Assembly: GCA_902799075.1 (NCBI GenBank)
Contig: CADBYZ010000013.1
Span: 1 to 32,075 of the forward strand
Source of the DNA: Oscillospiraceae bacterium
Lineage (GTDB): Bacteria > Bacillota > Clostridia > Oscillospirales > Oscillospiraceae
Direction: 5' to 3'
Length of the DNA stretch: 32,075 bases
A program made the position numbers and the translations under genes. Below are positions 1-32,075 of this stretch, in pieces; the first letter of the stretch is position 1, and each line of letters starts with the position of its first letter. The notes under the pieces were generated by a model. The model was not told the origin of the DNA. It made no database searches and saw only the letters and a program-made list of their open reading frames with translations.

Positions 1-3
1 AAC

Positions 4-34
4 TGCTCGGGTTACTCAAATTGAGTTTCCCGAG
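4..34. repeat. 31-bp interrupted palindrome
   Basis: Arms GCTCGGG (4-10) and CCCGAGC (28-34) enclose a second inverted pair, ACTCAA (13-18) and TTGAGT (20-25), around a single A. The two TT steps between the arms are mismatched. The inner half-sites match the core of the TTTGAGTAGT boxes further right. No T-tract follows on either strand, so it does not look like a standard terminator. An operator or recombinase site is possible. Confidence 0.6.
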
Positions 35-41
35 CAAGTGT

Positions 42-160
42 TTTGAGTAGTAAAAAGCGAGTTTAACATATTTTTTGCTTTTTTATTTCCCGCATTTTTT
101 GTTGTATTCTTGCGTATTATAGCATCGCGTTTGAGTAAAATTTGAGTAGTTTTGAGTAGT
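42..160 (+). repeat. TTTGAGTAGT direct-repeat boxes
   Basis: Exact TTTGAGTAGT occurs at 42-51, 141-150 and 151-160, with the variant TTTGAGTAAA at 130-139. The last three are 10-11 bp apart, about one helical turn, so a protein binding them would sit on one face of the DNA. On the minus strand they read ACTACTCAAA and lie just upstream of a TATAAT box. The count is too low and the unit too short for a CRISPR. Confidence 0.7.
116..144 (-). promoter_or_regulatory. leftward promoter-like site with boxes over its -35 region
   Basis: A perfect TATAAT lies at 121-116 on the minus strand. The position expected for a -35 box (about 144-139) is a poor match and is covered by the ACTACTCAAA repeats. 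This layout is typical of activator-dependent promoters, but the target gene would lie left of the window. Confidence 0.35.
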
Positions 161-185
161 ACGAGTAATATGAGAGATTTAAAAG

Positions 186-2558
186 TTACATAAAAGCGGG
201 TATTATGGTGAAGTAGAGAACAATATGATGGTAATTACGGTCAAAACTCAGTTGATCTGCTCCATGACGAAGCACTCGATCACGTCGCCGACCTTGATGT
301 CGTTGAACTTCTCGACCTGCATGCCGCACTCGTAGCCGCTGGCGACCTCCTTGACGTCGTCCTTGAAGCGGCGCAGGGAGGCAAGCTCGCCCTCGTGAAT
401 GACGATGTTGTCGCGCAGGACGCGCACCTCGCAGCCGCGCTGGATCTTGCCGTCGGTGCAGTAGCAGCCGCAGACGGTGCCGACCTTGGAGACCTTGGAT
501 GCAGTCGTAGATGACGCGGTACATGCGCATATCGACCTTGCTTCTGGCGGCGCTGTCGCGGGCGGCGTTGTCCGGGCGGACGTTGAAGCCAACGATGATG
601 GCGCCGGAGGTGGCGGCGAGCATCACGTCGGACTCGTTGATGGCGCCGACGGCGCTGTGGATGACCTTGACCTGGACCTCCTCGTTGGAGATCTTCTCAA
701 GCGAGGCCTTGACCGCCTCGGCAGAGCCCTGTACGTCGGCCTTGACGATGATGTTGAGGGTCTTCATCTCGCCCGCCTGGATCTGGCTGAAGAGATCGTC
801 CAGACTTACCTTCTTGGTGCCCGCGAGGGCGTTGCCCGCGCTGGAGATCTTGCGCTCCTCGGCAAGCTGACGCGCCATGCGCTCGTCGGAGACGGCGTTG
901 AAGGTATCGCCCGCACTGGGGACGGAGTCCATACCGGAAATCTCGACAGGGGTGGAGGGCCCGGCCTCGGTGACGCGGCGGCCCTTGTCATCCACCATGG
1001 TGCGCACACGGCCCACGCTGGAGCCCGCGATGATGATGTCGCCCAGATGCAGCGTGCCGTTCTGGACAAGCACGGTCATGATGGGGCCGCGGCCCTTGTC
1101 AAGCCGCGCCTCGATGACGGCGCCGCGGGCGGCGCGGTTGGGGTTGGCCTTGAGCTCCTGTACCTCGGCCAGGACAACGAGGTTTTCGAGCAGCTTGTCG
1201 ATGCCCATGCCGGACTTCGCGGAGATGGGGCAGATGATGGTGTCGCCGCCCCATTCCTCACTTACCAGGTCGTACTCGGTGAGCTGCTGCTTGATGCGCT
1301 CGGGATTGGCGCCGACGGTGTCCATCTTGTTGATGGCCACGACCACCGGGATATTGGCGGCCTTGGCGTGGTTGATGGACTCGACGGTCTGGGGCATGAT
1401 GCCGTCGTCAGCGGCGACGACGAGGATGGCGATATCCGTGACCATGGCGCCGCGGGCGCGCATGGAGGTGAACGCCTCATGGCCCGGGGTATCGAGGAAG
1501 GTGATGGGGCTGCCGTTGATTTCAACGGTATACGCGCCGATGTGCTGGGTGATGCCGCCCGCCTCGCCGGAGACGACGTTCGCGTGGCGGATGTAGTCGA
1601 GCAGCGAGGTCTTGCCGTGGTCGACGTGGCCCATGACCACCACGACCGGGGCGCGGGGAACGAGGTCCTCTTCCTTGTCGGCGGAGTCGTCGATGAGGCG
1701 CTCCTCCACCGTGACGATGACCTCCTTCTCGACCTTGCAGCCGAGCTCCATGGCGACGAGCGCGGCGGTGTCGTAGTCGATGATCTCGGACACGGAGGCG
1801 AACACGCCCATCTTCATGAGCTGCTTGATGACCTCGGACGCGGTCTTCTTCATGCGCGAGGCAAGCTCGCCCACGCTGATCTCGTCGGGGATCTGGACCT
1901 TCAGCGGCTGCTTCTTGGCGATCTCAAGCTGCAGGCGGTTCATCTTGTTGCGCTCCTCCTGGCGGCGCTTGGTGGAGGTCGCCTGGGCGCTGTTGGGACG
2001 CTGCTGCTTGGACTTGCTGCCGATCTTCTCCTTGGCGGTGCTGTTTGCGCGCAGGTTCTGTTTGTTGGCCTTCGCGCCCGCCATATCCTCAAACTTCTCG
2101 TTGTATTTCTCGATATTGACAGCGGCGCCGCCTCTGGTATCCACGACGCGCTTCTCCGCCACCTGGCGCGGGGTGTGCGCCTTCTGGGGTTTGGGCTGGG
2201 CGTTCTGCTGCGGCTGGGCTGCCTGCTGAGGCGCGGGAGCGGCCTGCTTCGCGGCGGGTTTGGCTTCACCCTGCTTTGCGGGGGCGGGCTTGGCCTCCGC
2301 CCTGGCATCGGTCTTCGGCTCCGCCTTCGCCTTTGCGGGGGCGGCGGGCTTTGCCGGGGTCTTGAAAATTTCCTCCAGGCTCTCGGCCTGGTTGTGCTGC
2401 GTCATATACTCAAAGATCACATCCAGCTCCGGCGTTTCCAGAACCTGCATGTGGTTTTTCGGCGGCGCTATATAATCTGTGAGAATCTGAGAGATCACCT
2501 TGGAGGTAACGTTAAAATCCTTCGCCACCTCGTGGATTCTGTACTTGATCAAGCTCAT
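186..2558 (-). CDS. infB: translation initiation factor IF-2, C-terminal end frameshifted
   Basis: IF-2 is the GTPase that places fMet-tRNA on the 30S subunit and promotes subunit joining. The ATG at 2558 follows an AGGAGG site and overlaps the ylxQ stop (ATGA). Visible parts: N-terminal IF2-N helix module (1-50), a low-complexity Ala/Pro/Lys/Gln linker (about 65-140), a second IF2-N-like module (about 220-270), then the G domain with GHVDHGKT (310-317), DTPGH (356-360), NKMD (410-413) and SAK (446-448). The protein follows the family up to residue 686 (YDCI, codon at 500-498). Family members then have about 29 residues before a KVSKVGT motif; here that segment is missing and the frame changes, so the literal reading frame runs out of homology and stops at 186. 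The true C-terminal tail is encoded in another frame down to 248. infB is essential, so this is either an assembly or sequencing error or a real lesion. Confidence 0.9.
248..496 (-). pseudogene. infB: displaced C-terminal domain of IF-2
   Basis: This frame resumes IF-2 homology at [12 protein letters not shown] (496 downward) and continues through [15 protein letters not shown] and the terminal FVMEQIN to a TGA at 250-248. It is the C2 domain that binds the fMet end of the initiator tRNA. It has no plausible start of its own and should be read as the end of infB, separated by a deletion of about 86 nt (29 codons minus 1 nt) if homologue spacing holds. Confidence 0.85.
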
Positions 2559-2989
2559 ACTTCAGTCCTCCTCTTTCCATTCCTCTTACTGTCTGCGCGC
2601 TGTATCTTCTCTTTCCTGCGCCGCACTGCTTTCTCGTTTCTCTTCTCAAGCTCCGCCGCAAGCTCTCCGTAGCGTTCGGGATCGGCCGCTTTAAGGAGCT
2701 TTGCCAGAGCGTTTGCAAAGCCGATATCGGTCACCGCCGCCATGGAGCAGTCGGCAATGCCGAAGGCGGAGGCAAGCTCTAAGCGCGTATAGTGCACGCT
2801 CTGCAGCAGCACGCGGCGGCCGTTTGAGACGTTTTCCGCCTTGCTCCGGGCGTTGTCGTTTATGTCCGCGCTGAGGATCAGCAGCTTTGCCTTGCCGTCC
2901 CGGACGGCGTCACAGGCGTTGTCGGTGCCGGGCTCCACGGCGCGGGCCCGGCGCATGAGGCCAAGCAGGCCAAGGGCTTTATCCTCCAT
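2555..2989 (-). CDS. ylxQ: L7Ae/L30e-family protein YlxQ
   Basis: A 144-residue protein of the L7Ae/L30e/Gadd45 RNA-binding fold, found between ylxR and infB in most Firmicutes. Members bind kink-turn RNAs; the cellular target of YlxQ is uncertain. The N-terminal part ([31 protein letters not shown] in general form, about residues 6-38) and the ADINDNA segment fit the fold. The last 30 residues are a Lys/Arg-rich tail ([15 protein letters not shown]) that probably adds nucleic-acid affinity. The start overlaps the end of ylxR by 11 nt and the stop overlaps the infB start by 3 nt, indicating translational coupling. Confidence 0.85.
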
Positions 2990-3251
2990 CCTGCGCCTCC
3001 ATTTCCTGTTCCAGACGCTCGTAGATCTCCGGCGGGATCTGGGCGGAAAAGGCCCGTTCCAGCGCTCTGGCCCTGACGGCCTTTTTCAGGCACTGGGCGC
3101 TGCGGCACACATAGGCCCCGCGTCCCGGCGCCTTGCCCTTAAAGTCCAGGCTGATCTCCCCCGCCGGGGAGCGCACAACACGCACAAGCTCACGCTTGGG
3201 CTTCATTTCACGGCAGCCAAGGCACTGCCTCATCGGTATTTTCTTTTCCAT
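2979..3251 (-). CDS. ylxR: YlxR/RnpM RNA-binding protein
   Basis: A 90-residue DUF448 protein. The motif CLGCREMKPKREL (about 9-21) and the signature GRGAYVC (43-49) are diagnostic. The B. subtilis homologue has been reported to bind and modulate RNase P. An AGGAGA site precedes the ATG at 3251. It normally sits about 15 nt after nusA; here 221 nt separate them, and that gap contains a structured repeat (3320-3469). It overlaps ylxQ by 11 nt. Confidence 0.88.
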   Translation of the reverse strand: MEKKIPMRQCLGCREMKPKRELVRVVRSPAGEISLDFKGKAPGRGAYVCRSAQCLKKAVRARALERAFSAQIPPEIYERLEQEMEAQDGG

Positions 3252-3319
3252 TGGCGCCGTTCTCCTAAAAACAATCAGATATAACTTATTGCGAAAGGCC
3301 GAATCTTCTCGCCCGTTAG

Positions 3320-3469
3320 GAATTCAAATCGTTTTTGAGGGAGCTTTGCTTTCTCAAAAACCCCCTGAGCCGAGCTTTGCGAGGCCTCGCGCCGACCAAA
3401 CACGGCGTGTCACGCGCCGCCGTGTGCGATAAGCGCGAGTCTCTCGATTGCGAACCTTGTTCGCAATCG
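3320..3469 (-). repeat. structured intergenic repeat, copy 1
   Basis: Read on the minus strand this element has: a hairpin CGATTGCGAA/TTCGCAATCG (3469-3445, loop CAAGG); a core helix CTCGCGC (3439-3433) pairing with GCGCGAG (3392-3386); inside it a conserved 7x7 internal loop TTATCGC / TTGGTCG; an inner stem ACACGGCG/CGCCGTGT (3425-3400); then a stem GTTTTTG...CAAAAAC with an inner AGC-AAA-GCT hairpin (3361-3331); and a terminal ATTTGAATT. Copy 2 at 5159-5314 has the same conserved parts but different, still complementary, variable stems. The 7-bp sequence GAATTCA occurs at both edges (3320-3326 and 3469-3475). It lies inside the nusA operon, in the direction of transcription. Confidence 0.75.
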
Positions 3470-3472
3470 AAT

Positions 3473-4525
3473 TCATGCCTCGGACTCGGGCTTGATGTCG
3501 ATCTTGAAGCCGGTGAGCTTCGCGGCCAGGCGCGCGTTCTGGCCCTCCTTGCCGATGGCAAGGGAGAGCTGGGAGTCGGGCACGACGACCCGGCAGCTCT
3601 TGCCGTCTTCCAGCATGGTGACGCTCACGACCTCGGAGGGAGACAGCGCCGCCGCGATATATTCCTCGGGCACCTCGCTGTATTTCACGATGTCGATCTT
3701 CTCGCCGCCGAGCTCGTTGACGATGCTTGCAACGCGCCCGCCCTTGGGGCCGACGCAGGAGCCGATGGGGTCAACATCGGGGTCTGCCGACCAGACGGCC
3801 ATCTTTGTACGGCTGCCCGCCTCGCGGGCGATGGACTTGATCTCCACGGTGCCGTCATAGATTTCCGGCACCTCCAGCTCGAACAGGCGCTTGACAAGGC
3901 CCGGATGGGTGCGGGAGATAAGCACCTGGGGGCCGCGGGTGGAATTTCTGACCTCGACCACGTAGACCTTGATGCGGTCGCCCTCGCGCAGGGGTTCGGT
4001 CTTGATGCGCTCGTTGGGGGCGAGCATGGCCTCGGTATACTCGCTGTTGGAGGAGATGCGGATGGAGACGCTGCCGTTTCTCGGCTCGATGTGGGAGACG
4101 ATGCCGGTCAGGATCTCATGCTCCTTGGAGGTAAACTCCTCATAGATGATGCCGCGCTCGGCCTCGCGGATGCCCTGGATGATGACCTGCTTTGCGGCCT
4201 GGGCGGCGATGCGCCCGAACTTCTTGGTCTCCACGGGGACATGCAGCTCGTCGCCGACCTTGGCGCGCTTGTTGATCTTCTTTGCGGCCTCCAGAACGAT
4301 CTCGTGGCTGGGGTCCTCGACCTCGTACACGACGGTCTTGATGACGTTCATCTCGATGCGCTTCTTGTCCTCCTCGAGGATGATTTCCACATTGTCCTCG
4401 CACTCGGGATTGTCGCGCCGGAAGGCGGCAAGCATGGCCTGCCGGATCTTGTCGTACATATAATTGCGGGGAATGCCCTTTTCTTTTTCGATGTCCTCTA
4501 TGGCCTCAAAAAAATCTGCATTCAT
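3473..4525 (-). CDS. nusA: transcription termination/antitermination factor NusA
   Basis: NusA binds RNA polymerase and nascent RNA, promoting pausing, intrinsic termination and rRNA antitermination. The 350-residue protein has the short Firmicutes form: polymerase-binding N-terminal domain (1-125), S1 domain (about 135-202), KH1 with IGSCVGPKGGRV (254-265) and KH2 with LAIGKEGQNARLAAKL (322-337). It lacks the acidic C-terminal repeats of proteobacterial NusA, as expected. The ATG at 4525 has a GGAG about 11 nt upstream and lies 32 nt after rimP. The TGA is followed within a few bases by the first hairpin of the repeat element, which may affect readthrough into ylxR-infB. Confidence 0.96.
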   Translation of the reverse strand: MNADFFEAIEDIEKEKGIPRNYMYDKIRQAMLAAFRRDNPECEDNVEIILEEDKKRIEMNVIKTVVYEVEDPSHEIVLEAAKKINKRAKVGDELHVPVETKKFGRIAAQAAKQVIIQGIREAERGIIYEEFTSKEHEILTGIVSHIEPRNGSVSIRISSNSEYTEAMLAPNERIKTEPLREGDRIKVYVVEVRNSTRGPQVLISRTHPGLVKRLFELEVPEIYDGTVEIKSIAREAGSRTKMAVWSADPDVDPIGSCVGPKGGRVASIVNELGGEKIDIVKYSEVPEEYIAAALSPSEVVSVTMLEDGKSCRVVVPDSQLSLAIGKEGQNARLAAKLTGFKIDIKPESEA

Positions 4526-4557
4526 TTTTTATAATCTCCATTTCTGAATACGTCTTC

Positions 4558-5013
4558 TTATATAGAAACATGCAGCTTCACGAGGGCGATTTTGCCCTTT
4601 TCAAAGCGCTGCTCGCTGCCGCCGGTCTCGATGGTCACATTGCCGTCGTCGTAGGATTTGAGGGTGCCGACGAAGGACTTGCTGCCGTTTATGGGCTGGT
4701 AGAGGCGAAGCTCCACCTCGCTGCCGAGAAACTGCTCATAGTCCGACGGACGCTTGAGCTCCCGCTCCGCGCCGGCAGAGCCCACCTCAAAGACATAGCT
4801 GTCGGGGATGGGGTCCGCCTCATCGAGCATGGGGTCAAGCCTGCGGCTGATGCGCTCGCAGTCGTCAATACCGAGACCGCCTTCCTTATCCACGAGGATG
4901 CGCAGATACCAGGTGCCGGCCTCGCGCACATACTCCACGTCCCAGAGCGTGCAGCCCTCTTCGTCGACGACAGGCTTTGCCAGCGCCGCGACCTTTTCCG
5001 TGATCTTGCTCAT
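4558..5013 (-). CDS. rimP: ribosome maturation factor RimP
   Basis: A 151-residue RimP (YlxS), needed for late 30S assembly around S12. The N-terminal alpha/beta domain carries the WDVEYVREAGTWYLRI and IDDCERISRRLD segments; the C-terminal SH3-like barrel has FVGTLKSYDDGNVTIE. The family motif usually written VSSPGxxRPL is divergent here (VGSAGAERELK, about residues 77-87). It is the first gene of the nusA operon. A promoter (5113-5141) and an intrinsic terminator (5061-5087) lie upstream, so its leader may be attenuated. Confidence 0.92.
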   Translation of the reverse strand: MSKITEKVAALAKPVVDEEGCTLWDVEYVREAGTWYLRILVDKEGGLGIDDCERISRRLDPMLDEADPIPDSYVFEVGSAGAERELKRPSDYEQFLGSEVELRLYQPINGSKSFVGTLKSYDDGNVTIETGGSEQRFEKGKIALVKLHVSI

Positions 5014-5060
5014 GTTTTCATCACCACATTAACAATTAATTAGGAGCGCAAAAGTCTCAC

Positions 5061-5087
5061 AAAAAAGAGTGGGTGAAAACCCACTCT
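5061..5087 (-). terminator. intrinsic terminator / attenuator in the rimP-nusA leader
   Basis: On the minus strand AGAGTGGGT-TTTC-ACCCACTCT forms a perfect 9-bp stem followed by a run of U residues (A-tract 5061-5066 on the plus strand). It lies about 20 nt after the probable start of transcription from the promoter at 5113-5141 and about 50 nt before the rimP ATG. It could end carboxypeptidase transcripts, but its position right after a promoter fits attenuation of the nusA operon. Confidence 0.85.
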
Positions 5088-5112
5088 GACAATACCAAAA
5101 CCTTACTGTAAG

Positions 5113-5141
5113 ATAATAGCACGAAACGCCGTATAATGCAA
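5113..5141 (-). promoter_or_regulatory. sigma-A promoter for rimP-nusA-infB
   Basis: On the minus strand TTGCAT (5141-5136), a 17-nt spacer and TATTAT (5118-5113). Transcription would start near 5106 and pass through the palindrome CTTACTGTAAG and then the terminator hairpin at 5087-5061 before reaching rimP. Confidence 0.7.
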
Positions 5142-5158
5142 GCCTTTTTTGACATCGT

Positions 5159-5314
5159 CGTTTCACAAAAATGCCCTGATGGCATTTTTGCGAAACGAGG
5201 GGCACTCGCGCTTATCGCAGCGGGCTTAGGCCCGCTTTGGTCGGCGCGAGGCCTCACACGGTTCGGCTTATGGTGTTTTTGCCAAGGCAAAGCCCTGTCA
5301 AAAACGTATTTGAA
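5159..5314 (+). repeat. structured intergenic repeat, copy 2
   Basis: On the plus strand: hairpin CGTTTC-a-CAAAAATGCC paired with GGCATTTTTG-c-GAAACG (5159-5197); core helix CTCGCGC (5205-5211) with GCGCGAG (5244-5250); internal loop TTATCGC / TTGGTCG identical to copy 1; inner stem AGCGGGC/GCCCGCT (5219-5236); stem GTTTTTG/CAAAAAC (5275-5305) enclosing GGC-AAA-GCC; then ATTTGAATT. The inner stems differ from copy 1 in sequence but not in pairing. The element is oriented opposite to its flanking genes. Confidence 0.75.
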
Positions 5315-5382
5315 TTGTTTTTCGCCTTGCGAGGCGAAAAATCAGAGAGGTGTTCTCCTCTGAACTCCCCCGCTGAAAACTG

Positions 5383-6216
5383 TCAATATTCAAAATCCGG
5401 GAAGTAGTGCGCGTAGAATTCCTCGTAGCACAGGCCCTGCTCCATGATGAAGGTCGCGACCTCGCGGCCTACGTAACGGTAGTGCCAGGGCTCGTCCCAG
5501 CCGGTCAGCAGGAGCTTGCGCGTGGGGTAGCGCTTGATGAAGCCGTACTCGGCGCAGTGCTCGTCCAGCCATTTGAACAGCTCCTGGTTCATGTCCTCGT
5601 ACACCAGGCGCTGGCGGTTGCGGTCCAGGATGTCCACGCACAGGCCGAGCTGGTGCTCGCTGGCCCCGGCGGGCGCGGTGATGGACTTGGCCTTCTCGGC
5701 GGCCTCCTGGTAGATGGGGTCGGTGTAGTCGACCTGCTTGCCGCCCGCCATCTCGTAGGCGATCTGGCTGGCCTTGGAGTTATACACATGGGCCTGATAG
5801 GAGTAGGAGCGGTAGGCGCCGGCGATGAAGTAGTCGAGCCCCGCCGCCTCGATCGCGTCCAGGAACGCGTCCAGGTACGGCATGTACTCGGTGCTGTACA
5901 TCATGTAGCGCGTCCGCTCGATCTTGGAGACCTCCGGCTCATAGGCCGAGGAGAGGAGGTTATTGTTGTTGACGATCTGCAGATAGGTGTTGTCCTCGAA
6001 GTCCTTGGTGGTGAGCTTGGGCCAGATGTCCTCCGTCACGACAGGCTCGGGGGTGACGTTCGTGTCGGCAAAGTTGATGCCGTCCGTGCGGACGAAGCCG
6101 CCCTCGCTGCCGCCGAAGATGATGGTGGCGCTGTTTTCCATGCGGGACAGGACAATGGTATAGAGCACAAGGCTCAGGGCAAACATGGTCAGGATCCAGA
6201 GCGTCTTTTTCTTCAA
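5383..6216 (-). CDS. membrane-anchored D-Ala-D-Ala carboxypeptidase, VanY-like (M15B)
   Basis: The 277-residue protein has an N-terminal membrane anchor (about 5-23), a linker, then an M15B zinc peptidase domain. Zinc and catalytic residues are visible: SEHQLGLCVD (H188, D195) and DEPWHYRYVG (E242, H245), with the substrate-side motif AGAYRSYSYQ (133-142). Such enzymes trim the terminal D-Ala from peptidoglycan stem peptides outside the membrane. The start is a TTG at 6216 with GGAGG 9 nt upstream; the upstream promoter is at 6257-6285. It is divergent from sigK. No vanRS or van ligase genes are nearby, so a resistance role is not indicated. Confidence 0.88.
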   Translation of the reverse strand: MKKKTLWILTMFALSLVLYTIVLSRMENSATIIFGGSEGGFVRTDGINFADTNVTPEPVVTEDIWPKLTTKDFEDNTYLQIVNNNNLLSSAYEPEVSKIERTRYMMYSTEYMPYLDAFLDAIEAAGLDYFIAGAYRSYSYQAHVYNSKASQIAYEMAGGKQVDYTDPIYQEAAEKAKSITAPAGASEHQLGLCVDILDRNRQRLVYEDMNQELFKWLDEHCAEYGFIKRYPTRKLLLTGWDEPWHYRYVGREVATFIMEQGLCYEEFYAHYFPDFEY

Positions 6217-6256
6217 GCTGCACGCCCTCCTTTCGCGGGGGTCTGTCTGAGGCCGG

Positions 6257-6285
6257 ATTATAGCATCTAATTGTTACGATTTCAA
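6257..6285 (-). promoter_or_regulatory. sigma-A promoter of the carboxypeptidase gene
   Basis: On the minus strand TTGAAA (6285-6280), 17-nt spacer, TATAAT (6262-6257); about 40 nt upstream of the TTG start. Confidence 0.75.
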
Positions 6286-6349
6286 GTCTTCGACTTCGGT
6301 CGGTATTTGGACATTCTGTGTCGGAATAGGATGAAGGGAGGTGATGATC

Positions 6350-7039
6350 TTGCTGGAAAGTGCTTTCATGCTGCTGCTCAACAGTGTGCTGCTCATGCTG
6401 CGCATCGCGCCGGGCGACTCCTTCCCCAAGCCTCTGACGCGCGAAGAGGAGAAGGCCTGTCTCGACCGATGGCTCAACGGGGACCTGGAGGCGCGAAACG
6501 TCCTGGTGGAGCACAATCTCCGCCTGGTTGCCCACATTGTCAAAAAATACTACCAGACCGACGACGCCGACGAGCTCATTTCCATCGGCAGCATCGGGCT
6601 CATCAAGGGCATCAACACCTACCGTCCGGACAAAGGGGTGCGCCTTGCCACCTACGCCAGCCGCTGCATCGAAAACGAGATCCTCATGGCCTTCCGGGCC
6701 CGGCGCAAGTCCGCCGGGGACGTGAGCCTGTCCGAAGCCCTGGACACGGATGAGGACGGCGGAGGGCTTCGGATCATGGATGTGATCGCAAGCGAGGACG
6801 ATCTTGCCGACCGGATCGGCAGCCGGGAGCTCTGCCGCAGTCTGCGGGAAAATATCGACCGCTGTCTGGATGAGCGCGAGGCGCGGATCATCCGCCTGCG
6901 CTACGGTCTGGACGGGACCGATCCCCTGACCCAGCTGGAGACCGCCGAGGTATGCAAGATCAGCCGCTCCTATGTCTCGAGACTGGAAAAGCGGGCGCTG
7001 GAAAAGCTGCGGGCAGCAATGGAGGGGCCTGTGCCATAA
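6350..7039 (+). CDS. sigK: late mother-cell sporulation sigma factor SigK
   Basis: A 229-residue sigma-70 family factor. A hydrophobic N-terminal stretch (SAFMLLLNSVLLMLRIA) matches the SigK pro-sequence that is clipped before activation. It is followed by FPKPLTREEE, region 2 (ARNVLVEHNLRLVAHIVKKY, ISIGSIGLIKGI, YASRCIENEIL) and region 4 ending ISRSYVSRLEKRALEKL. I chose the TTG at 6350 because AAGGGAGGTGAT (6334-6345) is a near-perfect Shine-Dalgarno 8 nt before it; the in-frame GTG at 6341 and ATG at 6344 lie inside that site. The gene is continuous, with no skin-like insertion. Region 4.2 has unusual residues just before ISRSYVS (LETAEVCK instead of the usual RE-IAK-LG type). Confidence 0.9.
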   Translation: MLESAFMLLLNSVLLMLRIAPGDSFPKPLTREEEKACLDRWLNGDLEARNVLVEHNLRLVAHIVKKYYQTDDADELISIGSIGLIKGINTYRPDKGVRLATYASRCIENEILMAFRARRKSAGDVSLSEALDTDEDGGGLRIMDVIASEDDLADRIGSRELCRSLRENIDRCLDEREARIIRLRYGLDGTDPLTQLETAEVCKISRSYVSRLEKRALEKLRAAMEGPVP

Positions 7040-7053
7040 GGCGCCGGCCCCTC
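7022..7053. terminator. possible convergent terminator stem
   Basis: GAGGGGCC (7022-7029) and GGCCCCTC (7046-7053) form an 8-bp stem between the convergent sigK and diacylglycerol-kinase genes, with an inner GCC/GGC pair. No good T-tract follows on either strand, so its termination role is weakly supported. Confidence 0.35.
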
Positions 7054-7058
7054 TTGAA

Positions 7059-7982
7059 TCAGCGGGAAGTATCCTCAAAGAAACGCATGCCCTTCGGGAC
7101 GATGAGACGCAAAGCCCCGGGCAGCAGCTTCATGTCCACGGTTCTGGCCGTCATGGCCTCGCCGTCGATGTTGATGACATTGTCCTCCTCAAACTCGATA
7201 TGCAGGCTGTCGCCGTGCAGGACCTTGATATAGCGGGGATACTTTTCCCCTTTCCCGGAGGCATATTTGCCGATATACCGGGCCAGCGCGAAGAGGCTGA
7301 CTCCCTTTACCACGCAGATATCCATGACCCCGTCATCCGGTCTTGCATCCGGACTGGGGTTGAAGCCGCCGCCGTAGAAGCGGCCGTTGCAGGCGCACAC
7401 CAGGGCGTGCTCCCCTTCCGCCTCGTAATCCCCGACGCGCAGCTTCATGGGGCGGTTGATGCCCCTGAGCACATTCGCAACGGCCGAGACAATGTAAGCG
7501 CCCGTACCGCCGACGAGGGGAATGCCACTGTACTTATGTACCTCCGTACCGATGCGCGCGTCGATGCCCACCGAGCAGATGTTGGCGCTGTATCTGCCGT
7601 TGCATTCGATGAGGTCGATCGGGTGCTCCGTCCCGTCGAGCAGAGCGTTTAAGTCCCGGAACAGATCCTTTTCCTCGCCGAACATGCGGCAGAAGTCGTT
7701 CCCCGTCCCCGTGGGAAAGGGGCAGACCGCCGTGTTTTCAAGCAGAGCTGCGCCGCAGACACATTCGTTGAAGGTCCCGTCGCCGCCGCAGGCATAGACG
7801 CGCAGACGCTCACATTCCTTTGCGTCCCGGCGCACCTTGTCGGCGGCGTCCATGGGGCCGCGCGTCACATAGACCTCGTACTCCCCTTCCCGGTTTTCAA
7901 AGGCCGCCCTTACCGCGCGGCTCACCGCAATGCTCTTGTCCTTGCCGCCCGCCGCGGGGTTGACAACAAACAAATGCTTCAT
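7059..7982 (-). CDS. diacylglycerol kinase / YegS-family lipid kinase
   Basis: A 307-residue protein of the DAGK catalytic family. It has VNPAAGG near the N-terminus (7-13), the nucleotide-binding GGDGTFNE (66-73), TGTGNDF (91-97), and a C-terminal beta domain with FYGGGFNPSPDARPDDGVMDICVV-type sequence. Soluble bacterial members phosphorylate diacylglycerol or related lipids at the membrane face, recycling them into phosphatidate. The exact substrate cannot be set from sequence. It lies 46 nt after the AI-2E-family gene and probably shares its transcript. RBS is GAGG 9 nt before the ATG. Confidence 0.85.
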   Translation of the reverse strand: MKHLFVVNPAAGGKDKSIAVSRAVRAAFENREGEYEVYVTRGPMDAADKVRRDAKECERLRVYACGGDGTFNECVCGAALLENTAVCPFPTGTGNDFCRMFGEEKDLFRDLNALLDGTEHPIDLIECNGRYSANICSVGIDARIGTEVHKYSGIPLVGGTGAYIVSAVANVLRGINRPMKLRVGDYEAEGEHALVCACNGRFYGGGFNPSPDARPDDGVMDICVVKGVSLFALARYIGKYASGKGEKYPRYIKVLHGDSLHIEFEEDNVINIDGEAMTARTVDMKLLPGALRLIVPKGMRFFEDTSR

Positions 7983-8028
7983 TCCGTTTTACCTCTGTCT
8001 CCGATGCTTTTCAAAGCGCGTACCGGCT

Positions 8029-9177
8029 TTAGTTCCCGGCACTGCGTTTTTCTTCCTCAACGATTTTGCGCATGCGCTCCTCCTGCCGCGGAAGCAGGTA
8101 CTCATGGTAAACAAAGCTCAGGATCGTGGCGGCGGGGATCGACAGCAGCACGCCGAGGATGCCGAAGAGGTTGCCGAAGACGATGCTCGACACCAGGATC
8201 AAAAGGCCCGACACGCCGAGGGAGTTGCCGAAGAGCTTGGGCTTGATGACATAGGCATCGAGGGTCTGGAGCAGCATGGTGATGATGAGGAAAACAAGCG
8301 CATGCCAGGGATTTACCAGCACCAGGATAAAGCCGCCTATCACGCCGCCGATGACCGGGCCGAAGTTCGGGACCAGATTCGTCACCGCCACGACCACGGA
8401 CACAAGGCCCACGTACTGCATCCGGAACACCAGCATGAGCACGGCGTTGACGCAGCCGACGATCAGGGAGTCCAGAATGCTCTGTCCGATGAAGCTCATG
8501 AAGATGGTGTCGCAGCGAAGCAGGAAGTCCATCAGCGAGTCGAAGGCTGCCGGGCGCAGGAGCGCGCGGATCAGCCGACGTACCCCCTGGAGCACGGTCT
8601 TTTTCGTCAGCAGCAGATACAGCGCCACGATCAGGGAGATGACCGTGGACAGAATGCGCTTGCCGGAGTTTGCCACGCTGCTGATGATCGCCCCGGCGTT
8701 TTCCAGAATGAAGCTCTGGATGGAGGACAGGGCATTTTGCGTCAGGGTGTCGAATTTCTCCACGCCGATGATCTTGCCGAGCCTGCTCTCCTGGAGCAGA
8801 TTGACCAGCGTTTTGGCGTAGCTTTCGTAGTTTGACGAGAAGGTCACGATGCTCTGGGCAAGCTGCGGGATGAGCATGCCGATCAAAACGAGCAGCACGG
8901 CAAGACCCGTCAGGAACGCGAGCATCACCGACAGCGCCCAGCGCTTCTGCCCCAGCTTCATACGCTTGAAGAGCCTGTAATAAAAGATCCTGGCAAGCGG
9001 GTTTATGACATAAGCGAAGACAATGCCGAGGAAGATGGATTTGAAGCTGCCCAGAAACCAGCTCAGGTATGACGTGACCGAGCTCAGATTGGTCAGCAGC
9101 ACATAGAAGGCCACGCCGATGCAGGCCACCACCGCGCCGTTATACCATTTTCTTTCGGAGAACTTTTTGAATCTCAA
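8029..9177 (-). CDS. AI-2E family transporter (PerM/YdbI-type)
   Basis: A 382-residue multi-spanning membrane protein. The pattern of an N-terminal pair of helices, a basic segment (RLFKRMKLGQKRW), a pair of helices, a long extracellular loop (about 105-165) and a C-terminal set of four helices with GPVIGGVIGG and PKLFGNSLGVSGL is typical of the AI-2E_transport family. Members include putative exporters and Na+/H+ antiporters; the name does not prove autoinducer-2 transport. Translation starts at TTG 9177 with an AAGGA-type site just upstream. A promoter is at 9216-9244. Confidence 0.85.
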   Translation of the reverse strand: MRFKKFSERKWYNGAVVACIGVAFYVLLTNLSSVTSYLSWFLGSFKSIFLGIVFAYVINPLARIFYYRLFKRMKLGQKRWALSVMLAFLTGLAVLLVLIGMLIPQLAQSIVTFSSNYESYAKTLVNLLQESRLGKIIGVEKFDTLTQNALSSIQSFILENAGAIISSVANSGKRILSTVISLIVALYLLLTKKTVLQGVRRLIRALLRPAAFDSLMDFLLRCDTIFMSFIGQSILDSLIVGCVNAVLMLVFRMQYVGLVSVVVAVTNLVPNFGPVIGGVIGGFILVLVNPWHALVFLIITMLLQTLDAYVIKPKLFGNSLGVSGLLILVSSIVFGNLFGILGVLLSIPAATILSFVYHEYLLPRQEERMRKIVEEEKRSAGN

Positions 9178-9215
9178 GTGTCCTTCCCCCAGTATTCGAG
9201 TAAATCACTTGATGC

Positions 9216-9244
9216 AATATACCATAAATATATTCTTTTTTCAA
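9216..9244 (-). promoter_or_regulatory. sigma-A promoter of the AI-2E/DAGK pair
   Basis: On the minus strand TTGAAA (9244-9239), 17-nt spacer, TATATT (9221-9216), about 40 nt upstream of the TTG start. Confidence 0.7.
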
Positions 9245-9261
9245 TATATACGCTTTTATAA

Positions 9262-9290
9262 TTGTCAGATGCGCTTTACTGTGGTAGAAT
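9262..9290 (+). promoter_or_regulatory. sigma-A promoter of the BCCT-like gene
   Basis: TTGTCA (9262-9267), 17-nt spacer, TAGAAT (9285-9290); leaves a leader of about 85 nt before the ATG at 9383. Confidence 0.65.
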
Positions 9291-9382
9291 GTAAAAGAGC
9301 TTGCATTTTCCCATAAGTTGTGATATGTTAACCTTCCGTCCGCCGTGTCCGGTTCGGGAATTCAGAGAAGGAAGATCATTAT

Positions 9383-10549
9383 ATGAACATATTCAATCAG
9401 ATCGTTTACATGGTCGGCGCGGTGACAACGGTGCTGTGCATTATCCTGTGCCTTGCGCTGTTTGTCGCCTGCAAAAGCCGGGACAAAAACGGAAAACGCA
9501 TCGAGCTTGACAACCACGTCAGTGAGGCGCCCTGGCCCCTCGGCGTGTGGATCGCGGGTGTATTCGTCGCGGGTACGGGCGTCGCGCTCATGTACGCGCC
9601 GGGCGACCTGGTGGGCTACGTACAGCAGGGTCTGAACCCGACGGAGTCCGTCACGATGGTGGCGCTTCTCAACGGCGCGCCGGTCTGGGCCATGTACTCC
9701 GTGATGGGCCTTTGGTACATGCGGCACATGGACTCCAAAATCGGCAAGCTCGCCGCCATGCTCTCCACGGTCCTTGGCATGTCCATCTCCCTCTGGACCG
9801 GCATGAACACCGTGGCCCGCTTCATCGGCCTCAACTTCCCCGGCATGAAATTCATGCTCGCCGCCATCACGGTGATGGTGGCCATGATCTCCGCCCGCAA
9901 CAATCTGCTCAAGGGCATGTCCCGCCTTGCGTTCCTGGTGTTCTTCTTCGCGTTTCTCGCGGTGCTGTCCACCCCGCTCACCGATTTTAAGTTCAGCCCC
10001 ATCACCGGCTCCATCACCGGGGCTTTCTGGAAGGAATACTTCAACGGCGCCACGGCGGCAAGCTGGATCTTCTGGTTTTTGTCCTGGACGCCGACCGTGT
10101 CCCGCTGGCTTGCCCACATCTCCAAGGGCCGCACCATGCGCGAGTACATTGCCGGGACCATGATCCTGCCGACGGTGCTGGCCTTCGTTTGGATGGCGGT
10201 GTCGTGGATGTACCAGGATGTCATCATGAGCTTTAACCTTGCCAAAAACATCGCCTCCTTCATCCCCTGTGTGATCTTCATCATCTCCGGCATCCTGTTC
10301 ATGACCGGCACGCTGGACTCCGACTGCAAGGTCTTCACCGAGGATCTGGAGTTTCTGACAAAAGGAAAGCTCAACCACCGCGCAACGGTCCCCTACTACG
10401 GGCTGTTTGTGCTGTTCGTGTTCAGCCTCTTCATCTCCGGCATCATCCGCGAGCCCTTCGCCTTCAACGAGTATTCCTCCATGATCTTCATGCCGCTGAT
10501 GGTCATGAGCATGATCGAATGCGTCAGGATCATCAGGGAGCAAAAGTAA
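9383..10549 (+). CDS. compact BCCT-like membrane transporter
   Basis: A 388-residue polytopic membrane protein with about 11 hydrophobic segments. It aligns by eye with betaine/carnitine/choline transporters: VFVAGTGVALMY (60-71) sits where BCCTs have FAAGMGIGLMF; VWAMYSVMGL (101-110) matches WAIYALVGL; and WIFWFLSWTP...AHISKGRTMREYIAG (228-258) matches the family signature around the WxWWLSW...ARISRGRTIREF region. It is about 110 residues shorter than typical BCCTs: TM1 appears absent and the C-terminal tail is short. Several aromatic substrate-box positions are changed, and the GxGxG sodium/substrate motif reads GTGVA. Substrate and coupling ion are unknown. RBS AAGGA precedes the ATG; own promoter and a downstream hairpin suggest a single-gene unit. 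Confidence 0.7.
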   Translation: MNIFNQIVYMVGAVTTVLCIILCLALFVACKSRDKNGKRIELDNHVSEAPWPLGVWIAGVFVAGTGVALMYAPGDLVGYVQQGLNPTESVTMVALLNGAPVWAMYSVMGLWYMRHMDSKIGKLAAMLSTVLGMSISLWTGMNTVARFIGLNFPGMKFMLAAITVMVAMISARNNLLKGMSRLAFLVFFFAFLAVLSTPLTDFKFSPITGSITGAFWKEYFNGATAASWIFWFLSWTPTVSRWLAHISKGRTMREYIAGTMILPTVLAFVWMAVSWMYQDVIMSFNLAKNIASFIPCVIFIISGILFMTGTLDSDCKVFTEDLEFLTKGKLNHRATVPYYGLFVLFVFSLFISGIIREPFAFNEYSSMIFMPLMVMSMIECVRIIREQK

Positions 10550-10555
10550 AGGTAT

Positions 10556-10596
10556 AGCCCGGTTTCGGCACATTGTCCGACAGCCGGGCTCCTTTT
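10556..10596 (+). terminator. terminator after the BCCT-like gene
   Basis: AGCCCGG (10556-10562) pairs with CCGGGCT (10584-10590), with an inner CGG/CCG pair, followed by CCTTTTAT. The U-tract is short and interrupted, so strength is uncertain. Confidence 0.6.
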
Positions 10597-10632
10597 ATCG
10601 GCGAAATGCCCCTTCCATCGACCTGTCAGGTA

Positions 10633-10641
10633 TGATATAAT
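10633..10641 (+). promoter_or_regulatory. extended -10 promoter of plsY
   Basis: TGATATAAT is an extended -10 box (TATAAT at 10636-10641). The -35 region (about TTCCAT, 10613-10618) is weak. It is about 37 nt upstream of the ATG. Confidence 0.55.
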
Positions 10642-10677
10642 GATACAAATATTTCAAGAATCGGGAGATGATCGGAT

Positions 10678-11313
10678 ATGCTCAAGGAAGTGCTGCTTTG
10701 CATCCTGATCGGCTACGCGCTGGGCAATTTCAACCCGGCCTATGTGTTTGCAAAACGCAAGGGTTATGACGCGCGTGTGGACGGCTCGGGCAATGCCGGG
10801 GCCTCGAACGCGTTTATCCTCGTCGGGAAAACCGCCTTTTTCGTCACAGCGCTCTTTGACATCATGAAGGCCTTTGCCGCATGCCGGCTCTGCCGGGCGC
10901 TGTTTCCGTCGCTGCCGCTCGCCTGGCAGATCGGGGGCGTGACCTGCGTGCTGGGGCACATCTTCCCGGTGCTTCTGCGCTTTCACGGTGGAAAGGGCCT
11001 TGCCTGTCTCGGCGGGGTCGTGCTGTCCTGGAACTGGAAGATCTTTCTGATCCTGCTTGCCCTGGCGGCGCTGATTGCATACGTGACAAATTATCTCTGC
11101 TTCGTCGCGCCGACCATGTCCTTGCTCTTCCCGGCGGTATACTACTGGAAGACGCGCTTTCTGCCGGGGTTTCTGATATTGCTCATTCCGGCGGTGCCCA
11201 TTATCCTCAAGCATGTGGAAAATTTCCGCCGCATCAGGGCCGGGACCGAGGCACGCTTCAGTTACCTCTGGGACAAGCAGAGCGAGCTGGAAAGGCTCGG
11301 GCGGGCAGGCTGA
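10678..11313 (+). CDS. plsY: acyl-phosphate:glycerol-3-phosphate acyltransferase PlsY
   Basis: PlsY moves an acyl group from acyl-phosphate to sn-glycerol-3-phosphate, the first step of phospholipid synthesis in most Gram-positive bacteria. The 211-residue membrane protein has the three PlsY motifs: GSGNAGASNA (about 36-45, family SGNxGxTN), GHIFPVLLRFHGGKGLA (about 98-114) and KHVENFRRIRAGTE (about 183-196). Motif 1 has S instead of the usual T before N, a mild change. It is followed directly by a strong terminator. plsX is not adjacent. Confidence 0.88.
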   Translation: MLKEVLLCILIGYALGNFNPAYVFAKRKGYDARVDGSGNAGASNAFILVGKTAFFVTALFDIMKAFAACRLCRALFPSLPLAWQIGGVTCVLGHIFPVLLRFHGGKGLACLGGVVLSWNWKIFLILLALAALIAYVTNYLCFVAPTMSLLFPAVYYWKTRFLPGFLILLIPAVPIILKHVENFRRIRAGTEARFSYLWDKQSELERLGRAG

Positions 11314-11350
11314 AAGATGCAGGGAGCTGGTGCTCCCTGCATCTTGTTTT
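11314..11350. terminator. strong bidirectional terminator
   Basis: A perfect 14-bp stem, AAGATGCAGGGAGC (11314-11327) with GCTCCCTGCATCTT (11332-11345), loop TGGT, followed by GTTTTA. It sits between the convergent plsY and SPOCS/LysM genes and should serve plsY; on the minus strand the U-tract is shorter. Confidence 0.85.
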
Positions 11351-12845
11351 ATATGCACTTTGGGATCAGAAGCATGCGGGCGGTGTTATCCGGGTCCTCG
11401 TTGAGCTCGCGGATCTTTTCCTCGCTCGAGTGGTAGCGCTTGGCGAGGTTCCAGAGGCTCTCCCCCTCCCGGCGCACCAGGGTCAGGGTCGGCAGGCTCC
11501 CCTGTACGTAGGCGCCCTCCTCGCTGAGCGCAACGCCGCTGACGGCGCTGACGCTCTGTCTCTCGCAGGCGGCACAGAGGATCTCCGCCGTGACGGTACA
11601 TTCCACGTGTTCCCCGTCCGGCTTTGTATCCACCGTGAGCTGTCCCGCGCCCAGCACGCGCCTTTCCTGCCCTTCGGTCCCGCCGGAGATGGTGATGGTC
11701 CTGCGACAGGCCGTGAGCTTTCCTTCGCCGTTTCGGAAAATAAAGTCCAGCGTCACCGCGGCGGCGAGCTTTCCGTTGTCACACGCAAGACGCGTCAAGG
11801 AGGCGAAGACATGCAGAAGCTCGGCACATTCCTCCATGAGGCCGACGCGCTCCTCGACGCGGAGGATCTCGGTGACGGCGGCGGCGCTGATCGCGTACTC
11901 CTGCTGCTGCCGCCTGAGCTCGGACGGCATGAGATTGCTGTAGGCGTCGGCGACACAGCGGATCTCCCGCTGCTCGCAGCATATAAGCTGCAAGACCGCG
12001 TGCAGTTCCATGTCCAGCGCCTTTTCACCGCTGATGGTGTCGATGAGGTCCACATATACGCCCGTGAGCTCGGGCCGCACGGTGCAGTACTGCATGCTCT
12101 CCGCGCCGATCTCGACGATCTGGGAAAAGGGTGTGGAGAACTCATTGACCGTCGGCAGGGCATCCTCGCCGCTCAGGCCCAGGACCGTGAGCTCGACGCT
12201 GCCCTTGACGATCATTTTGCTGCCGATGAGCTGACAGTCGCGGACCGCCAGCCGGGGCTTTTCCCATAAGAGCTCCTCCGGGACCGTCTGCCCATCGGTG
12301 AAGGGAAACTGCTCGTTGACGACGACGCTCTTTTCGCACACGGCGTTCGGCAGCGTCAGGCTGTGCTGCTCCGTTCTGACGTGGAGCCCGACGGCGTCCT
12401 CCGGCAGGATCGCGTCCACGTTCAGGCTCTCGCTGCGGTAGCAGCTCAAAAGCCCCTCTACGTCGAAGGTCACGGATATCTTGCGCGGATTGACGAGGCG
12501 CACATCCGTCCCCTGCAGCAGCAGCGTCACCTGGGCGAGACTCTCGGACTCCAGGCCCTCCAGCTCGTATTCCAGCGTGAAGGGCTTGCGGACGCGGATG
12601 CAGCCGACGCCCGACTCCCCCTCGCGGATGTAGAGGACACTCGCGTAGAGCTCCCCCGAGACCGTGACGCCCCGGGAGCTCAAGTCCTTGCTCTTGAGCA
12701 GCACACCGCTCTGCACGGCGGCGATCTTCTGGATGTCCGCGTCCGTGTCCGGCACGACGCACTCCGCCGTCTCCTGCGTGCGGCGGGTCTGATACGCAAA
12801 TTCCCTGTAAACTACGGCCTCTCTGCCTTCAAAGCTGATTTCCAT
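11349..12845 (-). CDS. SPOCS (DUF3794) and LysM domain protein, probable spore coat/cortex factor
   Basis: A 498-residue protein without signal peptide. The N-terminal and central parts contain repeats of the SPOCS/DUF3794 type (for example a V-S-G-E-L-Y segment near 62-67 and VKGSVELTVLGLSG near 214-227), a domain found in spore-coat assembly proteins of Clostridia. The C-terminal 45 residues are a LysM module (LTLVRREGESLWNLAKRYHS and a closing LLIPK), which binds peptidoglycan or glycan. Its place next to a SpoVM candidate supports a role in laying the coat or cortex in the mother cell. RBS GAAGGAG is 6 nt before the ATG. Its 5-prime leader contains two perfect hairpins (12858-12900 and 12912-12936). 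Confidence 0.8.
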   Translation of the reverse strand: MEISFEGREAVVYREFAYQTRRTQETAECVVPDTDADIQKIAAVQSGVLLKSKDLSSRGVTVSGELYASVLYIREGESGVGCIRVRKPFTLEYELEGLESESLAQVTLLLQGTDVRLVNPRKISVTFDVEGLLSCYRSESLNVDAILPEDAVGLHVRTEQHSLTLPNAVCEKSVVVNEQFPFTDGQTVPEELLWEKPRLAVRDCQLIGSKMIVKGSVELTVLGLSGEDALPTVNEFSTPFSQIVEIGAESMQYCTVRPELTGVYVDLIDTISGEKALDMELHAVLQLICCEQREIRCVADAYSNLMPSELRRQQQEYAISAAAVTEILRVEERVGLMEECAELLHVFASLTRLACDNGKLAAAVTLDFIFRNGEGKLTACRRTITISGGTEGQERRVLGAGQLTVDTKPDGEHVECTVTAEILCAACERQSVSAVSGVALSEEGAYVQGSLPTLTLVRREGESLWNLAKRYHSSEEKIRELNEDPDNTARMLLIPKCI

Positions 12846-12857
12846 GCATTGCTCCTT

Positions 12858-12936
12858 CTGCCGCTCGGATGGTGAAGCTTTTGATCTCCATAAGCGGCAG
12901 ATGGAGACCTGCGGGAAAACGCGCGATGTTTTCCCG
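12858..12936 (-). other. two hairpins in the SPOCS/LysM leader
   Basis: CTGCCGCT (12900-12893 on the minus strand) pairs with AGCGGCAG (12865-12858), ending right at the Shine-Dalgarno. Upstream, CGGGAAAAC pairs with GTTTTCCCG (12936-12912, loop ATCGCGC). Neither is followed by a U-tract. They may influence translation initiation or mRNA stability. Confidence 0.5.
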
Positions 12937-12967
12937 TGTAATACAGCTTATGCCCTGTCCGGCCCTG

Positions 12968-13033
12968 TTATGTCTGCAGGCGGATCAGGAGCCGTGCCAG
13001 AAAGCGCGGCATGCGGAACACAAAGATCTTCAT
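12968..13033 (-). CDS. spoVM: SpoVM-like 21-residue sporulation peptide
   Basis: ATG at 13033 to TAA at 12970-12968 encodes MKIFVFRMPRFLARLLIRLQ plus a final T. B. subtilis SpoVM is a 26-residue amphipathic helix starting MKFYTIKLPKFLGG; the Met-Lys start, basic residue 7, Pro9, basic residue 10 and Phe-Leu 11-12 coincide. SpoVM inserts in the outer forespore membrane, senses its curvature and anchors SpoIVA. Pro9 is known to matter for this. An AGGAGA site lies 6-8 nt upstream. In B. subtilis spoVM also lies downstream of prpC-prkC-rsgA, so the location agrees. It is five residues shorter at the C-terminus than the B. subtilis peptide. Confidence 0.72.
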   Translation of the reverse strand: MKIFVFRMPRFLARLLIRLQT

Positions 13034-13049
13034 AGCCCTCTCCTTTCCC

Positions 13050-13205
13050 TTACCAACAGCAATGGATATACCAAACCCCGTACCCGATCAGGCCCGCCGC
13101 CAGCGCAAACCACCAGAACGACGACGGCAGCACCAGCGCCAGCAGGATCACAAGCCCCAGGATGATGGCGGCCAGGCCCCACAGACAACGGCGTCCTCTG
13201 CGCAT
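13050..13205 (-). CDS. small hydrophobic two-helix membrane protein
   Basis: A 51-residue frame starting MRRGRRCLWGL and ending in a Cys-Cys-Trp tail. It has a basic N-terminus, a hydrophobic helix (about 8-27), a short PSSFWWF turn and a second hydrophobic segment (about 31-46), so it would form a membrane hairpin. It lies 16 nt upstream of the spoVM-like gene. The ATG at 13205 is at the end of the U-tract of the rsgA terminator; only a G-run (GGGGGG) about 9 nt upstream could act as ribosome-binding site, so the start is uncertain. I do not recognise a named family; a sporulation role is inferred from position only. Confidence 0.5.
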   Translation of the reverse strand: MRRGRRCLWGLAAIILGLVILLALVLPSSFWWFALAAGLIGYGVWYIHCCW

Positions 13206-13259
13206 AAAAAAACGCCCCCCGCCCTGTGATACTCATCACAGCATATGCGGGAGGCGTTT
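13206..13259 (-). terminator. strong intrinsic terminator after rsgA
   Basis: On the minus strand AAACGCCTCCCGC (13259-13247) pairs with GCGGGGGGCGTTT (13222-13210), with one U-G pair, enclosing an inner CTGTGAT/ATCACAG hairpin. A run of about seven U residues follows. It would end the long cdaA-to-rsgA transcript. Confidence 0.88.
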
Positions 13260-13262
13260 GTC

Positions 13263-14156
13263 TTATGTCTGTTCGTCCTTGTATTCCCAGAACTTGTGCC
13301 GGGCGCTGATGTCGTAGAGCCGCGCGTAGGAGCGGTAGCGGCTCGGAGCGATGAGGCCGTCGGCCACCGCCCCCGTCACGGCGCAGCCCGGCTCCTTGAG
13401 ATGGGCGCAGTCGTGAAAGCGGCAGGAGCCTATGTAGGGCTTAAAGTCCGGGAAATCATACTGGAGATTTTCCTTCAATATGACATTGGTCATGGTCACA
13501 TCGAGCGAGGCAAAGCCCGGGGTGTCGGCGATGTAGGTGTCCTCGCCCAGGGCGTAGAGCTCCACATGGCGGGTGGTATGCCTGCCGCGGCCGAGCTTTT
13601 CGCTGACCTCGGCGGTCTTGATATGGGCATCCGGCAGCAGGACATTCAGAAGGCTCGATTTTCCGACGCCGGAGTTGCCGCTGAAGGCGCTGACCTTGCC
13701 TCTGAGAAGGGTGCGCAGCTCATCCACGCCCTCGCCCGTCAGGGCGCTTGCGCGCACGACGGGAAAGCCCGCCTTGGTGAATATCTCATAAAGCGTGTCG
13801 CCGGGATCTACGTCCGTCTTGTTGATGCAGATCACGAGCTCGCACCCGGCCTCGGCTGCGATGACGGAGAAGCGGTCCACCAGGAAGGGGTCCGTGACGG
13901 GATTTGTGTTGGCCGCGACGAAGGCCAGGGTGTCGATATTGGCGACCGCCGGGCGGATAAACCAGTTTTTGCGCTCCTTTACCTCGTCCACGCGGCCCTT
14001 GCCGTGCGCGTCCAGACTGACGCGCACCCGATCCCCCACCAGCGGCGAGCTGCCGTCGAGGCGGAAGCGGCCCCTTGCCTTACAGTCCACGATTTTCCCC
14101 TCGGAGGCCACGTAGTAAAAGCCGCTGAGGGCCTTGACAATGATTCCTTCGATCAT
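13263..14156 (-). CDS. rsgA: ribosome small-subunit-dependent GTPase RsgA
   Basis: RsgA (YloQ/CpgA) is a circularly permuted GTPase that checks late 30S maturation. The 297-residue protein has an OB-fold N-terminus, then G4 NKTD (112-115), G5 SALTGEG (137-143), G1 GNSGVGKSS (160-168), G2 around HTTRH (193-197) and G3 DTPG (211-214), in the permuted order that defines the family. The C-terminal zinc site is C245, C250, H252, C258. The RBS overlaps the prkC stop codon (TAGGAGG), so translation is coupled. In B. subtilis this protein is a substrate of PrkC. Confidence 0.95.
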   Translation of the reverse strand: MIEGIIVKALSGFYYVASEGKIVDCKARGRFRLDGSSPLVGDRVRVSLDAHGKGRVDEVKERKNWFIRPAVANIDTLAFVAANTNPVTDPFLVDRFSVIAAEAGCELVICINKTDVDPGDTLYEIFTKAGFPVVRASALTGEGVDELRTLLRGKVSAFSGNSGVGKSSLLNVLLPDAHIKTAEVSEKLGRGRHTTRHVELYALGEDTYIADTPGFASLDVTMTNVILKENLQYDFPDFKPYIGSCRFHDCAHLKEPGCAVTGAVADGLIAPSRYRSYARLYDISARHKFWEYKDEQT

Positions 14157-14165
14157 CCGCGCCTC

Positions 14166-15845
14166 CTACAGCTGCGGCCCGAGGGAGACCTTGAGGGCAA
14201 TTTTGGAGTGCTCTTCGATCTCAGTAAAGGCGTCACTGCTCTGGCCGATGACGGTGCCGGCGTCCACATCGCTGTACACGCGGTCGGACCCGCCGTAGCT
14301 GAGCCCCGCGCTTTCAAGGCGGCTGATGGCGGCCTCCTCGGAAAGGCCGATGACGTTCGGCATGCGCACATAGCTTGTCTGCGGGCCGGTGGAAACCACC
14401 ACATAGACCGTGGAGCCGGAGCTCATCTGCTCGCCCGCCATGGGGCTCGTGCTGATGACATAGTCCTTGGTGACGCTGGAGGAGACGGAGTTTTCGATGT
14501 CCACGATGAAGCCCGCCTTCTGCAGGCGGTTCTTGGCCTCGCGGTAGTCGAGATTCACCACGTCCGGCACCTCGCTGAAAACCTTGCCGGTGCTGACCGA
14601 CAGCTCCACCTTGATGCCGTCGGGCGTGACCATCATACTGCGGCCCGGGTCCGGGTTCTGGGAGAGGACGGTGCCGCTCTCGGTCTCGGTGTTGATGACA
14701 TAGACGATATCGAAGCTGTAGAGGCTGGCAAGCTCCGCGTTGTCCACCACGCGGCGGTAGTCGCTGCCGACGAAGTTTGGAAGGCTTATCCGCTCGGCGG
14801 GGGAAAAGACCTCCTTGAGCCAGAAGTTCCACATGAACACGAACATCACAACGCAAAGGCTCAGGGCGCCGAAGCTCCCCATCAGATAGGTAACGCGCCG
14901 CGCTCTGCGGTGACGGAGCAGGAAGCGCTCCCTGTTCATCTCGCTCACCGAGCGCACGGGCACCACACCGGGGTTTTCCATCGGCTTTTCCTCGGGCTCG
15001 GCGGGCTTGAGCTGCTCCTGCACAAAGAGCTCCAGATCCTCCAGCAGCTCGTTTGCGCTCTGGTAGCGCTCGTCGATATCGGCGCACATGGCCTTGAGCG
15101 TGATGCGCTCCAGCTCCGGCGGCACATCCTCGACCAGCTCATGGGGCGGCACAAAGTCGGCGCTGAGGTGCTTGACGGCGATCTCGCCGATGGTCTCGCC
15201 CTCATACGGCTTTTTGGCCGTGAGCATCTCGTACATCACGATGCCGAGCGAGTAGATGTCGCTGCGGGCGTCGGGCAGCTCCCCTCGCGCCTGCTCGGGG
15301 GCGATATAGTGGATGGAGCCGATGGCCTGGCCGTCGTTCTCGTGGGCCTCGTTTTCCAGGGCCGCGATGCCGAAATCCTCCACCTTCACGGTGCCGTCGC
15401 GCAGCATCATGATGTTCTGGGGCTTGATGTCCCGGTGAATGATGCCGCGCTCGTGGGCGTGGGCAAGCGCGCGGGCGATCTGCCGCGTAAAGTGCAGCAC
15501 CTCCCGCCATTGCAGCGCGCCTCGCCGGTCCATGTATTGCCGCAGCGTGATCCCGTCTACCAGTTCCATGACTATGTATTCGATTTCATCGCTGTGGCTG
15601 ACATCATATACGGCCACGATATTCGGGTTGGAGAGCATGGCGACGGCGTGGGCCTCGGCACAGAAGGTACGGCGAAACTCCTCATCCGCCGCCATCTCCT
15701 CGCGCATGATCTTCACCGCCACGCTGCGGTTGAGTCTCAGGTCCTGCGCCTTGTACACGATCGACATGCCGCCCTCGCCGATCAGCTCCTGGATCTCGTA
15801 GCGATCGTCAAAGACCTGGCCGATAAACTTGTCCTTGTAGTCCAT
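14166..15845 (-). CDS. prkC: PASTA-domain Ser/Thr kinase PrkC
   Basis: A 559-residue membrane kinase that senses muropeptides or cell-wall precursors. Kinase domain: GEGGMSIVYKA (23-33), VAVKI (K45), HRDIKPQN (137-144), DFG (157-159), APE (182-184). A juxtamembrane segment is followed by one TM helix (about 319-342) and three extracellular PASTA repeats (about 352-419, 420-486, 487-555). The activation loop (160-175) has no Ser or Thr and is rich in Glu/Asp/Asn, unlike B. subtilis PrkC where several Thr residues there are autophosphorylated. I chose the ATG at 15845 (GGAG 8 nt upstream, 19 nt after the prpC stop) over an in-frame ATG at 15881 that lies inside prpC. It is paired with the phosphatase gene, as in most Firmicutes. 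Confidence 0.94.
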   Translation of the reverse strand: MDYKDKFIGQVFDDRYEIQELIGEGGMSIVYKAQDLRLNRSVAVKIMREEMAADEEFRRTFCAEAHAVAMLSNPNIVAVYDVSHSDEIEYIVMELVDGITLRQYMDRRGALQWREVLHFTRQIARALAHAHERGIIHRDIKPQNIMMLRDGTVKVEDFGIAALENEAHENDGQAIGSIHYIAPEQARGELPDARSDIYSLGIVMYEMLTAKKPYEGETIGEIAVKHLSADFVPPHELVEDVPPELERITLKAMCADIDERYQSANELLEDLELFVQEQLKPAEPEEKPMENPGVVPVRSVSEMNRERFLLRHRRARRVTYLMGSFGALSLCVVMFVFMWNFWLKEVFSPAERISLPNFVGSDYRRVVDNAELASLYSFDIVYVINTETESGTVLSQNPDPGRSMMVTPDGIKVELSVSTGKVFSEVPDVVNLDYREAKNRLQKAGFIVDIENSVSSSVTKDYVISTSPMAGEQMSSGSTVYVVVSTGPQTSYVRMPNVIGLSEEAAISRLESAGLSYGGSDRVYSDVDAGTVIGQSSDAFTEIEEHSKIALKVSLGPQL

Positions 15846-15864
15846 AAAGATCTCCGATTGGCTG

Positions 15865-16611
15865 TCAGCGCATGACCGCAACGACCGTCACATTGTCCTT
15901 TGCGCCGCGGTTCAGCGCCTTGTTCATGAGCATGCGGCAAAGCTGCTCGGGCTCGGGGAATTCCCTGGCGCATTCCAGCATCTCCAGATCGGAGACGATG
16001 TTGGAAAGCCCGTCCGAGCACAGAAGCAGGATGTCGCCGCTTTGCAGAGAGAAGGTAAAATAATCGCACTGCACGCTCGGGTCTGAGCCCAGGGCGCGGG
16101 TGATGACGTTTTTCTTCGGATGGGACCGCGCCTGCTCGGCCGTGATGGCCCCGGCCTCCACCAGCTCCCCCACCAGGGAGTGGTCCCGGGTGATCTGCCG
16201 GATGGCGGAGGGGCGCTTCGTGATGAGATAGGCACGGCTGTCGCCCACGTTGATAATATACCCATTCCCGTTGTTTTTAATCACACCGCCGACAATGGTG
16301 GTGCCCATGCCGTCGAAATCCTGATCGAAATGGGAATACTCGAAGGAGACGCCGTTTGCCTCGGCGCAGGCGTTTTCCAGGATGCGCTTATAGTCCACAT
16401 TGCGCGGCAGACGGGAAATCATCTTCTCATAGATATAGGAAACGAAGGCCTTGTTGGCAAGCTGGCTTGCGATGCCGCCCGCCTTCGCGCCGCCCATCCC
16501 GTCACAAAGCCCCACGATCAGGCAGCCCTTGACATCGCACTTTTCCAGGATAAAGCAGTCCTGGTTGTTCTTTCTGACAGCGCCCTTGTCTGTCAGGCCA
16601 AAGCTTTTCAT
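15865..16611 (-). CDS. prpC: PP2C-family protein phosphatase PrpC (Stp)
   Basis: A 248-residue metal-dependent phosphatase that reverses PrkC phosphorylation. Metal-binding and core motifs are intact: RKNNQD (13-18), LCDGMGGAKAG (35-45, D37), GTTIVGGV, NVGDSRAYLI, RDHSLVGELVEAG, LLCSDGLSN and DNVTVVAV at the end. The ATG at 16611 overlaps the rlmN stop as ATGA, giving coupling. It is cytoplasmic. Confidence 0.94.
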   Translation of the reverse strand: MKSFGLTDKGAVRKNNQDCFILEKCDVKGCLIVGLCDGMGGAKAGGIASQLANKAFVSYIYEKMISRLPRNVDYKRILENACAEANGVSFEYSHFDQDFDGMGTTIVGGVIKNNGNGYIINVGDSRAYLITKRPSAIRQITRDHSLVGELVEAGAITAEQARSHPKKNVITRALGSDPSVQCDYFTFSLQSGDILLLCSDGLSNIVSDLEMLECAREFPEPEQLCRMLMNKALNRGAKDNVTVVAVMR

Positions 16612-17672
16612 GACGGTTTCTGTCCTCCCCTCTGCTTCTGCATTTTGCGCCGGAGCTGCCCGCAGGAGGCGTCCACATCGCTGCCCAGCCTGCGTCGGAC
16701 GGTGACATTGACGCCGTTTTCTTCCAGAATGGCGATAAACTGTTTTAAGTGCTCCGGCGTGGAGGGCTGAAACTGCCGCTCCTCCACATGGTTGAGCGGA
16801 ATGAGATTGACGTGTGCCGCGACCGCGCGGGCGTGCTTTGCAAGCTTTCGCGCCTGCTCGGGGCTGTCGTTTACCCCGTCGATCATGGCGTACTCAAAGG
16901 AGATGCGCCGCCCGGTCTTTTCGTAATAGACCCGGCAGGCGTCGATGAGTTTCTCCACGCCGCGGCCGTGATTGGCGGGCATGATGCGCGATCTTGTCTC
17001 ATCGTCCGGCGCGTGGAGGGACACCGAGAGGGTAAGCTGCAGGTCGCGCGCGGCAAGCTCGTCAAATTTCTCGATGATGCCGCAGGTGGACAGCGAGATG
17101 TGCCGCATGCCGATATTCATGCCCTTGGGGTGATTGACGAGCTCCAAAAAGCGCATGACATTGTCGAAGTTATCCAGCGGCTCGCCGATGCCCATGAGGA
17201 CGATGTTGGAGATTTTTTTGCCGGAATCGAGCTCCGAGAAGATGACCTCATCCAGGATCTCGGAGGCGCGCAGATTGCGCACAAGACCCCCGATGGTCGA
17301 GGCGCAGAAGGCGCAGCCCTGGCGGCAGCCCACCTGGGAGGATACGCACACGGTGTTGCCGTGCTTATAGCTCATGACGACCGTCTCCACGGCGTTGCCG
17401 TCAGAGAGCTCCCAGAGGTACTTGATGGTCCCGTCAATGGCGGAGACCTGCTTGCTCAAAACCTTCGGGGCGTAGAGATGAAAGTTTTCTTTCAGCTTTT
17501 CGCGCAGGTCCTTGGAGAGATTGGTCATCTCATCAAAGTCCCGCACGCCGCGGCCGAGCCACCGGAAAATCTGGGCAGCGCGAAAGCGCGGCTGACCCAG
17601 GGCGGCGAGCGCCGCCTCCAGCTCCTCCGGCAAGAGGGAGAGGATATCCGGTTTTTCGGCGATTTCGTTCAT
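16608..17672 (-). CDS. rlmN: 23S rRNA (A2503)/tRNA methyltransferase RlmN
   Basis: A radical-SAM enzyme that methylates C2 of A2503 in 23S rRNA and A37 in some tRNAs. The 354-residue protein has the CX3CX2C cluster site (C116, C120, C123 in CRQGCAFC), GIGEPLDNFDNV for SAM binding, and the methyl-carrying Cys near the C-terminus in SDVDASCGQL (C337). It starts 6 nt after the rsmB stop. Nothing marks it as the resistance enzyme Cfr; the RlmN-type context and C-terminus fit the housekeeping enzyme. Confidence 0.95.
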   Translation of the reverse strand: MNEIAEKPDILSLLPEELEAALAALGQPRFRAAQIFRWLGRGVRDFDEMTNLSKDLREKLKENFHLYAPKVLSKQVSAIDGTIKYLWELSDGNAVETVVMSYKHGNTVCVSSQVGCRQGCAFCASTIGGLVRNLRASEILDEVIFSELDSGKKISNIVLMGIGEPLDNFDNVMRFLELVNHPKGMNIGMRHISLSTCGIIEKFDELAARDLQLTLSVSLHAPDDETRSRIMPANHGRGVEKLIDACRVYYEKTGRRISFEYAMIDGVNDSPEQARKLAKHARAVAAHVNLIPLNHVEERQFQPSTPEHLKQFIAILEENGVNVTVRRRLGSDVDASCGQLRRKMQKQRGGQKPS

Positions 17673-17678
17673 GGTTTC

Positions 17679-18992
17679 TCAGAAATTCCTTTTCAGTTTC
17701 GCGGCAAAAAAGCCGTCGGTGCCGTCGATATGGGGCCAGAAGGTATACATGCCGCTGCCGCTTTCGACGCCGCAGCAGTGAAAGGCATCGGCCCGGTAAT
17801 CCGTATGCTCCCGCAGAAAGCGCAGGACCACGTCTTCGTTTTCTTCTTTCAAAATCGTGCAGGTGGAATACAGGAGCGTTCCGCCCGGCTTTACATAGCG
17901 GCTGAGGTTCTCGAGGATCGCGCCCTGAATGGCGGGCAGGCCCCGGAGCTCTTCCGGCTTTTTGGCTCGGATCTCCGGCTTCTTGGCGATCACGCCGAGG
18001 CCCGAGCACGGCACATCCGCGATCACAAGGTCGAAGCTGTTCTCGAGCGCCGCATCGAAGACGCGCGCGTCCATGGGCCGGGTCTCGATGATGCCGATGC
18101 CGAGCCGCTCCGCCCCGCTTTGAAGCAGGCGCAGCTTCTTTTCGTGGATGTCGCAGGAGAGGATGCCGCCCAGATTTTCCATGCGGATGGCGGCGGCGAA
18201 GCTCTTGCCGCCGGGGCAGGCGCAGGCGTCGAGAACGCGCATGCCCTTTTCGGGTGCGGCGATCTCAACGGCGAGGCGCGCGGCCCGGTCCTGTACGTAG
18301 AACAGGCCCTCCTCATAGCCGGGAAGTTCGGTGGCAAGCCCGCCCTCGAGCGCGATGCAGCCCTCCGGCTCCGCAGCCTCAAAGGGGATGTCCGCGCGCT
18401 GTAAGGCCCGGATATAATCCGCCGCACTCACCTTCAGGGTGTTGACCTGGATGAAGAGCTTCGGCGGCTCGTTGTTCTTTTTCAGAAAAGACTCCGCGAA
18501 GGCGTAGTCCTTTTCCTGTGTCAGATACTCGCACAGCCATTCGGGGTGGCTGCAGCGGGTGGCGAGGTACGCCGCTGTCCCCTCGCCGGGGATCTCGGGC
18601 AGGCTCTCCGCATCCGAAACGCGGCGCAGGACGGCGTTGACAAGGCCGGAAGCGCGGGCGTAACCCTTCTGTCTGCACAGCTCCACCGTTTCGCTCACCG
18701 CCGCGCGGGCGGGAACGCGGTCGAGAAACAAAAGCTGATACACGCCGAGGCGCAGGATGTCCCGCACCGGCGGCTCAAGCTTCGTATGACAGAAGCTGTC
18801 GATGTAAAAGTCGCACAGCCTGTCGTTTTGCAGCACCCCGAGGCAGAGGCGGGAGGCCAGGGCCGCGTCGCGCCGGTCAAGCTCTGCGCGCTTTAAGATG
18901 CTGTCGAGCACATCGCCCGACCAGGCCCCGTCCCGGCGGCAGCGCGTCAGCGCCTCCAGCGCGGCAGCGCGCGCGTTTGTCGCTTTGCTCAT
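17679..18992 (-). CDS. rsmB: 16S rRNA (cytosine-967-C5)-methyltransferase RsmB
   Basis: A 437-residue protein. The N-terminal NusB-like RNA-binding domain (about 1-140) is followed by a SAM-dependent methyltransferase domain with LDACACPGGKSFA (SAM site), DVPCSGLGVI (PC motif) and YSTCTI (TC motif with the catalytic Cys). I chose the ATG at 18992, whose ATGA overlaps the fmt stop; an upstream in-frame ATG would place 29 non-homologous residues inside fmt. It follows fmt as in E. coli and B. subtilis. Confidence 0.94.
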   Translation of the reverse strand: MSKATNARAAALEALTRCRRDGAWSGDVLDSILKRAELDRRDAALASRLCLGVLQNDRLCDFYIDSFCHTKLEPPVRDILRLGVYQLLFLDRVPARAAVSETVELCRQKGYARASGLVNAVLRRVSDAESLPEIPGEGTAAYLATRCSHPEWLCEYLTQEKDYAFAESFLKKNNEPPKLFIQVNTLKVSAADYIRALQRADIPFEAAEPEGCIALEGGLATELPGYEEGLFYVQDRAARLAVEIAAPEKGMRVLDACACPGGKSFAAAIRMENLGGILSCDIHEKKLRLLQSGAERLGIGIIETRPMDARVFDAALENSFDLVIADVPCSGLGVIAKKPEIRAKKPEELRGLPAIQGAILENLSRYVKPGGTLLYSTCTILKEENEDVVLRFLREHTDYRADAFHCCGVESGSGMYTFWPHIDGTDGFFAAKLKRNF

Positions 18993-19906
18993 GAGACCGC
19001 GACGCGGTGGCCGCGCAGGAAATCGGCGGCCTGCATGCGCTTTTTGCCGGGGGCCTGCAGCTCGGTGATCTCCAGGCACCGGCCGTCCGCGCAGGCCATG
19101 ACAAGGGAGTCGTCCGCCTTGACAACGCTGCCGGGGGCCTTATTGGTTTTTACCTCCGTATAGGCGGCGCCGAAGACGCGAAAGCTCCTGCCCTCCAGCT
19201 CCATGGTCGCAACGGGCCAGGGCTGCAGGCCGTATATATGTTTGACGATCTCGCGCGGCGACTTGTTCCAGTCTATGGGACAAATGGATTTATCCAGCAT
19301 TTTGACATAAGTAGCCTGTGTATGATCCTGGGGCGTGCGCGGCGCGGTGCCCGCCTCGATGTCCCGCAGGGTCTTGTCGAGAAGCTGGGCTCCCATGACC
19401 ATCAGACGGTCAAAGAGCTCGCCCGCCGTCTCAAATTCGCCGATCTCCGTTTCCTCGGTGTAGATCACGTCGCCCGCGTCCATGTCGTGGGCAAGGTACA
19501 TGGTGGTGACGCCCGTGGTCTTGTCCCCGTTCAATACCGCCCACTGGATCGGCGCCGCGCCCCGGTACTTCGGCAGGAGCGAGCCGTGGACGTTCACCGC
19601 GCCGAACCTCGGCACGGCGAGGATATCGTCGGGCAAAATGCGCCCATAGGCGACGACCACCAGGATGTCGGGGTTCAGGTCCCGCACGATCCCGAGCGCC
19701 GTCCCGTCGCGCATCTTCTCCGGCTGGTAGACCGGGAGATCGTGCTTGAGGGCAAGCTCCTTGACGGGTGAAAAGCTCAGCTCCATGCCGCGGCCCTTTG
19801 GCTTGTCCGGCTGGGTGAAGACGCCCGCGATATCATAGTTTTTTTCGATCAGCTTTTGAAGGGAAGCCGCCGCGAAATCCGGCGTTCCCATAAACACGAC
19901 ACGCAT
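18989..19906 (-). CDS. fmt: methionyl-tRNA formyltransferase
   Basis: It formylates Met-tRNA for initiation, using 10-formyl-THF. The 305-residue protein has the family signature HGSLLPKYRGAAPIQWA (107-123) and the catalytic triad N105, H107, D143, followed by the C-terminal tRNA-binding barrel. It lies 13 nt after def, so the enzymes that add and remove the formyl group are co-transcribed. Confidence 0.96.
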   Translation of the reverse strand: MRVVFMGTPDFAAASLQKLIEKNYDIAGVFTQPDKPKGRGMELSFSPVKELALKHDLPVYQPEKMRDGTALGIVRDLNPDILVVVAYGRILPDDILAVPRFGAVNVHGSLLPKYRGAAPIQWAVLNGDKTTGVTTMYLAHDMDAGDVIYTEETEIGEFETAGELFDRLMVMGAQLLDKTLRDIEAGTAPRTPQDHTQATYVKMLDKSICPIDWNKSPREIVKHIYGLQPWPVATMELEGRSFRVFGAAYTEVKTNKAPGSVVKADDSLVMACADGRCLEITELQAPGKKRMQAADFLRGHRVAVS

Positions 19907-19919
19907 GTGCTCCCCCGCC

Positions 19920-20423
19920 TCACTCGTTGAATTTGCCGCTTTCCAGCTCTTCCTCGGTCAGCATGCGCTCACACTTGGAGGTGAACACGATGCCGTTGAG
20001 GTGGTCGATCTCGTGGCAGAAGCAGCGGGCGGTCAGGCCCTCGCCCTCCACCTCAAAGTATTCGCCGTTTCGGTCCTGGGCGCGGACCCTGACATGCATG
20101 GGTCTTCTCACAAGGCCGTACTCCCCCGGCACGCTCAGGCAGCCCTCGGCGCCGTACTGCTCCCCGTCGCTCTCTATGATCTCGGGGTTTACAAGCTCGA
20201 TGATGTACTCCTCCTCGCCCTCGGGGACATTGGTCTCCAGCACGATGACAGCGCGGCGCAGCACACCCACCTGGGGCGCGGCGAGGCCGACGCCGTTTTC
20301 CTGAGAGAGAGTCTCCCGCATGTCGTCGAGGAGCTGGTGCAGTCTGGGGTTAAAGTCCGTCACCGGGCGGCAGTTTTTATAAAGCCCCGGCTCTTCCTTG
20401 GTGAGAATATTTCTGCGTGCCAT
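19920..20423 (-). CDS. def: peptide deformylase
   Basis: It removes the N-terminal formyl group from nascent proteins. The 167-residue protein has all three metalloenzyme motifs: GVGLAAPQVG (44-53), EGCLSVPG (93-100, metal ligand C95) and CHEIDHLNG (136-144, ligands H137 and H141, catalytic E138). ATG at 20423 lies 20 nt after the priA stop. Confidence 0.96.
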   Translation of the reverse strand: MARRNILTKEEPGLYKNCRPVTDFNPRLHQLLDDMRETLSQENGVGLAAPQVGVLRRAVIVLETNVPEGEEEYIIELVNPEIIESDGEQYGAEGCLSVPGEYGLVRRPMHVRVRAQDRNGEYFEVEGEGLTARCFCHEIDHLNGIVFTSKCERMLTEEELESGKFNE

Positions 20424-20443
20424 TGTATGTCTCCAATCAAATA

Positions 20444-22693
20444 TTAGTCGTTTGGATCGTTGTCCGCGTAGATCGCCACATCAGAGAACTGTTTGTCGCG
20501 GCAAAACTCCATCACCACGCCGGCAGCTACACCGCGCAGGCCTTTGTTGGCCTGGCCGTAGATCATGACGCGGTAGCGGAAGCGGTTGTTCACCTTTACC
20601 ACCGCAAGCGGCGCGGGGCCGAGTACCTCGGCGCTGCCGTCGGTAAGAAGGGCGTCGAGGCGTTCCCGGATCCGGCGGCAGGCGCGGAAGACATGCTCCT
20701 CGCTCAGGCCCGAAGCGGTTATGGACAGAAGCTCCGAAAAGGGCGGGGTGTGCTGGAGCTTTCGCATGCCGATCTCGGCGTCGTAAAACGCCTGATAGTC
20801 CTGGCTTGCCGCCTGGACGATGGTCTCGTTGTCGGGGGTGTAGGTCTGGATGACGGCGCGGCCCGGCTTCTGTCCGCGGCCGCTGCGGCCCACCACCTGG
20901 GTGATGAGGGAGAAGGTGCGCTCCCCCGCCCGGTAGTCACCGGCGTAGAGGCTCTGGTCGGCGGAGATGACACCGACGAGGGTCACGTTTTCAAAATTCA
21001 GACCCTTCGTGACCATCTGTGTGCCCACCATAATGGGGATCTTCTCCTCGCGGAAGCGGTCCAGCAGCTTTTCGTGGGAGCCCGCCGGGGCCACGGTGTC
21101 CGCGTCCATGCGCAAAACCTCGCTGCCCGGAAAGAGCTCTTTCAGCTCGGTCTCCACCATCTGAGTGCCGACGCCGATATATTTGAGCATGCCGCCGCAG
21201 TCGGGGCAGGCCTCGTCCGGCCGCCGGGAGTAGCCGCAGTAGTGGCAGCGGAGGCGGCGATTCGTGCTGTGATAGGTCAGCGACACGCTGCAGCGCGGGC
21301 ATTTGTAGACATAGCCGCACTCGCCGCAGCTGATGAGGCGGTTTGCGCCCCGGCGGTTGATGAACAGGATGGACTGCTCGCCGCGGTCTATGTTCGTCTG
21401 CAGCTCCTCGCGCAGCCTTTCGCTGATGCTGCCGCCGTTGCCGCGGCGAAGCTCCCGCTTCATGTCCACGATCTCGACGGCGGGAAGCTCGTGCTCGTTA
21501 TAGCGGGTGGAGAGCTCAAAATACGCATAGCGCCCGGTTTGGGCCGCGTACATGCTGACGATGTCCGGCGTGGCCGACCCCAGAAGCAGAAGGCAGCTTG
21601 CCTTTGCGCAGCGGTATTTTGCCACGTCGCGTGCGTTGTAGCGCGGAATGTTTTCGGATTTGTAGGTCTCCTCCTGCTCCTCGTCGATGATGATGAGGCC
21701 GAGCTCGGGCGTGGGAGCGAAGACGGCGCTGCGCGTGCCGATGACGACCCGCGCCTTGCCCGTTCTGACCCGCTTCCACTCGTCGTAGCGCTCCCCGACG
21801 GAGAGGCTGCTGTGCAGGACCGCCACCTCGTTTCCGAAGTGGGAGGAAAAGGTCTGGATCATCTGGGGAGTCAGGGCGATCTCCGGCACCAGCAATATCA
21901 CCGCCCGGCCCCGCCGGAGCTGGCGGTCGATGAGGTGGATGTAGACGCTCGTCTTGCCGCTGCCGGTGACGCCGAATAAAAGCGCCGCCCCGGCCCTGTC
22001 GGCCTCCGCAAGCGCGTCGATGCCGGTGAAGGCCCTCTCCTGCTCATCCGACAGGACGGGCAGCGGGTCTGTGGCCCCCAGATGGATCTGCGGACGGCGG
22101 TAGGCCTCCTTCCGGTAGAGCTCCACCGCCCCGGCCTTTTCCAGCGCCTTGAGCGCCTGGCGCTTGGTGCCGGCGTGCAGCAGGAGATCATGGCTCGGCA
22201 GGCACTCGAAGGCGCATAGCTGCTCGAGGATCGCCGCCTGGCCCGGAGAGCGCAGGCGCTTTGCGTCGCGCAGGGCCTCGGCCTCCTCGGGCTCGATGGC
22301 AAGGCGCGCCATCTCGATGCTCTTGTCGCTGATGCGTCTTCGGCCCTCCTCGTCGAACCACAGGCCCGCGGGGAGCATGGCGCGCACCGCGTCATAGACC
22401 GTGCAGAAAAAGCGCTCGCGCATGAAGAAGGCAAGCTTTAATTGCTCCTCGGAAAGGACAGGCTCCTCGTCCAGAAGCTGGAGGATCGCCTTGAGGGGCT
22501 GGTCATAATCGCTGTGCTCGGCGATTGCGAGGATGACGCCCTCCGTCCTGCGGTTGCCGCGGGAGAAGGGCACATGGACCCGCATGCCGGGCTTTGCCTT
22601 CTCCGCAAGCTCCGGCGGCAGGAGATAGTCGTAGGGCTTGTCAAGCCAGTATGTTGCGGCCGAGACCGCGATCTTTGCCACTGCTCTGGACAT
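20444..22693 (-). CDS. priA: primosomal replication restart helicase PriA
   Basis: PriA binds stalled forks and reloads the replisome. The 749-residue protein has an N-terminal DNA-binding region, Walker A GVTGSGKTSVY, the DEEQ box in IIIDEEQEE, GSATPDI, helicase motif V-VI segments (GTQMVTKGLNFENV, QVVGRSGRGQKPG) and the zinc region with paired cysteines CGECGYVYKCPRC, CHYCGY and CPDCG. Length is close to the usual 730-800. coaBC, which lies between rpoZ and priA in B. subtilis, is absent here. Confidence 0.95.
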   Translation of the reverse strand: MSRAVAKIAVSAATYWLDKPYDYLLPPELAEKAKPGMRVHVPFSRGNRRTEGVILAIAEHSDYDQPLKAILQLLDEEPVLSEEQLKLAFFMRERFFCTVYDAVRAMLPAGLWFDEEGRRRISDKSIEMARLAIEPEEAEALRDAKRLRSPGQAAILEQLCAFECLPSHDLLLHAGTKRQALKALEKAGAVELYRKEAYRRPQIHLGATDPLPVLSDEQERAFTGIDALAEADRAGAALLFGVTGSGKTSVYIHLIDRQLRRGRAVILLVPEIALTPQMIQTFSSHFGNEVAVLHSSLSVGERYDEWKRVRTGKARVVIGTRSAVFAPTPELGLIIIDEEQEETYKSENIPRYNARDVAKYRCAKASCLLLLGSATPDIVSMYAAQTGRYAYFELSTRYNEHELPAVEIVDMKRELRRGNGGSISERLREELQTNIDRGEQSILFINRRGANRLISCGECGYVYKCPRCSVSLTYHSTNRRLRCHYCGYSRRPDEACPDCGGMLKYIGVGTQMVETELKELFPGSEVLRMDADTVAPAGSHEKLLDRFREEKIPIMVGTQMVTKGLNFENVTLVGVISADQSLYAGDYRAGERTFSLITQVVGRSGRGQKPGRAVIQTYTPDNETIVQAASQDYQAFYDAEIGMRKLQHTPPFSELLSITASGLSEEHVFRACRRIRERLDALLTDGSAEVLGPAPLAVVKVNNRFRYRVMIYGQANKGLRGVAAGVVMEFCRDKQFSDVAIYADNDPND

Positions 22694-22725
22694 GGACGCC
22701 CCTCCGGATCATGCAGAATCTGGGA

Positions 22726-22926
22726 TCAATGCTGCCCTTGCTCGATGCTGAGCTTGCCGGTGTAGACCTCCTCGATGGCGGTGGAGACCGCTTTTCTCTC
22801 GAGGGGGATCTGCTTCTCCTCCGCCTCGGAGGATATGGTCCTGGCGCGCTTGGCGACGAGGTTTACGAGCTGGTAGCGGCTGCCGATTTTGTCGACGAGT
22901 TCGGCAACGGGGGGATAAAGCATCAT
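22726..22926 (-). CDS. rpoZ: DNA-directed RNA polymerase omega subunit
   Basis: A 66-residue omega subunit that helps RNA polymerase assembly. The pattern PPVAELVDKIGSRYQLVNLVAKRAR, then EKQIPLERKAVSTAIEEVYTGKL in segments, matches RpoZ. The ATG at 22926 has GGAG 7 nt upstream; a second ATG follows directly at 22923. It lies 56 nt after gmk, in the standard gmk-rpoZ order. Confidence 0.9.
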   Translation of the reverse strand: MMLYPPVAELVDKIGSRYQLVNLVAKRARTISSEAEEKQIPLERKAVSTAIEEVYTGKLSIEQGQH

Positions 22927-22982
22927 GATAATTCTCCATTCTGCCGTCAGATGGCGGCTATAAAAATTAATGTATTAACAAA

Positions 22983-23582
22983 TCAATTGGACTTGAGCCA
23001 GTCGGCCCAGTCGGTGAAGCGGCAGTGCTCGGCCTCGATGATGGCGCCCAGCTGCTTTGCCGCCTTTTCCGCATCGTCGTTGACGATGAGATAATCGTAG
23101 AAGTCAGCCTCCTGATACTCCTGGCGCGCGCGGGTGAGGCGGCCGAGGATGGCCTCCTCGGTATCGGTGCCGCGGCCTCTCAGGCGGCGCTCCAGCTCGA
23201 TCAGCGAGGGCGGCGCGATGAAGATCAGCACGGCCCCGGGCATCTTTTTCCGCACCTGGCGCGCGCCCAGGACCTCGATATCCAGCACGACGTTCATGCC
23301 CTCGTTCAGGCGCCGCTCCACATAGGCGCGCGGCGTGCCGTAGCAGTTGGTCACATACTCGGCGTGCTCCAGAAGCTCGTCGTTTTCGACCATCTCATGA
23401 AAGCGCTTGAAGTCGATAAAGAAGTATTCCCTGCCGTCCACCTCGCCGGGCCGGGGAGCGCGCGTGGTGACCGAGGTGGAGAAGCAAACATCGCTCCTGC
23501 CCTCGATGGCCTTGAAGACCACCGTGCTCTTCCCCGCGCCGGAGGGGCCGGAGATCACAAGGAGTTTTCCCTTTTCACTCAT
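22983..23582 (-). CDS. gmk: guanylate kinase
   Basis: It converts GMP to GDP with ATP. The 199-residue protein starts at [20 protein letters not shown], with the P-loop at 12-20, then [17 protein letters not shown] for GMP binding and the lid region [15 protein letters not shown]. The ATG at 23582 overlaps the end of remA by 8 nt; the longer in-frame start at 23627 adds 15 residues unlike the family. In Firmicutes Gmk is a target of (p)ppGpp. Confidence 0.95.
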
Positions 23583-23838
23583 CCTTATATCCGCCTTCCT
23601 CAGAATTGTCGGCGCAGCGCGCCGCAAGGGTTTCCGGGGTCAGGGCCGAGAGGATCACGTTGCCGCTGTCCATGGTGATGACCGCTTTGGTGCTGCGGCC
23701 GAAGGAGGCGTCGATCAGAAGCCCCCGCTCGCGCGCGTCCTGCACCATGCGCTTGATGGGCGCGGAGTCCGGACTGACGATGGCGATGATTCGGCCCGCC
23801 GAGACAAGGTTGCCGAAGCCGATTCCGATCAGTTTCAT
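23575..23838 (-). CDS. remA: RemA-family DNA-binding regulator (DUF370)
   Basis: An 87-residue protein. [30 protein letters not shown] (in segments, 2-31), then [15 protein letters not shown] and [14 protein letters not shown] are characteristic of RemA. In B. subtilis RemA activates extracellular matrix and osmoprotection genes and forms a ring that wraps DNA. The yicC-remA-gmk order is conserved in Firmicutes. Its C-terminal codons overlap the gmk start. Confidence 0.92.
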
Positions 23839-23844
23839 GGCTGC

Positions 23845-24723
23845 TTACTCGATGTTCTGGATCTGCTCGCGGATCTTTTCGATCTCGGATTTGAGATCCA
23901 CAACGGTGTGCGCGATGTCGGAATTCTGGCACTTGGAGCCGATGGTGTTGGCCTCGCGGTTGAATTCCTGGATCAAAAAGTCGATCTTGCGGCCCGTGGG
24001 GGAATTGCCGCCGATCATGGTTTTGAGCTGGCTCATGTGGCTGCGAAGACGCACGGTCTCCTCGTCCACGGCGATGTGGTCTGCAAAGATCGCGGCCTCG
24101 GCGAGGATGCGGTTTTCGTCGATGCCGGCGGTGCCCAGCACCTCCGCCATCTTGGCCTCGAGCCTCGCCCGGTAGGCGGCGACGGTCTCGGGGCTTGCCT
24201 GCTCCACGGCGGAAACCAGCGCGTCGATGGTGCCGAGACGGCTGAGCACATCGTCGCGGAGCTTCACGCCCTCCCGCTCGCGCATGGCATCGAAGTCATT
24301 GAGGGCACGCTCGGTGATGTCCAGGATCCCGGCGCTGATGGCGTCCGCGTCCAGGTCCTTTTTCTCCACGGTCAGCACGTCGGGAAAGCGGCTGACGGAG
24401 AGGACGGTCGCGTCGTTTGCAAGGCCGTATTCCTCCGCGATGTGGCGGAAGGCCTCCAGATAGCCGCGCAGCAGCGGCTCGTTGACCTTCACGTTCATGT
24501 CGCCCGCCTCGCTTGCGTCCACCGTCACGAACACATCCACCTTGCCGCGGCTGATGTGCCTCTGCACGGCGGATTTCACGGCGTCCTCGGCAAAGAGGAA
24601 GCTTCTGGGCAGGCGGACGGACGCGTCCAGATAGCGGTTGTTCACGCTCTTGAGCTCGACGGTGATCTGGAGTCCTTCGACGGTCCCCTTCGCACTGCCG
24701 TAGCCGGTCATGCTTTTGATCAT
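23845..24723 (-). CDS. yicC: YicC/YloC-family endoribonuclease
   Basis: A 292-residue protein starting MIKSMTGYGSAKG, the hallmark N-terminus. Further family segments are ELKSVNNRYLD, RGKVDVFVT and the C-terminal FLIQEFNREANTIGSKCQ and VDLKSEIEKIREQIQNIE. YicC of E. coli and YloC of B. subtilis are reported to be endoribonucleases affecting RNA decay. I chose the ATG at 24723, 4 nt after GGAGG; the upstream frame extension is not conserved in type. Confidence 0.92.
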   Translation of the reverse strand: MIKSMTGYGSAKGTVEGLQITVELKSVNNRYLDASVRLPRSFLFAEDAVKSAVQRHISRGKVDVFVTVDASEAGDMNVKVNEPLLRGYLEAFRHIAEEYGLANDATVLSVSRFPDVLTVEKKDLDADAISAGILDITERALNDFDAMREREGVKLRDDVLSRLGTIDALVSAVEQASPETVAAYRARLEAKMAEVLGTAGIDENRILAEAAIFADHIAVDEETVRLRSHMSQLKTMIGGNSPTGRKIDFLIQEFNREANTIGSKCQNSDIAHTVVDLKSEIEKIREQIQNIE

Positions 24724-24736
24724 ATTGCCTCCAAAT

Positions 24737-25147
24737 TTATGATTGAATTGAGATGATATCAAAGCTGATGGGGTTTTTGTCCTTTTTCATGCGCTGGGTC
24801 ACGACCGTGATCACCGCGCCCAGGATAAAGCCCAGGAAGGTGCACAGGACGCAGACCCCTTCCGACGCGCCCGCGCCGTAGGCCAGAAAGCAGCCCAGCA
24901 CCGCAAGCAGGATCGGCACGATATACACCAGCATGATTGCCCCGTAGACCCGGGAGGACTTGCTCTCGATGAGCACCTTCTGCCCCGGCCTTGCGCCCAC
25001 GAGATTGCGGGCCACGGTTTTGAGCTCGTTCTGGAACACGCAGGCTTCGCAGCTTGCGCAGTTGGAGCCGCAGGCGGTGGCGCGGGTCACGACGACCTCC
25101 GCCCGCTCCCTGTCTAAGCATTTATATACGATGGCGTCCTGTGTCAA
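24737..25147 (-). CDS. RseC/RsxC-associated SoxR-reducing family membrane protein
   Basis: A 136-residue protein of the RseC/MucC family. The N-terminal cytosolic part has a cysteine cluster CGSNCASCEACVF (26-38), likely binding a metal or iron-sulfur centre. Two hydrophobic helices follow (about 68-88 and 96-113). In proteobacteria the family works with the Rnf/Rsx electron-transfer complex; in Clostridia its partner is unproven. It starts with TTG at 25147, overlapping the ybbR stop (TTGA). Confidence 0.8.
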   Translation of the reverse strand: MTQDAIVYKCLDRERAEVVVTRATACGSNCASCEACVFQNELKTVARNLVGARPGQKVLIESKSSRVYGAIMLVYIVPILLAVLGCFLAYGAGASEGVCVLCTFLGFILGAVITVVTQRMKKDKNPISFDIISIQS

Positions 25148-26451
25148 TCCAGATCACTCTCCATTTCCGGCGGGATCTCCGGCACCTTTTCGGCGGCCTT
25201 CTCGATCTGGATATAGACCGCGTAGTCCGTGCCGCCGGACTTGATGGCGCCCACATCGGTGTACCCGTCCACATAGATGCGCACCCTGGGCATATAGGTG
25301 CCGACGGATTCGTTCATGTCCGCCAGATCCGCGACCGCCCGGATGTTCTCGTCCTTGAGCTGGGCAAGGCTCTCCGGATTGCCGCGCAGGGTCACGTTCA
25401 GGCTCTTTGTCAGGATGTCGGCAACGTAGCCCTCTGTCACATTGATGCAGGAGATGTTCGTCACCTTGACGTTCCTGGTCTCCAGGCCCACGATCTCCAC
25501 CGTCACCTTGGCCTCGGTGGCGCCGGTGATGTTCCTCAGCTCATTGTCAATGGGGATGACATATGTATCGCTGAAGGAGGTGGTGAAATCGGTCAGGTCG
25601 ATGGAGGCGAGGTTTATCTTGTTGATGCCCGCCAAAAGCTTCGAGTCGCCCGCGAGGCTGACGGTATCTGGCTCGATGGTGACCTTGGTATTCTCCGCGG
25701 TCGCGCCGCCGCCCTCGATGAGGTTGACGCCGAGGCTCACATCCTTGACGGTCAGCAGCGGCAGCGTCGCGGTCACGACATCGGTGGAGAAGCTGATGCC
25801 GGTGGTGGAGGCGGGGATGTTGTCCGCCGTCATGAGGGTGTAGCCGGTCTCCACCTCGTAGGTGCTGTCCACATTCTCCTTGCCGAAGCTGACCCAGGCA
25901 TAGTCCACGTTTCTCAGGTACGCCTCGGGGCCGGAGAGGGTGATGGTGGCGGGATCGAAGACCACGCTTTCAGCGATGAAGCCCTCGGCGATGGAGCCGT
26001 CAAAGCTGCCGCGCACCTGGACGGATTTGGTCGTCTGGGAGGAGACCATGAAGTTGATGGTCTCGGGAGTCTTTCGCGTGACGGAGAGGCTGCCGGTCTC
26101 GGTGCCGTCCGGGAAAATGACGGAATACTGCTGTGAGGTATATGCCGCGCGGGAGAGCTTGGACACGTCGATCTGGGCATAGATCTGGTCGGAGTCCAGG
26201 CTGCCGACGACGCGGCGGGGGCCGACGACCTCCACCGTGACGGTGCTGGTGTCCATGTCGGTGATGACAAGGTTTTTCGAGTCGCGCAGCAGCGTCTCGC
26301 CCACGAGCTGTACGCGCACGCCGCGGAAGGTCTGCTTGAATTCCTCCGTCTCCACGCTTGCCACGTACACCCACATGATGACCGAACAGATCAGGGACAC
26401 GATGACCCAGAAGGCCCGGCTGTTATAAAGTTTTTTAATGTTTGTTTTCAT
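25144..26451 (-). CDS. cdaR: YbbR-domain protein CdaR, regulator of CdaA
   Basis: A 435-residue protein with an N-terminal membrane anchor (NSRAFWVIVSLICSVIMWVY, about 9-28) and an extracytoplasmic part made of several YbbR repeats (for example the LPLLTVKDVSLGVNL and VKVTNISCINVTEGY segments). CdaR binds and controls the diadenylate cyclase CdaA in Firmicutes. ATG at 26451 lies 17 nt inside the cdaA end; the longer in-frame start would read the acidic cdaA tail in another frame and is rejected. glmM, the usual third gene, is not next to it. Confidence 0.9.
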   Translation of the reverse strand: MKTNIKKLYNSRAFWVIVSLICSVIMWVYVASVETEEFKQTFRGVRVQLVGETLLRDSKNLVITDMDTSTVTVEVVGPRRVVGSLDSDQIYAQIDVSKLSRAAYTSQQYSVIFPDGTETGSLSVTRKTPETINFMVSSQTTKSVQVRGSFDGSIAEGFIAESVVFDPATITLSGPEAYLRNVDYAWVSFGKENVDSTYEVETGYTLMTADNIPASTTGISFSTDVVTATLPLLTVKDVSLGVNLIEGGGATAENTKVTIEPDTVSLAGDSKLLAGINKINLASIDLTDFTTSFSDTYVIPIDNELRNITGATEAKVTVEIVGLETRNVKVTNISCINVTEGYVADILTKSLNVTLRGNPESLAQLKDENIRAVADLADMNESVGTYMPRVRIYVDGYTDVGAIKSGGTDYAVYIQIEKAAEKVPEIPPEMESDLD

Positions 26452-27373
26452 GCTCGCCCTCGCTGTCGGTCCCGGCCCCGGTCTCGTCTTCGGTTTCGTC
26501 CTCGGTCTCGTCGTCGGCGTCATCGTCCACGCGTTTGAAAAAGCCCTTGACGCCGGAGAAGAAGCCAAGCTTTTCGTCCTTCTTCTCGTCGCGTATCAGC
26601 TCCTTGGTCAGGATCGTGGCAAGCTCGCCGGCGCTGACGTGGCGCTTGATCTCATCGTGGATGGCAACGCAGATATCGCCGCGCTCCTCCGAGACGATGA
26701 CGGCGATGGCGTCCGATTCCTCGGCCACACCGAAGCCCGCGCGGTGGCGGGTGCCGTAGTCCTTGGAGATGTTCTGGCGCTTGGAAAGGGGCAGGATGCA
26801 GCCCGCCGCCTCGATCCTGCCGTCGCGCAGGATGACCGCGCCGTCATGCAGGGGGGCGTTTTTGAAAAACAGGTTCTTGATAAGCTCGGCATTGGCGTCG
26901 GCATTTACCACCGAGCCGGTGCCGATGATGGGCGCGAGGGAGACGTTTCGCTCAAAGACCAGAAGCGCGCCGGTATTCGTGGCAGCCAGATCTCCGCAGG
27001 CCTGCGCCACCTCGCTGATGGCGCGGGTCAGATCGGTTCCCGTGGGACCGATGTTGGTGTTGATGGTGCTTCCCATGCGCTCGAGCAGACGGCGCAGCTC
27101 CGGCTGGAAGAGGATCACCAGGGCGATCATGCCGAGCTCGACCGCCTTGCGAAGGATGAAGTTTATCATAATGAGGCCGAAGAACTCCGACAGCCACAGT
27201 GCCAGCAGCACCAGGATCAGGCCCTTTGCCAGATTGATGAAGCTCGACTTGCGGACAAACCAGATCGCGCGGTAGATCAGATACGCGACAATGATGATAT
27301 CAATAAAGTCGGCGATGCCCATTGTCGCCATGTAATTTCCTGCGCGGGCAAGTGTACTGGTTATTCTCTCCAT
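26435..27373 (-). CDS. cdaA: diadenylate cyclase CdaA
   Basis: CdaA makes c-di-AMP from two ATP; c-di-AMP controls potassium and osmolyte uptake and wall homeostasis. The 312-residue protein has three N-terminal membrane helices (about 18-40, 47-68, 75-90) and a DAC domain with PLHDGAVI (DGA at 177-179) and GTRHRAG (RHR at 209-211). The C-terminus ends in an Asp/Glu-rich low-complexity tail (about 283-312). The ATG at 27373 has AAGGGG 8 nt upstream and a promoter at 27427-27455. It is the first gene of the long 14-gene run. Confidence 0.95.
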   Translation of the reverse strand: MERITSTLARAGNYMATMGIADFIDIIIVAYLIYRAIWFVRKSSFINLAKGLILVLLALWLSEFFGLIMINFILRKAVELGMIALVILFQPELRRLLERMGSTINTNIGPTGTDLTRAISEVAQACGDLAATNTGALLVFERNVSLAPIIGTGSVVNADANAELIKNLFFKNAPLHDGAVILRDGRIEAAGCILPLSKRQNISKDYGTRHRAGFGVAEESDAIAVIVSEERGDICVAIHDEIKRHVSAGELATILTKELIRDEKKDEKLGFFSGVKGFFKRVDDDADDETEDETEDETGAGTDSEGEHENKH

Positions 27374-27426
27374 ATGCTGACCCCTTATCCGTACACATAC
27401 TGAGTCTATTTTAATCCTATCAATAT

Positions 27427-27455
27427 ATTATATCGCAAACCGCCGGAAAAGGCAA
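27427..27455 (-). promoter_or_regulatory. sigma-A promoter of the cdaA operon
   Basis: On the minus strand TTGCCT (27455-27450), 17-nt spacer, TATAAT (27432-27427), about 50 nt upstream of cdaA. It is the only clear promoter I found for the 14 genes down to rsgA. Confidence 0.75.
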
Positions 27456-27606
27456 TAACCTAAGCGGGTCTGTTTTTTATCATGCGGACAGACTGAAAAA
27501 CACGCGGGCGGCAGCTTTCCGGGCACTCCGGGTCTGCAGGCGCCTGTATGATACGCTGCTGTCAGGAAAGGGGCAATAATTTTTTTAGAAAATATGCATT
27601 TTTTTG

Positions 27607-27635
27607 TTGTGTTTTTTTCAAAGACATACTATACT
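27607..27635 (+). promoter_or_regulatory. promoter of the PrsW-like gene
   Basis: TTGTGT (27607-27612), 17-nt spacer, TATACT (27630-27635), giving an approximately 80-nt leader. Confidence 0.55.
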
Positions 27636-27719
27636 GGGTGGTAGACATAATACAATGCCCGATCGCAGCATGAGCGGGTACAGGCCATCGGATCCAACTT
27701 TTTATAACAGGAGGAAGCT

Positions 27720-28484
27720 ATGGGTTTTATTACTTCTCTGATCGCATTTATACTTTGCGCCTTCGTTTACGTCAGAATGATCCGCCGGGAGGTCCCCGAG
27801 CAGATCGGAAAAGCACAGGCATGGGTCCCGGTCGCGGCCGGCCTGATCGCGCCGATCATTTCCACCGTCATTGCCGTCGGGCTCGGCATGCTGACGATCA
27901 AGCTGCTCGGCGGTGAGATCACCGAAACGGGCGTTAATATGCCGGCGCAGCAGGAAACGAATCTCGTGCTCCGCTCCCTGATCAAGTCGTTTCGTGTCGC
28001 CGGTTTTACCGAGGAGCTTGTCAAGCTGCTGCTGGCGCTTCTGATGGTGAAGGTCTTTAAGCCGAAGAATGTCTATGAATATGCCCTGGCCTTTGTCGGT
28101 GTCGGCTTCGGCTTTACGGCACTGGAGGAAATCCTCTACGGCGGCGGCGGACTCGTATCGCTCTTCCGTCTGCCCACCTTTGCCATGCACATGGTCCTGG
28201 CTATCCTCATGGGCGTAAACCTCGGCTTTGCGCGGTATGAAAAGCTGCACGGCGGCAGCGCAGGAAAGTATATCTTCCTCGGCCTGTTCCTGCCGGTTCT
28301 GTGGCATACGCTTTACGATGCGGCGACAGCCTTCAACGCAGGCATTGACACGAGCAATGAGAATGTCCAGATGGCAGCGATCGTAATTGCCCTCATTGCA
28401 AGCGTCGCCTCGACAGTTCTGCAGTTTGTGCTGCTTGTCAGATTCAAGAACAACGCCGTGAAATACAGCGAGATGGTGTATTGA
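27720..28484 (+). CDS. PrsW-family intramembrane metalloprotease
   Basis: A 254-residue protein with about eight hydrophobic segments. The conserved residues of the PrsW/CPBP-like clan are visible: FTEELVK (E98, E99), GFTALEEILYG (E136, E137), FAMHMVLAI (H157) and LWHTLYDAA (H196, D200). PrsW in B. subtilis cleaves the anti-sigma factor RsiW; here no anti-sigma or sigma gene is adjacent, so the substrate is unknown. AGGAGG is 5 nt before the ATG. Its own promoter and a strong terminator make it a single-gene unit. Confidence 0.8.
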   Translation: MGFITSLIAFILCAFVYVRMIRREVPEQIGKAQAWVPVAAGLIAPIISTVIAVGLGMLTIKLLGGEITETGVNMPAQQETNLVLRSLIKSFRVAGFTEELVKLLLALLMVKVFKPKNVYEYALAFVGVGFGFTALEEILYGGGGLVSLFRLPTFAMHMVLAILMGVNLGFARYEKLHGGSAGKYIFLGLFLPVLWHTLYDAATAFNAGIDTSNENVQMAAIVIALIASVASTVLQFVLLVRFKNNAVKYSEMVY

Positions 28485-28486
28485 GA

Positions 28487-28530
28487 AGAAGCTGCCTCAA
28501 AGCCGAGATGCTTTGAGGCAGCTTCTTTTA
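28487..28530. terminator. strong bidirectional terminator
   Basis: A perfect 17-bp stem AGAAGCTGCCTCAAAGC (28487-28503) with GCTTTGAGGCAGCTTCT (28510-28526), loop CGAGAT, followed by TTTA. It starts 3 nt after the PrsW-like stop and separates it from the convergent TfoX-N gene. Confidence 0.9.
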
Positions 28531-28554
28531 TGCCGGGAATACGCCGCGAAAAGC

Positions 28555-28881
28555 TTACCGCGCCTTTCTCTTCGGTGCGGGGAGATCGTCCGCGACGGCC
28601 TGCACCATCCGACACAAAAGCTCCCGGCGGTCCACGTCCGCAAGCAGCATCTCCTTTGCCCCCTCATAAGGGAGCTCCATCGGCAGCTCGAGGCCCTCTT
28701 CCCGCATCAGGCGCAGGGCCGACTCCGTGGGCTTGAGCAGCAGGCGGTCGTCATAGATCCCGCCGACCACCTTGCCGTCGCAGCAGAGGACGTACTCCCC
28801 CATCATCGTCCGGGTCCTGATCGCGTCCAGGTCCGCAAGCTGCCCGAGCACAAAATCCAGATATTCCTTCGTTGAGGCCAT
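28555..28881 (-). CDS. TfoX/Sxy N-terminal domain protein
   Basis: A 108-residue protein with the TfoX-N fold pattern: RTRTMMGEYVLCCDGKVVGGIYDDRLLLK (in segments, about 22-50), then LPYEGAKEMLL and a C-terminal helix ending in a basic PKRKAR tail. Full-length TfoX regulates competence in gamma-proteobacteria, but stand-alone N domains are widespread and their role is unclear. AAGGAGGG precedes the ATG at 28881, and an extended -10 lies upstream. Confidence 0.82.
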   Translation of the reverse strand: MASTKEYLDFVLGQLADLDAIRTRTMMGEYVLCCDGKVVGGIYDDRLLLKPTESALRLMREEGLELPMELPYEGAKEMLLADVDRRELLCRMVQAVADDLPAPKRKAR

Positions 28882-28934
28882 CAGCGTCCCTCCTTGTTTT
28901 GTATGTGATCCGCCGTCAAGGCTTCACCGCTTAT

Positions 28935-28943
28935 ATTATATCA
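28935..28943 (-). promoter_or_regulatory. extended -10 promoter of the TfoX-N gene
   Basis: On the minus strand TGATATAAT (28943-28935). No good -35 box is seen. It is about 55 nt upstream of the ATG at 28881. Confidence 0.5.
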
Positions 28944-28990
28944 TAGAGAAGGAAATCAATACAGGCCGCAAATTCCTCGTGAGCAGGCGC

Positions 28991-29019
28991 TTGCATCGTG
29001 GGGATGAATACGGTAGAAT
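28991..29019 (+). promoter_or_regulatory. sigma-A promoter of the GNAT gene
   Basis: TTGCAT (28991-28996), 17-nt spacer, TAGAAT (29014-29019). Confidence 0.65.
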
Positions 29020-29055
29020 CTCATGCAGAGTAATATGGGAAGGGAGTACAGATAC

Positions 29056-29601
29056 ATGCGTTACGAGAAAACGATCACGCTCAGAGACGGCAGGCCCTGC
29101 GTTCTCCGCAGCGGCACCGGGCAGGACGGACAGGCCCTTCTGGAGCTCTTCATCCTGACCCACACGCAGACCGATTTTCTGGTCGATTACCCGGACGAGA
29201 TCACTATGACGGCTGAGCAGGAGACGCAGTTTCTCGAAGGAAAGGCCGAGAGTGAAAACGAAGTCGAGCTCCTCGCGGTGGTCGACGGCAGGGTCGTCGG
29301 CTCGTCCGGGATCTGGTGCGTGCGGGATCGGGCCAAGCTCAGGCACCGGGCCTGGTTCGGCGTCAGCGTCGCCCGGGACTTCTGGGGCCTCGGCATCGGT
29401 CGGGCGCTGACCGAGGCCGCCGTCGAATGCGCCAAAGCGGCAGGCTATCGGCAGCTCGAGCTCGAGGTGCTGGCAGACAATGAAAAGGCCATCGCTCTGT
29501 ATCAAAGCGTGGGCTTTGCGGAATACGGCCGGAACCCCCTTGGAATAAACCTGCGCGGCAGCGGTTATCACGCGCTGGCGCTCATGCGGCTGGAATTATA
29601 G
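29056..29601 (+). CDS. GNAT-family N-acetyltransferase
   Basis: A 181-residue acetyl-CoA-dependent transferase. The core shows VVGSSGIWCV (beta 4), FGVSVARDFWGLGIGRALTEAA with the acetyl-CoA loop (R-x-x-G-x-G/A type: DFWGLGIG) and LELEVLADNEKAIALYQSVGF, the closing motif of the fold. The architecture resembles the RimL/YhhY-like group; the substrate cannot be inferred. I chose the ATG at 29056, 9 nt after AAGGGAG, rather than the in-frame ATGs at 29023 or 29035. Confidence 0.85.
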   Translation: MRYEKTITLRDGRPCVLRSGTGQDGQALLELFILTHTQTDFLVDYPDEITMTAEQETQFLEGKAESENEVELLAVVDGRVVGSSGIWCVRDRAKLRHRAWFGVSVARDFWGLGIGRALTEAAVECAKAAGYRQLELEVLADNEKAIALYQSVGFAEYGRNPLGINLRGSGYHALALMRLEL

Positions 29602-29603
29602 GC

Positions 29604-29632
29604 TTGTGTATGCATGCAGGATGGTTTATAAT
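29604..29632 (+). promoter_or_regulatory. sigma-A promoter of the lipoprotein gene
   Basis: TTGTGT (29604-29609), 17-nt spacer, perfect TATAAT (29627-29632), beginning 2 nt after the GNAT stop codon. Confidence 0.7.
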
Positions 29633-29674
29633 GGAACTATCCCGGACAGATAACATAAAAGGGAGGTATCGCGC

Positions 29675-30298
29675 ATGAAAAGAGTCCTGGCAATTGTGAT
29701 GCTTCTGCTGGCGCTGACGGGCCTCGCCGGATGCGCAAGGCTCAGAAGCGGCATTCACGACCTGCACGGCAGCATCATCGGCAACGAGTATAACATCGAC
29801 ATCTTCGACAACACCGGTGTGCGCACTCTGCGCTCGCACGGCAAGCGGATCGACATCGACAACAACGTCGTCGAGGAGCGGACCTATTCCTCCACGACCG
29901 ACGAGTGGTACACTACCAAGACCCTGAGCTCCGTCATCACCATCAAGATCGACGGCAAGCAGCTCATCTCCTGCGGGGACACCTGCATCTTCTACGACAA
30001 GAAGCTCGTGCCGGAATATGAATTTTATCTTGACAACGTGGAGGGCTCATCCTCCGGGATCATGAGCACCACCCTTGTAAACGGCCTTGTCAACAGCGTG
30101 AAGAACCAGTTCGGCAAGCCCATGGTGGTCGTGGTCAAATCCCAGATGGGCGCCCCGATCTACGCCTTCTCCGGCAACAAGGTCTACTGGGAGGTGCAGG
30201 AGGATCTGCCGCGGTTCACAAAGCTCATGATCGACGGCATGGCCCTCTACATCCACCGCGCAAACTTCCAGATCATCGACAAGTCCCTGCTGGACTGA
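29675..30298 (+). CDS. DUF5052-like lipoprotein
   Basis: A 207-residue protein with a lipoprotein signal peptide: KR, a hydrophobic core and the lipobox LAGC (C20). The mature part has segments I associate with DUF5052 proteins of Clostridia (GNEYNIDIFDNTG, SSVITIKIDGKQLISCGDTCIFY, LYIHRANFQIIDKSLLD). It should be anchored to the outer face of the membrane; function is unknown. GGGAGG lies 8 nt before the ATG. Two internal cysteines are absent apart from the SCGDTC pair (about 93-97 after the start region), which could form a disulfide. Confidence 0.72.
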   Translation: MKRVLAIVMLLLALTGLAGCARLRSGIHDLHGSIIGNEYNIDIFDNTGVRTLRSHGKRIDIDNNVVEERTYSSTTDEWYTTKTLSSVITIKIDGKQLISCGDTCIFYDKKLVPEYEFYLDNVEGSSSGIMSTTLVNGLVNSVKNQFGKPMVVVVKSQMGAPIYAFSGNKVYWEVQEDLPRFTKLMIDGMALYIHRANFQIIDKSLLD

Positions 30299-30302
30299 TA
30301 TG

Positions 30303-30343
30303 AAAACGGAGGCTGTTTTCTGTGAACAGCCTCCTGTTTTTTA
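30303..30343. terminator. intrinsic terminator after the lipoprotein gene
   Basis: GGAGGCTGTT (30308-30317) pairs with AACAGCCTCC (30325-30334), then TGTTTTTT. Outer AAAAC/GTTTT bases can extend the stem past one bulge. It also overlaps the end of the convergent PreA-like gene. Confidence 0.85.
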
Positions 30344-31840
30344 TTTCTTCCTCGCGATGCGCTTCGGGCTTGGGCTGATGGCCTTCGCGGGACATACCAG
30401 CAGACACAGATGGCAGCCGACGCACTTTGTCCCGTCCAGCACCGGCTTCCGGTCGCCGCCGAGTCTGAGCGCCTGGTGCCCGCCGTCCATGCACGAGACC
30501 ACGCAGCGCCCGCAGCCGATACAGTCGGCACGGTGGAATTTGGGGAAGACCACCGTGTCCCGCTCCAGAATATCCGTCGTCTCGCTGACGGCGTCCAGCG
30601 CGAGGCCCTGCGCCTCCCTGACGCTGCCAAAGCCCTTTTCCGCGAGGTACAGGTTCAGGCCCTCTTTCAAATCGTCGATGATGCGGTAGCCGTACTGCAT
30701 CACCGCCGTGGTCACCTGGATGCTCCCCGCGCCCAGCAGGATAAACTCCAGCGCGTCCGACCACTCGTCCACGCCGCCCATGCCGCTGATGTGCATGCCT
30801 TTCAGATTCGGGTTCTTGCCGAGCTCGGCTATAAAGCGCAGGGCGATGGGCTTGACCGCGCTGCCGCTGTAGCCTCCGAAAGCGGACATGCCCCGGACCG
30901 CCGGGGCCGAGACATAGGTGTGGGCGCTGACCCCGATGACGCTCTTGATGGTGTTGATGGCAGACACCCCGTCCGCCCCGCCGCAGAGGGCGGCAATCGC
31001 CGCCGTGCTCATGGACGCCACATTCGGCGTGAGCTTTGCGAGAATGGGGATGCGTGTCCCGCGTCTCGCGGCGGCGGTGAAGCGCTCCACAAGCTCCGGC
31101 ACCTGGCCGATATCCGAGCCGAGGCCGCCCTCCGCCATGTTGGGGCAGGAGAAGTTGAGCTCAACGGCGTCCGCGCCGTTTTCCTCGCAGGCGCGCGCAA
31201 GCTCCTCCCACTCCTGCTCGTTCTGCCCCATGATGGAGGCGAGGATAAACTTTGCGGGGTACTTCGCCTTCAGGCGGCGGAAGATCTCCATGTTCTCCGC
31301 CACGCTGTGGTCCGACAGCTGTTCGATGTTCTTAAAGCCGATGATGCTGCCGTTGTCGCCGCTGATGGCCGAGAAGCGGGGCGAGGCCTCGTGGATATCA
31401 AAGGAGCAGATCGTCTTGAAGGAGACGCCCGCCCAGCCCGCCTCAAAGGCCCTGGCGCACATGTCATAGGTGCTTGCGACCACGGAGGAGGAGAGGAAAA
31501 ACGGGTTCTCGATCGGGATGCCGCAGAGCTCCGTGCGCAGTCTGTCCTCATTTACCGGCGGCGCGATCTCAAGCTCCGGGCGCACCTCGTCATAAAGCCG
31601 CGTGATCAGGGAGCGGATCGGCACCTCCCCCGCGCGCACGCAGGCGGCCTCACAGGCGGCGTCACAGTCCGCGCAGGGATTCAGGTCCGGCAGGCGGGAC
31701 GCCGCGCCCTTTTCGTTGTCAAACCAGATGCTGCGCAGGAGTCCCGCCGGGTCGAGCCTTGAACAGGCGCGGGAACACGGCGCGTCATAGCACAGCGCGC
31801 ATCGGAGCATATCCTCACGGTACAGTTTTCTCTCAAACAT
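30341..31840 (-). CDS. PreA-like dihydropyrimidine dehydrogenase with N-terminal Fe-S domain
   Basis: A 499-residue protein. Residues about 10-70 hold two cysteine sets (C14, C17, C22, C26; C56, C59, C63, C67) like the N-terminal iron-sulfur domain of PreT and mammalian DPD. Residues about 100-420 form an FMN-binding DHOD-like barrel with the active-site segment ELNFSCPN (Cys232) and GGADGVSAINT. Two ferredoxin motifs end the protein: CIGCGRCVVSC and CVGCHLCLLVCP. PreA reduces uracil and thymine together with the FAD/NADPH subunit PreT. No PreT oxidoreductase domain is present here or next door in the window. I chose the ATG at 31840, with AGGAGG 9 nt upstream; the longer frame to 32002 would run through the promoter. 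Confidence 0.85.
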   Translation of the reverse strand: MFERKLYREDMLRCALCYDAPCSRACSRLDPAGLLRSIWFDNEKGAASRLPDLNPCADCDAACEAACVRAGEVPIRSLITRLYDEVRPELEIAPPVNEDRLRTELCGIPIENPFFLSSSVVASTYDMCARAFEAGWAGVSFKTICSFDIHEASPRFSAISGDNGSIIGFKNIEQLSDHSVAENMEIFRRLKAKYPAKFILASIMGQNEQEWEELARACEENGADAVELNFSCPNMAEGGLGSDIGQVPELVERFTAAARRGTRIPILAKLTPNVASMSTAAIAALCGGADGVSAINTIKSVIGVSAHTYVSAPAVRGMSAFGGYSGSAVKPIALRFIAELGKNPNLKGMHISGMGGVDEWSDALEFILLGAGSIQVTTAVMQYGYRIIDDLKEGLNLYLAEKGFGSVREAQGLALDAVSETTDILERDTVVFPKFHRADCIGCGRCVVSCMDGGHQALRLGGDRKPVLDGTKCVGCHLCLLVCPAKAISPSPKRIARKK

Positions 31841-31925
31841 TCTGTCGTTCCTCCTTGAAACGGCGGCGGCAGTCAACCGGGCGGCGGTTGAATATTCCAG
31901 CAAACCTGTAGAATGATCTGTGCTT

Positions 31926-31954
31926 ATTATATCATTTTTTTGTGCATATTGCAA
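31926..31954 (-). promoter_or_regulatory. promoter of the PreA-like gene
   Basis: On the minus strand TTGCAA (31954-31949), 17-nt spacer, extended -10 TGATATAAT (TATAAT at 31931-31926). The leader is about 80 nt and includes a small TCAACC/GGTTGA hairpin (31873-31891). Confidence 0.75.
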
Positions 31955-31997
31955 TATGAGAGAGATAAAAAGTGTGAAAAAAGGGGCTGTGAAAAAA

Positions 31998-32075
31998 GTC
32001 AATTGACAGTGTAGGGGCCGACGCCCCCGGCGGCCCGAGCGGTACAGTCCAAAAATAAAGCAGAAAGCCCCCGGC
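31998..32075. repeat. GC-rich palindromic intergenic sequence at the right edge
   Basis: GTCAATTGAC (31998-32007) is a 10-bp palindrome. It is followed by GGGGC-CGAC-GCCCC (32014-32027) and two copies of GCCCCCGGC (32023-32031 and 32067-32075). The sequence is cut by the window end, so its extent is unknown. It resembles the dispersed GC-rich intergenic repeats common in this group of bacteria, but I cannot confirm a second copy here. Confidence 0.4.

Follow-up and report, generated by a model that had tools for sequence, protein, structure and literature searches.

The window (the whole 32,075-nucleotide stretch of DNA that was analysed) carries two copies of a hairpin-rich intergenic element, copy A and copy B, the former oriented in the sense direction of the rimP-nusA-ylxR-infB genes (Table 1). 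Both fold far better than shuffled sequences (z = -5.9 for copy A and -8.4 for copy B). The first-pass annotation had described the two as related structures with shared blocks, alternative stems and unrelated first hairpins. Both copies are present where it placed them, the blocks and stems that it named were found in the sequence, and the first hairpin of copy B occupies the P1 place with a different sequence. Its positions were right, as judged by covariance-model matches; the elements themselves are probably longer than it had stated. The nusA stop codon that precedes copy A is TGA, with its last base at 3473. The sequence at 3284-3296 resembles the 3' terminal repeat of the family in degenerate form, with three substitutions and approximately 10 nt nearer than usual, and on this resemblance copy A may extend to about 3284. 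Copy B has a nearly identical orthologue in the relative G027, and BLAST matches to it end at approximately window position 5371 in G083, G027:C26, G067, G061, G035 and G033. No clean target duplication was found around either copy. A pattern scan for terminators, which gave three sites in the region versus 2.1 expected, detected no terminator-like site in copy A; for copy B it placed one within the 3' module (5342-5363, minus strand), just past the vanY-like gene.

Table 1. Positions of the two element copies, their parts and the flanking genes in the window.
Feature	Positions	Strand	Remarks
Copy A	3284..3473	-	Between nusA and ylxR; core 3323-3470 (covariance-model match); outer 3' limit 3284 tentative
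Copy A, hairpin P1	3444..3470	-	TCGATTGCGAA..TTCGCAATCGA; holds the 5' terminal repeat; begins 2 nt past the nusA stop codon
Copy A, hairpin P2	3386..3439	-	Conserved 7x7 internal loop TTATCGC/TTGGTCG
Copy A, hairpin P3	3369..3385	-	GCCTCGC-AAA-GCTCGGC
Copy A, hairpin P4	3331..3361	-	GTTTTTG...GCAAAGC...CAAAAAC
Copy B, core	5158..5313	+	Between the vanY-like gene and rimP; antisense to both; covariance-model match
Copy B, hairpins	P1 5158-5198, P2 5205-5250, P3 5251-5267, P4 5275-5305	+	
Copy B, alternative 3' module	5314..5371	+	Recurs with the core in other genomes
nusA (flank)	3473..4525	-	Pfam NusA_N, KH_5
ylxR (flank)	2979..3251	-	Pfam YlxR
rimP (flank of copy B)	4558..5013	-	Pfam RimP_N, DUF150_C
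VanY-like D-alanyl-D-alanine carboxypeptidase (flank of copy B)	5383..6216	-	Pfam VanY

The first-pass annotation had proposed a genome search for further copies; the host assembly (G000; 2.41 Mb in 116 contigs) contains 28 by covariance model. With copy B as query, BLAST returned 27 matches at E ≤ 10 and, within these, 22 at E ≤ 0.01 (copy B itself counted), and the exact core motif gave 15 matches versus none for the reversed control. The covariance model, R1, was built from 15 host copies. By this model 20 of 36 further genomes of the genus have copies, with as many as 42 in one genome, and so does 1 of 23 from other families of the order. Across the order the family is sparse, occurring in 18 of 295 genomes (host included) and 15 of 149 genera, some by weak matches alone; this search scored ten candidates per genome, and several of its matches were weak (28-50 bits). 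A core-pattern scan of named genomes returned at least 113 stretches. All 80 of those listed are titled Clostridia, Clostridiales, Eubacteriales, Oscillospiraceae or Ruminococcaceae, and 23 of the 80 titles among the matches listed name a ruminant, deer or rabbit sample; as the 80 of at least 113 stretches analysed were chosen by exact core motif, diverged copies are under-represented. The 28 host copies, along with the many in relatives, rule out chance similarity of two hairpin clusters. No named family had been recognised at first, and Rfam likewise holds none at its gathering threshold; its four sub-threshold matches all lie outside copies A and B. Searches of phages with copy B, of plasmids with copy A and of IMG/VR with the exact core pattern gave no match, and no description of this hairpin element family was found in the open-access literature searched.

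Full-length copies measure approximately 195 nt and are bounded by terminal inverted repeats of about 15 bp, 5' TAGTCRATTGCGAAA and, in copies that keep their 3' end, 3' TTTCGCAATYGGCTA. The usual first bases are TAG, and the GC content is approximately 0.5-0.6, so the element is not AT-rich. From 5' to 3' it consists of P1, a hairpin of TCRATTGCGAA and its reverse complement; P2, CTCGCGC-TTATCGC-stem-TTGGTCG-GCGCGAG; P3, which is GCCTCGCnnnGCTCGGC or GGTTCGCTTTGCTCACC; P4, GTTTTTG...GCAAAGC...CAAAAAC; and then GATTTGAA. In several species of the genus a CCCTTCGGGG hairpin follows, and the element closes with TTTCGCAATCGGCTA, which repeats the 5' end in inverted form. Of 164 distinct copies, 48 show the 3' terminal motif, versus 9 expected from shuffled flanks. 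The flanks were searched from 8 nt before the model end, and 27 of these 48 motifs fall at offsets 43-46. Folded as single-stranded DNA, one full-length copy gave z = -7.6. Within the genus the TTATCGC/TTGGTCG loop and the AAA loop of P4 are strongly conserved, implying recognition or a function beyond the transposon account given below; several genomes of other families have a changed right side of the P2 loop but keep other blocks.

Copies with a usable 3' end (37 of 164) could be assessed for target duplications of 10-11 bp. Eight of the 37 scored at least 10, as compared to 0.3 expected under shuffled pairing, and ten scored at least 8 (0.5 expected), with the other 27 below 8. The duplications include AAACAGTCTAT, TATTTGAGTAT and AATATTGAAAA, and an exact one of 11 bp, AAAACAGGATC, flanks a 387-bp version that has an additional module (L409). 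When the flanks of 22 host copies were queried against 0.8 Mb of G027, 12 sites were found, the best flank matches being 90-98% identical. Six carried the same element, three were empty (nusA-ylxR, L003 and L005) and three held other sequence, which at L009 and L018 is a CTCCCCC-type stretch in place of the element. The empty sites are not base-perfect, as nearby spacer bases and even a stop codon have changed too. Given the terminal repeats, target duplications and empty sites, the copies are transposition products, and so the element moves. Copies A and B very probably represent one family of MITE-like non-autonomous DNA transposon, which would be cut at its terminal repeats and moved by a transposase encoded elsewhere.

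The first-pass annotation had called the nusA-ylxR junction usually tight, and the gap is indeed at most 36 nt in 12 of 28 relatives examined (28 of 30 nusA-ylxR loci, the host and one truncated locus being left out). In G027, the closest relative, it is 21 nt from stop to start and lacks the element. The same junction carries the family in the opposite orientation in G071, a chimeric copy in G079 and a different hairpin-rich sequence at L146, L164, L166 and L173. Orientations and stop distances come from a codon scorer made for this analysis, with eight genes of the window as its training set, and 17 of the 164 distinct copies were dropped for want of a confident gene call. The 147 placed between genes comprise 79 sense and 41 antisense copies, both within tandem gene pairs, and 19 divergent and 8 convergent copies; an earlier count of 86 copies gave 43, 26, 12 and 5, respectively. 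The sense excess (79:41, p = 0.0007) is far from exclusive, yet purely neutral insertion would not predict it. P1 starts 0-8 nt past the stop codon of an upstream sense gene in 57 of 82 cases. Of 104 calls in an earlier stop count, 40 lay beyond 40 nt, and in 16 cases the stop codon was the last triplet before P1, being TAG in 7 of the 16. Tight spacers alone may explain much of this proximity. At L067, which has a clear duplication, the pre-insertion frame would extend 18 nt further, and here the element appears to supply the stop codon. In operons such as nusA-ylxR the element would be tolerated because it avoids coding sequence and because copy A brings no terminator-like site; the lack of such a site fits tolerance inside an operon that includes infB. 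E. coli REPs that lie at most 15 nt after a stop codon are reported, in a passage of PMC12306157 citing Liang et al. 2015, to stall ribosomes, and by analogy the element may alter translation or mRNA processing near stop codons.

Covariation was evaluated in two alignments, A4 and A6 (87 + 84 rows, giving 171 rows and 164 distinct copies), both of which were aligned to the model and therefore lean towards its structure. The stems had been noted as covarying between copies A and B, and among 87 copies 38 of 44 pairs show both-sided changes; none of 500 shuffles reached the observed covariation, and shifting the partner columns abolished the signal. Changes to another standard pair were one-sided in 19 + 21 cases and both-sided in 362 + 398 (40:760), counted, like the G.T and A.C exceptions, as sequences and not as events, whereas an SRP RNA control from 30 genomes of the same genus gave 65 one-sided versus 43 both-sided. 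With the P4 interior included, stem exceptions came to 149 G.T versus 123 A.C over both alignments (76 and 63 in the first, 73 and 60 in the second), and one conserved G.U pair in P4 accounts for 56 of the 76 G.T in the first. Without the P4 interior, a region of conserved mismatches that was omitted after its counts had been seen, they were 43 G.T versus 51 A.C. The SRP RNA control yielded 160 G.U versus 0 A.C, being a single orthologous family with a structure predicted from the same alignment, which disfavours A.C columns. Even with the P4 interior included the pattern is nothing like that of SRP RNA, although the conserved P4 pair stays unexplained. Sense copies (79; 21 G.T and 20 A.C) and antisense copies (41; 12 and 14) showed no difference.

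Taken alone, the covariation would have led us to an RNA reading, in which the element is a structured cis-acting RNA, a riboregulator or leader spread by transposition and retained as its fold regulates the neighbouring genes. The sense bias, the conserved internal-loop bases, the adjacency of P1 to stop codons and the conserved P4 G.U pair (56 cells) all favour this reading. As there is no G.U preference on the transcribed strand outside the P4 interior, however, and sense and antisense copies behave alike, the pattern is not as expected of an RNA selected where it sits. The presence of both orientations at one junction, the differing occupancy of 6 of the 12 comparable sites between genomes with best flank matches of 90-98% identity, and the lack of an Rfam match argue against it further, and we consider a cis-acting RNA improbable. 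The first-pass annotation had proposed selection on a folded RNA or folded single-stranded DNA; the RNA part was not supported, given both orientations, G.T and A.C exceptions in similar numbers and the marks of transposition, while the DNA alternative gained support. We infer that pairing is maintained in the DNA itself and not for the sake of an RNA that functions where the element has inserted; this would occur through hairpin-templated correction or block exchange, through a need for intact palindromes during movement, or both. Of 29 variant positions in the left arm of P1, the right arm matches 28 and the 3' terminal arm none, although this comparison leans towards its result as the 3' terminal arm was located by consensus. 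Of the six orthologous sites that are occupied in both G000 and G027, four have nearly identical copies and two differ in whole blocks: L006 has a P2-P3 block that is changed as a unit, with the P1 stem and P4 unaltered, and at L022 the copies diverge inside P2 and that of the host has no P3 or P4. These data are compatible with block exchange as well as with hairpin-templated correction. The arms may even be rewritten mainly by template switching in replication, a hairpin-templated repair that would make the covariation largely mutational, with no need of selection on structure, and that is compatible with the transposon explanation. A both-sided mode of change with few intermediates, P1 arms that follow each other and a published precedent for hairpin-templated correction, described in part of PMC8794818, point in this direction. 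Loop inversion, an expected trace of template switching, gave no uniform picture. It is suggestive in P1 and P3, where loops that are also present as their reverse complement numbered 80 (P1; versus 39 reversed and 54 complemented) and 132 (P3; versus 67 and 111), but there was no excess in P2 (13 versus 11 and 20) and no inversion among 170 P4 loops, 127 of which are AAA. The P2 and P4 loops speak against template switching, and so do the orthologous pairs, four of the six being almost unchanged and the other two differing in whole blocks; as the main process we regard it as possible, though we lean against it. A more specific proposal is that movement takes the element through a single-stranded or cruciform DNA state, in which each hairpin arm is recopied from the other; it is offered tentatively and seems to us rather unlikely.

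The element could alternatively be a repeat of the REP/BIME type, mobilised by a RAYT (Y1) transposase. It is palindromic and lies near stop codons, the host has a divergent Y1 gene (G000:C65), and in G061 a Y1 gene has a copy approximately 470 nt upstream, the two being separated by another gene. Under a post-hoc grouping, weak Y1 matches were seen in 10 of 20 genomes of the genus that bear the element versus 1 of 16 that do not, the corresponding figures for any Y1 match being 12 of 20 and 8 of 16. The Y1 genes at L096 and L410, however, carry or adjoin a different palindrome, GTAGGGGCG, the G061 gene contains a palindrome unlike the element, and a scan of 10 Y1 loci gave a single partial model match (E = 0.054). 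To our knowledge, target duplications are not expected for Y1 transposition. We judge this origin very unlikely. The 10-11-bp duplications are, we presume, reminiscent of IS231-type IS4 elements. The loci and sequence scanned yielded neither an autonomous element nor a transposase with these ends. A matched end pair was absent from 28 PF01797 (Y1) loci, from all 11 PF01609 (DDE_Tnp_1) loci, from all 3 PF00872 (Transposase_mut) loci and from 8 of 13 PF13751 (DDE_Tnp_1_6) loci, and the last three families were set aside as partners for want of a matched inverted end pair; these end-scans gave many single matches with up to three mismatches, for which no chance rate was computed. In 2.36 Mb scanned there were nine terminal-repeat pairs 250-5000 bp apart, seven of them 317-425 bp. 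Six ORFs were searched within the two longer pairs (1041 bp at L388 and 4970 bp at L252); they include ruvX and V-type ATPase genes and, by Pfam, no transposase. Since fragmented assemblies easily lose insertion sequences, absence of the partner is weak evidence.

The element is not a regulatory RNA in our reading; it constitutes a new MITE-like family, of a kind already known. Like the prokaryotic MITEs Correia/NEMIS, ERIC and RUP, as portrayed in sections of PMC10969869 and PMC2229807, it is of about 100-200 bp, has terminal inverted repeats and target duplications, is dispersed between genes and strongly folded, and often has ends with TA. It differs from them in that its body consists of separate hairpins in a row, not of a single hairpin from end to end, and in its base composition. 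The BOX elements of Streptococcus pneumoniae are similarly modular, structured repeats that cluster and nest with other repeats, a likeness that rests on the description in parts of PMC3049150 and not on sequence comparison; the text of that paper contains neither "covari-" nor "compensat-". REP/BIME repeats, in the portions of PMC12306157 that describe them, are also palindromic and often lie at most 15 nt past a stop codon, whereas our element is longer, has terminal repeats and target duplications, and differs from the palindrome of the host Y1 gene. The RNA hairpins maintained by template switching in extracts of PMC8794818 resemble it in showing compensatory changes without intermediates; those hairpins belong to RNA genes, whereas the element is mobile DNA with nearly strand-symmetric exceptions.

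Strong covariation, the usual mark of a functional RNA, here belongs to a mobile DNA element, and its strong, nearly wobble-free and strand-symmetric character is the feature of most interest. As discriminators we suggest G.T versus A.C exceptions, one- versus two-sided changes, and sense versus antisense copies. If the proposal of recopied hairpin arms were true, the transposon would have its own palindrome-correcting evolution and would show wobble-free covariation without any RNA function, and covariation of this strand-symmetric kind would provide a general test that separates DNA-hairpin elements from structured RNAs in genome scans. As the family is absent from Rfam, its annotation would prevent further reporting as a candidate regulatory RNA. 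It is frequent in uncultured Oscillospiraceae assemblies, some of them from ruminants, deer and rabbit, and it inserts inside core operons such as nusA-ylxR-infB.

The spacer between nusA and ylxR is a hot spot whose content varies among relatives of the host (L145-L173). Some relatives have the MITE-like element there, inserted either way round; others have different hairpin-rich sequence, and in genomes G022 and G070 the spacer contains what looks like an ORF roughly 1 kb long. At two sites occupied by the element in the host, the near relative G027 carries a stretch of the CTCCCCC(TTTGGGGGAG) type (loci L313 and L305), as if near relatives had exchanged spacers.

The element also occurs in longer versions of 348–387 bp, in which another hairpin-rich module, AACGGAAGGAACGGATATGGAGC or a related sequence, takes the place of the P2 hairpin or divides it, and the ends are unchanged; this module was seen in L018/L023, L014, L150, L408, L409 and L414. 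Copy B, which lies between the vanY-like gene and rimP, carries a distinct 3' module (GTTTTTCGCC..GGCGAAAAATCAGAG..) that was found again with the core in other genomes, as well as in L022 and L064. The minus strand of this module holds a terminator-like site directly beyond the vanY-like gene. An intrinsic-terminator-like hairpin, AGAGTGGGT-TTTC-ACCCACTCT followed by a T-run, is located 5' of rimP, and could terminate transcription of the upstream gene or act as an attenuator of the rimP-nusA genes.

Coordinates of the 3' module, the terminator-like hairpin, the solo palindrome, the tandem pair and the Y1 genes
Feature	Location	Strand
3' module of copy B	window 5314-5371	plus
Terminator-like hairpin	window 5066-5087	minus
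Solo palindrome	L411 about 271-304 (G034:C54:11370-11403)	
Tandem pair	G294:C73:12257-12688	
Divergent Y1 (RAYT-like) gene	L096 1300-1995 (G000:C65)	
Divergent Y1 (RAYT-like) gene	L410 919-1413 (G061:C119)	

Two further arrangements were observed. One is a solo 34-bp palindrome in which both terminal repeats stand head to head without the element body, and no target duplication was evident around it. The other is a tandem pair of copies, spaced 278 bp start to start, in a genome belonging to another family. Both divergent Y1 genes, one of them in the host, contain or adjoin GTAGGGGCG palindromes, which apparently represent a separate REP family.
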